In this document: piece after piece, positions 1 to 64,000 of the stretch
Layout of the letters: the number at the start of each line of letters is the position of its first letter
Position numbering within the stretch: the stretch's first letter is position 1
NCBI RefSeq assembly: GCF_014137945.1
Contig: NZ_JACGWX010000001.1
Span: 831,372 to 895,371 of the forward strand
Length of the DNA stretch: 64,000 bases
Direction of reading: 5' to 3'
Source: Microcella alkalica
GTDB taxonomy: Bacteria > Actinomycetota > Actinomycetes > Actinomycetales > Microbacteriaceae
Position numbers and translations under genes: made by a program
Notes under the pieces: generated by a model
What the model saw: only the letters and a program-made list of their open reading frames with translations
Databases searched by the model: none
What the model was told of the DNA's origin: nothing

Positions 1-600
1 GCGACGCCGACGGCGGACGCCTCGGGTCGCGCCGGATTCACGAGCGGACCGAGGATGTTGAACAGCGTCGCGACGCCGAGCTCTCGCCTGACCGGTCCCG
101 CGTGGCGGAACCCCGGATGGAAGGCCTGCGCGTGGAGGAAGGTGAGACCGACCTCCCGGAAGACGTGCGCCACCTCGTCGGGCTCCAGGTCGAGGCGGAT
201 CCCGAGCTCGCTCAGCACGTCGGACGCTCCGGACGCGCTGCTCGCTCCGCGATTGCCGTGCTTCGCCACGGGAACATCGCCCGAGGCCACGACGATCGAT
301 GCGATCGACGAGACGTTCACGACGGCGCCGAACGGGTCGCCGCCCGTGCCGACGATGTCCAGCGCCATGGGATCGATGTCGATCGGACGAGCATGCGCGA
401 GCGCGGCGTCGCGGAAGCCGACGAACTCGTCGACGGTCTCGCCCTTGGCCCGCAGCGCCATCAGGAAGCCCGCGAGCTGGGCGGGCGTCGCCTCCCCCGC
501 CATCACCTGCTCCATGCTCCAGGCGGCCTCCGCGATGCTCAGATCCTGCCTCTCGAGCAGGCGCGTGAGCAGGGCTGGCCAGGTGATGGTCGCGGACATG
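1..600 (-). CDS. trpD: Anthranilate phosphoribosyltransferase (C-terminus outside window)
   Basis: Transfers a phosphoribosyl group from PRPP to anthranilate in tryptophan synthesis. The visible 200 codons give the N-terminal helical domain and then the PRPP-binding motif GTGGD (about residues 81-85), followed by NVSS, the KHGNR segment and, at the window edge, the family signature NILGPLVNP. The frame stays open through base 1, so the C-terminal third is missing from the window. ATG at 600 is chosen because a TAGCCT -10 box on the - strand (611 to 606) ends 5 nt before it, which implies a leaderless transcript. It is divergent from ctaE, as in M. tuberculosis (Rv2192c/Rv2193). Confidence 0.95.
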
Positions 601-605
601 GGTAA

Positions 606-611
606 AGGCTA
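606..611 (-). promoter_or_regulatory. -10 box of trpD (leaderless)
   Basis: TAGCCT read on the - strand, followed by 5 nt and then the trpD ATG. Transcription would start at or next to the A of the start codon, and there is no room for a Shine-Dalgarno sequence. No clear -35 element. Confidence 0.5.
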
Positions 612-665
612 GTGAATCGCCGCGAGAAGGCATGTCGGCGGGCAGGACTCACACTTCGCATCAGT

Positions 666-671
666 CATAAT
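666..671 (+). promoter_or_regulatory. -10 box of the ctaE-qcrCAB operon (leaderless)
   Basis: CATAAT followed by 6 nt and GTG 678. The spacing puts +1 at the GTG. This supports the shorter ctaE start over an in-frame upstream ATG at 612, which would lie upstream of the promoter. Confidence 0.5.
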
Positions 672-677
672 GAACGG

Positions 678-1307
678 GTGACCAGCACCTCTCTGTCGAG
701 ATCTCTCACCGCTCCCACGATCAACCGGCCCAACATCGTTGCCGTCGGCACGATCGTCTGGCTCGGCAGCGAGGTCATGTTCTTCGCCGGCCTCTTCGCG
801 ATCTACTTCACGCTCCGATCGACCTCCCCGGAACTGTGGGAATCGGGCACCGAGGTGTTCAACGTGCCGTTCGCCGCCGTCAACACCACGATCCTCGTGC
901 TCTCGAGCGTCACGGCTCAGTTCGGCGTCTTCGCCGCCGAGCGACTGCAGGCCAGGCGCACCGGCTGGAAGCCGACCCAGTGGGGCATGATCGAGTGGTT
1001 CTTCCTCACCTACGCGATGGGTGCAATCTTCGTCGTGGGCCAGGTCTACGAGTACGCGATCCTCGTGAGCGAGTACGTCACCCTCACCTCCGACGCTTTC
1101 GGGTCGGCGTTCTACCTCACGACGGGCTTCCACGGCCTCCACGTCACGGGCGGCCTCATCGCCTTCCTCCTCGTCATCGGGCGCGCATACGCGGTGAAGG
1201 TGTTCACTCACCGCGATGCCACGAGCGCGATCGTCGTGTCGTACTACTGGCACTTCGTCGACGTGGTCTGGATCGGCCTCTTCCTCGTCATCTACGTCCT
1301 CCAATGA
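678..1307 (+). CDS. ctaE: Cytochrome c oxidase subunit III
   Basis: Membrane subunit III of the aa3-type cytochrome c oxidase, part of the actinobacterial bcc-aa3 supercomplex. The 209-residue product has five hydrophobic helices and the conserved FHGLHV and [10 protein letters not shown] segments typical of subunit III near the C-terminus. An upstream ATG at 612 exists, but the extra 22 residues are not hydrophobic or family-like, and a -10 box lies between the two starts; GTG 678 is therefore preferred. Its stop overlaps the qcrC start as ATGA, so ctaE heads a ctaE-qcrC-qcrA-qcrB operon. Confidence 0.95.
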
Positions 1308-2134
1308 GCAATCGAATCGAGACGCAGCACACCATGTCATCCACCTCCCCCGCCCCCGTACGTCGCTCCGGCCGCCGGCACCCGCTGGCGACGGCCGCTC
1401 TGCTCGTCGTCGGCCTGCTCGCGACCGGTGGCGCGTACGCGCTCGCCACGACCTCGGCCACGGCCGAGACGACGGCGGCGAGCGAGCAGATGGTCGAGGA
1501 CGGCGGCAAGCTGTTCGCCGCGAACTGCGCGAGCTGCCACGGACTGCAGGGTGCCGGCACGGATGCGGGCCCGTCGGTGATCGGCGTCGGCGCGCTCGCC
1601 GTCGACTTCCAGGTCGGCACCGGGCGCATGCCCATGGCTGCCTCGGGTCCTCAGGCCGAGGAGAAGCCCGTTCAGTTCACGCAGGAGCAGATCGATGCCA
1701 TGGGCGCCTGGGTCGCCTCGCTGGCTCCCGGCCCCGCTGTGCCGCCCGACCGCTACCTCGCCGGCGACGGCGACGCCGCCATCGGTGCCGAGCTGTTCCG
1801 CATCAACTGCGCGATGTGCCACAACGTGGCCGGTGCCGGCGGCGCGCTCACCGAGGGCAAGTACGCCCCCGGGCTCGCGGGCGTCGACCCGGTGCACGTC
1901 TACGGAGCGATGTCGACCGGGCCGCAGAACATGCCCGTCTTCAGCGACCTGAACCTCACTCCCGAAGAGAAGAACGACATCATCACGTACCTGAAGTACG
2001 TCGAGGAGACCCCGTCCGTCGGCGGTTTCGAGCTCGGCTCGCTCGGTCCGGTGTCTGAGGGCCTCTTCATCTGGATCTTCGGCCTCGGCGGACTCGTCGC
2101 GGTGACCATCTGGCTCACCGCGAAGTCCAACTGA
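1304..2134 (+). CDS. qcrC: Cytochrome bc1 complex dihaem cytochrome c subunit
   Basis: Dihaem cytochrome cc of the actinobacterial complex III. It replaces soluble cytochrome c by passing electrons directly from the Rieske centre to the oxidase. The 276-residue product has a basic N-terminus and a signal-anchor helix (about 27-50), a first haem motif CASCH at 75-79, a second CAMCH at 169-173, and a C-terminal membrane helix (about 252-271). The start at 1304 overlaps the ctaE stop (ATGA); a second in-frame ATG at 1334 is an alternative. Two haem sites within a single subunit is the expected actinobacterial form. Confidence 0.95.
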
Positions 2135-2166
2135 CGGCCAGTGCAGCAGCTTAGGAAAGGACGATA

Positions 2167-3243
2167 ATGGCGCACGATCACGACGGCGCGGCGAGCGGCG
2201 AGACCGCGGAGACGGCTGTCGAGAAGCACGCGAGCAGCGCCTCCCCCGGAGTCGCCGTCGAGCGCGCCGATCGCATCCCCAACCCGGGCTTCCCGCCGGA
2301 GCGCCTGCGCGTCACCGACGTCGACCCGGCGAAGGAACGCGCCGCGGAGCGCACGGTCTCCGGCCTCTTCCTGCTGTCGGTCGTCGGCAGCGTGCTGGCC
2401 GTCGTCGCCTACTTCGCCTTCCCGATCGTCGAGGGCGACCCCAGCACAATCCGCCTCAACAACCTCTTCCTCGGCCTCGGCATCACGCTGGGCCTGCTCG
2501 GCATCGGCATCGGCGCCGTCCACTGGTCCAAGGCCCTCATGCACGGCCATGAGCTCGTCGAGGAGCGCCACCCGACCCGTGGCTCCGACGACACGCGCGC
2601 CAAGGCGATCGAGATCTTCCAGGCGGGCAACGCGGAGTCCGGGTTCACCCGTCGCAGCCTTGTGCGCAACACCCTCATCGGTGCGCTCGTGGCGACGCCC
2701 ATCCCCGCGATCGCGATCTTCCGCGACCTGGCACCGGCGGAGGACCCGATCGCGCTCCTCAAGCACACGATGTGGGAAGAGGGCGTGCGGCTCACTCGCG
2801 ACCCCTCCGGAACCCCGATCAAGGCCTCTGAGGTGACGATCGGCTCGGCGTTCCACGTCATCCCCGACGGGCTCGTCGACCTCGAGTCGCACAAGCTCGA
2901 GGAGAAGGCCAAGGCCGCCGTGCTCCTCATGCGCCTTCCCGTAGAGCGACTGAACGAGCGCGAGGACCGCAAGGACTGGTCCTACGACGGCATCGTCGCC
3001 TACTCCAAGATCTGCACGCACGTCGGGTGTCCCGTCGCGCTGTACGAGCAGCAGACCCACCACCTGCTGTGCCCCTGCCACCAGTCCGAGTTCGACGTGG
3101 CCAACCACGCCGAAGTCATCTTCGGACCGGCGGCGCGCCCCCTTCCCCAGCTCCCGATCACTGTGGATGAAGAGGGTTACCTCGTCGCGAAGAGCGACTT
3201 CACCGAACCTGTGGGTCCGAGCTTCTGGGAGCGTGCACTGTGA
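2167..3243 (+). CDS. qcrA: Rieske iron-sulfur subunit of cytochrome bc1 complex
   Basis: Carries the [2Fe-2S] centre that accepts electrons from menaquinol. The 358-residue protein has a charged N-terminal region, three membrane helices (about 65-86, 98-117 and 166-186), and a C-terminal Rieske fold. The ligand motifs are C283-T-H285-x-x-C288 and C302-P-C304-H305, with the two disulfide cysteines C288 and C304. The extra two helices are the actinobacterial form (single-helix in most bacteria). AGGAAAGG at about 2153-2160 is a good ribosome binding site for ATG 2167. The stop overlaps qcrB as GTGA. Confidence 0.96.
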   Translation: MAHDHDGAASGETAETAVEKHASSASPGVAVERADRIPNPGFPPERLRVTDVDPAKERAAERTVSGLFLLSVVGSVLAVVAYFAFPIVEGDPSTIRLNNLFLGLGITLGLLGIGIGAVHWSKALMHGHELVEERHPTRGSDDTRAKAIEIFQAGNAESGFTRRSLVRNTLIGALVATPIPAIAIFRDLAPAEDPIALLKHTMWEEGVRLTRDPSGTPIKASEVTIGSAFHVIPDGLVDLESHKLEEKAKAAVLLMRLPVERLNEREDRKDWSYDGIVAYSKICTHVGCPVALYEQQTHHLLCPCHQSEFDVANHAEVIFGPAARPLPQLPITVDEEGYLVAKSDFTEPVGPSFWERAL

Positions 3244-4862
3244 GTACCGCAACTGAGCCCGCCGCACCGGCCACTGTCGCAGCCGCGCCGTCGCGCGGCA
3301 TGCGCTTCACCGGGTGGGCGGCGAACTACATCGACGAGCGCACGAGCGCTTCGACGGCCGTCAAGAGCCTGGGTCGCAAGATCTTCCCCGACCACTGGTC
3401 GTTCATGCTCGGCGAGGTCGCGCTCTACAGCTTCGTCGTCATCCTGCTCAGCGGCACGTTCCTGACCTTCTTCTTCGACCCGTCGATGACCGAGGTCGAG
3501 TACGAGGGCTCCTACGTCCCGCTCCAGGGCATCCCGATGTCGGTCGCGTACCACTCCTCCCTCGACATTTCGTTCGAGATCCGCGGCGGTCTGCTGATGC
3601 GCCAGGTCCACCACTGGGCCGCTCTGCTCTTCGTCGCCGCGATCGGTCTGCACATGCTCCGCGTGTTCTTCACCGGCGCGTTCCGCAAGCCGCGCGAGCT
3701 CAACTGGGTCATCGGCTTCCTGCTCTTCGTCCTCGCCATGGCGCTCGGCTTCACGGGCTACTCGCTCCCGGACGACCTGCTCTCGGGCAACGGCCTCCGC
3801 ATCATCGACGGCATGATCAAGGCCGTCCCGCTCGCGGGCGGCTGGATCTCCTACCTGCTGTTCGGCGACGAGTTCCCCGGGCTCGACATCATCCCGCGCC
3901 TGTACGTGCTGCACATCCTGCTGCTCCCGGCGATCCTCGTCGCCCTCATCGGCGCGCACATGGTGCTGCTGATCGTCAACAAGCACACGCAGTTCGCCGG
4001 CCCCGGCCGCACGAACGACAACGTCGTCGGCGCCCCGGTGATGCCGGTGTTCGCGGCGAAGGCCGGTGGCTTCTTCTTCATCGTGTTCGGCGTCATCGTC
4101 CTCATCGCGTCGCTGTTCACGATCAACCCGATCTGGAACTACGGCCCGTACGACCCGTCGCCGGTGTCGGCCGGTACGCAGCCCGACTGGTACATCGGCT
4201 TCGCAGATGGCGCGTTACGACTCATCCCGCCGCACCTCGAGTCGGTCATCTTCGGCTATACCTGGTCGTGGAACGTCCTGATCCCGCTCGTCGGTCTCCT
4301 GGTGTTCCTCGCCGCGGCCGCTCTCTACCCGTTCCTCGAGGCGTGGGTGACGGGCGACAAGCGCGAGCACCACATCGCCGAGCGCCCCCGCAACAACCCG
4401 ACCCGCACCGCGATCGGCGCGGCCGGCGTGACGTTCTACGCGGGCCTCTGGGCCGCGGCGAGCTCCGACCTCATCGCGACGCACTTCCGTCTCTCAATCG
4501 AGGGCGTCATCCACGCCCTGCAGTTCGTGACCGTGGTCGGTCCGTTCATCGCGTACTTCGTCACCAAGCGCGTCTGCCTCGCGCTCATGAGGAAGGACCG
4601 CGAGATCGCGCTCCACGGCTTCGAGTCGGGGCGCATCGTCCGACTTCCGGGCGGCGAGTACATCGAAGTGCACGAGCAGCTCGATGACTACGAGCGCTGG
4701 AAGCTTGTGAGCTACGAGGAGTACCAGCCGCTCATGGTCCGCCCGGATGCCCGCGGCCGCATCTCGGCCAGCCAGCGTGTGCGAGCCGGCCTGTCGCGCT
4801 GGTTCTTCGAGGACCGCATCTCGCCCGTGACGCAGCGCGAGCTCGAGTCGCAGCGCCACTAG
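3240..4862 (+). CDS. qcrB: Cytochrome bc1 complex cytochrome b subunit
   Basis: Membrane subunit with two b haems and the quinol oxidation and reduction sites. The 540-residue product has the N-terminal cytochrome b core, with haem-ligand histidines in the QVHHW and ADxH-like HxLL segments, GFTGYSLPDDLLSG, and the Qo-site motif PDWY (about residue 315), the actinobacterial equivalent of PEWY. A longer C-terminal extension follows the last helix, as usual in this phylum. GTG 3240 overlaps the qcrA stop. A strong hairpin 13 nt downstream ends the operon. Confidence 0.96.
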   Translation: MSTATEPAAPATVAAAPSRGMRFTGWAANYIDERTSASTAVKSLGRKIFPDHWSFMLGEVALYSFVVILLSGTFLTFFFDPSMTEVEYEGSYVPLQGIPMSVAYHSSLDISFEIRGGLLMRQVHHWAALLFVAAIGLHMLRVFFTGAFRKPRELNWVIGFLLFVLAMALGFTGYSLPDDLLSGNGLRIIDGMIKAVPLAGGWISYLLFGDEFPGLDIIPRLYVLHILLLPAILVALIGAHMVLLIVNKHTQFAGPGRTNDNVVGAPVMPVFAAKAGGFFFIVFGVIVLIASLFTINPIWNYGPYDPSPVSAGTQPDWYIGFADGALRLIPPHLESVIFGYTWSWNVLIPLVGLLVFLAAAALYPFLEAWVTGDKREHHIAERPRNNPTRTAIGAAGVTFYAGLWAAASSDLIATHFRLSIEGVIHALQFVTVVGPFIAYFVTKRVCLALMRKDREIALHGFESGRIVRLPGGEYIEVHEQLDDYERWKLVSYEEYQPLMVRPDARGRISASQRVRAGLSRWFFEDRISPVTQRELESQRH

Positions 4863-4874
4863 AACCGAACGATC

Positions 4875-4911
4875 GACGGCCCCGCATCTCCCCAGGGAGG
4901 GCGGGGCCGTC
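4875..4911 (+). terminator. Hairpin terminator after qcrB
   Basis: Perfect 11-bp GC-rich stem (4875-4885 pairing with 4901-4911) with a 15-nt loop, directly after the ctaE-qcrCAB operon. There is no U-tract, which is common for actinobacterial terminators. Confidence 0.75.
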
Positions 4912-4933
4912 GCCGTGCGGGCGGTCGACCGCG

Positions 4934-4939
4934 TAGCGT
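4934..4939 (+). promoter_or_regulatory. -10 box of the HAD hydrolase gene (leaderless)
   Basis: TAGCGT followed by 6 nt and ATG 4946. It favours ATG 4946 over the in-frame GTG 4940, which would lie only 1 nt after the box. Confidence 0.45.
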
Positions 4940-4945
4940 GTGAGC

Positions 4946-5629
4946 ATGACCGGCGCCCCCATCACCACCGTCCTTCTCGACGTCAACGAGACGCTCACCG
5001 ACCTCGGCCCCCTCGAGGGATGGATGCGCGAGCACGGTCTGCCCGCCGGTTCCGCGAGTGCGTGGCTCTCCGCGGTGCTCCGCGACGGCTTCGCCGCCTC
5101 GCTCGCCGGCCTGCCGATCGGATTCGGCGCTCTCGGCGGCACCGCGCTACGGGACATCGCCGCGAATCTCGACGACGAGCGCAGGCTCGACGATGCCGCG
5201 ATCGAGGCCATGCTCGAGGATCTCCCCGCCGCGGTCGGCGCACTTCCCGCCCATCAGGACGTCGAGCCGGGCATCCGCCGCATGATCGATGCAGGGTGGG
5301 GCGTCTCGACCCTCACGAACGGGTCCTCCCGCGTCGCTCAGGGCCTTCTCGAGCGACTGGGCCTGGCCCACGAGGGAATCGCCACGCTGAGCGTCGACGG
5401 CACCCGAACGTGGAAGCCCCACTCGGAGTCCTACCTCGGCGCCTGCGATCGACTGGGGAGCATGCCCGACCAGACGGCGCTCGTCGCGTGCCACCCGTGG
5501 GACATCCTCGGCGCCCAGCGCGCCAGCCTCGTCGGCGTGTGGATCCCGCGCGGCCGCCACTGGCCGGCAGGCTACCCCGCACCCGACCGCACGATCGCGA
5601 CGCTCACCGACATCGTCGACGTGCTCTGA
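4946..5629 (+). CDS. HAD-superfamily hydrolase, haloacid dehalogenase type II-like
   Basis: A 227-residue HAD-family protein. Motif I reads DVNETLTD near residue 10, the form seen in 2-haloacid dehalogenase-like members: the first Asp is the nucleophile, and the +2 position is Asn rather than the Asp of HAD phosphatases. Motif II is TLTNGSS in mid-protein, the motif III lysine is in TWKPHSESY, and motif IV is near CHPWDILGAQ. The substrate cannot be deduced; hydrolysis of a small organic acid or phosphate is possible. It is a single gene behind its own leaderless promoter and is not related to the flanking respiratory operons. Confidence 0.85.
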   Translation: MTGAPITTVLLDVNETLTDLGPLEGWMREHGLPAGSASAWLSAVLRDGFAASLAGLPIGFGALGGTALRDIAANLDDERRLDDAAIEAMLEDLPAAVGALPAHQDVEPGIRRMIDAGWGVSTLTNGSSRVAQGLLERLGLAHEGIATLSVDGTRTWKPHSESYLGACDRLGSMPDQTALVACHPWDILGAQRASLVGVWIPRGRHWPAGYPAPDRTIATLTDIVDVL

Positions 5630-5635
5630 CCATCG

Positions 5636-6117
5636 TCAGCGCGCTCGCCACTCGCGATCGAAGATGACGAAGCGCTCGAGGGTGGTCCACTCCCCCTTGA
5701 ACCAGTCGCCCTCGACGAGCGAGCCCTCGTGCCGGAGCCCCAGCTGACGCATGAGCACGAGCACGGGCTCATTGCGGGCGTCGCCCTGCATCACGACAGC
5801 GGTGGGCACCGTGCTCCTCGATGAGCCAGGCGAGGACGACCTCGAGCGCCTCGAACGCGAATCCGCAACGTCCGAATCCGCACCGCCCGAGCCCGCACCG
5901 CCCGTCCGATAGAAGAGGACCAGCTGCACCCACTCCCCTGGCCCGGGCAGCCCGCTCTGCGGCTACCCGGCGACGAGCTCGTCGGCATCCTCGCGGGAGT
6001 GTTCGACGTCGACTGAAAGCGCGCGACGTCCGGCTCGCGGCGGTACGCGACGAACGCGGGGATGTCCGCGACGGCGACAGGACGGATGTCCAGGCGCGCG
6101 CTCCGCAGCTCCGGCAT
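5636..6117 (-). pseudogene. Degraded GNAT acetyltransferase (RimJ/RimL-like)
   Basis: A remnant of a gene for a GNAT N-acetyltransferase of about 170 residues. The N-terminus MPELRSARLDIRPV...RFQS (frame A, from 6117) is followed by a frameshift near 6005-6015 into frame B (DVEHSREDADELVAG). Frame B then meets TAG at 5965-5963, where CAG (Gln) would restore the family sequence. It continues PGEWVQLVLFYRTGG, after which about 35 residues of the GNAT core are missing and replaced by short GC repeats (about 5865-5910). A stretch in frame C (GFAFEALEVVLAWLIEE) is followed by a 1-nt insertion near 5797 that returns to frame B (VVMQGDARN, GLRHEGS, GEWTTLERF). With this many lesions it cannot encode a working enzyme. 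Confidence 0.85.
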
Positions 6118-6155
6118 CGTCGGCTCCCGTTCGTGCCCGCTTCGAGCGGCTCGGG

Positions 6156-6584
6156 TCAGAAGACCCGACGCATGTACTCGGCGTTCTGGCTGTAGCCGAG
6201 TCGGTCGTAGAAGCCGCCGGCGCGGCGACTCGCGACCGTGATCTGACGCACGCCGCGGCGGATGCATTCGCGCTCCACGGCGTGGACGAGCTCGGTCCCG
6301 AGATCCTGCCCGCGCGCGGCCTCGTCGACCGCGATCTCCTGGAGCTGCGCCGATGCGCCGTTGGTCGAGAGCAGTCGCGCGATCGTCGTGAATGCGTACC
6401 CGCGGACCGCGCCCGCCTCGTCCTCCGCCACCAGGAGCAGCAGCCCGGAATCCTCGTCGGCCTCGACGGCTTCCGAGAAGCTCACGTCGAAGGCGGCGCG
6501 CACGGGGATGAAGGCGGCACCTAGCTGCAGCACGAGCTCGAAGACCGCGTCGGCATCCTCCGCGCGAGCCCGACGTACGGTCAC
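6156..6584 (-). CDS. GNAT family N-acetyltransferase
   Basis: A 142-residue acetyltransferase. The central strand LLLLVAEDEAG, the LQEIAVDEAARGQDLGTELV segment (motif A, with a modified Q/RxxGxG/A acetyl-CoA loop as RGQDLG) and the C-terminal FYDRLGY are diagnostic of GNAT. The acceptor is unknown. GTG 6584 follows the ctaF stop by 1 nt, so it is probably translated from the ctaC-ctaD-ctaF transcript, although nothing in the sequence ties it to the oxidase. It is intact, unlike the broken GNAT gene just downstream. Confidence 0.88.
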   Translation of the reverse strand: MTVRRARAEDADAVFELVLQLGAAFIPVRAAFDVSFSEAVEADEDSGLLLLVAEDEAGAVRGYAFTTIARLLSTNGASAQLQEIAVDEAARGQDLGTELVHAVERECIRRGVRQITVASRRAGGFYDRLGYSQNAEYMRRVF

Positions 6585-6585
6585 G

Positions 6586-7002
6586 TCAGCGCCCGAAGTT
6601 GCCGCGGTAGTACTCGTACACCCAGCCGACCAGGCCGAGCAGGGCGAGCGGCACCGCGTAGTACATGATCCAGATGCCGGCCGCGAGGCCGAGGAAGGTG
6701 AACGTCACCGCGGCGGCGAGGAACACCGGCCACCAGCTCCACGGCGAGAAGTGACCGAGCTCCGGGTCGCCGTCATCGATGTCCGCATCGAGCCGGTCCT
6801 CCGGGAGCACGCCACCCGTCGAGCGATTCACGAGCTGCAGGTAGAAGGCGATGAAGGCCGAGAGGATGGCGCACAGGCCGAGGCCCACCGAACCGACCCA
6901 CTCGACCTCTCCCGTGTCGATGATCGCCCAGCCGACGTAGATGCCGGTGAGCAGGATGAAGAAGGCGACGAGGATCCAGAAGATGTTGATGTTGGTCTTC
7001 AT
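6586..7002 (-). CDS. ctaF: Cytochrome c oxidase subunit IV (actinobacterial)
   Basis: Small membrane subunit of the aa3 oxidase found in actinobacteria. The 138-residue protein has four predicted helices (about 8-28, 36-58, 90-111 and 113-131) separated by an acidic loop (residues 67-82). Its place directly after ctaD, with a 7-nt gap, and its length match M. tuberculosis Rv2199c. The C-terminal VYEYYRGNF is the usual end of this family. Confidence 0.92.
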   Translation of the reverse strand: MKTNINIFWILVAFFILLTGIYVGWAIIDTGEVEWVGSVGLGLCAILSAFIAFYLQLVNRSTGGVLPEDRLDADIDDGDPELGHFSPWSWWPVFLAAAVTFTFLGLAAGIWIMYYAVPLALLGLVGWVYEYYRGNFGR

Positions 7003-7009
7003 GCGCGGA

Positions 7010-8746
7010 CTACTTCACCTTCTCGTCGCCGAGGTCGTACGTGGGAGCGTCGGGGGCGTCCTTCGCCGGGCCGATGCCGACCGGGATTCCCGCCTCGGGG
7101 TGGTTGAGGTCGAACGCCGGCGACTCCGAGCGGATGCGCGGGATCGAGGTGAAGTTGTGACGGGGCGGCGGGCACGAGGTCGCCCACTCGAGCGAGCGTC
7201 CGTAGCCCCACGGGTCGTTGACGGTGACCTTCGGCGCCCGGCGCGCGGTGATGTACACGTTGAGCAGGAACGGGATCATCGACGCGGCCAGGAGGAACGA
7301 CCCGATGGTCGACAGCTGGTTCATCCAGGTGAAGCCGTCCTCCACGAGGTACGTGGCGTAGCGGCGGGGCATGCCCACCACGCCGAGCCAGTGCTGCACG
7401 AGGAAGGTCGTGTGGAAGCCGACGAAGAGGGTCCAGAAGTGGATCTGGCCGAGGCTCTCATTGAGCATCTTGCCCGTCCACTTCGGCCACCAGAAGTAGA
7501 AGCCGGCGAACATCGCGAACACGACCGTGCCGAAGACGACGTAGTGGAAGTGGGCCACGACGAAGTACGAGTCGGAGACGTGGAAGTCGAGCGGGGGCGA
7601 GGCGAGGATGACGCCCGTGAGACCACCGAACACGAACGTCATCAGGAATCCGATAGACCACATCATCGGCGACTCGAACGTCACCGAGCCACGCCACATC
7701 GTGCCGATCCAGTTGAAGATCTTCACGCCCGTCGGGACGGCGATGAGCATCGTCATCAGGGCGAAGAACGGCAGCAGCACCGAGCCGGTGACGTACATGT
7801 GGTGGGCCCACACCGTCATGGAGAGCGCCGCGATCGCGATGGTCGCGTAGACCAGCGTCTTGTAGCCGAAGATCGGCTTGCGACTGAAGACCGGGAAGAT
7901 CTCGGAGACGATCCCGAAGAACGGGAGGGCGATGATGTACACCTCGGGATGCCCGAAGAACCAGAACAGGTGCTGCCAGAGGATGGCGCCGCCGTTCGCC
8001 GCGTCGAAGAAGTGCGAACCGAAGACTCGATCGGACCCGAGTGCGAAGAGCGCGGCGGCGAGCACCGGGAACGCCATGAGGACGAGCAGCGAGGTCACGA
8101 GGGTGTTCCACGTGAAGATCGGCATGCGCCACATCGTCATGCCGGGGGCGCGCATCGTGATGATCGTGGTGATGAAGTTGACGGCGCCGAGGATGGTGCC
8201 GAAGCCGCTCATCGCGAGGCCGAAGACCCAGAGGTTGCCGCCGACGCCGGGCGAGAAGGTCTGGCTCGACAGCGGCGCGTAGGCGAACCAGCCGAACGAG
8301 GCCGCGCCCTGGGGGGTGAAGAAACCGGCGACCGCCATGAGCGAGCCGAAGGAGTAGAGCCAGTAGGCGAACGCGTTCAGTCGCGGGAAGGCGACGTCGG
8401 GAGCACCGATCTGCAGGGGCATGATGACGTTCGCGAAGCCGGCGAAGAGAGGCGTCGCGAACATGAGCAGCATGATCGTGCCGTGCATGGTGAACAGCTG
8501 GTTGTATTGCTCGTTGGTCGCGACGACCTCGAGGCCCGGTGCGTAGAGCTGGGCGCGGATCACGAGCGCCATCACGCCGCCGACGAGGAAGTAGATGAAC
8601 GACGTGATCAGGTACATGTACCCGATCGTCTTGTGGTCGGTCGAGGTGACCCAGCCCACGAAGACGTTGCCCTTGCGGGCGATTCCCGGATTGCTGTAGC
8701 CGGGCTCGGCGGTGCCGATGGAGGGACGCGGTGCGGTCGTCGTCAT
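7010..8746 (-). CDS. ctaD: Cytochrome c oxidase subunit I
   Basis: Catalytic subunit holding low-spin haem a and the haem a3-CuB centre. The 578-residue product shows the twelve-helix family core: the haem a ligand in TMHGTIML, the CuB/active-site segment FFGHPEVYI (with the His-Tyr crosslink), THH-type WAHHMYVTG, and the haem a3/a ligands HFHYV. An open frame runs further upstream to 9544, but that region is the antisense-free overlap of ctaC in another frame; ATG 8746, 8 nt after the ctaC stop, gives the family-like N-terminus. Unlike M. tuberculosis, where ctaD lies elsewhere, here it sits between ctaC and ctaF. Confidence 0.96.
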
Positions 8747-8754
8747 GATGCCGC

Positions 8755-9615
8755 CTACTCCTCTTCGCTGGAGCCGGTCGTTCCCGGCAGGTTGGAGTTC
8801 GTGTTGAAGGTCTCGTCGACCTGGCCCTCGAAGCCGGCCGCGCGGAGGGAGTCGGTGTACGCCTCGTACTCCTCCTGCGACACCACCTCGACGTTGAAGA
8901 GCATGAGCGCGTGGTACTCGCCGCAGAGCTCGGCGCACTTGCCGACGTACGAGCCCTCCTTCTCCGGGATGAAGTACCAGTAATTGGACTTCGCGGGGAT
9001 CATGTCCTTCTTGTAGAGGAAGTCGACGATCCAGAAGGAGTGCAGCACGTCGCGCGACTCGATCTTCACCTCGACCTTCTGCCCCACGGGGAGGTAGAGG
9101 GTCGGGAGGGAGGAGGCGTCGATCTGACCGTCCTCGGTCTTCTGGGCCTGGATGCCCTGGTAGTAGACGTCCTCGTTCACGTAGTTGAAGTCCCACGCCC
9201 AGCGCTTGCCGTACACCTCGATCGTCACATCGGGGTCGGCGAGGGGCTCCTCGATGGCGGTCTGGTCGCGCGCCGTGAAGGCGAAGAAGCCGAGGACGAG
9301 GATGAGCGGCACGACCGTGTAGAGGATCTCGATCGGCATGTTGTAGCGCAACTGGACGGGAAGACCGGTCTGGCCCTTCCGACGGCGGTACACGACCGCC
9401 GCCCAGATGATGAGGCCCCACGTGATGACGCCCACGCCGAGGAGGACGATCCACGACGTCACCCACAGACCGATGACGCGGTCGACCTGATTGGTCGTTC
9501 CGGGCTCGGTCGGCAGCCAGCCCAGCTGCTGCTGGGGGGTGCATGCCGCGAGGACGAGCGAGGTGACGACGGCGAGGGGGATCGCCGCCAATCGAAGACG
9601 TCGGTTGGAACGCAC
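8755..9615 (-). CDS. ctaC: Cytochrome c oxidase subunit II (CuA), lipoprotein
   Basis: Binds the binuclear CuA centre that receives electrons from QcrC. The 286-residue precursor has a lipoprotein signal with lipobox LVLAAC (Cys25 lipidated), two membrane helices (about 50-76 and 96-114) and a cupredoxin domain. The CuA ligands are H192, C227, E229, C231, H235 and M238. GTG 9615 is preceded by GAGAGG. A TAGACT -10 box (9667 to 9662) puts a leader of about 40 nt in front. First gene of ctaC-ctaD-ctaF. Its lipobox requires a signal peptidase II, which is not encoded in this window. Confidence 0.96.
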
Positions 9616-9661
9616 CGGTGGCCTCTCGAAAGGAGTGAAGGAAGGACGTGGAACGGTTGTC

Positions 9662-9667
9662 AGTCTA
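9662..9667 (-). promoter_or_regulatory. -10 box of ctaC operon
   Basis: TAGACT on the - strand about 46 nt upstream of the ctaC GTG. It leaves space for a short leader with a ribosome binding site. Confidence 0.4.
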
Positions 9668-9764
9668 CGTCACCGCCACCTGCCGGAACGCCCCCCGACG
9701 CTCCGAGAACCCGGCGAGAACACTGCTGAGCAGCCGGTCGCGACGACCGATCGGGCGGGTACGA

Positions 9765-9806
9765 CGACGGCGCGGGCATCCATGCTGATGGATGCCCGCG
9801 CCGTCG
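9765..9806 (-). terminator. Long perfect hairpin downstream of erpA
   Basis: Perfect 19-bp stem (9765-9783 with 9788-9806) closed by a GCTG tetraloop, 55 nt beyond the erpA stop and upstream of the ctaC promoter. It probably ends the erpA transcript and insulates ctaC. There is no U-tract on either strand. Confidence 0.7.
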
Positions 9807-9860
9807 ATCACGCGGGTGCGGGAAGCGGGCGGCAGCCCGTCCTCCCGGCTCCTGCTCGGC

Positions 9861-10208
9861 TCAGTGGAAGCTGTCGCCGCACGCGCAGGAGCCCTGCGCC
9901 TGGGGGTTGTCGATCGTGAAGCCCTGCTTCTGGATCGTGTCCTCGAAATCGATCGAGGCCCCGGCGAGGTAGGGGACGCTCATCTTGTCGACGACGACCT
10001 CGACGCCCTCGAAGTCGCGCGTGACGTCGCCGTCGAGGAGGCGCTCGTCGAAGTAGAGCTGGTAGATCAGGCCCGAGCAGCCGCCCGGCTGCACCGCGAG
10101 CCGGAGGCGCAGATCGTCGCGGCCCTCCTGCTCGAGGAGCGACTTGACCTTGGCTGCGGCGGCATCGGTCAGGGCGACGCCGTGCGTCTCGAGAGCGGTG
10201 TCGGTCAT
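9861..10208 (-). CDS. erpA: Iron-sulfur cluster insertion protein ErpA
   Basis: A-type carrier that delivers iron-sulfur clusters to apoproteins. The 115-residue product has the HesB/IscA fold and the three ligand cysteines C44 (in PGGCSGL), C108 and C110 (GSCACG near the C-terminus). The start is ATG 10208, supported by GGGAGGA 5 nt upstream; longer in-frame extensions to 10454 run into the peptidase gene and are not family-like. A TACACT -10 box lies at 10247-10242. The M. tuberculosis homologue Rv2204c sits in the same neighbourhood near ctaC. Confidence 0.93.
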   Translation of the reverse strand: MTDTALETHGVALTDAAAAKVKSLLEQEGRDDLRLRLAVQPGGCSGLIYQLYFDERLLDGDVTRDFEGVEVVVDKMSVPYLAGASIDFEDTIQKQGFTIDNPQAQGSCACGDSFH

Positions 10209-10241
10209 GGGGTTCCTCCCGGAATCGATGGGGCTGGTGCC

Positions 10242-10247
10242 AGTGTA
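10242..10247 (-). promoter_or_regulatory. -10 box of erpA
   Basis: TACACT read on the - strand. It gives a leader of about 27 nt carrying the GGGAGGA ribosome binding site. Confidence 0.35.
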
Positions 10248-10302
10248 CGTCGCGATGCCGGGTGCCCGGCCTGCGTGAGGGTCAACCGCGAGCGCGTCGT
10301 AT

Positions 10303-11736
10303 CTATTCGCGTGCCGGGAGCTCGACCGCTCCCGCGAGGCGCGCGAGCAGCACTGCCTCGGTGAGGATCGCGCGGTGGAGCACGCCGAGGTGCAGCGATT
10401 CGTTTGGACTGTGCGCGCGGGTGTCGGGATCCTCCACCCCGGTGACGAGCACATGCGCGTCGGGGAAGCTCTCCTTCAGCTCCGCGATGAAGGGGATCGA
10501 GCCTCCCACGCCGACCATGACCGGGTCGGCGCCCCAGGCCTCGCGCATGGAGGTCAGCGCCTCGTCGACCGCCCACGCGGTCGTGTCGACGAGGAAGGGG
10601 TCGCCGAGGTCGACGGCGCCGAAGGTCAGCTGCGCGCCGAACGGCGCGTGCGCCTCCAGATGCGCCCGCACCGCGTCGAAGGCCTCCGCCGCCGACTGCC
10701 CGGGCGCGACGCGCGCGCTGATCTTCACCGACACGCTCGGCAGGAGCGTGTTGGACGCGTTCTGCACGCTCGGGGCGTCGATGCCGGTGACCGTGATCGC
10801 GGGTTGCGCCCACAGGCGGTGCAGCACCGGTCCTCGCCCGATCGGGGTGACGCCGTCGAGCAGAGCGGCCTCCTCGCGGAGCCGCTCGTCGGGGAAGTCC
10901 GGCACCTCCTGATCGTGGGAGCGGAGTCCGTCGACGGCGACCGATCCGTCGGCGTCGTGCAGCGTCGACAGGAGACGGATCGTCGCGAGCATCGCGTCGG
11001 GCGCGGCGCCGCCGAACATGCCGGAGTGGGAGGCATGGCCGAGCGTCGAGACGGTGAGGGTGAAGGCGGCGTTGCCACGGAGTCCGACCGTGAGCGACGG
11101 CGTGCGGACATCCCAGTTGTCGGAATCGGCGACGACGATGACGTCGGCGGCGAGCAGATCGCGGTGCTTCTCGAGGAGAGCGCCGAAAGAGCGCGAGCCG
11201 AACTCCTCCTCGCCCTCGATGAAGATCACGATGCCGAGCTCGGGGTCGCCGACGGACTCGACGAGAGCGCGGATGGCGGCGACGTGCGCGATGACGCCCG
11301 CCTTGTCGTCCGCGGAACCGCGGCCGTAGAGGCGATCGCCGATGGCCGTCGGCTCGAACGGAGGGGTCTCCCAGTCCTCGTCACGGCCGGGGGGCTGCAC
11401 ATCGTGGTGCGCGTAGAGCAGCACGGTGGGTCGACCCGCGCGGGGCTCGCGGCGCGCGAGCACCGCCGGCTGACCGAGCCCGCCCGACCCCGGGATCTCG
11501 ACACGGTCGACGAGGACCTCGTCGAAGACGCCGAGCTCGCGGACGAGACGGGCGACCTCGTCCGCTGAGGCCTGCACGTGGGCGGGATCGAAGCCGTCCC
11601 ACGAGACCGAGGGGATGCGGACGAGCGTCGACAGGTCTGCGATCGCCGCGGGCAGGCCGTCTCTCACGCTCCCCCGCAGCTGCTCGATCAGATCGGTCGG
11701 GGTGGCGGGCCTCGTGGGCCGTTCATGGAGCGTCAT
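10303..11736 (-). CDS. M20 family dipeptidase
   Basis: Zinc-dependent dipeptidase or carboxypeptidase of the M20 family; the 477-residue length fits the bacterial carnosinase-like subgroup. Metal-site and catalytic motifs are in order: YAHHDVQP (zinc His and catalytic Asp), GRGSADDKAG (bridging Asp), EGEEEFGS (catalytic and zinc Glu) and VADSDN. The dimerisation domain begins near TLGHASHSGMFGG, and a final His follows in AHSPNE. The exact peptide substrate cannot be predicted. ATG 11736 is the first codon after a leaderless promoter. A divergent promoter for the DUF3043 gene overlaps it. Confidence 0.92.
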   Translation of the reverse strand: MTLHERPTRPATPTDLIEQLRGSVRDGLPAAIADLSTLVRIPSVSWDGFDPAHVQASADEVARLVRELGVFDEVLVDRVEIPGSGGLGQPAVLARREPRAGRPTVLLYAHHDVQPPGRDEDWETPPFEPTAIGDRLYGRGSADDKAGVIAHVAAIRALVESVGDPELGIVIFIEGEEEFGSRSFGALLEKHRDLLAADVIVVADSDNWDVRTPSLTVGLRGNAAFTLTVSTLGHASHSGMFGGAAPDAMLATIRLLSTLHDADGSVAVDGLRSHDQEVPDFPDERLREEAALLDGVTPIGRGPVLHRLWAQPAITVTGIDAPSVQNASNTLLPSVSVKISARVAPGQSAAEAFDAVRAHLEAHAPFGAQLTFGAVDLGDPFLVDTTAWAVDEALTSMREAWGADPVMVGVGGSIPFIAELKESFPDAHVLVTGVEDPDTRAHSPNESLHLGVLHRAILTEAVLLARLAGAVELPARE

Positions 11737-11741
11737 GCCGG

Positions 11742-11748
11742 TAATCTA
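11742..11748. promoter_or_regulatory. Overlapping divergent -10 boxes (M20 peptidase / DUF3043)
   Basis: On the - strand TAGATT (11748 to 11743) is followed by 6 nt and the peptidase ATG, a leaderless arrangement. On the + strand TAATCT (11742-11747) lies 31 nt upstream of the DUF3043 GTG. The two promoters occupy almost the same bases, so they may exclude each other. Confidence 0.45.
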
Positions 11749-11778
11749 GTGGCGACTCCACCGGAAGGATGTGCCGCC

Positions 11779-12366
11779 GTGGCCCCCCGAGACAACGCTG
11801 ACTCCGCCGCGCGGACGAGCGCGACCGCCGCTTCGAGCGAGGAGGCCGCCGTGATCGCCGGCAAGGGTCGTCCGACGCCGACGCGCAAGGAGCGCGAGGC
11901 CGCGCGCAAGCGCCCCCTCGTCTCCAACGACCGCAAGGAGGCCGCGAAGGCCGCCCGCGCGAGGATGAACGAGGCGCGCGACCGCGCCCGCATCGGCATG
12001 GCCAACGGAGAGGAGCGCTACCTCCCCACGCGCGACCGGGGCCCGCAGAAGCGGTTCGTGCGCGACTACGTCGACGCGCGCTGGGGCGTCGGCGAGTTCA
12101 TGATCCCGGTGATGTTCGTCGTCATCATCCTGAGCTTCGTGCCGACGCTCGACGTGTACGCGATCCTCGCGCTGTGGGCGTTCTTCCTCATCGCCATCAT
12201 GGATGCGACGATCCTCGGCTTCCTCGTCAAGCGGCGCCTCGCCGAGAAGTTCGGCACCGAACGCGTCGAGAAGGGCGTCAAGTGGTACGCGGCGATGCGA
12301 TCGCTGCAGCTGCGCGCTCTGCGCCTGCCGAAGCCGCAGGTGCGTCGCGGGCAGTTCCCCGCCTGA
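11779..12366 (+). CDS. DUF3043 membrane protein
   Basis: A 195-residue actinobacterial protein of unknown function. It has a charged, Ala/Lys/Arg-rich N-terminal half (about 1-110) with the conserved GKGRPTPTRKEREAARK segment, then two hydrophobic helices (about 113-132 and 135-158) and a basic C-terminal tail. GTG 11779 is chosen because GGAAGGA lies at 11762-11768 and the upstream in-frame sequence overlaps the divergent peptidase gene. The position between the peptidase and pyrD gives no functional clue. In M. tuberculosis the homologue is in the same Rv2200 region. Confidence 0.85.
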   Translation: MAPRDNADSAARTSATAASSEEAAVIAGKGRPTPTRKEREAARKRPLVSNDRKEAAKAARARMNEARDRARIGMANGEERYLPTRDRGPQKRFVRDYVDARWGVGEFMIPVMFVVIILSFVPTLDVYAILALWAFFLIAIMDATILGFLVKRRLAEKFGTERVEKGVKWYAAMRSLQLRALRLPKPQVRRGQFPA

Positions 12367-12378
12367 CCGGCGCCCGCG

Positions 12379-13428
12379 TCAGCGCGCGGCCGCGGTCGTG
12401 CGCAGCCGGGCCAGCCCTCGGGTGACCTGCCGCGCCCAGCCGGGACCTCGGTACAGGAACGCCGTGTAGCCCTGCACGAGCGTCGCGCCGGCGGCGAGTC
12501 GCTCGGCCGCGTCCTGGGCGGTGTCGATGCCGCCGACGGCGATGACGCAGTAGTCGTCCGGCACCGCGGCGCGGACGCGCCGCAGCACCTCGAGCGAGCG
12601 CTCCTTCAACGGCGCTCCGCTCAGCCCCCCCGCCCCGGCGGCCTCGACGACGGACGGGTCGGTTGCGAGACCCGCGCGCCCGATGGTCGTGTTGGTCGCG
12701 ATGATGCCGCGTAGGCCCTTCCCGACCGCGAGGCGCGCGACCGCCTCGATCGACTCGTCGTCGAGATCGGGGGCGATCTTCACGAGGACCGGCGTGGACC
12801 CCGCCTCCTCGAGCACTGCATCCAGCAGCGGGCCCAGGAGCGCCTCGTCCTGAAGGCCTCGCAGCCCAGGGGTGTTGGGCGATGAGACGTTGACGGCGAG
12901 ATAGTCGGCGACGGGCGCGAGGAGGCGAGCCGAGGCGCGGTAGTCGACCACGGCGTCCTCGACGGCGACGACGCGGCTCTTGCCGATGTTCGCCCCGATG
13001 ATCGGGCGCGGAGCGCGCGCCGCCTCGCGTCGCACGTTCTCAGCTGCGTGCGCCGCCCCGCGGTTGTTGAAGCCCATCCGGTTGATGACGGCACGGTCGG
13101 CGACGAGGCGGAAGAGGCGGGGGCGCGGGTTGCCCTCCTGCGCGATAGCGGTGACGGTGCCGATCTCGACGTGGCCGAACCCGAGAGCCCAGAGCCCGCG
13201 GATGCTCTCCGCATCCTTGTCGAACCCCGCCGCCATGCCGAACGGGGACTCGAAGCGCAGCCCCATGGCCTCGACGGCGAGGCTGGGGTCGGGCGCGGTG
13301 AACCGCCGCACGACGCGCGTGAGCCCGAGCCTCGGGATCACCCTGATGACGGAGACCGCGAGATGGTGGGCCCGCTCCGGATCCATCCGTGCGAAGACCT
13401 GCCGGAAGACGATGTCGTACGCGCCCAC
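12379..13428 (-). CDS. pyrD: Dihydroorotate dehydrogenase (quinone), class 2
   Basis: Oxidises dihydroorotate to orotate in pyrimidine synthesis, passing electrons to menaquinone at the membrane. The 349-residue protein has the N-terminal amphipathic helix region of class 2 enzymes, the FMN-barrel motifs GMAAGFDKDA, IGTVTAIAQEGNPRPR, NRMGFNNRGA, the catalytic serine in NVSSPNTPGLR, and KIAPDLDD. It starts 2 nt after the nrdR stop and is probably cotranscribed with hisD-nrdR or nrdR alone. Confidence 0.95.
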   Translation of the reverse strand: MGAYDIVFRQVFARMDPERAHHLAVSVIRVIPRLGLTRVVRRFTAPDPSLAVEAMGLRFESPFGMAAGFDKDAESIRGLWALGFGHVEIGTVTAIAQEGNPRPRLFRLVADRAVINRMGFNNRGAAHAAENVRREAARAPRPIIGANIGKSRVVAVEDAVVDYRASARLLAPVADYLAVNVSSPNTPGLRGLQDEALLGPLLDAVLEEAGSTPVLVKIAPDLDDESIEAVARLAVGKGLRGIIATNTTIGRAGLATDPSVVEAAGAGGLSGAPLKERSLEVLRRVRAAVPDDYCVIAVGGIDTAQDAAERLAAGATLVQGYTAFLYRGPGWARQVTRGLARLRTTAAAR

Positions 13429-13430
13429 AC

Positions 13431-13898
13431 TCAGGCCTCGGTCGCGCGCTGCGCGTCCTCGATGCGCAGCTGGCGGATCGCCGACTCGAAGTCGTCAAGA
13501 TTCTCGAACGCCTGGTAGACGCTCGCGAACCGGAGGAAGGCGACCTCGTCGAGCTGACGCAGCTCGGGCAGGATCGCCAGGCCGATGTCGTTCGCCTCGA
13601 GCTGCGAGGCGCCCGTGGCGCGCAGGTTCTCTTCCACCTTCTGAGCGAGGAGGGCGAGGTCGGTGTCGGTCACCGGTCGGCCCTGGCAGGCCTTGCGGAC
13701 GCCCGCGACGATCTTCTCGCGCGAGAACGGCTCGACGACGCCGTTGCGCTTGATGACCGAGAGGCTCGCCGTCTCGGTCGTGGAGAAGCGGCGACCGCAC
13801 TCGGGGCACTGCCGACGTCGCCGGATCGAGAGCCCGTCATCGCTCGTGCGGGAGTCGATGACGCGGCTGTCGGGGTACCGGCAGAAGGGGCAGTGCAT
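13431..13898 (-). CDS. nrdR: Transcriptional repressor NrdR
   Basis: Zinc-ribbon and ATP-cone repressor of ribonucleotide reductase genes. The 155-residue protein has zinc cysteines C3, C6, C31 and C34, then the ATP-cone domain ([20 protein letters not shown]). The length is the family norm. The ATG follows a TAGGCT box by 8 nt, and that box overlaps the hisD stop codon, so nrdR may have its own leaderless promoter besides any read-through from hisD. The nrd genes it would control are not in this window. Confidence 0.95.
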
Positions 13899-13906
13899 GG
13901 TGACTG

Positions 13907-13912
13907 AGCCTA
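13907..13912 (-). promoter_or_regulatory. -10 box of nrdR (leaderless), overlapping the hisD stop
   Basis: TAGGCT on the - strand (13912 to 13907), 8 nt before the nrdR ATG. It includes the TAG of hisD. Confidence 0.4.
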
Positions 13913-15226
13913 GTCGTCGGCGGCGCGGAAGCGCGCGCGGACGGCCTCTCCGTGCGCGGGGAGCTGCTCGGCGTCGCTGAGGACGACGACGCGATCGGCG
14001 ACCTCGCGCAGGGCGGCGCGGTCGTACTCGACGATCTGCTGCGGGCGCAGGAAGCTGTACGCCCCGAGACCCGAGGCGAAGCGCGCCTGCCCGCCGGTGG
14101 GCAGCACGTGGTTGGAGCCGGCGATGTAGTCGCCGAGGCTCACGGGGGTGTGGTCTCCGACGAAGATCGCGCCGGCGCTCGTGAGGCTCGGCACGAGGTC
14201 GTGCGGGTCACGCACCTGGACCTCGAGGTGCTCGGGGGCGTAGGCGTTGCTGAAGCGGGCCGCGTCGGCGAGATTGTCGACGAGCACGAGCGCGGACTGC
14301 GGGCCGGCGAGAGCGACCTCGATGCGCTCGCGGTGCCGGGTCGCCGCGATCGCGGCCGGGAGGGCCGCCTCGACGGCGGCGGCGAGCTCGGGCGAGTCGG
14401 TGACCAGCACGGCACCGGCGAGCTCGTCGTGCTCGGCCTGGCTGACGAGGTCGGCGACGATGAGCTCGGGCGATGCCGAGTCATCGGCGATCACGAGGAT
14501 CTCCGTCGGCCCGGCCTCGGAGTCGATGCCGACGACGCCCTTCACCGCACGCTTCGCCGTGGCGACGAACAGGTTGCCAGGGCCGGTGATGACCTGCACC
14601 GGCTCTAGCCCGAGCTCTGCGACCCCGTACGCGAGAGCGCCGATCGCGCCGGCGCCGCCCATCGCGTAGACCTCGTCGACCCCGAGCAGGTGGGCGGCGC
14701 CGAGGATCGTCGGGTGCACGCTGCCGCCGAACTCGGCCTGCGCGGGACTCGCGAGCGCGATCGACGGCACGCCGGCGACCTGAGCGGCGACGACGTTCAT
14801 GACGACGCTCGACGGGTAGACGGCCTTCCCCCCAGGCACGTAGAGCCCGACGCGATCGACCGGCTGCCAGCGCTGCACGATGCGGGCGCCCGGAGCGATC
14901 TCGGTCGAGATCGTCGGCGGCACCTGCGCGGCCGTTCCGCGGCGGACGCGGTCGATCGCCTCGACGAGGGCCTCGCGCACCGCCGGCTCGAGTGCGACCT
15001 CGGCCTCGCGCAGCGCGTCGAGCGGCACGCGGACGTGCGGGGGTCGGACGCGATCGAAGCGCTCGGCCTGATCGAGGAGGGCGGCGGCGCCGCGGGCGCG
15101 GACATCCGCGATCAGGGCGGCGACGGCGTCGACGGAGGAGCCGACGTCGCTCGCCGAGCGCGGGACGACAGCGAGGAGCTCGGCCGTCGACAGGACGCGG
15201 CCGCGGAGATCAAGGGTCTGGATCAT
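13910..15226 (-). CDS. hisD: Histidinol dehydrogenase
   Basis: Performs the last two oxidations of histidine synthesis (L-histidinol to L-histidine, NAD-dependent, zinc). The 438-residue protein carries the family landmarks [43 protein letters not shown] (metal and substrate region), [10 protein letters not shown] with the catalytic histidine, and the [12 protein letters not shown] motif near the C-terminus. The ATG lies 9 nt after TAGGCT. The other his genes are not visible here. Confidence 0.96.
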
Positions 15227-15235
15227 GGCGCGATC

Positions 15236-15241
15236 AGCCTA
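15236..15241 (-). promoter_or_regulatory. -10 box of hisD (near-leaderless)
   Basis: TAGGCT on the - strand (15241 to 15236) followed by 9 nt and ATG 15226. The leader would be at most 2-3 nt. Confidence 0.45.
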
Positions 15242-15294
15242 ATCGCGGCCAGCCTCGGGAATACCCGGTGCGCGCGGGTGTTGGATCGAGCGTG

Positions 15295-15795
15295 ATGACC
15301 ACGACAGCCGACGCCACCGGATTCGACGCCTTCGCGCAGGCGTTCCGCCGCCACGCCGCGGGCGTCGCGGTCATCACGGCTCGCACGGCGGCCGGCGCCC
15401 CTGTAGGGTTCACGGCGACCTCGCTCGCGTCGCTCGCCGCGGCTCCACCGCTCGCGACCTTCAACATGGCGCGCACGGCGAGCAGTTGGCCGGCGATCGC
15501 CGAGACCGATCACGTCGCCATCCACATGCTCGGTCTCGACGACTTCGCGGTCGCGCAGATCATGGCGGGCGACCACGACCGCCGCTTCGTCGGGGACCAC
15601 TGGGAGCCGGGGCCGCACGGCCTGCCGATCCTGAAGGGCGTCACGGCGTGGATGGTGGGGCGCATAGTCGCGCGCACGCACGTGGCGGAGAACGCGATGG
15701 TCGCGGTGCAGATCGAGGAGGGCGCCCTCGGCGAGCCGGACGAGCCGCTGCTATACCACGAACGCCGCTACCGCGCGCTCGGCGCCGAGCTCTAG
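15295..15795 (+). CDS. Flavin reductase family protein (FMN-binding split barrel)
   Basis: A 166-residue protein of the flavin reductase-like family: it binds FMN and may reduce flavins with NAD(P)H for a monooxygenase partner. Visible features are the N-terminal FRRHAAGVAVITA strand, GFTATSLASLAAAPPL (flavin phosphate loop), the ILKGVTAWMVGRI core strand and the YHERRYRAL C-terminus. The start is ATG 15295 (GTG 15292 is directly before it). No monooxygenase gene is adjacent, so the partner is unknown. Confidence 0.85.
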   Translation: MTTTADATGFDAFAQAFRRHAAGVAVITARTAAGAPVGFTATSLASLAAAPPLATFNMARTASSWPAIAETDHVAIHMLGLDDFAVAQIMAGDHDRRFVGDHWEPGPHGLPILKGVTAWMVGRIVARTHVAENAMVAVQIEEGALGEPDEPLLYHERRYRALGAEL

Positions 15796-15829
15796 CGCAT
15801 CCGCCCTACCCGCCGATCCCGATCCCGCA

Positions 15830-16045
15830 CTAGTCGCGGTCGGTTCCGATCGCCCCGTCGATGTTCGACTTGACGTCCTCGATCTGGTCGGAGAACTTCC
15901 CGCCGGTGACCTTGTCAGCGGCCTCCGCCACGGCCTCGAGCACCTTGTCGCTGATGTCCTCGGCCTGCTCGCTGTCGAGCATGCCCTTGACCTGGTCGCT
16001 CTCGAGGAACTCCTTGGCCTTGCTCGTGATGTCGTCGATGCCCAT
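15830..16045 (-). CDS. Small MT0933/Rv0909-like antitoxin-family protein
   Basis: A 71-residue acidic helical protein that resembles the MT0933 antitoxin family by its KAKEFLESDQ start, the repeated Asp/Lys-rich heptads and the KVTGGKFSDQIEDVKSNID segment. A strong ribosome binding site (AGGGAGG, 5 nt spacing) precedes ATG 16045. No toxin-like gene is adjacent (convergent flavin reductase on one side, dnaE end on the other), so an actual toxin-antitoxin role is only inferred from the family name. It could equally be a small stress-related protein. Confidence 0.65.
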   Translation of the reverse strand: MGIDDITSKAKEFLESDQVKGMLDSEQAEDISDKVLEAVAEAADKVTGGKFSDQIEDVKSNIDGAIGTDRD

Positions 16046-16155
16046 GACGGCCTCCCTCTCGCGCCGCTGGCGCGGTCGTGCGCGCCGGTGAGCGCGTCGC
16101 GTCGATTCTGCTCGCCCGGGCGATACCGCGGACGATCTCCCAGCGGATGCCCGGC

Positions 16156-19100
16156 TCAGGTCAGCGCGCGAGGACCGAGCAGGCTCTTCACCTCGCCGAA
16201 GAAGCCCGCTGTGGGCTCGATGCGATGCGGCAGCTCGAACACGCGAGCGGCCTCGTCGCGGACGAGTCGGAGCCGGACCTCGGTCGAGCCGCGGTGACGA
16301 CGCAGGACCGCCTCGAGCTCGGTCACGACATCGACCGTCGCGCGCTGCTCGCGCACCGAGAGCACGAGCGGACCGGTGTCTGTCGCGACTCCGAAGTCGG
16401 GCATCTGCAGGGTCATGGCCTGGAGGGTGATGCCGTCGTCCCGGTGATTGACCCGGCCCCGCAGGACGACGATCGAGTCGGCCTGCAGCCGAGGGCCGAA
16501 TTCCTGATAGGTCTTCCCTAGGAACATGACGGTCAGCTCGCCGCCGAAGTCCTCGATCGTGACCATGCCGTAGGGGTTGCCCGAGTTGCGCGCGACGCGG
16601 TGCTGGACGCTCGTGATGAGGCCCGCGACCGTGACCTGCTCTCCGTCGTCGGGAGGGTTGTCGTTGAGCTCGGCGATCGGCGCTCCCGCATGCTTGGCGA
16701 GGGCGATCTCCAGACCGGCGAGCGGATGATCGCTGACGTAGAGGCCGAGCATCTCGCGCTCGAATGCGAGCTTGTCCTTCTTGGCCCACTCCGGACGATC
16801 CGGCACCTGCGCCGACTCGCCCAGCTCGTCAAAGAGGCTGTCGAAGTCGAATCCGAAGTCGCCGTTGTCCTCGGCGCGCTTCTCCTTCACCGCCGACTCC
16901 ACCGCGCCCTCGTGGATCTCCATTAGCGCACGCCGCGTCGCGCCGAGCGAGTCGAAGGCACCGGCCTTGATGAGCGACTCGATCGCGCGCTTGTTGGCGA
17001 CCGGCGTCGGCACCTTCTTCAGGAAGTCGTGGAACCCGGTGAAGCGGCCCTTCACCTCGCGCGCCCCCTTGATGCCCTCGACGACGTTCGTGCCGACGTT
17101 GCGCACGGCGCCGAGCCCGAACCGGATGTCATCGCCCACGGCGGCGAAGAAGCCGATCGACTCGTTGACATCGGGCGGCAGAACCGTGATGCCCATGCGG
17201 CGGCACTCATTGAGGTACACCGCCATCTTGTCCTTCGAGTCGCCGACGCTCGTCAGCAGAGCGGCCATGTACTCGGCCGGGTAGTGCGCCTTGAGGTACG
17301 CCGTCCAGTACGACACGACGCCGTAGGCGGCCGAGTGGGCCTTGTTGAAGGCGTAGTCGGAGAACGGAAGCAGGATGTCCCAGAGCGTCTTCACCGCCGC
17401 GGCCGAATAGCCGTTGGCCTGCATGCCGGCGCTGAAGTTCTCGAACTGCTTGTCGAGCTCGCTCTTCTTCTTCTTGCCCATCGCGCGCCGCAGCAGGTCG
17501 GCCTGCGCGAGCGTGTACCCCGCGAGCTTCTGCGCGATCGCCATGACCTGCTCCTGATAGACGATCAGGCCGTAGGTCGTGCCGAGCACCTCTTCGAGCG
17601 GTTCGGCGAGCTCGGGGTGGATGGGCGTGATCGGCTGCCGCTTGTTCTTGCGCAGCGCGTAGTTCGTGTGCGATTCCGCGCCCATGGGGCCGGGCCGGTA
17701 GAGGGCGAGGACGGCGGAGATGTCCTCGAAGTTGTCGGGCTTCATCATGCGCAGCAGCGAGCGCATGGGGCCGCCGTCGAGCTGGAAGACGCCCAGGGTG
17801 TCGCCGCGCGCCATGAGCTCGTACGCGGCCGGGTCGTCGAGCGTCAGGTCCTCGAGCACGAGCTCTGTGCCGCGGTTGGCGCGGATGTTGTCGAGCGCGT
17901 CGTCGATGATCGTGAGGTTGCGCAGCCCCAGGAAGTCCATCTTGATGAGGCCGAGCGATTCGCACGCGGGGTAGTCGAACTGCGTGACGATCTGTCCGTC
18001 CTGCTCCCGCTTCATGATCGGGATGATGTCGATGAGCGGCTCGCTCGACATGATGACGCCGGCGGCGTGGACGCCCCACTGCCGCTTCAGATTCTCGAGG
18101 CCGAGAGCGGTGTCGAACACGCGCCGGGCATCCGGATCGAACTCGATGACCGCGCGGAAATCGCCGGCCTCCTTGTGACGGGGATGCGCGGGGTCCAGGA
18201 TGCCCGACAGCGGCATGTCCTTCCCCATGATCGCCGGGGGCATCGCCTTCGTGAGCTTCTCGCCCATCCCGAAGGGGAAGCCGAGGACCCGCGAGCTGTC
18301 CTTGAGCGCCTGCTTGGCCTTGATCGTTCCGTAGGTGACGATCTGCGCGACGCGCTCATCGCCGTACTTCTCGGTGACGTAGCGGATGACCTCGCCGCGG
18401 CGCCGGTCGTCGAAGTCGACGTCGAAGTCGGGCATCGAGACGCGGTCGGGGTTGAGGAAGCGCTCGAAGAGAAGGCCGTGCTCGATCGGGTCGAGGTCGG
18501 TGATGCGCATCGCGTAGGCGGCCATGGAGCCCGCGCCCGATCCGCGGCCCGGGCCGACGCGGATGCCGTTGCGCTTGGACCAGTTGATGAAGTCGGCGAC
18601 GACGAGGAAGTAGCCCGAGAAGCCCATCTGCGTGATGACGCCGATCTCGTACTCGGCCCGCGCGCGCACGTCGGCCGAGATGCCGCCCGGGTAGCGCTGC
18701 TCGAGGCCCTTCTCGACCTCCGTGATGAACCAGCTGTTCTCGGTCTCGCCCTCGGGCACCGGGAAGCGCGGCATGTAGTTGGCGCTCGTGTCGAAGGCGA
18801 CGTCGACGCGCTCGGCGATGAGGAGGGTCGAGTCGCAGGCCTCGGGGTGATCGCGGAACAGGTCGCGCATCTGCGCAGGGGTCTTGAGGTAGAACTCGTC
18901 GGCGTCGAACTTGAAGCGGTTCGGGTCGTCGAGGGTCGAGCCCGACTGCACGCACAGCAGCGCGGCATGCGAGCTCGCGTCGCCCGCGTGCGTGTAGTGG
19001 AGGTCGTTGGTGGCGACGAGCGGCAGCCCGAGGTCTTTCGCGAGTCGGATGAGGTCGCTCATGATGCGGCGCTCGATGCCCAGACCGTGGTCCATGATCT

Positions 19101-19662
19101 CGGCGAAGTAGTTCTCGCGACCGAAGATGTCGCGGAACTCGGCCGCCGCCTCGACGGCCTTGTCGTACTGCCCGAGGCGCAGGCGCGTCTGCACCTCGCC
19201 GCTCGGGCAGCCGGTCGTGGCGATGATGCCCTCGCTGTAGCGGCTGAGCAGCTCGCGATCCATGCGGGGCTTGAAGTAGTAGCCCTCGATCGAGGCGAGC
19301 GACGACATGCGGAACAGGTTGTGCATGCCCGTCGTGGTCTCGGCGAGCATCGTGATGTGCGTGTATGACCCGGCGCCGGATACGTCGTCCTCGCCGCCCG
19401 TGCCCCACTTCACGCGCGTCTTGTCGGTGCGATGCGTGCCGGGGGTCAGGTAGGCCTCGGTGCCGATGATGGGCTTGATGCCGGCCTCGGTCGCGGTGCG
19501 CCAGAAGTCGAATGCGCCGAACATGTTGCCGTGGTCGGTCACCGCGATCGCGGGCATCCCCTGGGCGACCGCCTCCTCGATGAGCGGCTTGACGCGGGCC
19601 GCCCCGTCGAGCATGGAGTACTCGCTGTGCACGTGGAGGTGGACGAACGAGTCGGTGGTCAC
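16156..19662 (-). CDS. dnaE: DNA polymerase III subunit alpha
   Basis: Replicative DNA polymerase. The 1168-residue product (DnaE1 length) starts with the PHP domain (FVHLHVHSEYSMLDGA; DHGNMFG). The palm acidic catalytic residues are in PDFDVDF at about residue 410-416, followed by the fingers, the tandem HhH region (MGKKKKSELDKQ; YAFNKAHSAAYG) and an OB-fold with VTVAGLITSVQHR near residue 1010. GTG 19662 has a good ribosome binding site, GGAGGT. It is read after rluD, an arrangement shared with other actinobacteria. Confidence 0.97.
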   Translation of the reverse strand: MTTDSFVHLHVHSEYSMLDGAARVKPLIEEAVAQGMPAIAVTDHGNMFGAFDFWRTATEAGIKPIIGTEAYLTPGTHRTDKTRVKWGTGGEDDVSGAGSYTHITMLAETTTGMHNLFRMSSLASIEGYYFKPRMDRELLSRYSEGIIATTGCPSGEVQTRLRLGQYDKAVEAAAEFRDIFGRENYFAEIMDHGLGIERRIMSDLIRLAKDLGLPLVATNDLHYTHAGDASSHAALLCVQSGSTLDDPNRFKFDADEFYLKTPAQMRDLFRDHPEACDSTLLIAERVDVAFDTSANYMPRFPVPEGETENSWFITEVEKGLEQRYPGGISADVRARAEYEIGVITQMGFSGYFLVVADFINWSKRNGIRVGPGRGSGAGSMAAYAMRITDLDPIEHGLLFERFLNPDRVSMPDFDVDFDDRRRGEVIRYVTEKYGDERVAQIVTYGTIKAKQALKDSSRVLGFPFGMGEKLTKAMPPAIMGKDMPLSGILDPAHPRHKEAGDFRAVIEFDPDARRVFDTALGLENLKRQWGVHAAGVIMSSEPLIDIIPIMKREQDGQIVTQFDYPACESLGLIKMDFLGLRNLTIIDDALDNIRANRGTELVLEDLTLDDPAAYELMARGDTLGVFQLDGGPMRSLLRMMKPDNFEDISAVLALYRPGPMGAESHTNYALRKNKRQPITPIHPELAEPLEEVLGTTYGLIVYQEQVMAIAQKLAGYTLAQADLLRRAMGKKKKSELDKQFENFSAGMQANGYSAAAVKTLWDILLPFSDYAFNKAHSAAYGVVSYWTAYLKAHYPAEYMAALLTSVGDSKDKMAVYLNECRRMGITVLPPDVNESIGFFAAVGDDIRFGLGAVRNVGTNVVEGIKGAREVKGRFTGFHDFLKKVPTPVANKRAIESLIKAGAFDSLGATRRALMEIHEGAVESAVKEKRAEDNGDFGFDFDSLFDELGESAQVPDRPEWAKKDKLAFEREMLGLYVSDHPLAGLEIALAKHAGAPIAELNDNPPDDGEQVTVAGLITSVQHRVARNSGNPYGMVTIEDFGGELTVMFLGKTYQEFGPRLQADSIVVLRGRVNHRDDGITLQAMTLQMPDFGVATDTGPLVLSVREQRATVDVVTELEAVLRRHRGSTEVRLRLVRDEAARVFELPHRIEPTAGFFGEVKSLLGPRALT

Positions 19663-19794
19663 GGCACCTCCGGGTGCGGTTCTCGGGCGGTTCCCGCGGC
19701 GTGCGGGGTCACCAGTCTAGGTCGCGGCGGAGGGCCGATCGGCGTGTCACGGGCGCGTCGCGCGAGGCGCGCATCCGTCGCCGTGAACCGCCGG

Positions 19795-20718
19795 TCAGGA
19801 TGCTCGGAGCACGTCGAGCGCGTGCTGAAGATCATCGGGGTACACCGACGAGAACTCGACCTCGGCACCCGTGGCGGGGTGCCGGAAACCGAGGCGCATC
19901 GCATGCAGCCACTGCCGGGAGAGACCGAGGCGCGCGCTGAGGGTCGGGTCGGCCCCGTACATCGCGTCGCCGACGCACGGGTGCCGCTGCGCCGCCATGT
20001 GCACGCGGATCTGGTGGGTGCGGCCGGTCTCGAGGTGGATCTCCAGGAGCGTCGCGGACGGGAAGGCCTCGAGCGTGTCGTAGTGGGTGACCGACGGCTT
20101 GCCGTCGGCGACGACGGCGAACTTCCACGCCGAGCCGGGGTGACGGCCGATCGGCGCATCGATCGTCCCCGAGAACGGGTCCGGGTGACCCTGGACGATC
20201 GCGTGGTAGACCTTGCTGACCTCGCGGTCATGGAAGAGCCGCTTGAGCTCGCGGTACGCGGACTCGGTCTTGGCGACCACCATGAGCCCGCTCGTGCCCG
20301 CGTCGAGCCGGTGGACGACGCCGGCGCGCTCCGCCGGGCCCGAGGTCGCGATGCGGAACCCTGCGGCGGCGAGAGCCCCGAGAACGGTCGGGCCATCCCA
20401 GCCCACGCTCGGATGCGCGGCGACGCCGACCGGCTTGTCGATCACGACGAGCTCGTCGTCGTCGTGGACGATGCGAAGGTTCTCGACCGCGATCGACTCG
20501 ATCCTGGCCTCGCGGCGGGGCTCCCACGACACCTCGAGCCACGCGTCGCGCGGCAGACGGTCGGACTTCCCGAGCGTACGGCCGTCGACCGTCACTCCCC
20601 CGGCCTCGGCGACCTCGGCGGCGAACGTGCGCGAGAAGCCGAGGAGCTTCGCGAGGGCGGCGTCGACGCGCTCGCCGGAAAGCCCGTCGGGGACGGGGAG
20701 GGCGCGCGACTCGGTCAC
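19795..20718 (-). CDS. RluD/RluA-family rRNA pseudouridine synthase
   Basis: Converts uridines of structured RNA, probably 23S rRNA, to pseudouridine. The 307-residue protein has an N-terminal S4 RNA-binding domain (about 12-75, [16 protein letters not shown]) and the catalytic domain with the active-site Asp in [15 protein letters not shown], then [10 protein letters not shown] and [15 protein letters not shown] 20718 is preceded by GGGGAGGGG. It lies 34 nt downstream of wag31. In many related genomes lspA lies between these two genes; here it does not. Confidence 0.9.
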
Positions 20719-20752
20719 GACGCCCCTCCCCGTCCCCGACGGAGGGTGATGC

Positions 20753-21535
20753 TCAGGAGCTGTAGCCCGGGTACTGGCCCGGAGTCTGCTGCGGCTGACC
20801 GAAGCTCGGCGCGGAACCCGGGAACTGCGCGGACCCGGGCGCGCCGACCGGTGCCGAGCCGACGGGGCCCGCGGCCGTGCCGGGAGCGGCGCTCGGCTCG
20901 GGCTGCCCGGACGACGCGCTCGAGCCCTCGAGCTCGCGTAGCTGCCCCTGGATGTAGGTGCGGAGCTGGTTGCGGTACTCGCGCTCGAAGACGCGCAGCT
21001 CCTCGACGCGGGCCTCGAGCGTGGTCTTCTCGGCCTGGAGCTGGTCGACGATCTGACGCTGCTGGCCCTCGGCCTCGGAGACGAGACGCGCTGCGGTGGC
21101 CTGACCCTCGGCGATGAGCTCGTCGCGCTTGGCGATGCCCTCGCGCACGTGCTCCTCGTGCAGACGACGAGCGAGCTGCAGGAGGTTGTTCGTGCTCGTC
21201 GTCTCGAGCGAGGTGTCCTGAGCGGCGGGCGCCGAGGCCGGCGCGGGCGCGGCAGGAGCCGAGTACGCGGGGGCCGACGCGGCTGGGACGGAGGCGACCG
21301 GCTGCGGCACAGCCTGCTCGGCGGCCGGGGCCGCGCCGCCGCTGCGCTGGAGCTCGGCGATGCGGGCGTCGGCGGCCGTGAGGCGCTGCTTGAGCTCGTC
21401 GTTCTCCTGGTTCAGGCGACGGAACTCGACGACGATCTCGTCGAGGAAGTCATCGACCTCGTCCTGGTCGTATCCCTCGCGGAACTTGGTCGACTGGAAG
21501 CGCTTGTTGACGACGTCTTCGGGGGTGAGGGCCAT
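20753..21535 (-). CDS. wag31: DivIVA/Wag31 polar growth and septum protein
   Basis: Coiled-coil protein that binds curved membrane at poles and septa and recruits the elongation machinery. The 260-residue product has the conserved N-terminal lipid-binding part ([33 protein letters not shown], split here by its key residues F, R and the Asp/Glu run), a first coiled coil (to about 65), an Ala/Pro-rich linker (about 70-118), a second coiled coil (about 119-200) and a Gly/Pro/Gln-rich tail ending GYSS. A possible phosphorylation site lies in the TS/TT stretch before residue 125, as in mycobacterial Wag31. Confidence 0.93.
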
Positions 21536-21569
21536 TCCGTGCTACCTCGGAACTTTCTGGAGAGCGGTC

Positions 21570-21591
21570 GGATAACGATGGGATAACGCTA
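21570..21591 (-). promoter_or_regulatory. wag31 promoter with a direct repeat
   Basis: TAGCGT on the - strand (21591 to 21586) can serve as the -10 box, with a leader of about 43 nt. Two direct copies of GGATAACG (+ strand 21570-21577 and 21581-21588), 11 bp apart, overlap the box and the start site. This placement is typical of an operator; the regulator is unknown. Confidence 0.35.
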
Positions 21592-21679
21592 GCAACAGCG
21601 AATCACACGCGTCACATCGGTTACCCCACCCTACCCACTCGAGGCTCCGAGCGTCAGGGCAGTATCGAGGCCGATCGCG

Positions 21680-21976
21680 TCAGCGCGGACCGACGATCGA
21701 CATCAGGATGAAGATGCCGATCATGACGATCGTCCACGCCAGATCGAGCTGCACCATACCCAGTCGGATCGGCGGGATAACGCGGCGCACGGCCCGGATG
21801 GGAGGGTCGGTGAGCGTGTAGCTGACCTCCGCGGCGACGACCACGGCGCCCGTCGGGCGCCATCCGCGATTGAGCGCCTGGATCCAATCGAAGACGAATC
21901 GCGCCCACATGGCGATGAAGACGATGAGCAGCGCGAAATAGATCACGCCGAACACGATGGAGAGGACTGCCTGCAC
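21680..21976 (-). CDS. YggT family membrane protein
   Basis: A 98-residue protein with two hydrophobic segments (about 3-23 and 70-93) separated by the conserved YggT loop (NRGWRPTGAVVVAAEVSYTLTDPPI region, key residues TDPPIRAVRRVIPP). It is found between sepF and wag31 throughout actinobacteria (Rv2146c) and is thought to contribute to division or osmotic tolerance, but its biochemical role is unknown. GTG 21976 lies 7 nt after CAGACT, a weak candidate leaderless promoter in addition to read-through from sepF. Confidence 0.85.
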   Translation of the reverse strand: MQAVLSIVFGVIYFALLIVFIAMWARFVFDWIQALNRGWRPTGAVVVAAEVSYTLTDPPIRAVRRVIPPIRLGMVQLDLAWTIVMIGIFILMSIVGPR

Positions 21977-22018
21977 GACGATCAGTCTGTCAGGTCACGC
22001 TGGGAGCGCCGGCACCCG

Positions 22019-22507
22019 TCAGGAGAGGAATGAGGCGTCGACGTCCGGCTCCGCCTCGGCCTGCTCGCCGCTCACCGCGACGTGCGATGGCGAGAGGAGG
22101 AAGACTTTGCTCGTGACGCGCTCGATCTTGCCGTACAGGCCCTGCGAGAGGCCGCTGGCGAAGTCAACGAGGCGGCGGGCCTCCGACTCGGTCATCTGCG
22201 AGAGATTGATTATGACCGGGATTCCCTCGCGGAAGCTCTCGGCGATGACCTGCGCGTCCTTGTAGTGGCGCGGGTGGACGGTGAGGATCTCGTTCATGTC
22301 GGAGGGCGCGGCATTCCGTGTCGGGGCGGAGCGACGCAGGGGCGTCACGGGGGCGCGCTGCGGACCCGGAGCGGGCACCGCGGCGACGGAGGGCGCAGGC
22401 TGCGAGCGGTGATCGCGCTGCTCGCGCGGCTCGGCGGGAGCGTCGTACTCGACCTCTTCATCGGCGAGGCCGAGGTAGACCATTGTCTTGCGAAGCGGGT
22501 TCGTCAT
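22019..22507 (-). CDS. sepF: Cell division protein SepF
   Basis: Membrane anchor and bundler of FtsZ in bacteria that lack FtsA. The 162-residue product has the N-terminal amphipathic membrane helix ([14 protein letters not shown]), a disordered Pro/Ala linker (about 25-70) and the SepF core ([57 protein letters not shown]). It lies between ftsZ-yggS and yggT in the standard actinobacterial order and should bind the FtsZ C-terminal peptide. Confidence 0.95.
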
Positions 22508-22540
22508 GAGGCGTCCTTCGAGTCGTGGTGCTCTTGCAGG

Positions 22541-23221
22541 CTATTGCGGGGCCGGACGTTTTCCGGTGATTGCCGTTCCGATCCGAAGGTGTGTCGCCCC
22601 CTCCGCGATGGCCTCGGCGTAGTCCCCCGACATGCCGGCCGAGAGGTCGGTCGCCTCCGGAGCGAGGGAGCGCACCCGCTCGCCGATCGCGCGAAGCCGC
22701 GCGAAAGCCGAACGGGCATCCTCATCGAGGGGCGCGACGCCCATGACGCCGCGCAGCCGAAGCCTCTCGGTCGCGACAACGGCCTCGGCGAGCTCCTCGA
22801 CCCGGTCGGGCGAGACTCCCCCGCGGCCAGGATCGTCGGTCAGATTGACCTCGAGGAAGACGTCGGGCGCGCGCTCGGCGCTCGCGAGCGCGGTGACGAG
22901 GGATTCGCGGTCGACGGAGTGGATCACGTCCGCGTAGCGGGCCGCGGCTTTCGCCTTGTTCGACTGCAGCTGACCGACGAAATGCCAGGTGAGTGGCAGA
23001 TCGGCGAGCTCGGCCGCCTTCGGCGCCGCATCCTGGTGACGGTTCTCGCCAACGTGACGCACGCCGAGCTCGACGAGGTCGCGGACGAGTTGCGCAGGAT
23101 GGAACTTCGTCACGACGACGAGAGTGAGCTCGTCGGGCGACCGGCCGGCGCCCGCGCACGCGTCTGCGATGCCAGCCGTGACCGCGGCGTAGCGGTCGGC
23201 GAGCTCGGGCGAGGCGGTCAC
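22541..23221 (-). CDS. YggS family pyridoxal phosphate homeostasis protein
   Basis: PLP-binding alanine-racemase-fold protein involved in vitamin B6 balance. The 226-residue product carries the PLP-lysine motif LVVVTKFHPAQLV, GENRHQDAAPK, WHFVGQLQSNKAK, the MGVAP segment and LSAGMSGDYAEAIAEGATHLRIGTAI (split here only to mark the phosphate loop). GTG 23221 lies 4 nt after the ftsZ stop. The upstream open frame to 24169 is a shadow of ftsZ. The yfiH-type gene that often separates ftsZ and yggS is absent. Confidence 0.92.
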   Translation of the reverse strand: MTASPELADRYAAVTAGIADACAGAGRSPDELTLVVVTKFHPAQLVRDLVELGVRHVGENRHQDAAPKAAELADLPLTWHFVGQLQSNKAKAAARYADVIHSVDRESLVTALASAERAPDVFLEVNLTDDPGRGGVSPDRVEELAEAVVATERLRLRGVMGVAPLDEDARSAFARLRAIGERVRSLAPEATDLSAGMSGDYAEAIAEGATHLRIGTAITGKRPAPQ

Positions 23222-23225
23222 CGGC

Positions 23226-24368
23226 TCAGCGGAGGAACTCGGGGATGTCGAGGTCGTCGTCGCTGCCGGCCTCGACCTCGAGCGGGTCGATCGGCGCGGT
23301 CGCGGCGAGCGTCGGCGCGTGCGCGGGCTCGGCGGCCGAGTCGCCCGGCTGAGCCGTGACGCGCTCGCCGGGGGCGGCCGGCACGAAGCTCGAGCGACGG
23401 TCTTTGTGGACCGTCGTCGGCTCCCCGCCGTCGAAGCCCGCGGCGATGACCGTGACGCGCACCTCGTCGCCCAGGGTGTCGTCGATGACGGCGCCGAAGA
23501 TGATGTTGGCTTCCGGGTGCACGGCCTCCTGGACGAGCTTCGCCGCGTCGTTGATCTCGAAGATGCCGAGATTCGACCCGCCCTGGATCGACAGCAGCAC
23601 TCCGTGGGCGCCGTCGATGCTCGCCTCGAGCAGCGGGCTCGCGACGGCGAGCTCTGCGGCCTTGATGGCGCGATCCGCTCCCCTGCTCGATCCGATGCCC
23701 ATGAGGGCGCTGCCCGCGCCCTGCATGACGCTCTTGACGTCGGCGAAGTCGAGGTTGATGAGGCCGGGGGTCGTGATGAGGTCGGTGATGCCCTGGACGC
23801 CCGCGAGGAGCACCTGGTCGGCGGTCGCGAAGGCCTCGAGCATGCTGATGCCGCGGTCGCTGATCTCGAGCAGACGGTCGTTGGGGACGACGATGAGCGT
23901 GTCGACCTCGTTCTTGAGCGCGGCGACGCCGTCCTCGGCCTGCGCCTGGCGGCGCTTGCCCTCGAAGCTGAACGGCTTCGTGACGACGCCGATCGTGAGC
24001 GCGCCGATCGACTTGGCGATGCGGGCGACGACGGGCGCGCCGCCCGTGCCGGTTCCGCCGCCCTCGCCCGCGGTGACGAAGACCATGTCGGCGCCCGCGA
24101 GGGCCTCCTCGATCTCCTCCGCGTGGTCCTCCGCCGCCCGACGGCCGACCTCGGGGTCGGCGCCGGCACCGAGGCCGCGGGTGAGCTCGCGCCCGACGTC
24201 GAGCTTGACGTCGGCGTCGCTCATCAGCAGCGCCTGCGCGTCGGTGTTGATCGCGATGAACTCGACGCCGCGCAGGCCCAGCTCGATCATGCGGTTGACG
24301 GCGTTGACACCGCCGCCGCCGATGCCCACGACCTTGATCACGGCGAGGTAGTTCTGGTTGCTGGTCAC
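23226..24368 (-). CDS. ftsZ: Cell division protein FtsZ
   Basis: Tubulin-like GTPase that forms the division ring. The 380-residue product has the GTP-binding loop [10 protein letters not shown] (about residue 104), the T3 loop NTDAQAL, the catalytic T7 loop [11 protein letters not shown] and a variable linker (about 318-365). The C-terminal peptide LDIPEFLR is the docking site for SepF and FtsW. GTG 24368 has GGAGG 6 nt upstream. Its own promoter lies in the AT-rich gap after ftsQ, so ftsZ is not fully dependent on the mur operon transcript. Confidence 0.97.
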
Positions 24369-24536
24369 GTCCGGCCTCCGCGTCTAACCCTAAACCTCCA
24401 GTTGAGGTCTAAAGTTATGCTCAGTATGTACTCCTGAGTGATGACGGTATGGGCGCGAGGGGCCCGGGCCGCTCAAGCGCGCCGCGTGTCGGAGCGATTG
24501 CGGTTGAGACCGGCGCGCGGAGCAGCGGACGGCGAC
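24369..24536 (-). promoter_or_regulatory. ftsZ promoter region with dyad
   Basis: The AT-richest gap inside the dcw cluster. On the - strand, TAGGGT (24392 to 24387) is a -10 box with +1 near 24380, just before the GGAGG of ftsZ. TAACTT (24417 to 24412) is a second candidate. A dyad ACCTC-N5-GAGGT (24394-24408) sits directly upstream of the first -10, where a regulator would touch polymerase. The remainder (24440-24536) shows nothing. Confidence 0.5.
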
Positions 24537-25619
24537 TCAGCGACGCCGGACGATGACGCTGTCCGGCGCGGAGACGTCGAACTGCCACGACACGGCCGGA
24601 TCGTTGACGGCGATCGCCGCCTCGAGCACGCGCGCCTTGAACGCCGATCGCTCCGCGCTCCCCCACACCACGCGGTGCCCCAGGTCGCGGATCGTGAAGG
24701 CGACATCGTCGCGCGTCGAGGCGGTGACGACGTCGACGCGCGTCGCGAGCTCGTCCGGCAGCGCGTCGAGCACCTCCGCGACGGAGCGGAAGGCGGCCTC
24801 GTCCGGGTCCGCCTCCCCAGCACGGATCAGCGGCACGCCCGTCGGCCGTTCGCGAGTCGACTCGACGACGACGCCCGCGGCGTCCACGAGGTCGAACAGC
24901 GATCCGCGCTCGACGGCGCCGATCGGGGCGCGCTCGACGACCCGCACGACGAGCGAGTGAGGCGGGACGACCTCGAGCGAGTACGAGCGGATGAGAGCGA
25001 ACTCCTCGAGATCCGAGCGGATGCCGCCCTCGTCGAGGAGCGCGAGCGGGGTGTCGCGGTGCCGATCCAGAGCGCCGCTGATCGCCGACGGGTCGAGGCG
25101 AACGGTGCCGGTGACGCGGATGTCCGTGAGCGCCATGAGCGGAGAGAGCGTGACGGCGACGACCGTCGCCAGGAGCGCCGTGAGCGTCGCGACCGATCCC
25201 CACGTGATCATCCGGCGTCGGCGCGTCCGTCGCGTGAAGCGCCTGGCCTCGGCCCGCTCCGCCCGCCGTGCGGCGCGCGCGGCCGCGCGCTCGAGATGGT
25301 CGGTGCGACGGCGCGCCTGCTCGGCCGGGTCGATCGCGCGCGCGGGCAGCAGACGCGGCCGGCGCCCCTCGCGGGGGACGGGGACGGCGCCGGGCCCGAC
25401 CGCGGGCATCTCCTGCGGGCCCGGCTCAGGAGCCGAGGCACGGGACTGCGGTCGAGCGGGCCGCGTCGAACGCGCAGCGGGTGCGGTCGAGGGACTCGGC
25501 GGGGCCGCAGGACCCGACGACCCTGCGCGACCGGCCGGCCGGGAGCGCGCGGAGCCGGAGCCCGAGGGCGAGCCCGACCCGGGCTGGCGCCCGCGATCGA
25601 AGCCCTCGGGGCGCTTCAC
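24537..25619 (-). CDS. ftsQ: Cell division protein FtsQ
   Basis: Bitopic divisome protein (with FtsB/FtsL) that links the septal synthase to FtsZ. The 360-residue product has an unusually long disordered Pro/Ser/Arg-rich cytoplasmic region (about 1-135, with a highly basic stretch before the membrane), one helix (about 138-160), a POTRA domain ([17 protein letters not shown] onward) and the FtsQ domain ([18 protein letters not shown]). It overlaps murC as GTGA. The stop is followed by the ftsZ promoter region. Confidence 0.9.
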
Positions 25620-27085
25620 CGGGCGGACTCCTCGGCGAGGTCGGCGGGGGCATCCCTTGCGAGCGCGCCTGCCGCGACGATCGCGTCGTGCACGCTCGGA
25701 AGGATGCGGTAGACGTCGCCGCAGGACAGCGTCATGACGATGTCGCCCGGTCGGGCGATCTCGGCGACGCGAGCGGCGGCATCGCTCCAGTCGGGGCGGT
25801 AGTCCACACGCGCCGCGTCGTGGAAGGCGCCGCTCACGAGCTCGCCCGTGACACCCGGGATGGGGTCCTCCCGCGCGCCGTACACATCGAGCACGACGGT
25901 GTGGTCGGCGAGGCGCTCGTACACGGCGGCGAAGTCACCCGCCATCTCCTGCGTGCGGCTGAACAGGTGCGGCTGATGGATCGCGATCACGCGATGGTCG
26001 CCGACCACCGAGCGGGCCGTCTGCAGGGCGGCGGCGACCTCGGTCGGGTGGTGCGCGTAGTCGTCGTAGAGGCGCACGCCCGCGGCCTCCCCGTGCGACT
26101 CGAAGCGGCGGAGCGTTCCCGCGAAGCCGTCGAGCGCGGCGACCGCGTCGGCGAGCGGGAAGCCGATGCCGACGAGCACCGCGACCGCGCCGGCGGCATT
26201 GAGCGCGTTGTGCCGACCAGGAACGCCGAGCTGACCGCGGGCCTCGACCTCATCGGCGACGAGGGTGAAGGCGATCGGCCCGATCTCGCTCACGTCCGTG
26301 AGCCGGACGTCGGCGTCGGCGGCCTCGCCGAAGGTCAGGATGCGCGGGGCGCCGTCCCGCGATCGGAGCGCGTCACCGAGCGCACGGGTGCCGACGTCGT
26401 CCGCCGAGAGCACCACGAGCTCGGTCGCCGCCTCGGCGAACCGCTCGAACGCGCCCGCGATGGCCTCCGCCGATCCGTAGTGGTCGAGGTGATCGGTGTC
26501 GATGTTGGTGACGAGCGCGATGGACGTGTCGTAGAGGAGGAACGATCCGTCGGACTCGTCAGCCTCGACCACGAAGAGATCCCCCTCGCCCCAGGCCGAG
26601 GAGGTACCGGCGCCCTGGATGACCGCGCCGTTGACGAAGGACGGGTCGCGGTCGAGGGCGCGCAGGGCCGTGACGAGCATCCCCGTCGAGGTCGACTTGC
26701 CGTGCGCGCCCGCGACGGCCAGCAGTCGCTCGCCGCGCACGAGCCAGGCGAGGGCCTGCGAGCGGTGCAGGACGGGAAGGCCGCGGCGCAGGGCCTCCTG
26801 GTACTCGGGGTTCTCGACCCAGAGCGCCCCGGTCACGACGAGCGTGTCGGCGTCGCCCACGTGGGCGGCGTCGTGGCCGATCGAGACGGGGATGCCCAGC
26901 TCGACGAGCGCCTGGACGGTCGCGGAATCGGAGCGGTCGCTCCCCGTCACGGCGAAGCCGCGCTCATGGAACAGGCGCGCGATGCCGCTCATGCCGGAGC
27001 CGCCGATGCCCACGAAGTGGAGACGGCCGAGGTCATCGGGAAGGACGAGGGTGGGGTCGGGCTTGATCGTCATATCGCCGTTCAC
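25616..27085 (-). CDS. murC: UDP-N-acetylmuramate--L-alanine ligase
   Basis: First of the ATP-dependent Mur ligases, adding L-Ala to UDP-MurNAc. The 489-residue protein shows the N-terminal nucleotide-binding motif [13 protein letters not shown], the P-loop [10 protein letters not shown] (Ser instead of the usual Thr after Lys), the ligase motif [19 protein letters not shown], and [10 protein letters not shown] in the C-terminal domain. GTG 27085 is 1 nt after the murG stop; ATG 27073 four codons inside is an alternative start. It overlaps ftsQ as GTGA. Confidence 0.95.
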
Positions 27086-27086
27086 C

Positions 27087-28169
27087 CTACGGGGTCGCTG
27101 CGGCCATGGCCTCGCGCACGAGGGCGAGGAGCGCGGCGCTGCCGTCGCGTCGGCCGACCGACTGCGCGGCTGCCGCCATGCGGGCGATCTCGGCGCGCCC
27201 GGTCAGAAGCGGGACGAGCTCGGCGGTCACGAATGCGGGCGTGAAGGCGGCGTCGTCGACGAGGCGCGCCCCGCCAGCGCCGACGAGCTCGCGCGCGTTG
27301 AGGCGCTGCTCGCCGTTGCCGACGGGGTACGGCACGAGGATCGACGGCAGACCGACGGCGGCGAGCTCGCTCACGGTCGCCGAGCCCGAGCGGCACACGA
27401 CGAGGTCGGCCGCGGCGAACGCGAGGTCCATCCGATCGCAGTACTCCATGACGCGGTAGCCGGGAAGACCGGGGTCTTCGCCGCCGCGATCGCGGCCCGT
27501 GATGTGGAGCACGTTCCAGCCCGAGCCGAGGAGGTGGGCGATCGAGTCGCCGATCGTCTCGTTGAGCCTCTTGGCCCCAGTCGAGCCGCCCGTGACGAGC
27601 AGGGTCGGCTTCTCGGCGTCGAGGCCGAACACGGCGACGGCCTCGCCGCGCAGCGCCGGTCGGTCGAGCTCGAGGATCTCGCGGCGCAGGGGCATGCCGA
27701 CGACGCGCGCGCCGCGCAGCGGAGTGCCGGGGAAGGTCGTGCCGACGCGGCCGCCGAGCCATCCGGCGAGCCGGTTGGCGATGCCGGGGCGGGCGTTCGC
27801 CTCGTGGGCGACGAGCGGCACGCGCTCGAGGCGAGCGGCGACGTACGCCGGGGCCGAGGCGTACCCGCCGAAGCCGACCACGACGTCCGCCCCCCGCTCG
27901 CGGATGATCGCGCGCGTACGGTCGACCGCGTCGCGGAAGTCGCGAGGGAAGCGCACGGCGGCGGAGTTCGGGCGGCGCGGGAAGGGCGCGCGCGGGATGG
28001 TCAGCAGCTCGTAGCCGCGGGCGGGAACGAGGCGCTCCTCGAGGCCGCCGGCCGTGCCGAGAGCGAGGATGCCCACCTCGGGCTCGACCGCGCGCCAGTG
28101 GTCGGCGAGGGCGAGCAGAGGGTTCACGTGGCCGGCGGTGCCGCCGCCGGCGAGCAGCGCGGTCGTCAC
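27087..28169 (-). CDS. murG: UDP-N-acetylglucosamine--undecaprenyl-pyrophosphoryl-MurNAc-pentapeptide GlcNAc transferase
   Basis: Membrane-associated GT28 glycosyltransferase that converts lipid I to lipid II. The 360-residue product has the first glycine loop [11 protein letters not shown] (about 7-17), the [12 protein letters not shown] segment, the second glycine-rich loop [12 protein letters not shown] and the UDP-GlcNAc site [25 protein letters not shown] 28169 overlaps the ftsW stop (GTGA), which fixes the start; the open frame continuing upstream is an ftsW shadow. Confidence 0.96.
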
Positions 28170-29371
28170 GGGCGCGGCTCTGGGCGGACGTCGCGAGCGA
28201 GCGAGAGGACCACGCCGATCGCGATGAGGGTCGCGACGAGGGCGGTGCCGCCCGCCGACATGAGGGGAAGCGGGACGCCGAGGACCGGGAGCATGCCGAG
28301 GACGACGGCGACGTTCACGAAGGCCTGGCCGACGATCCAGACGAGCACCGCACCGGTGGCGATGCGCCGGAACGGATCGGTGTGCGCCCGCATCAGCCGG
28401 ACCATGCCGATCGCGAGGACCGCGAAGAGCGCGAGCACGACCATCGCGCCGATGAGCCCGAGCTCCTCGCCGACGATCGCGAAGATGTAGTCGCTCTCCG
28501 CGTGCGGCAGCCACGACCACTTGAGCGCCGAGTTGCCGAGCCCGACGCCGAAGACGCCGCCCGAGCCGAGAGCCCACATGCCGTGCATGGGTTGCCAGCA
28601 GACGTCCTCGAGCTGCTCAGGGGTGCACCCGTTGAGCCAGGCGTTGATGCGATCCGACCGAGAGGCCCCCGAGAGCGCGAAGATCACGGCGCCGCCCACG
28701 CCGAGGGCCACGAGGCCGAGGAGGTGACGCATGGGAGCGCCGGCGAAGAACAGCGCGGCGAGCACGATCGAGGCCATGATCGTGACCGTCCCCAGGTCCT
28801 GGCCGAGGAGGACGAGGCCGATCGCGGCCGCCGACACCGGGAGCGCGGGGATCGCGACGCTGCGCCAATCGTTGAAGCGGTCGGCGCGCTCGGCGAGCAC
28901 CGTCGCGAGCCACACCACGAGTGCGAGCTTGAGGAACTCGCTCGGCTGCGCGCTCACGCCTCCGATGTTGATCCAGTTCTGGTTGCCGCCGTAGCCCCAG
29001 CCGATGCCCGGGACGAACACGAGAAGCTGCAGACCGAGCCCGAGCAGAACGGCGTTTCGGGCCCAGCGCCTCCAGAACACCGCGGGCAGCTGCGAGACCA
29101 GGAGCATGAGCGGGATGCCCATGAGGGCGAACAGCCCCTGGCGCAGGAAGATGCCGAAGAAGTCGCCGTCGCCCTTGCCCGATTGGACGAAGGAGCTCGA
29201 GAGGACCATGACGAGGCCGAGCAGAACGAGGAAGATCGTCGTGCCGAGCACGAGCATCCAGTCGGCGCTCTGCGCGGTGAACAGTCGGCGGACGGCGACG
29301 ATCGCAGCGCCGCCGTGGGCGGGCGGCACGGTCTCGGCAGCAGCGCCGTGCGGTGGTCGCGTCGCGGTCAC
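28166..29371 (-). CDS. ftsW: SEDS peptidoglycan polymerase FtsW
   Basis: Polytopic glycosyltransferase that polymerises lipid II at the septum with FtsI. The 401-residue product has ten predicted helices and the SEDS signatures WINIGGVSAQPSEFLKL (with the conserved Pro-Ser-Glu), GQDLGTVTIM and, in the last loops, PHAESDYIFAIVGEELG and LPLMSAGGTAL. GTG 29371 is selected since GAAGGGGGA lies just upstream; the frame is open to 29524 but that extension is not family-like. Confidence 0.95.
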   Translation of the reverse strand: MTATRPPHGAAAETVPPAHGGAAIVAVRRLFTAQSADWMLVLGTTIFLVLLGLVMVLSSSFVQSGKGDGDFFGIFLRQGLFALMGIPLMLLVSQLPAVFWRRWARNAVLLGLGLQLLVFVPGIGWGYGGNQNWINIGGVSAQPSEFLKLALVVWLATVLAERADRFNDWRSVAIPALPVSAAAIGLVLLGQDLGTVTIMASIVLAALFFAGAPMRHLLGLVALGVGGAVIFALSGASRSDRINAWLNGCTPEQLEDVCWQPMHGMWALGSGGVFGVGLGNSALKWSWLPHAESDYIFAIVGEELGLIGAMVVLALFAVLAIGMVRLMRAHTDPFRRIATGAVLVWIVGQAFVNVAVVLGMLPVLGVPLPLMSAGGTALVATLIAIGVVLSLARDVRPEPRP

Positions 29372-29408
29372 GCGATCCCCCTTCCCCCAGTCGTCGCCTC
29401 TGTCGGAT

Positions 29409-30893
29409 TCAGCTCGGGCCGTGATGCTCGCGCACCGCGGCCTGGAACCGACGGCCGCGATCGGCGTAGTCGGCGAACTGGTCCATCGATGCCGCGGCGG
29501 GCGCGAGGAGCACGGTGTCGCCATCGTGCGCCGCTGCGGCCGCCAGTCGCACGGCGACCTGCATCACCTGCTCAGTGTCGTCGGCGTCGACCTCGAAGAC
29601 GGGGAGCCCGGGCGCGTGTCGCCGGAACGCCGCGACGACGGCGGCGCGATCGACGCCGATGACGATCGCGGCGCGCAGTCGCTCGCGGTGGGTCTCGACG
29701 AGCGCGTCGATCTCGACGCCCTTGAGCAGCCCTCCGACGATCCAGACAACCGAGCGGAAGGCGCTGAGCGCCGAGTTCGCCGCGTGCGGATTGGTGGCCT
29801 TGGAGTCGTCGACCCACATGATGCCGCCTTCGTCGCGGACGATCTCGGTGCGGTGGTGGTCGACGCGGAAAGCGCGCAGCCCGTCGCGGACGGCGAGCGG
29901 CGGAGCACCTGCGGCGCGCGCGAGCGCGGCGGCGGCGAGGGCGTTAGCGAGGCCGTGGGGGGTCGCGAGGCCTGCGAGCCTCACATCGGCGAGCGTGCCG
30001 AGCTCGAGCGCCGAGCGGTGGCGGTCGTCGAGGAAGGCCCGGTCGACGAGGATGTCGTCGACGACGCCGACGTCGCTCGGGCCGGGGGAGTCGGTGCCGA
30101 AGCCGATCGCGCGAGCGCCGTCGACGACGTCCGCCTCCTCGACCATCCGCACGGTCGCCTGGTCGGCGCGGTTGTAGACGCACGCGAGGAGCGTGTTGGC
30201 GTAGACCTTCGCCTTGGCGTCGCGATACGCCTCGGCCGAGCCGTGCCAGTCGTAGTGGTCCTCCGCGAGGTTGAGGCACGCGGAGGCGATCGGGCTGAGC
30301 GCGCCGGGCCCCTCGCTCGGCAGCTGGTGCAGCTGGAAGCTCGACAGCTCGACGACGAGGACGTCGAAGCCCGCCGGGTCGCGCACGGCATCGAGGACGG
30401 GGATGCCGATGTTGCCGCAGGGAGCGGCGCGGATGCCCGCCTCCTGCAGCATCGTCGCCGTCAGTTGGGTCGTGGTCGTCTTGCCGTTCGTGCCGGTGAT
30501 GAGCACCCACTGCGCCGCCGGGGCGACCTTGTCGCGCACGCGCCAGGCGAGCTCGATGTCTCCCCACAGGGCGATACCCTGCTCGGCCGCCCAGCGGAGT
30601 ATGGCGTTGTCCGGCCGGAACCCCGGCGACACGATGACGAGCTCCGGCTCGAGGGCGGCGAGCTGCGGCAGGGCATCCTCGTCCCGCCCGTCGATCTCGA
30701 TCAGCTCGACGCCGATGACCGGCAGGATGCGCGCGGGCTCCGCATCGGGGTTGCGAGCGACGACCGTGACATCCGCTCCGAGCTCGGCCAGGGTGTCGGC
30801 GGCGGCGAACCCCGTCACGCCGAGGCCGAGCACGACGACGCGGAGCCCCGACCAGTCGGCGTTCCAGCTGTTCAGCTCATCGAGGCGATCCAC
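29409..30893 (-). CDS. murD: UDP-N-acetylmuramoyl-L-alanine--D-glutamate ligase
   Basis: Adds D-Glu to UDP-MurNAc-L-Ala. Motifs in order: the Rossmann loop VLGLGVTGFAAA, the P-loop TGTNGKTTTT, ELSSFQL, NLAEDHYDWHGS, FRVDHHRTE and DDSKATNPHAA in the C-terminal domain. GTG 30893 starts 2 nt after the mraY stop, is preceded by GGGTGAG, and yields a family-like N-terminus of 494 residues; ATG 30911, overlapping mraY by 16 nt, is an alternative that adds six residues. In-frame sequence beyond that is antisense-free mraY overlap. Confidence 0.94.
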   Translation of the reverse strand: MDRLDELNSWNADWSGLRVVVLGLGVTGFAAADTLAELGADVTVVARNPDAEPARILPVIGVELIEIDGRDEDALPQLAALEPELVIVSPGFRPDNAILRWAAEQGIALWGDIELAWRVRDKVAPAAQWVLITGTNGKTTTTQLTATMLQEAGIRAAPCGNIGIPVLDAVRDPAGFDVLVVELSSFQLHQLPSEGPGALSPIASACLNLAEDHYDWHGSAEAYRDAKAKVYANTLLACVYNRADQATVRMVEEADVVDGARAIGFGTDSPGPSDVGVVDDILVDRAFLDDRHRSALELGTLADVRLAGLATPHGLANALAAAALARAAGAPPLAVRDGLRAFRVDHHRTEIVRDEGGIMWVDDSKATNPHAANSALSAFRSVVWIVGGLLKGVEIDALVETHRERLRAAIVIGVDRAAVVAAFRRHAPGLPVFEVDADDTEQVMQVAVRLAAAAAHDGDTVLLAPAAASMDQFADYADRGRRFQAAVREHHGPS

Positions 30894-30895
30894 GA

Positions 30896-31993
30896 TTACT
30901 GGCTCACCCATTCGAGGTAGAACAGCCCGACTCCGACCGCGACGAAGAGACCGGCGATGAGCCAGAAGCGCACGACGACCGTGACCTCGGCCCAGCCCTT
31001 GAGCTCGAAGTGGTGGTGGAGAGGGCTCATCAGGAAGATGCGCTTGCCCCTGGTGAGCTTGAAATAGACGCGCTGCACGATGACCGAGCCAGTGACGATG
31101 AGGAAGAGGCCGCCGATGAGGACGAGAAGGAGCTCGGTTCGCGTGACGATCGCGAGTCCTGCGATGGCCCCGCCAATGGCGAGCGAGCCCGTGTCGCCCA
31201 TGAACACCTGCGCGGGCGATGTGTTCCACCACAGGAAGCCGATGAGAGCGGCGGCGATGGCGGCCGAGACGATCGCCACGTCGAGCGAGTCGGCGCGCAC
31301 CTCGTAGCACTTGTACTCGAGCTCGGGGTCGAGGTTGGGGTTGTAGCAGTTCTGGTTGAACTGCCAGAACGCGATGATGATGTACGACGCCACGGCGAGG
31401 ATCGCGGAGCCCGTCGCGAGGCCGTCGAGACCGTCGGCGACGTTCACTGCGTTGGAGGTGCTCACGACGATGACGTTGATCCAGATGACGAACAGGACGA
31501 TGCCGACGGCGCCGAGCGCCGCGAAGTCGAGCGCCTCGATGTCGCGGACGCCCGAGATCATCGTCGACGCGGCCGTCTCGCCCTGGGCGTTGGGGTAAGA
31601 GATCGCGAGGATCGCGAACACGGAGGCGACGATCACCTGGCCGACGACCTTCGCCCAGCCGGTCAGCCCGAGGCTGCGCTGGTTGCGCACCTTCATGAAG
31701 TCGTCGATGAAGCCGACGAGTCCGAGGCCGACCATGAGGAGCAGCACGAGCATCGCGCTCTGCGTGGGCGCCGTCTGGTCGACGAGATGCCCGAAGAAGT
31801 AGCCGAGCACTGAGCCGAGGATGACGATGATCCCGCCCATCGTGGGCGTGCCGCGCTTGGTGTGATGCGTCTGCGGACCGTCGTCCCGGATGAACTGCCC
31901 CCACTCGAGGCGACGGAACAGCCGGATGAACAGCGGAGTGAGCAGGAGCGTGAATGCCAGGGAGAACGCGCCGGACAGGAGCAGGGCTCTCAT
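30896..31993 (-). CDS. mraY: Phospho-N-acetylmuramoyl-pentapeptide transferase
   Basis: Ten-helix membrane enzyme that moves phospho-MurNAc-pentapeptide to undecaprenyl phosphate (lipid I). The 365-residue product shows [30 protein letters not shown] (catalytic Asp pair), [15 protein letters not shown] and [12 protein letters not shown], ending HHHFELKGW. It overlaps the murF-like gene as ATGA. Confidence 0.97.
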
Positions 31994-32640
31994 GCGGTCT
32001 CCTCCGTCAGGCGGGTTATCAGGCGGTCGAGCGGAATGATTCCTGCGGCGCTCACGAGCACCGCATCGCCAGGCTCGAGTCCGGCTCGGAGTTCATCGTA
32101 GGCCGCGTCGAGGTCGTCGACGAGGAGCGACTCCCCGTCCCACGAGCCCTCGAGGCCGGCCGCGGTGCTGATGTGGCGCGCGCCGTGCCCCACGACGATC
32201 AGCTGACCGATGTCGAGGCGCACGACGAGCCTGCCGAGCTGATCGTGATCCTCGAACCGGTCAACCGGTTCACTCACGAGCTCGCCGAGCACCGCGAACG
32301 AGCGCGTCACACCCCGCGTCGCGTCGGCCAGCACCTTGAGCGAGCGGCGCACCTCGGTCGCCGTGGTCGCGGCGGTGTCGTCGATGATCGTGACTCCCCC
32401 GGGGGTGATGACGCGACGGCAGCGGCCGTGGATCTCCGGCTGCTGCTCGCCGGCGCGCACGGCGTCGGACAGCGACGCGCCCGACGCGAGCGCGGCGCGC
32501 ACGCGGGCGAGCGCCGCGTCCACGGCGGCATCGCCGATCGCATCGATCCGCACGACCGCCCGCTCGTCGCCGAGACGGAGCTGCACCCGCGCCCCGTCGA
32601 GCGCGTGCGTGACGTCGTCGATCTGGAGAGAGGTCGTCAT
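31990..32640 (-). CDS. Truncated MurF-like protein (C-terminal half only)
   Basis: Occupies the murF position but is only 216 residues against about 460-480 for MurF. Residues about 20-216 align by pattern with the end of the central domain and the whole C-terminal domain of MurF: HGRCRRV (71-77) for the usual HRM-type segment, [35 protein letters not shown] and LEPGDAVLV. The N-terminal UDP-binding domain and the ATPase region with the GTNGKT P-loop are absent, and the conserved D-AYNANP motif reads [11 protein letters not shown] (87-97). Ligase activity is therefore very unlikely. Yet the frame is clean, codon use matches the neighbours, and both ends overlap as ATGA (murE stop, mraY start), so it is probably expressed. 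A complete murF must exist elsewhere if the organism makes a pentapeptide. Confidence 0.8.
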
Positions 32641-34184
32641 CGGGCAGGCCACCCTGCATCGCGCAGCGCGGCGCGCGCCTCGTCGCGGGCCGAGTGCGGG
32701 TGCTTCACTCCGCCGACCTCGCGGTAGTCCTGATGCCCCGGGCCCGCCCACAGGATCGAGTCGCCGAAAGCGGCGCGGCGAACGGCGAGGCGGATCGCCT
32801 CCTCAGGCGAGGCGACCTCGATGATCTCCGCCCCGTCGACCGCCGTTCGAGCGCCATCGAGAAGGGCGCGGCGGATGGCCGCAGGATCCTCGGTGCGGGA
32901 GTCGAAGTCGGTGATGATGAGGAGGTCCGAGCCCTCGGCTGCGACGCGCCCCATGTCCGCGCGCTTCGTCGTATCGCGGTCGCCGTCCGCGCCGAACATC
33001 ATGATGATCCGGCCCGGAGTGACTCGTCGCAGAGCGGCGAGAGTCGAGACGAAGGCATCGGGACTGTGCGCGAAGTCGACGAAGACGCTCGGCCCCTCAT
33101 CGCCGGAGACGCGCTCGAGGCGTCCGGGCAGATACGCGTCGATCGACCGCTCGTGAAGCGAGTGCGCGAGCCGCTCGACCTCGACTCCCGCCTCGACGAT
33201 CATGGCGATCGCAAGGCCCGCGTTCATCGCCATGTGCCGTCCGATGACCGGGATGCCCGTCCGGAGCTCGATGCCGTTCGGGCCGGTCACGGCGAAGGTC
33301 GTGCTCGCCTGCGTCTCCTCCAGGATCTCCACGCGCCAGTCGGCGGCGCCATCGAGCGAGCCGATCGTCGTGACCGGGATCTCGCTCTCGGCGGCCAGCC
33401 GCTCGCCCCACGAGGTGTCGGTGCAGACGACCCCGCGGCGCGCGCGCGTCGGCGAGAAGAGAGCGGCCTTCGCCTGGAAGTACTCCTCCATGTCTGCGTA
33501 ATCGTCGAGGTGGTCGTGGCTGAGATTGGTGAAACCGGCGACGTCGAAGACGATGCCGTCGACCCGGTGGCGCGTGAGCGCCTGAGCACTCACCTCGATC
33601 GTCATGGCCTGCACGCCGAGCTCGCGCGCCCGAGCGAGGAGCGCGTGCGTCTCGCTCGCCTCCGGCGTGGTGAGGCTGCTGGAGACGGTGAGCTCGCCGA
33701 GCCGGCGCTCGGCCGTGGTCGACAGGCCGCACACGAGCCCGAGCTGTCGGAGGACCGCATCGAGCAGGTACGCGGTCGACGTCTTTCCGTTGGTGCCCGT
33801 GACGCCGATCAGGAGCGGAGGCTGCTCGTCGCTGCGGTGGACCCAGGCCGAGACCTCTCCGAGCGCGGCCCGAGGATCCTCGACGAGGAGGAGGGGGACG
33901 TCGACCTCGCCCGCGAGGTCCGCCCCGGCGGCATCCGTCAGCACTGCGGCGGCGCCGGAGCCGATCGCCGCGGCCGCGAACTCGGCGCCGTGGCGGTGGC
34001 GTCCCGGCACTCCGACGTAGAGGTCGCCTGCCCGCACATCGTCCGTGGAGAGAGTGACGCCCGACACGTTCACATCGGCCGGATCGCCCCGGACGACGGA
34101 GATCGGGAAGACCGCGAGGAGCTCGGCCAGCGGACGAGGAACGGGATGCTCGGGCCGCAGGACTGCAGGAGCGCGACCGGACAC
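32637..34184 (-). CDS. murE: UDP-N-acetylmuramoyl-L-alanyl-D-glutamate--diamino acid ligase MurE
   Basis: Adds the third residue (a diamino acid or relative) to the stem peptide. The 515-residue product has all three domains: VSGVTLSTDDVRAGDLYVG, the P-loop GVTGTNGKTSTAY, FTNLSHDHLDDY with the usual catalytic-site residues, and GADGDRDTTKRADMG in the C-terminal domain. The specificity motif is FDSR (427-430) rather than the DNPR of meso-diaminopimelate enzymes, so the added residue is uncertain. GTG 34184 is 5 nt after AAAGAGG and preferred over the GTG at 34214. It overlaps the murF-like gene as ATGA. Confidence 0.92.
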   Translation of the reverse strand: MSGRAPAVLRPEHPVPRPLAELLAVFPISVVRGDPADVNVSGVTLSTDDVRAGDLYVGVPGRHRHGAEFAAAAIGSGAAAVLTDAAGADLAGEVDVPLLLVEDPRAALGEVSAWVHRSDEQPPLLIGVTGTNGKTSTAYLLDAVLRQLGLVCGLSTTAERRLGELTVSSSLTTPEASETHALLARARELGVQAMTIEVSAQALTRHRVDGIVFDVAGFTNLSHDHLDDYADMEEYFQAKAALFSPTRARRGVVCTDTSWGERLAAESEIPVTTIGSLDGAADWRVEILEETQASTTFAVTGPNGIELRTGIPVIGRHMAMNAGLAIAMIVEAGVEVERLAHSLHERSIDAYLPGRLERVSGDEGPSVFVDFAHSPDAFVSTLAALRRVTPGRIIMMFGADGDRDTTKRADMGRVAAEGSDLLIITDFDSRTEDPAAIRRALLDGARTAVDGAEIIEVASPEEAIRLAVRRAAFGDSILWAGPGHQDYREVGGVKHPHSARDEARAALRDAGWPAR

Positions 34185-34207
34185 CACGACCTCTTTCTGA
34201 ACGGGGC

Positions 34208-35980
34208 CTACCACGTCAGGGGCAGGCTGGGGGCGGGTTGCGTCGAGGGCGGCACCCGGAAGGTCTTCAGCACTTGCGTCATGATCGACCGGAAGGTGGG
34301 CGCCGCAGCAGCCGACGTCCTCATCGTATCGGGACGCGCGAGCGTGACGACGACCACGAACTGCGGATCGTCAGCGGGGGCCATCCCGGCGAGCGACACG
34401 ATGCGCTGGCCGCCGTAGCGTCCATTCTCCGCGACCTCCGCGGTTCCCGTCTTCGCGGCGACGCGGTAGCCGGGGATCGTCAGCTGCGACGAGAGGAACC
34501 CGTCGGTGACGACCGACTCGAGGATCGACACGGTCGTGTGCGCGGCCTCCTCCGAGAGGATACGCTCGCCCTCGCCGCTGGGCTGCATGCCCACCGTGCC
34601 ATCCGGCAGACGGCACCCGGCGACGAGGGTGAGAGGCATGTGGACTCCCCCGTTCGCGATCGCCTGGTAGGCGCTCGCGACCTGTGCGCTCGTCGCCGTC
34701 ATGCCTTGCCCGAACATCTGCGTGAAGGCGCTGTGACCGTCGATCGAGGCCGGGTCCTGGATGTCGCCGCCCTCCTCGCCGAGGAAGCCGACAGCGGTGG
34801 GCTCGTCGAGGCCGAAGCGCTGCAGCATCTCCGCACGCTGCTCCGCGCTCGTGCGCTCGACCACCATGGAGGTGCCCACGTTCGAGGAGTTCATGAGGAT
34901 GCCCGCGGTCGTGAGAGGCAGGTCGCCGTGCGCCCAGGCATCCCCGATCGTGTAGTTCAGGATCGTCGCGTAGCGGCCGGGAACCGTGAACCTCTCGAGC
35001 GGCGTCGTCACCCCCTCATCCAGGAGCGCGGCGAAGGTCAGTGCCTTGATGGTGGACCCCGGCTCGTAGGGAGCGGTGAAGCTGCGAGCACCGAGGTTGT
35101 CGACGGAGGTGCTGTTGACGTCGTTGGGATCGACCGTGGGCCAGTCGGCGGCGGCGATGACGGCGCCATCCGCGACCCGCACGACGAACGCCGTCGCCCA
35201 GTCCGCGCCGATCGCTGTCCCCTGCTCCGCGATCGCCTGCTGCGCGAACCACTGCACGTCGGAGTCGATCGTGAGCTCCAGCGTCCCGCCGTTCACCGGC
35301 TCCTGCTCGACGACCGTCGTGCCCGGCAGGCGCACGCCGTCGGCCCCGCGCTCGTACGTCGAGGTGCCGTCGGTCGCCGCGAGGCACTCGTCGGCCGCGA
35401 GCTCGAGCCCCGTCTGCGGGCCGTCGGTTCCAAGGAACCCCACGAGGTTGCCCGCGACCTGGCCGTTCGGGTAGGCGCGAGCCGGCTGCCGCTCGAAGTA
35501 CACCCAGGGGATCCGCAGGTCTCGCACCGCCTGGTACACCTCGGTCTCGACCCCGCGCACGAGGTAGGCGAAGTCGTCGTCGGGGTCGACCGCGAGCTCG
35601 GAGTCGATGATGGACTGCAGCGCGGCCGGATCCTGATCGGTCAGCGCTGCCAGCTGGCCGAGCGCCTCCCACACCGTCCGCGTCGTCCGCTGCCCGGTCT
35701 CCTCGTCGAGGATCGTTGACGGCGCGACGAAGCGCGGCGAGACGGTGATGTCGTAGCGGTAGACGGTGTCGGCGAGCACGACGCCGTTCCGGTCGACGAT
35801 GTCGCCGCGCGCGCCCTGGAGCACCTGCGGGATGGATCTGCGCGCCTCCGACTGCTCGGCGAGCTCGCCGGCCCGCACGACCTGGATGTCGATGAGCCTG
35901 ACGAGGAACGCGAGAAGCACGGCCGCCACGATGACGACGGTGAGAGCCAGCCTGCGGCGGGTACGGCGAACGGCGATCAC
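34208..35980 (-). CDS. ftsI: Septal peptidoglycan transpeptidase FtsI (PBP3 class B)
   Basis: Crosslinks septal peptidoglycan and is the partner of FtsW. The 590-residue protein has one N-terminal helix (about 10-30), the PBP dimerisation domain (GARGDIVDRNGVVLA), and the transpeptidase domain with S309-T-I-K312, the SSN motif (in MNSSNVGTS) and K510-T-G (AAKTGTAE). No PASTA domain. GTG 35980 begins after the ftsL-like gene with a 29-nt gap. Confidence 0.95.
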   Translation of the reverse strand: MIAVRRTRRRLALTVVIVAAVLLAFLVRLIDIQVVRAGELAEQSEARRSIPQVLQGARGDIVDRNGVVLADTVYRYDITVSPRFVAPSTILDEETGQRTTRTVWEALGQLAALTDQDPAALQSIIDSELAVDPDDDFAYLVRGVETEVYQAVRDLRIPWVYFERQPARAYPNGQVAGNLVGFLGTDGPQTGLELAADECLAATDGTSTYERGADGVRLPGTTVVEQEPVNGGTLELTIDSDVQWFAQQAIAEQGTAIGADWATAFVVRVADGAVIAAADWPTVDPNDVNSTSVDNLGARSFTAPYEPGSTIKALTFAALLDEGVTTPLERFTVPGRYATILNYTIGDAWAHGDLPLTTAGILMNSSNVGTSMVVERTSAEQRAEMLQRFGLDEPTAVGFLGEEGGDIQDPASIDGHSAFTQMFGQGMTATSAQVASAYQAIANGGVHMPLTLVAGCRLPDGTVGMQPSGEGERILSEEAAHTTVSILESVVTDGFLSSQLTIPGYRVAAKTGTAEVAENGRYGGQRIVSLAGMAPADDPQFVVVVTLARPDTMRTSAAAAPTFRSIMTQVLKTFRVPPSTQPAPSLPLTW

Positions 35981-36009
35981 GGTGTCTGCCTCCCCCTTCG
36001 AGCGCTGGA

Positions 36010-36657
36010 TCAGTTGGTCACGGGCGACGGGATCGTCGTGGGGGCGGCCGGTGCCGCCGGCTGTCCGGCGGCCGGAGCCGCGGGAGCGGTGGGACCCGTC
36101 GCCGCGATTCCGCCCGAGGCTACCGACCCCGGCGTCGACGGCCCGGGTGAAACGCCCGCGACCTCCCCTGTCGACGCCGGAGTCACCAGCGGCACATCGG
36201 CAAGCAGCACATTGCCGATCATGCTGTCGCGCCCGTCGAGCACACCGGCTCCGGCGCCCGCCGCGACCGGTGCGCCGAGCACCGTCGCGTCGGCCAGCCG
36301 CAGATAGGCGGGGCTGGCGTTGGCGACCATGCCGAGCGTCTCGGCATTCGCCGCGAGGTTCTGCGGGGATCGCAGGGTGTCGAGGCTCTCGGTGAGCACC
36401 TGCGCGTTGCGGTCGAGCTCGACCGCCATGGACTGCAGGGCGGCGATCCGGTAGGCGCCGTCGGAGAGCGCGATCGAGAGCAGGAGCTGGGCGAGCAGGA
36501 TGGCGAAGGCTCCGGCGGTCGACACGACCGCGTACACGGCGCGCGGGCGAGCCCGTCGCTGGTCCAGGGTGGTGACGACCTCCACGGGCCGCGGCGCCCG
36601 GCGGGGGCTCGGGGCCGCGGCCCGCCGGGGAGTCGTGGGGGCGAGGAGGGCGCTCAT
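36010..36657 (-). CDS. FtsL-like bitopic division protein
   Basis: Located between rsmH and ftsI where ftsL belongs. The 215-residue product has a cytoplasmic region (1-38), one membrane helix (about 42-66), a short leucine-periodic coiled-coil region (about 70-105, [22 protein letters not shown] pattern) and a long Pro/Ala/Gly-rich extracytoplasmic tail (about 130-215) that is disordered. FtsL proteins are conserved in layout, not in sequence, so the call rests on architecture and position. ATG 36657 overlaps the rsmH stop (ATGA). Confidence 0.75.
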
Positions 36658-37604
36658 GCGGCGGCCGCGAGTCGCTCGGCCGCGCGGAGGCGGACGGGGA
36701 TTGCGCGCGGGTTCTCAGCGCGCTCCTGCTCGGTCGCGAGCTCGGCGCCGCGGACGAGCAGGCGGAACCGCGGGGCGTGCTCGGGAAGCTCCATGGGGAG
36801 CCCCGCCGGGGCCGTCGAGCGGACGCGGGAGGCGAGCTCGCGCTTCACGATGCGGTCCTCGAGCGACTGGTACGCGAGCACGACGATGCGGCCGCCGACT
36901 CGAAGCGCCTCGAGCGCGGCGGGGAGAGCCGCCTCGAGGGCGGCCAGCTCGGCGTTGACCTCGATGCGGAGGGCCTGGTAGACGCGCTTGGCCGGGTGAC
37001 CGGTGCGCTGAGCGGAGCGCGGGGTCGCGTCGAAGATGATCTGGTTGAGCTCGGTGCTGCGCGCGATGGGCCGCGAAGCGCGGGCCTCGACGATCCGGCG
37101 GGCGTAGCGCGGAGCCAGCTTCTCCTCGCCGTAGGCGTAGAAGATGCGGCGCAGCTCCTCCTCCGGGTAGGTCGCGAGCACGTCGGCCGCGGTCATGCCG
37201 GTCGTGCGGTCCATGCGCATGTCGAGCGGGGCATCCTGCGCGTAGGCGAAGCCGCGCTCCGCCTCGTCGAGCTGCATCGACGAGACGCCGAGGTCGAACA
37301 GCACGGCGTCGACCTCGTCGATGCCGAGAGCCGCGAGTGCCCGCTCGATGCCGTCGTAGACCGTGTGCACGGGCCGGAATCGGTCGCCGAACGGTGCGAG
37401 GCGCGCGATCGACGCGGCCAGGGCATCCGTGTCGCGATCGAGGCCGACGACGGTGAGGGCGGGGAATCGCGTGAGCGCGGCCTCGGTGTGCCCGCCGAGG
37501 CCGAGCGTCGCGTCGACCAGGACGGCCCCCTCGCGCTCCAGCGCGGGGCCGAGGAGCTCGAGCGTGCGCTCGAGGAGGACGGGGGTGTGTCGGTTCTCTG
37601 CCAT
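36654..37604 (-). CDS. rsmH: 16S rRNA (cytosine(1402)-N(4))-methyltransferase
   Basis: S-adenosylmethionine-dependent methyltransferase acting on C1402 of 16S rRNA. The 316-residue product shows [13 protein letters not shown], the SAM site [26 protein letters not shown], the [17 protein letters not shown] signature (split at the conserved DLGVSS), and LRIEVNAEL followed by [13 protein letters not shown]. The order mraZ-rsmH-ftsL is standard. Confidence 0.96.
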
Positions 37605-37706
37605 GTCGTTCCGGTTGTCGAGCGCGGGGCCCGGATCCCCATCCGTCGACCTGGCACCGGGGAAGTGATGTCAGGGCGATGACGGCTGGGAGTCCGATCC
37701 TCGCGA

Positions 37707-38138
37707 TCAGAAGAGGCCCGGGATCACCTCCTCCTCGGTGTTCGAGAACGCCTCTTCCTTCTCGGCGTAGTAGGCGTTCCAGGCCTCGGTGGACCAGATC
37801 TCGGCACGGTCGCCCGCGCCGATGACGGTGAGATCGCGATCGAGGCCCGCGTAGTCGCGGAGCGCGGGAGGGATCGTCACGCGGTGCTGCTTGTCGGGGC
37901 GCTCGTCGCTCGCGCCCGACAGGAAGATGCGCACGTAGTCGCGGGCGAGCTTGCTCGTGAGCGGCGCCTGGCGGATCTTCTCGACCTGCTCGGCGAAGCC
38001 GGTGGCGCTGAAGACGTAGATGCACCGCTCCTGACCGCGAGCGAGGACGAGGCCAGAGGCGAGCTCGTCCCGGAACTTCGCCGGAAGGATGATGCGCCCC
38101 TTCTCGTCGAGCTTGGGGGTGTGCGTGCCGAGGAACAT
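37707..38138 (-). CDS. mraZ: Transcriptional regulator MraZ
   Basis: AbrB-fold DNA-binding protein that represses the dcw operon. The 143-residue protein has two MraZ repeats, each with the DxKGR-type motif ([18 protein letters not shown] near residue 9; [16 protein letters not shown] near residue 83). Three 10-bp-spaced GTGGAG boxes precede it, so it probably controls its own operon. GGGGGAG lies 8 nt before ATG 38138. Confidence 0.95.
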
Positions 38139-38180
38139 CGTCCGCTCCCCCTTCTTCTCCGGCCGGAAGTTCTAGGTGAG

Positions 38181-38206
38181 CTCCACTTTACTCCACATTG
38201 CTCCAC
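38181..38206 (-). promoter_or_regulatory. MraZ boxes and promoter of the dcw operon
   Basis: Three direct copies of GTGGAG on the - strand (38206-38201, 38196-38191, 38186-38181) at exactly 10-bp spacing, separated by AT-rich tetranucleotides. MraZ is known to bind tandem TGGNN-type repeats with this helical spacing upstream of mraZ. TAAAGT (38190 to 38185) between boxes two and three can act as the -10 element, so bound MraZ would block polymerase. Confidence 0.7.
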
Positions 38207-38471
38207 TAAGCCATCAACCTGCGCCACTGTAGCCCGAATCGGGGGCGCATCGTTCCCGGAATCTGGCCGGAGGCAGGCGGGGAGCGCGGTGGAGGGCCAT
38301 CGACAGGAGGTGAGACGTTGACGACGGCCCGGCCGCGCCCGGACGGCGGCGAGCCCTCCGGAAGTCCCGGATTCATGCGGATCATCGACCACGCGGGTGC
38401 GACGGATGAATGTACGTGGAGGACGGTGGAGGGCAGGGAGGGCAGTGGAGCGACCGGGGTGCGGGCGCACG
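38207..38471. other. Non-coding gap between mraZ promoter and DUF3040 terminator
   Basis: No convincing gene. It contains a single GTGGAG on + at 38289-38294, and an oppositely oriented cluster of GTGGAG on + at 38416, 38426 and 38445, with GGGAG at 38436. A ribosome-binding-site-like GGAGGTGA precedes TTG 38318, but the frame that follows has no protein-like features and runs into the terminator. Confidence 0.5.
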
Positions 38472-38501
38472 AAAAAGGGGCCGATCTCTCGATCGGCCCC
38501 T
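38472..38501 (-). terminator. Rho-independent terminator of the DUF3040 gene
   Basis: On the - strand an 11-bp stem (38501-38491 with 38486-38476, TCTC/GAGA loop) is followed by TTTTT (38476-38472). It lies 23 nt after the stop of the DUF3040 gene. It is the only terminator in the window with a clear U-tract. Confidence 0.85.
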
Positions 38502-38523
38502 GGAGGAGTGTGCGAACGGCGGG

Positions 38524-38910
38524 CTAGCGGCCCTGATCGCCGTCCTGCCGGCGCTCCCAGCGCTCGTTGATGGTGTCCATGAACGAGGATCGCGGCTTCG
38601 ACGCGGCGGCGGGTCGAGAGGTCGACCCGGGTCGTGGCTCGTCGGCCGAGGCCCTGCCGGGCGAGAGGACGAGCAGCACGCCGCCGAGCATCAGGGCGAA
38701 CCCCACGACGCCGACGATGGGGAGCTGCACGATCACGCCGGCGACGAGCGTGGCGACGCCCGCGATCGCGAGAAGAGAGCCCAGGACGATCTGGGTGTAG
38801 TTCGGTCGACCGCGGCGACCCGAGACGGTCGCCACGAAGTCGGCGTCGTTCTGATAGAGACTGCGCTCCATCTCTTCGAGGAGGCGCTGCTCCTGCTCCG
38901 ACAGCGGCAT
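38524..38910 (-). CDS. DUF3040 membrane protein
   Basis: A 128-residue actinobacterial protein of unknown function. It begins with the family signature MPLSEQEQRLLEEMERSL, followed by a polar stretch and two hydrophobic helices (about 38-59 and 63-82), then a disordered Ser/Arg/Pro tail. ATG 38910 is preceded by GGGG and gives the canonical N-terminus; the longer frame to 38964 does not. A TAGAAT box at 38968-38963 gives a leader of about 46 nt. In M. tuberculosis the homologue (Rv2169c) is also near mraZ. Confidence 0.88.
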   Translation of the reverse strand: MPLSEQEQRLLEEMERSLYQNDADFVATVSGRRGRPNYTQIVLGSLLAIAGVATLVAGVIVQLPIVGVVGFALMLGGVLLVLSPGRASADEPRPGSTSRPAAASKPRSSFMDTINERWERRQDGDQGR

Positions 38911-38962
38911 GTGTGGACCCCTTGGTGCGTATGACGGGTTGGGCGGCTCCCACCGTCTCCCC

Positions 38963-38968
38963 ATTCTA
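38963..38968 (-). promoter_or_regulatory. -10 box of the DUF3040 gene
   Basis: TAGAAT on the - strand, divergent from the promoter of the polyprenyl synthase gene 17 bp away. Confidence 0.45.
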
Positions 38969-38984
38969 GGCTCGCGCCGCTGGA

Positions 38985-38990
38985 TAGGCT
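38985..38990 (+). promoter_or_regulatory. -10 box of the polyprenyl synthase gene (leaderless)
   Basis: TAGGCT followed by 6 nt and GTG 38997. Confidence 0.5.
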
Positions 38991-38996
38991 AGGCGA

Positions 38997-40118
38997 GTGC
39001 CTGAGAGATTGCGGTTAGTCGACCTGGTCAACGCCCGGCTCGACGCCTTCCTGGTCGATCGATCGACCCACCTCGCGACGATCGCCGACGAGCTCGACGT
39101 GTTCATCGACGCGTCCCGCGACCTCCTCCGCGGCGGCAAGCGCTTCCGCGCGCTGTTCGCCTACTGGGGCTGGCACGCCGTCGCCGGCACCGTGCGACCC
39201 GACGACCCGCTCGCCGAGATGGACGACCACGCCGAGCTGGATGCCGTCATCGCGCTCGCGGCGGCGCTCGAGATCTTCCACGCCGCGGCGCTCGTCCACG
39301 ACGACATCATGGACAACTCCGACACCCGCCGGGGCATGCCGTCGATGCACCGGCGCTTCCAGGCCGATCATGCACACCGCGAGTGGGTCGGCTCCGCCGC
39401 CTCCTACGGCACGTCGTCCGCGCTCATGCTCGGCGACCTCCTCCTCGGCTGGAGCGACGAGCTCCTCGCCGAGGGCCTCTCGATCGTCGCCGATCGCTCG
39501 GCAGCCCGACGGGCCCGCCGAGAGTTCCACGTCATGCGCACCGAAGTGACGATGGGCCAGTACCTCGACATCCTCGAGGAGGTCGCCTGGCGCGACGCGC
39601 CGGAGGAGGATCTCCTCCCCCGGGCCCACCGGGTCGTCACCTACAAGTCGGCCAAGTACTCGATCGAGGCGCCGCTCGCACTGGGCGGCCTGATGGCGGG
39701 CGGAACGCCTGACCAGGTCGACGCGCTCCGGGCGTTCGGTCTCCCGCTCGGCGTCGCCTTCCAGCTGCGCGACGATCTGCTCGGCGTCTTCGGCGACCCG
39801 GGAGTGACGGGCAAGCCGGCCGGCGACGACCTCCGGGAGGGGAAGCGCACGGTGCTCATCGCGCTCGCTCGCCGGGCCCTCCCCGCGTCGGCGGTTCGCC
39901 TCATCGACGAGCTCCTCGGCGATCCGGGCCTCTCGGAGCACCAGATCGCGACGCTCCAGGCGACGATCCGCGACAGCGGCGCCGTCGAGACCGTCGAGAC
40001 GATGATCGCCCGGTCCGTGCGCGAGGCGACGACCGCGATCGAGGATGCCCCGCTCAGCCGGGCGGCGCGCTCCGAGCTCATCGGTCTCGCCGATCTGGTC
40101 ACGCGACGCGCGCACTGA
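38997..40118 (+). CDS. Polyprenyl (geranylgeranyl-type) diphosphate synthase
   Basis: Trans-isoprenyl diphosphate synthase that condenses IPP with allylic diphosphates. The 373-residue protein has the first Asp-rich motif DDIMDNSDTRRG (about residue 101-112), KYSIEAPLALGG, and the second Asp-rich motif DDLLGVFGDPGVTGKPAGDD, with GGKRFRA near the N-terminus. Chain length cannot be fixed by eye. The position beside the Rv2175c-like gene and PASTA kinase matches idsA2 (Rv2173) of M. tuberculosis. GTG 38997 is the leaderless start. Confidence 0.92.
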   Translation: MPERLRLVDLVNARLDAFLVDRSTHLATIADELDVFIDASRDLLRGGKRFRALFAYWGWHAVAGTVRPDDPLAEMDDHAELDAVIALAAALEIFHAAALVHDDIMDNSDTRRGMPSMHRRFQADHAHREWVGSAASYGTSSALMLGDLLLGWSDELLAEGLSIVADRSAARRARREFHVMRTEVTMGQYLDILEEVAWRDAPEEDLLPRAHRVVTYKSAKYSIEAPLALGGLMAGGTPDQVDALRAFGLPLGVAFQLRDDLLGVFGDPGVTGKPAGDDLREGKRTVLIALARRALPASAVRLIDELLGDPGLSEHQIATLQATIRDSGAVETVETMIARSVREATTAIEDAPLSRAARSELIGLADLVTRRAH

Positions 40119-40170
40119 GCGGGCTCGGCGCCGGGTCGAGTCGGCGCCGCGTCAGCGCCTTGTCAGGGCG

Positions 40171-40509
40171 TCAGAACGCCATCGCCTGCGCGACGCGCCT
40201 GACCTCGGCCTTGCGCCCCTGGCGCAGGGCGTCGATCGGCGATGTGCCGAGCATGTCGTCGACCGAGAGCATCCACTCCATGGCCTCGTCGTCGCTGAAT
40301 CCGTTGTCGGCGAGAAGGATGAGCGTGCCACGCAGCTCGTGGAGGGGCTCGCCATCCCGCAGGAACTCCTCCGGCACCACCAGGACCTTGTCTCGGCGCA
40401 CGCCCAGGAGGGAATGATCCTCCAGGAGCCGATGAATGCGGCCGGGCGAGACGCCCAGGAGCTCGACGAGGTCGGGGACGGTCAGCCAGCGGCTGGAGTC
40501 AGCGGTCAC
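40171..40509 (-). CDS. Rv2175c-like DNA-binding protein
   Basis: A small winged-helix/HTH protein; the M. tuberculosis homologue binds DNA and is phosphorylated by PknL. The 112-residue product contains WLTVPDLVELLGVSPGRIHRLLED (helix-turn-helix, key residues L, G and R), VRRDKVLVVPEEFL (wing), and the conserved C-terminus PIDALRQGRKAEVRRVAQAMAF. GTG 40509 gives a family-like N-terminus; GTG 40536 is an alternative adding nine residues. It lies between the polyprenyl synthase and the kinase gene, as in M. tuberculosis. Confidence 0.85.
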   Translation of the reverse strand: MTADSSRWLTVPDLVELLGVSPGRIHRLLEDHSLLGVRRDKVLVVPEEFLRDGEPLHELRGTLILLADNGFSDDEAMEWMLSVDDMLGTSPIDALRQGRKAEVRRVAQAMAF

Positions 40510-40536
40510 CCCTCCAGCGTGCCATGAACCCGACAC

Positions 40537-40682
40537 GAGCGTTCGTTCCGTCTAATGTTTCGAGCGTGTTAATTGAAGCAACATCCGCCACTTTGGTTCA
40601 CACCGGTGTTAATGTGTAACAGCGGACGGGGATCCGCACGCGACCGCACTGGGCCGCACCGCGCATCACGAGGGGACGTTTG
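40537..40682. promoter_or_regulatory. AT-rich divergent control region (Rv2175c-like / LysM protein)
   Basis: Unusually AT-rich for this window. It contains two identical copies of GTGTTAAT (40566-40573 and 40606-40613) exactly 40 bp apart, and the palindrome ACACCGGTGT (40600-40609) overlapping the second. TAATGT (40610-40615) could serve as the -10 for the LysM gene, with a leader of about 60 nt. No riboswitch fold was recognised. Confidence 0.4.
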
Positions 40683-42008
40683 ATGATCGAGCTCGACCGC
40701 ACCGAGGCGGTGTCGATGGCCGACGACGAGTCGATCCACCGCGATCAGGACGAGGCCAGGGCGCGCGCGCGCGCCGTCTTCGGCGGGCTCGCTCCGCGCA
40801 CGCCGTCCCGCCCCGCACCCGCAGCGCCCGCCGCCGACCCTGCCCTCACGCGAGCGGCGGCGCGGGCCCGCAGCGCCGCGCTCTCGACGATGCCCCTCGT
40901 CCTCACCGGCGCCCTGACACTCGGGCTCGGGCTCACGAGTGCGACGGAACCGGTCCACGCCGCACCGCGCAAACCGCTCAGCCCCAAGCCCCAGCAGTCC
41001 ACGGGCCCTTCCACCCTGCGCGCCGCCCTCGCCCACGTGGGCGCCGCCATCACCCCGGGCGCCATGAGCACCGTCGCGCTCACGACGAGCGCCGCGCCCG
41101 CGCTCTACACGGTCGAGGCCGGCGACACCGTCTCTGCGATCGCCGCGCGCTTCGGCCTGTCGACCGCGGGAGTCCTCGCGCTCAACGGCCTCAGCTGGAA
41201 GTCGGTGATCTTCCCCGGCCAGGTGCTCAAGCTCACAAGCGCTCCCACGAAGGGGGCCACGGCCTCGGCTCCCGTCTCCCCCGGCGGCGCGTATCAGGTC
41301 CGCAGCGGCGACACGGTCTCCGCGATCGCGGCGCGCTTCGGCGTGTCGACGAAGTCGATCCTCGACGTCAACGGCCTCGGCTGGTCCAGCATCATCTACC
41401 CCGGGCAGACGCTGCTCATCCCCGGCACATCGAGCACCCCCGCTCCCGTCGGCGCTCCCGCGACGGAGACCGTCTCCGCGGTCGCGGCGATGCCGATCGC
41501 GGAGCGGCCCGTACTGCCGGGCGGACCGGCACCCGCGGCTCCCGCTGCCGCTCCGGCGCAGCCGGCCCCGAGCGCAGCAGCGCCGAGCCCGCCCGTGAGC
41601 GGGAGCATCCAGCCCCTCAGCGCGGACGGGCGCGCGCACGCCGCGACCATCATCCAGGTCGGCCGCTCGCTCGGCGTTCCGGACTACGGCATCGTGACCG
41701 CCCTCGCGACCGCGATGCAGGAGTCGTCGATGCGCAACCTCTCGTGGGGCGATCGCGACTCGGTCGGCCTGTTCCAGCAGCGCCCGAGCCAGGGCTGGGG
41801 CACGCCGGAGCAGCTGCAGAATCCTGCCCACGCCGCACGCCTCTTCTACGTCGGCAACGAGGGCTACACGCGAGGCCTGCTGGATATCCGAGGCTGGCAG
41901 TCGATGACCGTCACGCAAGCGGCCCAGGCCGTCCAGATCTCGGCCTACCCCGACCATTACGCCAAGTGGGAGGCCTCCGCGTGGGCCTGGCTCTACGAGC
42001 TGACGTAG
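40683..42008 (+). CDS. Secreted LysM-domain protein with lytic transglycosylase-like C-terminus
   Basis: Cell-wall binding and probably remodelling protein. The 441-residue product has a charged N-terminus, a hydrophobic segment (about 70-95, MPLVLTGALTLGLGL, ending at AHA-like VHAAP) that could be a signal or anchor, two LysM repeats (about 140-183 and 202-244, each YxVxxGDTVSAIAARFG), a Pro/Ala linker (about 260-310) and a C-terminal domain (about 315-441) with VTALATAMQESSMRNLSWGDRDSVGLFQQRPSQGWG (key Glu in MQESS). That domain resembles lysozyme-like actinobacterial proteins. AGGGGA precedes ATG 40683. Confidence 0.85.
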   Translation: MIELDRTEAVSMADDESIHRDQDEARARARAVFGGLAPRTPSRPAPAAPAADPALTRAAARARSAALSTMPLVLTGALTLGLGLTSATEPVHAAPRKPLSPKPQQSTGPSTLRAALAHVGAAITPGAMSTVALTTSAAPALYTVEAGDTVSAIAARFGLSTAGVLALNGLSWKSVIFPGQVLKLTSAPTKGATASAPVSPGGAYQVRSGDTVSAIAARFGVSTKSILDVNGLGWSSIIYPGQTLLIPGTSSTPAPVGAPATETVSAVAAMPIAERPVLPGGPAPAAPAAAPAQPAPSAAAPSPPVSGSIQPLSADGRAHAATIIQVGRSLGVPDYGIVTALATAMQESSMRNLSWGDRDSVGLFQQRPSQGWGTPEQLQNPAHAARLFYVGNEGYTRGLLDIRGWQSMTVTQAAQAVQISAYPDHYAKWEASAWAWLYELT

Positions 42009-42011
42009 GGT

Positions 42012-43355
42012 TCAGAACACCGAGCTGAGCCGCGGCGGTCGCTCACCGCCGATCATGCGGTCGAGCCGAGCCGGCGCCTCGCGGTGGTCGAAAAGGACTC
42101 GGCGCGCGCGAGCGAGCGTCTCGGCGCGCGCGCCCCCGAGGAGCAGCGCCCCGAGCTCCGCGATCCCCAGTCGGAGACCTGCATCGGCGGCCTCGCCGCC
42201 GGGACGGTCGAGACGTGCGACCTCCGCGCGGCCCTCTGCGTCCGTGGACAGTCGGAACGATCCCTCGGCAATACCCAGCGGGTCGTGCACGTGCAGCGTG
42301 AGCGCATCGGCCGCCGCCCAGCCCCTGGCCGTCAGCGCCTCAGGAACGTCGAGCACGCGCGCCCAGAGCAGCTCGCGCTCGTTCGACTTCGTCACCGCGG
42401 CAGGATCCTCCACCATCCAGGCGATCGGCTCGTCCACGTCGCGCAGGCGCACCTGCACGCGGGCGACCAGGTCGAGGTCGGCGAGGAAGCGCCAGAGGGC
42501 CGCATACGCGTCGGGCGTCGCCGCGACGAGCTCGATGACCGAGGCGTCCTTCTCCCGCGGGTCCGTCGCGCTCGCGCCCACCCGGTACAGGGCGTACCCG
42601 CGCGGCCTGCCCGACTCGTCGTCGTAGCGGACGGCGCGCAGGCTCGCCGCCGCGCCGCGTCGATCGGGCGTGAGGCCGAGCATCCGGTCGTAGAAGTTCG
42701 GCCAGCGGAGGATCTCACCCGCGACCTGCGCGTGAGCCTCCGCGTCGATCTCGGGCGCGACGCTGCGGAGCTCCTCGCGCGGCACGAGACGAACACGGCC
42801 AGCAGGGGCACCGGCCATCCAGCGGGCGCGACGTGTGTCGAGGGCGTAGTCGGCGCCTCGCGTCGCCGGTCCGAAGCCGAAGCGGCCGTAGATCGCCGAC
42901 TCGGTCGCGGTCAGAACGGCCAGGTACAGCCCCTGATCGCGGGCATCCCGCAGCTCGCGCGTGATGAGGGAGCGGGCGATGCCGCGACGGCGGTGCGTGG
43001 GTGCGACCGACACGGCGCTGATCGCACGAGCCGCGACAGGACGGGAGGCACTGCCGAGAGCACCGGGGAGGCGCACGGCGGTCTCCCACGCGCTCAGGGT
43101 TCCGACGGGGATCTCTGAGTGTTCCTCGCTGTCGTCGAAGACGGCGCGGAGAGTGCGATCGCGCGAGGATGCGAAGCGCTCCAGATCGGCATCCGTCTCG
43201 ATCTCGGCCTCGTGGAATCCGCGCACTCGTGCACGGAGCCACCGCGTGAGCGCCTCCGAGTCCGTCGGGTCGACGTCGCCGAACCGCAGCGCCGGGAGGG
43301 AGGAGCCGTCGGCTGTCTGGTCAGGGCTTCCGCTTGGGCGGTCCGCGTCGCGCAT
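42012..43355 (-). CDS. Eis-like GNAT N-acetyltransferase
   Basis: Belongs to the Eis family: two tandem GNAT folds and a sterol-carrier-like C-terminal domain. The 447-residue product shows AISAVSVAPTHRRRGIARSLI (acetyl-CoA loop RRGIA at about residue 136), the ATESAIYGRFGFGPATR segment, LHVHDPLG in the C-terminal domain and ends in Phe (SSVF), matching the C-terminal carboxylate base of Eis. The acceptor is unknown. ATG 43355 is chosen from the leaderless promoter rule; in-frame starts at 43364 and 43388 are upstream of or inside the -10. Confidence 0.88.
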   Translation of the reverse strand: MRDADRPSGSPDQTADGSSLPALRFGDVDPTDSEALTRWLRARVRGFHEAEIETDADLERFASSRDRTLRAVFDDSEEHSEIPVGTLSAWETAVRLPGALGSASRPVAARAISAVSVAPTHRRRGIARSLITRELRDARDQGLYLAVLTATESAIYGRFGFGPATRGADYALDTRRARWMAGAPAGRVRLVPREELRSVAPEIDAEAHAQVAGEILRWPNFYDRMLGLTPDRRGAAASLRAVRYDDESGRPRGYALYRVGASATDPREKDASVIELVAATPDAYAALWRFLADLDLVARVQVRLRDVDEPIAWMVEDPAAVTKSNERELLWARVLDVPEALTARGWAAADALTLHVHDPLGIAEGSFRLSTDAEGRAEVARLDRPGGEAADAGLRLGIAELGALLLGGARAETLARARRVLFDHREAPARLDRMIGGERPPRLSSVF

Positions 43356-43362
43356 GCGCCCC

Positions 43363-43368
43363 ATGCTA
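43363..43368 (-). promoter_or_regulatory. -10 box of the Eis-like gene (leaderless)
   Basis: TAGCAT on the - strand (43368 to 43363), 7 nt before ATG 43355. Confidence 0.45.
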
Positions 43369-43440
43369 ACGACGACCGAGCGGGCCATCGCCGACCCGGC
43401 ACGTCCCGTGTGGCGCGGGCTCGCGACTGGGGCGCGGATC

Positions 43441-43446
43441 TAGACT
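43441..43446 (+). promoter_or_regulatory. -10 box of the PASTA kinase gene (leaderless)
   Basis: TAGACT followed by 7 nt and GTG 43454. Confidence 0.5.
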
Positions 43447-43453
43447 GGGGCGG

Positions 43454-45421
43454 GTGAGCACCTCGACGTCCGACCCCATGATCGGGCGGCTCATCGACGG
43501 TCGCTACCACGTGCGCTCGCGCATCGCACGGGGCGGGATGGCGACGGTCTACCTCGCCACCGACCAGCGGCTCGAGCGGCTCGTCGCCGTGAAGATCATG
43601 CACGGCCACCTCGCCGACGACAGCCAGTTCACGGCGCGATTCATCCAGGAGGCCCGTTCGGCCGCCCGGCTCGCTCACCCCAACGTCGTCAACGTCTTCG
43701 ATCAGGGGCAGGACGCCGAATCTGCGTACCTCGTCATGGAGTATTTGCCCGGCATCACCCTGCGCGAGCTCCTGCAGGAGTACGGCGCGCTGACGCCGCA
43801 GCAGACGCTCGACATCGTCGAGGCGATCGTCTCCGGGCTCTCCGCCGCGCACAAGGCCGGCATCGTTCACCGGGACCTCAAGCCGGAGAACGTCCTGCTC
43901 GCCGATGACGGCCGAATCAAGATCGGCGACTTCGGACTCGCGCGCGCGGCATCCGCCGCGACCGCGGCCGGAGCCGCCCTCCTCGGCACGATCGCCTACC
44001 TGTCGCCGGAGCTCGTTACGCGCGGCATCGCTGACACGCGCAGCGACATCTACGCCGTCGGCATCATGATGTTCGAGATGCTCACCGGGGAGCAGCCCTT
44101 CAAGGGCGAGCAGCCCATGCAGATCGCGTTCCAGCACGCCAACGACACCGTGCCCGCGCCGAGCACCGCCAATCCCAGCGTGCCCGCGGAGCTCGACGAG
44201 CTCGTGCTGTGGGCGACCGCGCGCGACCCCGAGCACCGTCCGGCGGATGCCCGCGTCCTGCTCGAGCAGGTCGTCGAGACGGCCCGCTCGCTCGAGACCT
44301 CACTCTCGGCGACGGGCCCGCAGAAGACCATGGTGTTCACGACCCCGCTCGTCCCGCCGACGATCACCGCCGAGACCCAGGTAATCGGCGCGCTCGCGAC
44401 GAGCGGCGGAGCGGGAGGGGCCGGCGCTGCGGCTCTGGCATCGAGATCCGCGACGGGCGAGCTCGCGCGCGCGACCGGTCGCCGGCGCAAGCGCGGCTGG
44501 ATCGCCTTCGCCCTCGTCCTGCTGATCGCCCTCGCGGCGGGCGGCGCCGGCTGGTGGTTCGGGGCCGGTCCCGGCGCTCAGGTCACGATCGCGGACGTAC
44601 GAGGGCAGTCCCCCGACGCGGCCGGCGCTGCCCTGCTCGAGCAAGGACTCCTCGTCGGCGCCGAGCCGATGACCGCCCACGACCTGGAGATCCCCTCCGG
44701 GGCCGTGCTCGGCACCGATCCGCCCGCGGGCGAGATCGTCCCGCGCGACTCGACCGTCACGCTCGTCGTCTCCCTCGGACCCGAGCCGACGACCGTGCCG
44801 GCGGTCGCGGGAGCGCCGGAGGCGGACGCGCGCGCGCTCCTCGACGACGCGGGCTTCGTCGTCGCCGATGAGTCCATCAGACAGGTGGACGCGGACATCG
44901 CCCAGGGCTCGGCGATCGGCGTCGTGTCGATCGGCGAGGACGGCGCGGAGACCGGGCTCCCCGAGGGCGCGGACTCCCTCAAGGGCACACCCGTGACTCT
45001 CCTCGTCTCGCTCGGGCCGCTGCCGGACGTCGTCGGCGTGGAGCCGGCGACCGCGAGCGCGGCCTTCGAGGCGCTCGGCCTCGCGGCGACCGTTGGCGGC
45101 GACTCGGAGTTCAACAACGACATCGCGGAAGGACTCGTCCTGCGCGCCGTGACCGCCGCGGATGGGCCGTTCCGCCCGGGCGACGCCTTCACTCTCATCG
45201 TCTCGCGAGGGCCCGATCTCGTCGAGGTGCCCTGGGTGGCGGGCTCGACCATCCGGCAGGCGGTTGACGCGCTGCAGGCGGCGGAGTTCGGCGTCGAGGT
45301 GCGGACCGTCATCCCGGAGGATCAGTGGGACAACGGTCTCGCGATCGTCACGGGCACCGATCCCGACGGGGGCTCGTTCCAGATCCGCGGCACGACGATC
45401 GTCGTCTTCGCGATCTTCTGA
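43454..45421 (+). CDS. Ser/Thr protein kinase with PASTA repeats (PknL/PknB-like)
   Basis: Membrane receptor kinase that senses peptidoglycan fragments or lipid II and controls growth and division. The 655-residue protein has an N-terminal kinase domain (about 17-275): GRGGMA-type loop (RGGMATVY), catalytic Lys47 (VAVKIM), HRDLKPEN with Asp141, DFG 159-161, and an activation loop with S167, T170 and T179 before YLSPE. A juxtamembrane linker is followed by one helix (about 349-369) and four PASTA repeats (about 376-655). The neighbourhood matches pknL (Rv2176): polyprenyl synthase and Rv2175c upstream, class II DAHP synthase downstream. Confidence 0.94.
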   Translation: MSTSTSDPMIGRLIDGRYHVRSRIARGGMATVYLATDQRLERLVAVKIMHGHLADDSQFTARFIQEARSAARLAHPNVVNVFDQGQDAESAYLVMEYLPGITLRELLQEYGALTPQQTLDIVEAIVSGLSAAHKAGIVHRDLKPENVLLADDGRIKIGDFGLARAASAATAAGAALLGTIAYLSPELVTRGIADTRSDIYAVGIMMFEMLTGEQPFKGEQPMQIAFQHANDTVPAPSTANPSVPAELDELVLWATARDPEHRPADARVLLEQVVETARSLETSLSATGPQKTMVFTTPLVPPTITAETQVIGALATSGGAGGAGAAALASRSATGELARATGRRRKRGWIAFALVLLIALAAGGAGWWFGAGPGAQVTIADVRGQSPDAAGAALLEQGLLVGAEPMTAHDLEIPSGAVLGTDPPAGEIVPRDSTVTLVVSLGPEPTTVPAVAGAPEADARALLDDAGFVVADESIRQVDADIAQGSAIGVVSIGEDGAETGLPEGADSLKGTPVTLLVSLGPLPDVVGVEPATASAAFEALGLAATVGGDSEFNNDIAEGLVLRAVTAADGPFRPGDAFTLIVSRGPDLVEVPWVAGSTIRQAVDALQAAEFGVEVRTVIPEDQWDNGLAIVTGTDPDGGSFQIRGTTIVVFAIF

Positions 45422-45463
45422 TCGATCAGCCGCACCGCCTCGCCCAGTGATCGCTCGCTCGCG

Positions 45464-46843
45464 TCAGGCGCGTGAGGCCTTACTGAGCTCCTCGGCGACG
45501 AGGAACGCGAGCTCTAGCGACTGCATGTGGTTCAGGCGCGGGTCGCACAGCGACTCGTAGCGCGTCGCGAGCGTCGCCTCGTCGATCATCTCCGAGCCGC
45601 CGAGGCACTCCGTGACGTCGTCGCCCGTGAGCTCCACATGGATCCCGCCGGGGTGCGTGCCGACCTGTCGATGCGCCTCGAAGAAGCCCGTCACCTCGTC
45701 GACGACGTCATCGAAGCGGCGCGTCTTGTATCCGGTCGGGGTCGTGAGCCCGTTCCCGTGCATCGGGTCGGTCACCCACAGCGGCGTCGCGTCCATGCTC
45801 GTGATCGCCTCGAGCAGCGGAGGCAGGGCATCCCTGATCTTCCCGGCGCCCATGCGCGTGATGAAGGTGAGGCGACCGGGCTCGCGATCGGGGTCGAGGA
45901 CGTCGATGAGCCGCTCCATCGTCTCGGGCGTGGTCGAGGGACCGAGCTTGACTCCGATGGGGTTGCGGATGCGGCGGAAGAAGTCGACGTGCGCGCCGTC
46001 GAGCTCGCGCGTGCGCTCGCCGATCCAGAGGAAGTGGGCGCTCGTGTTGTACGGCAATCCGGTGCGCGAGTCGATGCGCGTCATGGGCCGCTCGTAGTCC
46101 ATCAGGAGGCCCTCGTGGCTGGAGTAGAACTCGACGCGCTTGAGCTCATCGAAGTCGGCACCCGCCGCCTCCATGAAGCGGATGGCGCGGTCGATCTCGC
46201 TCGCCAGGCCCTCGTAGCGCTGGTTCGCGGGGTTCGAGGCGAAGCCCTTGTTCCAGCTGTGGACCATGCGCAGATCCGCGAAACCGCCCTGCGTGAATGC
46301 GCGGATGAGATTCAGCGTCGATGCGCTTGTGTGGTACCCCTTCACGAGGCGCCCCGGGTCGGCCTCGCGCGACTCGGGCGTGAAGTCGTAGCCGTTGACG
46401 ATGTCGCCGCGATACGCCGGAAGCGTGACGTCGCCGCGCGTCTCGGTGTCGCTCGAGCGGGGCTTCGCGAACTGACCGGCCATGCGGCCCATCTTGATGA
46501 CCGGCATCGAGGCGCCGTAGGTGAGAACGACGGCCATCTGCAGGATGGTCTTCACGCGATTGCGGATCTGATCGGCCGTCGCACCCGCGAAGGTCTCGGC
46601 GCAGTCGCCCCCCTGAAGCAGGAATGCGTCGCCCCGGGCGGCTCGAGCGAGTCGCTCGCGCAACTGGTCGACCTCGCCGGCGAACACGAGCGGCGGCATC
46701 GAGGCGATCTCGGCCGAGGCCGCGGCGACAGCCGTCGGATCGGGCCACGCCGGCTGCTGCTTGATGGAGAGGGTGCGCCAGTGGTCGAGCCCCGCGATGA
46801 CGGCGGGATCGGCGAAGATGACGGGTTCGGTCGCATCGACCAC
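45464..46843 (-). CDS. 3-deoxy-7-phosphoheptulonate synthase, class II
   Basis: Condenses phosphoenolpyruvate and erythrose 4-phosphate at the entry of the shikimate pathway. The 459-residue product carries the class II landmarks QQPAWPD, LLQGGDCAE, MPVIKMGRMAGQFAKPRS, the substrate segment YNTSAHFLWIGERTR, GVKLGPSTTPE, and MHGNGLTTPTGYKTR with GGIHVELTGDDVTECLGG near the C-terminus. Corresponds to aroG (Rv2178c). GTG 46843 follows AAGGAT. A TAGGCT box at 46914-46909 gives a leader of about 60 nt. Confidence 0.96.
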   Translation of the reverse strand: MVDATEPVIFADPAVIAGLDHWRTLSIKQQPAWPDPTAVAAASAEIASMPPLVFAGEVDQLRERLARAARGDAFLLQGGDCAETFAGATADQIRNRVKTILQMAVVLTYGASMPVIKMGRMAGQFAKPRSSDTETRGDVTLPAYRGDIVNGYDFTPESREADPGRLVKGYHTSASTLNLIRAFTQGGFADLRMVHSWNKGFASNPANQRYEGLASEIDRAIRFMEAAGADFDELKRVEFYSSHEGLLMDYERPMTRIDSRTGLPYNTSAHFLWIGERTRELDGAHVDFFRRIRNPIGVKLGPSTTPETMERLIDVLDPDREPGRLTFITRMGAGKIRDALPPLLEAITSMDATPLWVTDPMHGNGLTTPTGYKTRRFDDVVDEVTGFFEAHRQVGTHPGGIHVELTGDDVTECLGGSEMIDEATLATRYESLCDPRLNHMQSLELAFLVAEELSKASRA

Positions 46844-46908
46844 GGTGGAACATCCTTCACAGCGGCAGGAACAGGGCGGAGGGCTGCGGCTCCCTTGCCG
46901 CGAGAACG

Positions 46909-46914
46909 AGCCTA
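46909..46914 (-). promoter_or_regulatory. -10 box of DAHP synthase gene
   Basis: TAGGCT on the - strand, about 66 nt upstream of the GTG. The gap between contains the ribosome binding site and nothing else notable. Confidence 0.4.
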
Positions 46915-46964
46915 GCCGAGCGGGGACACCGCTCGGAGCGGCGGCGACGGCGAACGCAGGCCGG

Positions 46965-47654
46965 TCAGCGCACGTGCGGCGGGCGCTTGTCCTTGACGGT
47001 CGTCGCGTAGACGTCGTGATACTCCTGGCCGCTCAGTCGATTGAGCTCGTACATGATCTCGTCGGTGATCGAGCGGAGCACGAACCGATCGGACTCGAGG
47101 CCCGCGAAGCGCGAGAAGTCGAGCGGCTCGCCGAAGACGAGGCCCGGGCGCTTGACCTTGGGGATCCGCACGCCGATCGGCATGACCTTCTCCGTGTCGA
47201 TCATCGCGACGGGCACGACCGTGGCGCCGGACTCGAGGATCATGCGCGCGACGCCCGTGCGGCCTCGGTACATGACGCCGTCCGGGCTGCGCGTGCCCTC
47301 GGGGTAGATGCCGAGCGCGAAGCCCTCGGAGAGCACGCGGAGACCGGTGTTGAGAGAGGCCTCGCTCGCCTTGCCGCCGGACCGGTCGATCGGCAGCTGC
47401 CCGCTCGCTTCGAAGAAGACGCGCGTGAGCCAGCCCTTGATCCCCCTGCCCGTGAAGTAGTCGCTCTTGGCGAGGAAGACGACCCGGCGGTCGAGCACGA
47501 GCGGCAGGAAGATGGAGTCGACGAACGAGAGGTGGTTGCTCGCGAGGATCACGGGGCCCGTGCGTGGCACGTTCTCGATTCCTCGCACCCACGGGCGGAA
47601 GACCGTGAGGAGGATGGGGCCGATGACGAGGTTCTTCATGAGCCAGTAGAACAT
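46965..47654 (-). CDS. PlsC-type 1-acyl-glycerol-3-phosphate acyltransferase family protein
   Basis: Membrane-associated acyltransferase of phospholipid or glycolipid synthesis. The 229-residue product has an N-terminal hydrophobic region (about 1-20), motif I SNHLSFVD (NH and Asp of the HX4D signature), motif II near SGQLPIDR, motif III YPEGTRSPDG and motif IV VVPVAMI. ATG 47654 has GGAGGG 5 nt upstream; the longer frame to 47732 lacks support. The position matches Rv2182c of M. tuberculosis, upstream of fadD15. The acyl acceptor is not identified. Confidence 0.9.
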   Translation of the reverse strand: MFYWLMKNLVIGPILLTVFRPWVRGIENVPRTGPVILASNHLSFVDSIFLPLVLDRRVVFLAKSDYFTGRGIKGWLTRVFFEASGQLPIDRSGGKASEASLNTGLRVLSEGFALGIYPEGTRSPDGVMYRGRTGVARMILESGATVVPVAMIDTEKVMPIGVRIPKVKRPGLVFGEPLDFSRFAGLESDRFVLRSITDEIMYELNRLSGQEYHDVYATTVKDKRPPHVR

Positions 47655-47694
47655 CGTCGTCCCTCCCCGATCGTGGTCGCGGTCGTATCCGTCA

Positions 47695-47700
47695 ACCCTA
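47695..47700 (-). promoter_or_regulatory. -10 box of the acyltransferase gene, overlapping the ROK stop
   Basis: TAGGGT on the - strand. Its TAG is also the stop codon of the ROK kinase gene. The leader would be about 34 nt, with GGAGGG. Confidence 0.35.
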
Positions 47701-48663
47701 GTCCGCGGGCGAGGAGCCGATGCTCGCGGCATGGATGCGGGCGAGATCGGCGGCGCCGACGACGCCGGCGTCGTTCACGAGCTCGGCCGTGACGAACACG
47801 GGCTCCGGGTGATAGCCGCGCGCCGGCAGGTGGGTGAGATAGGCCTCGCGGACGGGGTCGAGCAGCAGGTCGCCCGCGATCGAGACTCCCCCGCCGAAGA
47901 CGAACATCTCGGGATCGAGGACGGCGGAGAGGCTCGCGCACGCCTGTCCGAGCCAGCGGCCGAGCTGCGACAGCGCGTGCAGGGCCCCCGGGTCGCGCTC
48001 GGTGATGAAGCCGGCGAGGATGCCGCCGTCGAGCTTCCCGTGCTGCTCGCGAGCGTCCGCGAGGGCAAGGCCGATGCCGCCGGCATCGGCGATCTCGTTC
48101 GCCATGCGCAGCAGTGCGCGCCCCGAGCCGTACTGCTCGATGCAGCCATGGGCACCGCAGCCGCAGGGAAGCCCATCCGGCACGACGCGCAGGTGCCCCA
48201 GCTCCCCCGCGGTGCCGAAGCCGCCGCGCAGGAGGCGATCTCCCGTGACGATCGCACCGCCGACGCCGGTGCCGATCGTGAGCATCGTCATGTCGCGCAC
48301 GTCGCGCGCGGCGCCGAAGCGGAACTCCGCCCAGCCGGCCGCGTTGGCGTCGTTGTCGATCGTGACGTCGATGCCGAGGCGGTCGCGGAGGCGATCGCGG
48401 AACGGCTCGTTGCGCCAGTTGATGTTGGGGGCGTAGTACACGGTCGACTGCGCCGAGTCGATGAAGCCCGCCGCGGCGACGCCCGCGGCGATGACCTGCT
48501 GGCCCGCGCTCAGGCGCTCGACCATCTCGACGACGACGTCGACGATCGCGTGAGGGTCGCCCGCGGGGGTCGGATGACGGTCCTCCGCGAGGATCGATCC
48601 GTCATCGCCGACAAGAGCGCCGGCGATTTTCGTTCCACCGATGTCGATTCCCACAGCATGCAC
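47698..48663 (-). CDS. ROK family glucokinase
   Basis: Sugar kinase, most likely ATP-dependent glucokinase feeding glycolysis and the pentose phosphate route. The 321-residue product shows the phosphate-1 motif GIDIGGTKIAG at the N-terminus, DNDANAAGWAE (catalytic Asp), TIGTGVGGAIV, ELGHLRV with the zinc motif CGCGAHGCIEQYGSG, and VFGGGVS. GTG 48663 lies 8 nt after a TAGACT box, which argues against the much longer open frame to 49002. Substrate is by family only. Confidence 0.92.
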   Translation of the reverse strand: MHAVGIDIGGTKIAGALVGDDGSILAEDRHPTPAGDPHAIVDVVVEMVERLSAGQQVIAAGVAAAGFIDSAQSTVYYAPNINWRNEPFRDRLRDRLGIDVTIDNDANAAGWAEFRFGAARDVRDMTMLTIGTGVGGAIVTGDRLLRGGFGTAGELGHLRVVPDGLPCGCGAHGCIEQYGSGRALLRMANEIADAGGIGLALADAREQHGKLDGGILAGFITERDPGALHALSQLGRWLGQACASLSAVLDPEMFVFGGGVSIAGDLLLDPVREAYLTHLPARGYHPEPVFVTAELVNDAGVVGAADLARIHAASIGSSPAD

Positions 48664-48671
48664 GAGGAGTG

Positions 48672-48677
48672 AGTCTA
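48672..48677 (-). promoter_or_regulatory. -10 box of the ROK kinase gene (leaderless)
   Basis: TAGACT on the - strand (48677 to 48672), 8 nt before GTG 48663. Confidence 0.45.
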
Positions 48678-48716
48678 GTGAGCCCCGTGTCCCGTCATCG
48701 GCCCCCGACCGCGGAC

Positions 48717-48722
48717 TAGAGT
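48717..48722 (+). promoter_or_regulatory. -10 box of fadD15
   Basis: TAGAGT, with a leader of about 38 nt that contains AAAGGAG at 48755-48761. This is a leadered promoter, unlike the divergent ROK promoter 40 bp away. Confidence 0.45.
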
Positions 48723-48766
48723 GGTCGTCACTGAACCCACCCGTTGACGGTGCCAAAGGAGTCCCC

Positions 48767-50593
48767 GTGCAAGAATTCGTCGTCCCGGCCGTCGTGTCGC
48801 CCGATCCCGGAGCGAACGCGAGCGACCTGCTCGTCGACCGCGTCGCGATCGATCGCGATGCGCCTCTGTTCGCACTGCCCACCGCCGATGGCGGCTGGAC
48901 GGATGTCACGGCGGGCGAGTTCCACGCCCAGGTCGTCGCGCTGGCCAAGGGCCTCATGTCGGCGGGCGTGCAGCCGGGCGACAAGATCGGCTTCATGTGC
49001 AAGACGCGCTACGAGTGGACCCTCGTCGACTTCGCCACGTGGTTCGCCGGCGCCGTGCTCGTCCCCATCTACGAGACGAGCTCGCCGAGCCAGATCCAGT
49101 ACATCCTTGAAGACTCGGGGGCCCGGGAGCTCATCGTCGAGACGGCTGAGCACTTCGCGCGCTACGACGAGGTGGCCGGCGACCTGCCCCACGTCAGCCG
49201 CGTCTGGCAGATGCACCTCGGCGACCTCGAGAAGCTCGCAGCCGACCCCGGCTCGGTCACCGACGAGCAGCTCGAGGAGCGACGGAACCTCGCGCAGGGC
49301 TCCGACCTGGCGACGCTCATCTACACCTCGGGATCGACGGGCACGCCGAAGGGCTGCATCCTCACCCACTCCAACTTCGTCGAGCTCTGCCGCAACGCCG
49401 CCGTGGCGATGAAGGAGGTCGTGACCCCCGGGTCGTCCACGCTCCTCTTCATCACGACCGCGCACGTCTTCGCGCGGTTCATCTCCATCCTCGCCGTGCA
49501 CGCGGGCGCCAAGGTGGGCCACCAGGCCGACACCAAGCAGCTTCTCGCAGCGCTCGGCTCCTTCAAGCCGAGCTTCCTCCTCGCGGTGCCCCGCGTGTTC
49601 GAGAAGGTGTACAACTCGGCCGAGCAGAAGGCGGAGGCCGGCGGCAAAGGCAAGATCTTCCGTCGTGCCGCCGATGTCGCCGTCGCCCACTCGAAGGCGC
49701 TCGACGCCGGCCACGTCCCGTTCGGTCTCAAGGTGCAGTTCGCCGTGTTCGACAAGCTCGTGTATTCGAAGCTCAAGACGGCGATGGGCGGCCGCGTCCA
49801 GTACGCCGTCTCCGGCTCCGCGCCGCTCGGCCCGCGTCTCGGGCACTTCTTCCGCAGCCTCGGAATCCGGATCCTCGAGGGGTACGGCCTCACTGAGACC
49901 ACCGCCCCCGCGACCGTGAACCTCGTGAACAAGTTCAAGATCGGCACGACGGGCCCCGCGCTTCCCGGCATCGGCGTGAGGATCGACGACGACGGCGAGA
50001 TCCTCGTCAAGGGCGTCAACGTCTTCGGCGGCTACTGGAACAAGCCCGAGGCGACCGCCGAGGTCATGGACGGCGAGTGGTTCCGCACCGGCGACATCGG
50101 CTCGCTCGACGCCGATGGCTACCTGACGATCACGGGCCGGAAGAAGGAGATCCTCGTCACGGCCGGCGGCAAGAACGTCGCCCCCGCCGCCCTGGAGGAC
50201 CCGATCCGCGCGAACCCTATCGTCGGTCAGGTCGTCGTCGTCGGCGACCAGAAGCCGTTCGTCTCGGCCCTCGTGACGCTCGACCCCGAGATGCTCCCGG
50301 TCTGGCTCAACAACAACGGCGAGGACGCGACGATGCCGCTCACCGACGCGGTCAAGCACCCGAAGGTGCTCGCCGAGGTCCAGCGCTCGATCGATGCGGC
50401 GAACAGCCGTGTCTCGCGCGCGGAGTCGATCCGCAAGTTCACCGTCCTGCCCGTGGAGTTCACGGAGGCCAGCGGCCACCTGACCCCCAAGATGAGCATC
50501 AAGCGCAACGTCATCGTCAACGACTTCGCCACGGCGATCGAGGCCATGTACACGGGTGCTCCCGCTACGCAGGGCATCTCGCTGCAGCAGTAA
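48767..50593 (+). CDS. Long-chain fatty-acid--CoA ligase (FadD15-like)
   Basis: Activates fatty acids to acyl-CoA through an acyl-adenylate. The 608-residue AMP-binding enzyme shows the P-loop YTSGSTGTPKG (about residue 186), EGYGLTETTAP, the TGD motif WFRTGDIGSLD, and ITGRKKEILVTAGGKNVAP with the catalytic C-terminal Lys later near the end (LTPKMSIKR). GTG 48767 has AAAGGAG 6 nt upstream; the open frame further upstream overlaps the ROK gene. Corresponds in context to fadD15 (Rv2187). Confidence 0.94.
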   Translation: MQEFVVPAVVSPDPGANASDLLVDRVAIDRDAPLFALPTADGGWTDVTAGEFHAQVVALAKGLMSAGVQPGDKIGFMCKTRYEWTLVDFATWFAGAVLVPIYETSSPSQIQYILEDSGARELIVETAEHFARYDEVAGDLPHVSRVWQMHLGDLEKLAADPGSVTDEQLEERRNLAQGSDLATLIYTSGSTGTPKGCILTHSNFVELCRNAAVAMKEVVTPGSSTLLFITTAHVFARFISILAVHAGAKVGHQADTKQLLAALGSFKPSFLLAVPRVFEKVYNSAEQKAEAGGKGKIFRRAADVAVAHSKALDAGHVPFGLKVQFAVFDKLVYSKLKTAMGGRVQYAVSGSAPLGPRLGHFFRSLGIRILEGYGLTETTAPATVNLVNKFKIGTTGPALPGIGVRIDDDGEILVKGVNVFGGYWNKPEATAEVMDGEWFRTGDIGSLDADGYLTITGRKKEILVTAGGKNVAPAALEDPIRANPIVGQVVVVGDQKPFVSALVTLDPEMLPVWLNNNGEDATMPLTDAVKHPKVLAEVQRSIDAANSRVSRAESIRKFTVLPVEFTEASGHLTPKMSIKRNVIVNDFATAIEAMYTGAPATQGISLQQ

Positions 50594-50603
50594 CAGAAGC
50601 GCT

Positions 50604-50635
50604 GGGCGCGGGACGTCGGACGCGGTCCGGCGCCC
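50604..50635. terminator. Bidirectional hairpin between fadD15 and def
   Basis: An 11-nt stem with one mismatch (50604-50614 with 50625-50635) and a 10-nt loop, in the 54-bp gap between two convergent genes. Confidence 0.5.
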
Positions 50636-50647
50636 CGCTCTCGTCCG

Positions 50648-51148
50648 CTAGGGGCGACCGAACCACTCCGCCTGGCGGATGCCTCGCATCGCCTCGCGCT
50701 TGAGCTCCGGATCGAGTCCCTCGATGTAGAGGCGCCCGTCGAGATGATCCGTCTCGTGCTGGAGCGCCTGCGCGAGCAGCCCGTCTCCCGCGATCTCGAT
50801 CGGTTCCCCCGCCACGTCGACGCCGGTCACACGAGCCCACGGGTGCCGTCTGCGCGGGAACCCGAAGCCCGGCACTGAGAGGCAGCCTTCTTCGACTGGC
50901 TCCGCGCTGCCGCGCACCTCGGCGAGCACCGGGTTCACGACGTAGCTGAGCGTGCCATCGATGTTGAGGCTGAAGACGCGGAGCCCGACACCGATCTGCG
51001 GCGCGGCGACTCCCGCTCGGCCGGGCACTTGGACGGTGTCGAGGAGGTCGTCGACGAGTATCCGCAGGGACGGATCGAAGCGGACGACCTCATCGGCGCG
51101 CGATCGGAGCACCGGATCGCCGAAGAGGCGGATGGGGCGGACGGTCAT
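50648..51148 (-). CDS. def: Peptide deformylase
   Basis: Removes the formyl group from the initiator Met of new proteins (Fe/Zn enzyme). The 166-residue product has all three motifs: GVAAPQIG (motif 1), EGCLSVPG (motif 2 with the metal Cys), and QHETDHLDG (motif 3, HExxH). Starts 10 nt after the MinD-like gene and is probably cotranscribed with it. Confidence 0.96.
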   Translation of the reverse strand: MTVRPIRLFGDPVLRSRADEVVRFDPSLRILVDDLLDTVQVPGRAGVAAPQIGVGLRVFSLNIDGTLSYVVNPVLAEVRGSAEPVEEGCLSVPGFGFPRRRHPWARVTGVDVAGEPIEIAGDGLLAQALQHETDHLDGRLYIEGLDPELKREAMRGIRQAEWFGRP

Positions 51149-51158
51149 CGTGCGGCGC

Positions 51159-52466
51159 TCACGCCTCCCGGTCGGGCATGCCGCCGATGACGATGCCGGC
51201 CAGCTCGCGCGCCGACTGACGCGTGAGCGGCCGCAGGTCGCTCCAGTGGATGACGGAGCCGGCGGCGAGCTGCTCGTCGTACGGGATCCGCACGATCGCG
51301 CGAACGCGCGAGGCGAAGTGCGCCTCGATCTCCTCGAGCTTGACGAGGTTCGTGCCCTGGGTCGCGGTGTTGATCGCGACGACCGCGTTGCGCACGAGCT
51401 CGCCGTACCCGTTCGCCTCGAGCCAGGTGAGGGTCTCGGAGGCGAGCCTGGCCTCGTCGACGCTGCCGCCGGAGACGATGACGATCGAGTCGGCGCGCTG
51501 CAGGGTCGCGCGCATGACGGAGTGCACGATGCCCGTTCCGCAGTCGGTCAGCACGATCGAGTAGTAGCGGGCGGCGAGGTCCGCGACCACGTTGTAGTCG
51601 TTCTCGTCGAAGGCCTCGGAGAGCATCGGGTCGGTGTCGGAGGCGAGGATGTCGAGGCGCGTCGCGTCACGGGAGACGAGCCGCGTGAAGTCGGTGAATC
51701 CCTGGATGCTCGCGGCCTTGTTGACGACATCGCGCACGGTCGCGCGCGTCTGCTTCGTCACGCGCTCCGACAGCGTTCCGCGGTCCGGGTTCGCGTCGAT
51801 CGCGATGATGCGGTCCTCCCGCACGGACGCGAGCGCCATGCCGAGGAGCGTCGTGATCGTCGTCTTGCCGACGCCGCCCTTGCGGGTCAGCACAGGTACG
51901 AAGCGCGCGCCTCCCTCGAGCACCGCGTCGATGCGCGCGTCGAGCTCCTTGCGGGCGCGGACGCGGGCCGAGTCGCCGAGGTTCACGCGCTTGAAGGTCG
52001 TGCGGTAGACGAAACGCTGCCACGCGCCCTCGGGCGCCGAGCGGGGCCCGCGTCGCGGGTCGATCAGCCGATCGGCGGTCAGCATCGCGGCCGACTCGGG
52101 GCCGACATCCGTTCCCGCCATGCGCTCGCGCCGCGAGTAGTCGGCGATCGCGATGGAGCCCGTGTCCGCCGGGCTCGCCGGCGTGGTCGCGGCCGCGAGC
52201 GCCGGTTCGGAGAGCGAGATCGAGGTCGTGTTGGTCTCCAGCACCGCGACCACGGAGGGGTCGACCCCGGTGCCGACGAGGGCGACGGCTGCCTCCTCCT
52301 CCGGCGCTTCGTGGACGGGAGCCGGAAGGGCGACCTCGATCGTCAGACTCTCGGGCAGCGTCGTGGCCAGATCGTCGCCACCGGCGGGCTCGAGGCCGTC
52401 GGCCACCGAGCGGGCGCGCCCGAGGCCGCCGTCTCCCTCATCGCCGGAGGCGCGGTCGGTCACCAT
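51159..52466 (-). CDS. MinD/ParA-like ATPase (EspI-type)
   Basis: A 435-residue P-loop ATPase of the MinD/ParA family. The first about 175 residues are disordered or Ala/Pro-rich, then RKGGVGKTTITTLLG (deviant Walker A) at about residue 192, IAIDANPDRGTLSERV (switch/Walker A-prime), VLTDCGTGIVHSV (Walker B), and DSIVIVSGGSVDEA. The pattern of the ATPase part resembles the mycobacterial EspI/Rv3876 group rather than ParA or MinD proper. No ESX genes are seen here. It is followed after 10 nt by def. Role unknown. Confidence 0.82.
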   Translation of the reverse strand: MVTDRASGDEGDGGLGRARSVADGLEPAGGDDLATTLPESLTIEVALPAPVHEAPEEEAAVALVGTGVDPSVVAVLETNTTSISLSEPALAAATTPASPADTGSIAIADYSRRERMAGTDVGPESAAMLTADRLIDPRRGPRSAPEGAWQRFVYRTTFKRVNLGDSARVRARKELDARIDAVLEGGARFVPVLTRKGGVGKTTITTLLGMALASVREDRIIAIDANPDRGTLSERVTKQTRATVRDVVNKAASIQGFTDFTRLVSRDATRLDILASDTDPMLSEAFDENDYNVVADLAARYYSIVLTDCGTGIVHSVMRATLQRADSIVIVSGGSVDEARLASETLTWLEANGYGELVRNAVVAINTATQGTNLVKLEEIEAHFASRVRAIVRIPYDEQLAAGSVIHWSDLRPLTRQSARELAGIVIGGMPDREA

Positions 52467-52499
52467 TCACGAACCCTTCGTCGTTCTCGTGGACGGCTC

Positions 52500-52505
52500 A
52501 GTCTA
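52500..52505 (-). promoter_or_regulatory. -10 box of the MinD-like gene / def operon
   Basis: TAGACT on the - strand (52505 to 52500), with a leader of about 28 nt. Confidence 0.4.
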
Positions 52506-52546
52506 TCGTCCGGGAATCCCCCGCCCGGCAGTGGAATGAATCGCCC

Positions 52547-55500
52547 TCAGTCGACGACGACGAGAAGATCGCCCGCCTCGACCTGCTGCGTGGCGGGGAT
52601 CGCGAGGCGCCGCACCGTGCCGGCGACCGGACTCGTGATCGCGGCTTCCATCTTCATCGCCTCGATCGTCGCGACGGGCGCACCCGCCTCGACCGCGTCG
52701 CCCTCCGCCACCTGCAGCGTCACGACGCCCATGAAGGGCGCGGCGATCTGACCGGGATGCGCGGGGTCGGCCTTCTCCGCCTGCACGGTGTCGACGGCGA
52801 TGGCGCGATCTCGGATCGTCACAGGACGCATCTGACCATTGAGCGTCGCCATGACGCTGCGCATGCCCTTCTCGTCAGGCTCGCCGATGGCCTCGAGGCT
52901 CACGAACAGGCTCACGCCCCGCTCGATCTCGATGACGTGCTCGACACCCGGCTTGAGGCCGTAGAGGTAGTCGGGCGTGCTGAGGACGGAGAGGTCGCCG
53001 AACTGCTCGCGCACCTGCAGGAACTGCTGCGTGGGCTGCGGGAACAGGAGCTGGTTGAGAGTGAGCCGGCGCTCGTCCGTCGAGCCGTCGAGCTTCGCCC
53101 GCTGATCATCGGTGATGGCTGTCGTCCCGATCTTGACTGTGCGACCTGCGAGCACCTTTGAGCGGAACGGCTCGGGCCAGCCGCCGGGCAGATCGCCGAG
53201 CTCGCCGGCCATGAAGCCGATGACGGAGTCGGGGATGTCGTACTTCTCGGGATTCGCCTCGAAGTCCGCCGGGTCGGCTCCCGCGGCCGCCATCTGCAGG
53301 GCGAGGTCGCCGACGACCTTCGACGACGGGGTGACCTTCGTCGGACGGCCGAGGATCCGGTTGGCCTCTGCGTACCAGTCCTCGATGAGCTCGAAGCGGT
53401 CGCCGAGACCGAGCGCGATCGCCTGCTGACGCAGGTTCGAGAGCTGCCCGCCGGGGATCTCGTGGTGGTAGACGCGACCCGTCGGGCCCGAGAGCCCCGA
53501 TTCGAATGGCGCGTACACGCGGCGCACTGCCTCCCAGTACGGCTCGAGGTCGCTCACGGCCTGCAAACTCAGGCCCGTGTCGCGCTCGGTGTGAGCGAGA
53601 GCGGCGACGAGCGCCGAGAACGGCGGCTGGGAGGTCGTGCCCGCCATGGGCGCGCTCGCGACATCGACGGCGTCGACCCCGGCTCGTGACGCGGCTAGGA
53701 GCGTCGCGAGCTGCCCGCCCGCGGTGTCGTGGGTGTGCAGGTGCACGGGCAGGTCGAATCTGTCACGGAGCGTCGCGACGAGCTTCTCGGCGGCCCCGGC
53801 CCGCAGGAGCCCGGCCATGTCCTTGATGGCGATGATGTGCGCGCCCGCGTCGACGACCTGCTCGGCAAGACGCAGGTAGTAGTCGAGCGTGTAGAGATCC
53901 TCCGCCGGGTCGAGCAGGTCGCCCGAGTAGCAGAGACCGACCTCGGCGACCGTCGAGCCGGTCTGGAGGACGGCGTCGATCGCGGGGCGCATCTGATCGA
54001 CGTCGTTGAGCGCGTCGAAGATGCGGAAGACGTCGATGCCCGTCGCAGCCGCCTCGCGCACGAAGGCTTCGGTGACCTCGGTCGGATACGGCGTGTATCC
54101 GACGGTGTTCCGGCCGCGCAGCAGCATCTGGATGGCGACGTTCGGCAGAGCCTCGCGCATCGCCGCGAGTCGCTGCCACGGGTCCTCGCCGAGGAAGCGC
54201 AGCGCGACGTCGTACGTCGCGCCACCCCACGCCTCGACGCTCAGAAGCCCGGGCGTCATGCGCGCGACGTACGGCATGACCTCGACGAGGTCCTTGGTGC
54301 GGACGCGCGTCGCGAGGAGCGACTGGTGCGCGTCGCGGAAGGTCGTGTCGGTCACGGCGAGCGGGGTCTGCTCGCGCAGAGCGCGGGCGAATCCCACGGG
54401 GCCGAGCTCGAGCAGGCGCTGGCGCGAGCCAGCCGGGGCCTCCGCCTCGAGGTCGATCGTCGGGAGCTTCGTCGCGGGGTCGATCGCGGCGGCGCCCGCG
54501 CCGTTCGGCTGGTTGACCGTGATGTCGGCGAGCCAGTTGAGCACCTTCGTGCCGCGATCCTTCGAGATGTTCGCCCGCACGAGCTCGGGTCGTTCGTCGA
54601 TGAAGGAGGTGCTCAGATCGCCCGCCTGGAACTGCGGGTCGTCGAGCACCGCCTGGAGGAACGGGATGTTCGTGGTGACGCCGCGGATGCGGAACTCGGC
54701 GAGACCGCGCCTCGCGCGCGCGACCGCGGCGCCGAAGTCGCGCCCGCGGCAGGTCATCTTCGCGAGCATCGAGTCGAAGTGGGGCGAGATCTGCGCACCG
54801 GAGGCGATCGTGCCGCCGTCCAGGCGGACCCCGGCACCACCCGGCGAGCGGTAGGTCGTGATCTTGCCCGTGTCGGGACGGAACCCGCTCGCCGGGTCCT
54901 CCGTCGTGATGCGGCACTGCAGCGCCGCCCCCCGAAGGTGGATCTGCTCCTGCTTAAGGCCGAGTTCAGCGAGCGACTGCCCGTAGGCGATGCGCATCTG
55001 CGATTGCACCAGATCGACGTCGGTGATCTCCTCGGTCACCGTGTGCTCGACCTGGATGCGCGGGTTCATCTCGATGAACACGTGCTCGCCCTCGCGCTCC
55101 CCCGCCGTGTCGAGCAGGAACTCGACCGTTCCGGCGTTGACGTAGCCGATGGACCGGGCGAAGGCGACCGCGTCGCGGTACATCGCCTGGCGGACATCCT
55201 CATTGAGGTTCGGGGCCGGAGCGATCTCCACCACCTTCTGATGGCGGCGCTGCACCGAGCAGTCTCGCTCGAACAGGTGCACCGTCTCGCCGTGGGAGTC
55301 CGCGAGGATCTGCACCTCGATGTGGCGAGGGCGCACGACCGCCTGCTCGACGAACATCGTCGGGTCGCCGAAGGCGCTGTCCGCCTCGCGCATGGCGGCC
55401 TCGAGCGCGGACCGCAGGTCGTCGCGGCTCTCGACCCGTCGCATCCCCCGCCCGCCGCCGCCGGCGACGGCCTTCGCGAAGATGGGGAAGCCGATGTCGT

Positions 55501-55945
55501 CCGCGGCCGCGACGAGGACTTCGATGTCGGTCGTCGCGGGACTCGACTTCAGAACCGGGACGCCCGCTGCGATCGCGTGCTCCTTCGCGGTGACCTTGTT
55601 CCCCGCCATCTCGAGAACTGCGCGCGGCGGGCCGATGAAGGCGATGCCCGCGTCGGCAGCGGCCTGCGCGAGGTCCGGATTCTCGCTCAGGAAGCCGTAG
55701 CCGGGGTAGATGGCGTCGGCACCGCTCTCCTTCGCGACGCGGATGATCTCCGCGACATCCAGGTAGGCGCGCACGGGATGGCCGGGCTCGCCGATCTGGT
55801 ACGCCTCGTCGGCCTTGAGCCGATGCATGGAATTGCGATCCTCGTAGGGGAAGACGGCGACCGTTCTCGCGCCAAGCTCGTATGCGGCTCGGAAGGCGCG
55901 GATCGCGATCTCGCCGCGGTTGGCTACAAGGATCTTCCGGAACAT
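52547..55945 (-). CDS. pyc: Pyruvate carboxylase
   Basis: Carboxylates pyruvate to oxaloacetate. The 1132-residue single-chain enzyme has the biotin carboxylase domain (about 1-460: KILVANRGEIAIRAFRAA at the start, ATP loop GGGGRGMRRV, EMNPRIQVEH), the carboxyltransferase domain (about 535-805: DTTFRDAHQSLLATRVRT with metal Asp, HTHDTAGG, and the RGRNTVGY segment), the PC tetramerisation region, and the C-terminal biotin domain with K1098 in EAMKMEA. Divergent from parA with a TAGTCT box at 56043-56038 and an 86-nt leader. Confidence 0.97.
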   Translation of the reverse strand: MFRKILVANRGEIAIRAFRAAYELGARTVAVFPYEDRNSMHRLKADEAYQIGEPGHPVRAYLDVAEIIRVAKESGADAIYPGYGFLSENPDLAQAAADAGIAFIGPPRAVLEMAGNKVTAKEHAIAAGVPVLKSSPATTDIEVLVAAADDIGFPIFAKAVAGGGGRGMRRVESRDDLRSALEAAMREADSAFGDPTMFVEQAVVRPRHIEVQILADSHGETVHLFERDCSVQRRHQKVVEIAPAPNLNEDVRQAMYRDAVAFARSIGYVNAGTVEFLLDTAGEREGEHVFIEMNPRIQVEHTVTEEITDVDLVQSQMRIAYGQSLAELGLKQEQIHLRGAALQCRITTEDPASGFRPDTGKITTYRSPGGAGVRLDGGTIASGAQISPHFDSMLAKMTCRGRDFGAAVARARRGLAEFRIRGVTTNIPFLQAVLDDPQFQAGDLSTSFIDERPELVRANISKDRGTKVLNWLADITVNQPNGAGAAAIDPATKLPTIDLEAEAPAGSRQRLLELGPVGFARALREQTPLAVTDTTFRDAHQSLLATRVRTKDLVEVMPYVARMTPGLLSVEAWGGATYDVALRFLGEDPWQRLAAMREALPNVAIQMLLRGRNTVGYTPYPTEVTEAFVREAAATGIDVFRIFDALNDVDQMRPAIDAVLQTGSTVAEVGLCYSGDLLDPAEDLYTLDYYLRLAEQVVDAGAHIIAIKDMAGLLRAGAAEKLVATLRDRFDLPVHLHTHDTAGGQLATLLAASRAGVDAVDVASAPMAGTTSQPPFSALVAALAHTERDTGLSLQAVSDLEPYWEAVRRVYAPFESGLSGPTGRVYHHEIPGGQLSNLRQQAIALGLGDRFELIEDWYAEANRILGRPTKVTPSSKVVGDLALQMAAAGADPADFEANPEKYDIPDSVIGFMAGELGDLPGGWPEPFRSKVLAGRTVKIGTTAITDDQRAKLDGSTDERRLTLNQLLFPQPTQQFLQVREQFGDLSVLSTPDYLYGLKPGVEHVIEIERGVSLFVSLEAIGEPDEKGMRSVMATLNGQMRPVTIRDRAIAVDTVQAEKADPAHPGQIAAPFMGVVTLQVAEGDAVEAGAPVATIEAMKMEAAITSPVAGTVRRLAIPATQQVEAGDLLVVVD

Positions 55946-56037
55946 CGATTCCTCTCAGGGTGACCCGGGCAGGCCGAGGGGAGGCCCGCGATGGATCGTG
56001 GTGGCATACCGAGGTCGGCGCGTGGGCGCGCACTTCA

Positions 56038-56043
56038 AGACTA
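56038..56043 (-). promoter_or_regulatory. -10 box of pyc
   Basis: TAGTCT on the - strand. It lies 7 bp from the divergent -10 of parA, so the two promoters probably compete. Confidence 0.4.
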
Positions 56044-56050
56044 GTGAAGG

Positions 56051-56056
56051 TAGGGT
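56051..56056 (+). promoter_or_regulatory. -10 box of parA (near-leaderless)
   Basis: TAGGGT followed by 8 nt and GTG 56065. Confidence 0.45.
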
Positions 56057-56064
56057 CGTTCATC

Positions 56065-56868
56065 GTGCACGTACTGAGCATCAGCTCCCTCAAGGGAGGC
56101 GTGGGAAAGACCACGGTGACGCTCGGGCTGGCATCCGCGGCCTTCTCCCGCGGTTTGCGAACGCTCGTCGTCGACCTGGACCCGCAATCCGACGCCTCGA
56201 CCGGGATGGACATCTCCGTCGCCGGGCGGCTCAACGTCGCCGACGTCCTCGCCTCGCCGAAGGAGAAGGTCGTCCGTCAGGCGATCGCGCCCTCGGGCTG
56301 GACGAAGGGCCGCTCCGGAACGGTCGACGTGCTCATCGGCAGCCCCAGCGCGATCAATTTCGACGGGCCGCACCCGAGCATCCGCGAGATCTGGAAGCTC
56401 GAGGAGGCCCTCGCGCACGTCGAGAACGACTACGACCTCGTGCTCGTGGACTGCGCGCCCTCGCTCAACGCCCTCACCCGCACGGCTTGGGCGGCGAGTG
56501 ACCGCGTCGTCGTCGTGACCGAGCCGGGGCTCTTCTCCGTCGCCGCCGCCGATCGCGCGCTGCGCGCGATCGAGGAGATCCGTCGCGGACTGTCGCCGCG
56601 CCTGCAGCCGCTCGGGATCATCGTCAACCGCGCCCGCGTGCAGAGCCTCGAGCACCAGTTCCGCATCAAGGAGCTGCGCGACATGTTCGGGCCCCTCGTG
56701 CTCGCTCCCCAGCTTCCCGAGCGCACCTCGCTGCAGCAGGCGCAGGGCGCGGCGAAGCCGCTGCACATCTGGCCGGGCGAGAGCGCTCAGGAAATGGCGC
56801 GCAACTTCGACCAGTTGCTCGAGCGCGTCATGCGCACCGCCCGCATGGGCGAGTACGCCCAGCGCTAG
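56065..56868 (+). CDS. ParA family ATPase
   Basis: A 267-residue ParA/Soj-type ATPase. The deviant Walker A is KGGVGKTTVTLGLA (about residue 10), with DLDPQSDASTGMD (Walker A-prime), VLVDCAPSLNALTRTAWAAS (Walker B) and a conserved IIVNRARV strand. Chromosomal parA is normally beside parB near the origin; there is no parB here, so this is an orphan that may position another cargo. GTG 56065 is the leaderless start; the in-frame extension to 55882 is a shadow of pyc. Confidence 0.9.
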   Translation: MHVLSISSLKGGVGKTTVTLGLASAAFSRGLRTLVVDLDPQSDASTGMDISVAGRLNVADVLASPKEKVVRQAIAPSGWTKGRSGTVDVLIGSPSAINFDGPHPSIREIWKLEEALAHVENDYDLVLVDCAPSLNALTRTAWAASDRVVVVTEPGLFSVAAADRALRAIEEIRRGLSPRLQPLGIIVNRARVQSLEHQFRIKELRDMFGPLVLAPQLPERTSLQQAQGAAKPLHIWPGESAQEMARNFDQLLERVMRTARMGEYAQR

Positions 56869-56877
56869 CCGCGAGCC

Positions 56878-56915
56878 CGCGCGAGGATCGCGCGATCACC
56901 GTGCGCCGAGCGCAC
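56878..56915. terminator. Two small hairpins between parA and merR
   Basis: A perfect 7-bp stem (56878-56884 with 56888-56894) and a perfect 5-bp stem (56901-56905 with 56911-56915) in the gap between two convergent genes. Probably a bidirectional terminator. Confidence 0.4.
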
Positions 56916-56941
56916 GAGGGATGCCCGTGGAGCGGGCGAGG

Positions 56942-57484
56942 TCAGCTCGCGCGCGTGGCGCGGCGCTGAGCGAGCTCGTCCGCCGGGTCGGCGGCGGTCG
57001 AGTCGAGATCGACGAGCGAGCTCTCGACCTCCCGCAGGACCTTGCCGACGGCGATGCCGAAGACGCCCTGCCCGCGGCTCACGAGGTCGATGACCTCGTC
57101 GTCGGAGGTGCAGAGGTAGACGCTGGCGCCGTCGCTCATGAGGGTGGTCTGGGCGAGGTCGTTGACGCCCGCCTCACGGAGCTGGTTCACGGCGGTGCGG
57201 ATCTGCTGGAGCGAGATGCCCGTGTCGAGAAGTCGCTTGACGAGCTTGAGGACGAGGATGTCGCGGAAGCCGTAGAGGCGCTGGGTGCCCGAGCCGGAGG
57301 CGCCGCGCACGGTCGGCTCGACGAGCTGCGTTCGGGCCCAGTAGTCGAGCTGGCGATAGGAGATGCCGGCGGCGCGAGCGGCGACGGCGCCGCGGTAGCC
57401 GGCCTGGGCGTCGAGCTCGGGAAGGCCATCGGTGAAGAGCAGGCCGAGGTCGTACCGATCGTCGCGGCGGCTGACGTCGCTCAT
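56942..57484 (-). CDS. MerR family transcriptional regulator (Rv1830-like)
   Basis: A 180-residue regulator with a MerR helix-turn-helix: GISYRQLDYWARTQLVEPT followed by the wing with RLYGFRDILVLKLVKRLL and the dimer helix (LQQIRTAVNQL). The C-terminal half (QTTLMSDGASVYLCTSDDEVIDLV) matches the actinobacterial Rv1830 type; no metal or Cys ligands are seen. In M. tuberculosis this gene lies downstream of garA and Rv1828; here the same order holds without the Rv1829-like nuclease gene. Confidence 0.88.
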   Translation of the reverse strand: MSDVSRRDDRYDLGLLFTDGLPELDAQAGYRGAVAARAAGISYRQLDYWARTQLVEPTVRGASGSGTQRLYGFRDILVLKLVKRLLDTGISLQQIRTAVNQLREAGVNDLAQTTLMSDGASVYLCTSDDEVIDLVSRGQGVFGIAVGKVLREVESSLVDLDSTAADPADELAQRRATRAS

Positions 57485-57601
57485 GGCCTCTACCTAACCT
57501 TCATCGTTAACGTGATACTTCGCATCACGTCATCCAGACTAGCGAGCCACCCGACCCCCGCCGGAGACATTCGCATCGTCGGCGCGGCGTGTCGGGCCCG
57601 A
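57485..57601 (-). promoter_or_regulatory. Promoter and dyad of the Rv1830-like merR
   Basis: TAGTCT on the - strand (57541 to 57536) as -10, +1 near 57529. The dyad GTGAT-N7-ATCAC at 57512-57528 lies between +1 and the ATG at 57484, a position for autoregulation. The rest of the gap is unremarkable. Confidence 0.4.
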
Positions 57602-58312
57602 CTACGACTGTAGCCTGCCGAGGGCCGATCTGATCAGGCTCGAGCGCACGATCTCGAGCTGGCCGGCGATCTCGACGGCGAGTTCTGCGGCGCGCGCCCG
57701 CGACGAGGGATCGTTGCGGCGCGAGACCGGGATGAGCGCGCTCTCGATGAGGCCGAGCTCGCGCTCGGCCGCCGCCCGGAAGCCGCGCAGGTGACGCGGC
57801 TCGATGCCCGATCGCTGTAGCTCGACGAGCGAGCGGAGCACCTGGAGCGCGTCGTCGCCGTACGTCTCGCTCGGCGCGATGAGCGAGGCCGTGACCGCGT
57901 CGCCGAGCAGCGCCGACGTGGCACCGGCTTCGCGCACGAGTTCGTCGCGGCTGTACCGGCGCTCCGTGGCGAGCATCGAGGGCGCGGGGACAGCGCCGCC
58001 GAGCGGCAGGCTCGGGGTGCGCCCGGCGTCGAGCTCGTCGAGGTAGCCGCGGATGACCTTGAGCGGCAGGTAGTGGTCGCGCTGCATCGTGAGCACGAAG
58101 CGCAGACGATCGACATCGGTCGGCGAGAACTTGCGGTAGCCGGATTCGGTGCGCGACGGCGCGATGAGCTGACGCTCCTCCAGGAAACGGAGCTTCGACG
58201 GCGTCAGATCGGGGAACTCGGGGCTGAGCTTGGCGAGCACCTGGCCGATGCTCAGGAGGGATGCCGCGGCTGTCGCGGGACGACGAGCAGCGGCGGCGGA
58301 CCGCTCCGCCAC
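57602..58312 (-). CDS. MerR family transcriptional regulator (Rv1828-like)
   Basis: A 236-residue protein with an N-terminal MerR HTH: SIGQVLAKLSPEFPDLTPSKLRFLEERQLI, followed by GYRKFSPTDVDRLRFVLTMQRD and LKVIRGYLDEL. The C-terminal part is helical and family-specific. It overlaps the garA stop by 1 nt (TAGTG), so it is coupled to garA. Regulated targets are not evident in the window. Confidence 0.9.
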   Translation of the reverse strand: MAERSAAAARRPATAAASLLSIGQVLAKLSPEFPDLTPSKLRFLEERQLIAPSRTESGYRKFSPTDVDRLRFVLTMQRDHYLPLKVIRGYLDELDAGRTPSLPLGGAVPAPSMLATERRYSRDELVREAGATSALLGDAVTASLIAPSETYGDDALQVLRSLVELQRSGIEPRHLRGFRAAAERELGLIESALIPVSRRNDPSSRARAAELAVEIAGQLEIVRSSLIRSALGRLQS

Positions 58313-58803
58313 TACGCGACCGGGCGTCGGTCGGCGCGCGAGGCGTAGAAGGTCAGACGGAACTTGCCCACCTGCACCTCCGAGCCGTCGATGAGCGCGG
58401 CAGTACCGTCGATGCGCTCGCCGTTGAAGAAGAGGCCATTGAGCGAGCCGAGGTCGCGGACGGTGAAGGAGGTGCCGTCGCGGTGGAACTCGGCGTGCTT
58501 GCGCGACACGGTGACGTCGTCGAGGAAGATGTCGGCGTCTGGGTGCCGGCCGGCGACGGTGACGTCGGCGTCCAGGAGGAAGCGGGCGCCCGTGTTGGGG
58601 CCGCGTCGGACGATGAGGAGGGCCGACCCGGAGGGCAGCGCGGCGATCGCCTCCTGCTCCTCGACTGTGACCCCGGCCTCCATGGCGGCGAGCTGCGCGA
58701 CGAAGTCCGGACCGTAGTGGACCGTCGTCTCCGACGAGTTGTACGCCGGCGCGGCGCTGCTCTGCTCATCCCCCGTGGGGCGGGCAGACACGTTCTCAGC
58801 CAT
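58312..58803 (-). CDS. garA: FHA-domain regulator GarA/OdhI
   Basis: Phosphothreonine-binding switch that inhibits 2-oxoglutarate dehydrogenase and other glutamate-metabolism enzymes until phosphorylated by Ser/Thr kinases. The 163-residue protein has the phosphorylation motif E25-T26-T27 (SSETTVHYG) near the N-terminus, and an FHA domain with G85-R86-H87, S100-R101-K102-H103 and N122-G123. The ETT motif and FHA contacts are intact. Start codon ATG 58803 overlaps the pgsA-like stop by 8 nt. Confidence 0.94.
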   Translation of the reverse strand: MAENVSARPTGDEQSSAAPAYNSSETTVHYGPDFVAQLAAMEAGVTVEEQEAIAALPSGSALLIVRRGPNTGARFLLDADVTVAGRHPDADIFLDDVTVSRKHAEFHRDGTSFTVRDLGSLNGLFFNGERIDGTAALIDGSEVQVGKFRLTFYASRADRRPVA

Positions 58804-59452
58804 CAGTGGACCTCCTCAGGGGATTCAGCGTATCCGATGCGGCGGCCGGTGCTCCTGGCCGATTCCCCACGAGCTCGAGGGTCTGACGCAGGTAGAGCGC
58901 ACCGGCCCACCAGTAGAGGAACGCGCCCCACAGGGCGAAGGCCCAGCCGATGGGATCGGAGACCGCGCGCGCATCGGGGAACGCCTGCCCGAGCACGAGG
59001 ATCGGCAGCGCGTAGAAGAGGGCGAACGTCGCGAGCTTGCCCAGGTGGTGCACGGGCAGCGGGCCGTACCGATGCTGCGCGAGGACGATGCCGAGCACCA
59101 CGAGCATGACGTCGCGGCCTACGATCACGACCACGAGCCACCACGGCACGACCTCGCGCACCGCGAGCGCGATCACCGCGGCGAAGATGAAGAGACGGTC
59201 GGCGGCCGGGTCGAGGAGCTGGCCGAGGCGGGTGATCTGGTCGTACCGTCGCGCGATGATGCCGTCGACGTAGTCGGAGACGCTCGAGAAGACGATCACG
59301 AGGAGCGCGGCGACATCCTGACCGGTCAGCACCAGGACGAGGAACACGGGCACGAGCGCGAGCCGGATGGCGCTCAGCAGATTCGGGATCGTGAGGACGC
59401 GCGTGCTGACGGGGGGGCGGCTCGCCGGGGGCACTGCGTCGGCTTCGCTCAC
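58796..59452 (-). CDS. CDP-alcohol phosphatidyltransferase family protein
   Basis: Integral membrane enzyme that joins a CDP-diacylglycerol to an alcohol such as glycerol phosphate or inositol phosphate. The 218-residue protein has about six helices and a complete signature DYVDGIIAR...GQLLDPAAD (all catalytic Asp present). It corresponds to pgsA-type genes upstream of garA in actinobacteria, but the acceptor cannot be fixed by eye. GTG 59452 is set by a leaderless promoter; the longer frame to 59656 is antisense to the next gene. Confidence 0.9.
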   Translation of the reverse strand: MSEADAVPPASRPPVSTRVLTIPNLLSAIRLALVPVFLVLVLTGQDVAALLVIVFSSVSDYVDGIIARRYDQITRLGQLLDPAADRLFIFAAVIALAVREVVPWWLVVVIVGRDVMLVVLGIVLAQHRYGPLPVHHLGKLATFALFYALPILVLGQAFPDARAVSDPIGWAFALWGAFLYWWAGALYLRQTLELVGNRPGAPAAASDTLNPLRRSTDG

Positions 59453-59458
59453 GCTGTC

Positions 59459-59464
59459 AGTGTA
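59459..59464 (-). promoter_or_regulatory. -10 box of the phosphatidyltransferase-garA operon (leaderless)
   Basis: TACACT on the - strand (59464 to 59459), 6 nt before GTG 59452. Confidence 0.45.
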
Positions 59465-59509
59465 GTGAGGCGCGGCGCGCCCGAGCCGACCGATATCGCG
59501 AGCCCGGGT

Positions 59510-59515
59510 TATTCT
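59510..59515 (+). promoter_or_regulatory. -10 box of the LRV-repeat gene (leaderless)
   Basis: TATTCT followed by 7 nt and ATG 59523. Confidence 0.45.
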
Positions 59516-59522
59516 TCCGCGC

Positions 59523-59996
59523 ATGTCGTGCATCCGCTTCAACACCCCCGCCCAGCGCCGGCAGCTCGCCGCGAGCGCTCCCGTGCGCGCGACCTCCCCC
59601 GACCCGGTGGCGCAGTTCCTCTCGCCCTCCGTGACGGCGTCCAAGATCGCGCGCATCCGTCGCCTCGCGGGCGATGCGAACCCGAAGATCCGCGAGAGCG
59701 CGGCGCTGTCGTACCACGCTCCTGACGAGGTCTACGCGGCTCTCGCGAAGGACCCCGTCGCGAGCGTGCGCGCGTGCGTCGCCAAGAACGAGCACACGCC
59801 ATGCGACGTCCTCCGTGCGCTCGCGTCGGATGCCGACGAGACCGTCCGCGCGTGGGTGGCGATCAACTACGCCGTTCCCGCCGACGCCATGGAGCGTCTC
59901 GCCGAGGACGAGAGCGCCACCGTCCGCGGCCTCGTCGCCTGGAAGGCTCAGCTCGCCGCCGAGAGCGCGGCCTCCGCCGAGCCGGCGCGCGTCTAG
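59523..59996 (+). CDS. Small helical-repeat protein (LRV/HEAT-like)
   Basis: A 157-residue protein of unknown function. From about residue 38 it is built of four about 24-residue repeats of the type LA-D-DPxVRxxVAxNxxxPxDxLxxLAxD, resembling variant leucine-rich (LRV) or HEAT repeats used for protein binding; only one Cys precedes them (C3) and one lies inside (C85), so no iron-sulfur LRV domain is evident. The N-terminus is polar. Its stop codon shares CTAG with the stop of the convergent SDR gene. Confidence 0.75.
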   Translation: MSCIRFNTPAQRRQLAASAPVRATSPDPVAQFLSPSVTASKIARIRRLAGDANPKIRESAALSYHAPDEVYAALAKDPVASVRACVAKNEHTPCDVLRALASDADETVRAWVAINYAVPADAMERLAEDESATVRGLVAWKAQLAAESAASAEPARV

Positions 59997-60769
59997 CGCC
60001 GTCGCGCGGCGCGGTCGGCCGGTGCGAGGCTCCCCGCCGCGGCCATCCGCGCCGGCACGACGCGCGCGAGCCCGGCGATGACCTTGTAGCGCAGCGTCGG
60101 GATCGACACCGAGCGGCCCCGGTCGATGTCACGCAGGGCGAGCCGCACGAGGTCGCGCACATCGAGCCAGAGCGGCCCGGGCACGCCCGTCGTCGCGACC
60201 CCCATCCGCTCGTGGAACTCGGTGCGCGTGAAACCTGGGGCAACCGCCGTGACGCTCACTCCGAGACCGCGGTACCGGAGGTTCGCCCACCGCGCGAACG
60301 AGACCCCCCAGGCCTTGGCTGCGCCGTAGCTCCCGCGAGGGGTGAAGGCCGCGACGCTCGAGATCAGGACGATCCGGCCCTCGCCGCGCGCGAGCATCCC
60401 CTGCATCGCCGCGTGGGTCAAGCGCAGCGGCACGCCGACGTGCAGGTCGAGGTGGCGGACCTCGTCGTCGAGCGGCGACGCGGCGAAGTCGGTCACGAGA
60501 CCGTGACCGGCGTTGTTGACGAGCAGGTCGACCGGATCCGCCTCGTCGCGCACGCGGCGCTCGACCGCCGCGACTCCTGGCTCCTCGAAGAGGTCGGCCG
60601 CGATCGTCTCGACCCCGACGCCGTGGCGCGAACGCAGCTCGGCCGCGACCTCCTCGAGCCGGTCGGCGGTGCGCGCGACGAGCACGAGATCGGTGCCGCG
60701 GGCGGCGAGCTGGCGGGCGAACTCAGCGCCGATGCCGGCCGTCGCTCCCGTGATGAGAGCCGTCGTCAT
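59993..60769 (-). CDS. Short-chain dehydrogenase/reductase
   Basis: A 258-residue NAD(P)-dependent oxidoreductase. The cofactor loop TGATAGIGAEFA (about residues 8-19), LVNNAGHG, the catalytic Ser in ISSVAAF, and the Tyr-Lys pair in YGAAKAW (YxxxK) are present. The substrate is unknown. The ATG follows TACCGT on the - strand by 6 nt, but that hexamer overlaps the end of zwf, so either cotranscription with zwf or an own promoter is possible. Confidence 0.9.
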   Translation of the reverse strand: MTTALITGATAGIGAEFARQLAARGTDLVLVARTADRLEEVAAELRSRHGVGVETIAADLFEEPGVAAVERRVRDEADPVDLLVNNAGHGLVTDFAASPLDDEVRHLDLHVGVPLRLTHAAMQGMLARGEGRIVLISSVAAFTPRGSYGAAKAWGVSFARWANLRYRGLGVSVTAVAPGFTRTEFHERMGVATTGVPGPLWLDVRDLVRLALRDIDRGRSVSIPTLRYKVIAGLARVVPARMAAAGSLAPADRAARRR

Positions 60770-60773
60770 AGCG

Positions 60774-62147
60774 CTACGGTAGCGGCGCCCAGCTGGACGG
60801 ACCGCTCGAGCCCGCCGGGTACTCCTCGAGCGGGACCCGGTCGGCGCGCCACGCCTCGAGGACGGGCTCCACGATGCGCCAGCACTCCTCCGCGACGTCG
60901 CCGCGGACGGTGAAGGCCGCGTCGCCCTCGAGAACGTCGCCGAGCACCTCGCCGTACGCGGTCAGCTCTCCGGCCGTGAACTCGGCGTCGAGGCTCACCC
61001 GATCGAGCTCGCCCGGGTCGCCCGCCCCGTTGATGTCGAGCTCGATCGCCAGTCGCTCGGGGCTCAGCGCGATCGTGATCGCCGGGGCGCCGCCGGCGGG
61101 CTCGAGGCCGTGCGGAAGATGCGGTGCCGGGCGCATGCTCGCGCGCACGTGCGTCGAGGGGGCGCCGAGGGCCTTGCCGCTGCGCAGCACGATCGGCACG
61201 CCGGCCCAGCGCGGCGTGCCGATCTCGACGACGACCTCGGCGAGCGTCTCGGTCGATCGGCTCGCGTCGACGCCATCTTCGGAGGCGTAGTCGGGCACGG
61301 TCTCGCCGTCGATCGCTCCGGCGGTGTACCGGGCTCGTCGGCTCGCGGCCTCGGCATCGCCGTCGCGCACGGTCGTCGCGCGCAGCACCTGCATCATCGC
61401 GCCGTGGAGGTCGTCGGCCTCGAGGCTCGACGGGAGCTCCATCGCGGCGAGCGCGAGCACGAGAAGCAGGTGGCTCTGGATCATGTCGACGAGCGCCCCG
61501 GCCGTGTCGTAGTACCCGGCGCGCCCTTCCAGCGCGAGCGACTCGTCGTAGACGATCTCGATGCGATCGATGCCGTCGCGGTTCCACACGGCCTCGATCA
61601 CGCGGTTGGCGGCGCGCAGTCCGATGAGGTTCGCGACCGTCGACTTGCCGAGGAAGTGGTCGATGCGGAAGACGCGGTCCTCCGGCAGCAGCTCGGCGAG
61701 CCGGGCGTTGAGCTGCGCGGCGCTCGCGCGGTCGACCCCGAACGGCTTCTCGAGGGCGAGCACCGTGCCGTCGGGGAGGTCGACGGCCGCGAGCGCCTCG
61801 ACGGTCGCGCGCGCGGTCGAGGGCGGGATGGCCAGGTACAGCAGCGGGTCGCGGGTCGCGGCGGCGAGGAGCGCGCGCAGGGCATCCGCGTCGGTCGCAT
61901 CGGTGCGCACGTATCGCGCCCGCTCGAGGATGCCCGGCAGCGCGTCGCCCGCCGACTCCCCGAGCGTCGCCCGCAGCAGGTCGCGCCAGCGCTCGTCGCT
62001 CCAGTCGCTGCCGCCTGCGCCGATGAGCTCGAGCTTGGCGCAGCGGCCGACGGCGAGGAGGCTCGCGAGCCCGGGGAGCAGGAGCCTCTCGGCGAGGTCG
62101 CCGGTGGCGCCGAGGATGATGAGGGAGCGGTCGCGGGAGGAGGGCAT
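60774..62147 (-). CDS. zwf: Glucose-6-phosphate dehydrogenase
   Basis: Oxidises glucose 6-phosphate to the lactone, the NADPH-generating entry to the pentose phosphate pathway. The 457-residue product has the NADP loop ILGATGDLAERLLLPGL, the active site RIDHFLGKSTVANL (catalytic His and Lys; usual form RIDHYLGKE), and EKPFGVDRASA. It is somewhat divergent from the standard zwf (Phe for Tyr and Ser-Thr after Lys in the active-site motif), and a second zwf may exist elsewhere. ATG 62147 is 6 nt after TAGCGT; ATG 62150 is the adjacent alternative. Confidence 0.88.
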   Translation of the reverse strand: MPSSRDRSLIILGATGDLAERLLLPGLASLLAVGRCAKLELIGAGGSDWSDERWRDLLRATLGESAGDALPGILERARYVRTDATDADALRALLAAATRDPLLYLAIPPSTARATVEALAAVDLPDGTVLALEKPFGVDRASAAQLNARLAELLPEDRVFRIDHFLGKSTVANLIGLRAANRVIEAVWNRDGIDRIEIVYDESLALEGRAGYYDTAGALVDMIQSHLLLVLALAAMELPSSLEADDLHGAMMQVLRATTVRDGDAEAASRRARYTAGAIDGETVPDYASEDGVDASRSTETLAEVVVEIGTPRWAGVPIVLRSGKALGAPSTHVRASMRPAPHLPHGLEPAGGAPAITIALSPERLAIELDINGAGDPGELDRVSLDAEFTAGELTAYGEVLGDVLEGDAAFTVRGDVAEECWRIVEPVLEAWRADRVPLEEYPAGSSGPSSWAPLP

Positions 62148-62153
62148 CATTCC

Positions 62154-62159
62154 ACGCTA
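62154..62159 (-). promoter_or_regulatory. -10 box of zwf (leaderless)
   Basis: TAGCGT on the - strand (62159 to 62154), 6 nt before ATG 62147. Confidence 0.45.
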
Positions 62160-62226
62160 AGCGCGAGAGGGTGCGAGACGGCGGCTCGTGCACGGAGTTC
62201 GGAGGAAGCTCCGATTGGCTGGGAGG

Positions 62227-64000
62227 ATGCCCGCCCCCATCGAGGACTACGCCGTCATCGGCGACTGCCACACGGCCGCGCTCATCAGTCGGCAGGGGGC
62301 GATCGACTGGCTGTGCCTGCCGCGGTTCGACTCGGCCTCGATGTTCGGCGCCCTGCTCGGCACCGAGGAGCACGGGCAATGGCTGCTGCGACCCATCGGA
62401 GCCGTCGAGTGCGCGGAGCGCCACTACGAGGAGGACACCCTCGTGCTCGTCACGCGCTGGCGGTCGCCGACCGGCGAGATCGAGGTGATCGACGCCATGC
62501 CCCACGGAGACCGCCGAGCCGACCTCGTGCGCCGCGTGCGGGGCATCAGCGGCGAGGTCGCCGTCGAGCAGTTGCTGCGGATCAGGTTCGACTACGCGAG
62601 CGCGATGCCGTGGATGCGGCAGGGGGGCACGGACGAGCATCCCGCTCTCGTCGCGATCGCGGGGCCGGACGCGGTCGTCGTCCGAGGGCCTCGCTTCCGT
62701 GCGGTCGATCACGCGCACCGCGCCGAGTTCGTCGTGCGGGAGGGAGAGACGGTGGACACCGTGCTCACCTGGTTCCCCGCCCACCGGGTCGCGCCGGAGC
62801 CCCTCGACATCGACGGGCAGCTCGATCGCACCCGCGAATGGTGGCGCGACTGGGCGAGCACGTGCGCGGCGCCCGGCGCCTACGACGAGCACGTGCGGCG
62901 GTCGCTGCTCGTGCTGCGCGCGCTCACGCACGAGGACACCGGCGGCATCGTCGCCGCGCCGACGACGAGCCTGCCGGAGGACATGGGAGGCAGCCGCAAC
63001 TGGGACTACCGCTACGTGTGGCTGCGCGACGCCGCGCTCACGCTCGAGGCGCTCATGCTGCACGGATATCAGACCGGCGCCGCCGAGTGGCGGGCGTGGC
63101 TGCTGCGCGCGATCGCAGGCGACCCGCAGGACCTGCAGATCATGTACGGCCTCTCGGGCGAGCGGCGGCTGACCGAGTACGAGCTCGACTCGCTGCCCGG
63201 CTATCGGGGGTCGGCGCCCGTGCGCATCGGGAACGGCGCGTACACGCAGTTCCAGGGCGACATCTTCGGCGAGGTGCTCATCGCCCTCGATCGCGCGCGC
63301 GACCTCGGCATCGAGGAGGACGAGTTCTCGTGGGCGCTGCAGACCGAGCTGCTGAAGCACGCGGAGAAGCACCTCGACCGCCGCGACAACGGCATCTGGG
63401 AGATCCGCGGACCGCACCGCACCTTCACGCACTCGCGCGCGATGCTGTGGGCGGCCTTCGACCGGGGCGCGCACGCCGTGCGCGTGCACGGCCTCTCCGG
63501 CGACGCCGAGCGCTGGGAGGCGCTCCGCGACGGGCTCCGCGAGGAGATCATGCGCAACGGCGTGAGCGAGGGCGGATGGTTCGTGCAGCACTACGAGACC
63601 GAGGAGGTCGACGCCTCGCTGCTGCAGCTCGCGCACATCGGCTTCGTCGCCTACGACGACCCGCGGATGCTCGCGACCGTCGCGCGCATCGAGGAGACCC
63701 TCCTGCGCGGCGGCCTGCCGCTGCGCTACCGCACCGAGTCGGGGATCGACGGGCTGCCCGGGGACGAGCACCCGTTCCTCGCGTGCGCGTTCTGGCTCGT
63801 CGAGAACTACGCGCGGGGCGGACGCCTCGACGACGGCGTGGCGCTCATGGACCGCCTCGTCGGGCTCGCGAACGACGTCCGGGCTCCTCGCCGAGGAGTA
63901 CGACGTCGACGACGAGCGCCACATGGGCAATACGCCGCAAGCCCTCTCGCACCTCGCCCTCGTGCGCGCAGCGGATGCGATCGCGACCGAGCGCAAGCGG
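62227..64000 (+). CDS. GH15 glycoside hydrolase (glucoamylase/trehalase-like), frameshifted near the C-terminus
   Basis: Inverting alpha-glucosidase family that includes actinobacterial trehalases. Visible motifs: [28 protein letters not shown] at the N-terminus, [16 protein letters not shown] (substrate site), and the catalytic-end segment [16 protein letters not shown]. The reading frame is sound to about 63878; there a single extra C shifts it. Removing it restores GLLAEEYDVDDERHMGNTPQALSHLAL, the expected family C-terminus, to the window end (64000). The lesion is either real or an assembly error. ATG 62227 has GGGAGG touching it and a TTGGCT 6 nt upstream. The 3' end may extend past the window. 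Confidence 0.88.
   Translation, partial: [591 protein letters not shown]

Follow-up and report, generated by a model that had tools for sequence, protein, structure and literature searches.

The murF position of the dcw cluster in Microcella is occupied by a catalytically dead fragment of MurF that is maintained by selection, has arisen repeatedly in the family Microbacteriaceae and is predicted to fold. This is a real and unusual feature: the fragment is a Mur-ligase pseudoenzyme and a protein encoded elsewhere in the same genome is a predicted membrane-anchored MurF, the role of the fragment and the substrate of the ligase being predictions. On balance, the explanation that we consider probable is that the selected, non-catalytic fragment is a docking piece of a Mur/MraY/MurG assembly and that the membrane-anchored ligase adds D-Ala-D-Ala instead.

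The murF locus and its distribution

In the window (the whole stretch of 64,000 nucleotides that was analysed) the fragment is a 216-residue open reading frame at 31990..32640 on the minus strand, with its ATG at 32640, described here from Pfam, TIGR01143, an AlphaFold2 model and PDB fold matches. It is placed between murE (32637..34214, minus strand; 525 residues as listed), which has its own P-loop GTNGKTST, and mraY (30896..31993, minus strand; 365 residues). Both ATGA overlaps reported in the first-pass annotation were read at these junctions, the murE stop overlapping the ATG of the fragment and the stop of the fragment overlapping the ATG of mraY (31993). A GTG start extending the frame to 253 residues was rejected, as it enters murE and adds no domain.

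Residues 1 to about 70 represent the end of the MurF central domain, and the rest is the whole C-terminal domain. Mur_ligase_C (residues 72-200, 43.4 bits) is the sole Pfam family above its cut-off, and PF08245 was not found in the fragment by the Pfam search. The murF model TIGR01143 scores 59.8 bits, below its curated cut-off of 288.6, and aligns at model positions 219-416 of 418 only. Since the N-terminal part of the model is unaligned, the fragment is without UDP domain and P-loop, as the first-pass annotation had claimed when it described a C-terminal piece of MurF with a ruined catalytic motif. Indeed, residues 87-97 (32350..32382, minus strand) replace the INDAYNASPDS of the family, and the D-AYN-NP motif of a MurF ligase is lost. 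The predicted model (pLDDT 95.4, pTM 0.91) has the fold of the MurF C-terminal domain, and MurF heads its Foldseek and VIA-align lists and provides the best PDB folds. The fragment thus resembles one domain of MurF and differs from the enzyme (TIGR01143; PDB 1gg4, 4qf5, 4cvm) in having no UDP domain, P-loop or intact catalytic motif.

The genome of the window is 2.74 Mb in size and 99.99% complete, and the search for a full-length murF found no locus in it that reaches the TIGR01143 cut-off. The same is true of all 26 genomes of the genus (G000-G025), while MurF above the cut-off is present in 34 of 60 genomes (11 genomes of other genera of the family and 23 of other families). As full-length MurF is absent, its activity must come from elsewhere, as was also foreseen, and a candidate ligase lies 0.68 Mb away on the same contig. 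An assembly or sequencing deletion at the murE-murF junction, which would have accounted for the short gene, is excluded because 25 of the 26 genomes carry the short form. Among these, a contig end interrupts the fragment of G025, and that of G018 is shorter (about 154 residues); the assembly of the remaining genome, G024, gave no mraY match at all. The ligase was seen in 24 of the 26, one copy being partial, and was not seen in G012 and G025, both of which are 71% complete.

The fragment is also present in all of 23 further genomes from six other genera, and in G092, which belongs to a seventh further genus; this brings the genera of the family with the short form to at least eight. All 48 fragments have mraY beside them and 47 have murE, the remaining one being at a contig end. 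The expectation of a conserved form of about 210 residues across Microbacteriaceae was borne out as far as a short form is concerned, within the genus and beyond, but not in its size, as lengths vary from 143 to 338 residues. Among 299 genomes of the family, 267 have MurF above the cut-off, and at least 29, from at least seven of 85 genera, have the ligase among the matches listed (E 1e-40). All of these 29 listed ligase genomes carry the fragment and 28 of them are without full MurF above the cut-off, the only exception being G158. Four of the 299 genomes (G092, G128, G218, G264) gave no MurF match at E 1e-40. In G264 and G128 there was no mraY match either, and in G218 mraY is cut by a contig end. 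The fragment of G092 (90% complete) has about 310 residues (L261 461-1498), with a P-loop-like GSVGKSTT and a damaged catalytic motif.

The membrane-anchored MurF-like ligase

The candidate ligase (L073:1501-3090, equal to G000:C1:151793-153382) consists of Mur_ligase_M and Mur_ligase_C preceded by a predicted membrane anchor. It has a P-loop, GSYGKTSTK, and a MurF-type catalytic motif, DDTYNSNP, both invariant or nearly so in A1/A3. Against TIGR01143 it reaches 177.8 of the required 288.6 bits over model positions 63-392. PF08245 and PF02875 are its only Pfam domains; a UDP-binding domain is missing and is replaced by about five predicted N-terminal helices (7-33, 53-76, 80-94, 113-137, 149-182). 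Its best PDB matches are MurF, and the fold list also contains MurT chains and 8f5d, an entry titled MurE-MurF complex.

In 96 of 109 loci, and in 28 of the 29 loci of the family, the ligase has a Ddl homologue and a matching alpha/beta hydrolase as neighbours. This hydrolase-ligase-Ddl block (L073-L101 and L161-L240; L002 in the genome of the window) is found in Actinobacteria, Chloroflexi, Tissierellia, Poribacteria and Bacteroidales MAGs. Canonical Ddl above its cut-off occurs in 9 of 37 genomes, namely in all 8 with full MurF and in just one, G265, of the 29 that have only the ligase; it tends to vanish where canonical MurF does. Microbacteriaceae with either kind of MurF have a second protein of Ddl type, which scores about 205-225 bits; therefore Microcella does not depend on the Ddl of the ligase operon alone. 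For Actinomarina, four genomes were searched, and the D-Ala-D-Ala-ligase-type match among those listed is the one of the ligase operon.

Through named ligase loci, 29 further genomes were surveyed. Three have MurF above the cut-off, three Bacteroidales MAGs have a full-span MurF match just under it, and the rest, including all five Actinomarina, have the ligase alone. In Nocardioides YR527, a Tissierellia MAG and a Chloroflexi MAG the ligase occurs beside full MurF, so it may do another job there. Acidimicrobiia-type loci from genomes with the ligase have murE adjoining mraY, and no fragment, in 14 of 14 cases. Together with the ligase-alone genomes, gene content of this kind suggests that many genomes probably rely on the ligase as their sole MurF, and do so without any fragment. 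The murF-less dcw clusters with murE directly next to mraY are L251-L258, L262-L266 and L268, from Acidimicrobiia, Actinomarina and allied MAGs.

It could be proposed that the fragment is a required subunit of the ligase and that both form one split MurF, as the ligase has no UDP domain and every listed family genome with the ligase also has the fragment. We find this doubtful. The fragment is absent from the 14 Acidimicrobiia-type loci and therefore the ligase does not need it; the ligase has central and C-terminal domains and both motifs of its own, and the fragment brings no UDP domain to make up for the one that the ligase lacks. Moreover, no ligase was found among the matches listed for G092, the sole exception seen to the pairing of fragment and ligase. 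A split MurF with its missing half at some other place was rejected, the remaining PF08245 loci of the genome being murE, murD, murC, a locus on C2 (E 9.4e-16) and the ligase.

Conserved residues, selection and repeated truncation

What has been lost and what has been kept in the fragments was compared at 47 loci (L067, at a contig end, was omitted here and from the codon analysis). The catalytic residues N339, Y342, N343, M373, E375 and L376 of the family are kept in 0-4 percent of fragments (N339, Y342 and N343 in 4, 4 and 0 percent), and K449 and S451 in 26 percent. In contrast, G136, V140, R141, L142, G151, A154, R155, E164-S167, G169-S171 and A180 are kept in 96-100 percent. Two stretches stand out: EGSWDGES (residues 164-171; 32128..32151, minus strand), of which the form EGSWxGES is common to all 48 fragments, and GRLVVRL (residues 136-142; 32214..32234, minus strand), in which G136 and R141 are invariant. 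Of 18 full-length MurFs from the family, 16 have EGSW, as against none of 46 membrane-anchored MurF-like proteins. The family set used in the comparison of sites was without L275. From the strand order in the predicted model we infer that the kept stretches, which form the loops after helix 125-141 and before strand 170-174, would lie at the edge of the sheet opposite the old active site.

These patterns bear on the idea that the fragment is a regulator, which would still bind precursor, nucleotide or D-Ala-D-Ala and throttle MurE or MraY. A complete C-terminal domain fold is kept in the predicted model, and some positions around the former active site are still widely shared (D88, G119 and H132 in 81, 100 and 77 percent of the 47 fragments). 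However, almost every fragment has lost the contacts that the motif makes with ATP and substrate, and the most conserved residues are other than the catalytic ones, and we regard such a regulator as unlikely.

For 24 Microcella fragments the codon model gave omega 0.151, with lnL -9929 against -10550 when omega was fixed at 1 (kappa fixed at 1.368 in that run). In the four other genera tested (g101, g59, g89, g52) the values were 0.105, 0.178, 0.156 and 0.110. The corresponding controls were 0.057 for murE and 0.026 for mraY (21 and 22 sequences, fast search), which puts the fragment at 2.6 times the murE value and 6 times the mraY value. It changes more quickly than the two genes beside it, though still far from neutrally, and its higher omega fits relaxed as well as new constraint. 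A value of 0.121 for the N-terminal part was excluded from the argument, since it rests on saturated branches. The proposal that the locus is not simply decaying, for which a dN/dS check had been advised, is thus upheld by an omega of 0.15 and by conservation throughout the genus; the value near 1 expected of a pseudogene is not seen.

When each start is placed as close as possible to the murE stop, the fragments differ in length between genera. Those of g101, g105 and three of the four g59 genomes have 303-338 residues; G158 has 219, Microcella about 215, g52 150-220, g64 173-177 and g89 143-146. The longest retain a worn P-loop, for example GRSST, and recent intermediates such as P0238 still carry DAYNASPDS. 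In the mraY tree (L056 and L147 omitted) six clades made up of stubs alone lie dispersed between full-length ones, with G193 nested in full-length g105 and G161 with G265 in full-length g64 (ultrafast bootstrap 99-100 each). murF has been truncated independently at least three times in the family, the number being given as a minimum because the support joining the fragments of Microcella, g89 and g52 is only 43. At each truncation the C-terminal domain was retained. In the ligase tree (L097 omitted) all ligases of the family form one clade (0.997), in which G193 groups with g64 and g59, unlike its neighbours in the mraY tree. This conflict suggests that the ligase moved by lateral transfer and that a fresh truncation of murF followed.

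The graded lengths, the degenerate P-loop remnants and the recent intermediates are what a slowly decaying pseudogene would leave, had the ligase made murF dispensable with the remainder still present. That explanation is very unlikely: reading frames are clean in 48 loci, omega is 0.11-0.18 in five genera with a likelihood far better than at omega 1, and the fragment persists even in genomes of 1.2-1.8 Mb (g52, g89). In addition, W167 is present in 100 percent of 47 fragments against 50 percent of 22 distant full-length MurFs, where "distant" stands for 19 from the same order and three from Nocardioides, Tissierellia and Chloroflexi. Equally hard to credit is a mere spacer, kept open through translational coupling of murE, fragment and mraY while the protein has no role: almost all loci show an overlap between the stop of the fragment and the start of mraY, and the fragment begins at most 26 bases from the murE stop, but a spacer needs no amino acid conservation of the kind seen in omega and in EGSWxGES, and murE runs straight into mraY in the 14 Acidimicrobiia-type loci, so nothing forces a spacer.

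A probable docking role and its precedents

The docking of the fragment in a Mur assembly, which by analogy with known systems is likely, could have come about as follows. The membrane-anchored ligase would have taken over the MurF reaction, the predicted addition of D-Ala-D-Ala, and this would have freed the dcw copy of murF from catalysis. An older second role of the MurF C-terminal domain in Microbacteriaceae, presumably the binding of a partner in a cytoplasmic complex of wall-precursor enzymes, would have kept the domain in place, and the face with R141 and E164-S171 would carry that role. Several observations count against this account. The shrinkage of the fragment from 338 to 143 residues is as slow decay would give, and the MurF model gives the ligase no more than 178 bits, where the cut-off is 288.6. 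The raised omega of the fragment, the residues still common around the former active site and the lineages with both the ligase and full MurF point the same way. The role of the fragment is not a general one, given its absence from the 14 Acidimicrobiia-type loci.

The order of the genes, together with the binding of MurG by a MurE-MurF fusion of Bordetella with a KD of 0.57 uM (PMC6420597), makes MurE, MraY and MurG the first candidates for a partner. The fusion of Bordetella pertussis is a precedent for MurF inside a Mur complex (PMC6420597); there, however, MurF is catalytic and fused to MurE, whereas here a dead fragment only overlaps murE. For the ligase the closest likeness is MurT of MurT/GatD, the lipid II isoglutaminyl synthase, which is also a Mur ligase relative without UDP-binding domain and is reported to use lipid I and II and no soluble precursor (PMC6085368). 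The ligase differs from MurT in its approximately five predicted membrane helices, its MurF-type motifs and its neighbour, which is a Ddl homologue and not GatD.

The MurT/GatD precedent leads to a bolder reading of the docking explanation, which we offer tentatively: the ligase would add D-Ala-D-Ala to a lipid-linked precursor after MraY, and the MurF C-terminal domain would be a dedicated non-enzymatic organiser of Mur, MraY and MurG. If true, evolution has separated the two jobs of MurF and the textbook order of steps is reversed. More generally, the locus bears on two questions, the physical association of Mur ligases in a complex and any function of MurF beyond catalysis. It represents a natural separation-of-function mutant that arose several times, with catalysis lost and one domain and one motif kept, and the motif supplies named residues for testing a non-catalytic role of MurF. 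The ligase without UDP domain makes the order of the last cytoplasmic peptidoglycan steps testable in two large actinobacterial groups. For annotation, it means that in genomes with a short dcw murF the usual MurF is absent.

A search of the open-licence literature turned up no description of a shortened dcw MurF or of the membrane-anchored ligase. murF-like genes have been placed in van clusters, and no van clusters are reported in Acidimicrobiales and Actinomarinales (PMC8698665). A second full MurF outside the dcw cluster is present in G158; its catalytic residues are intact and it is without EGSW, and the dcw fragment of the same genome keeps EGSW, a natural dissociation of motif and catalysis that favours a second role for the C-terminal domain. 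This extra full MurF belongs to an accessory murF-alanine racemase-ddl group at 2.7-6.2 kb of L275.
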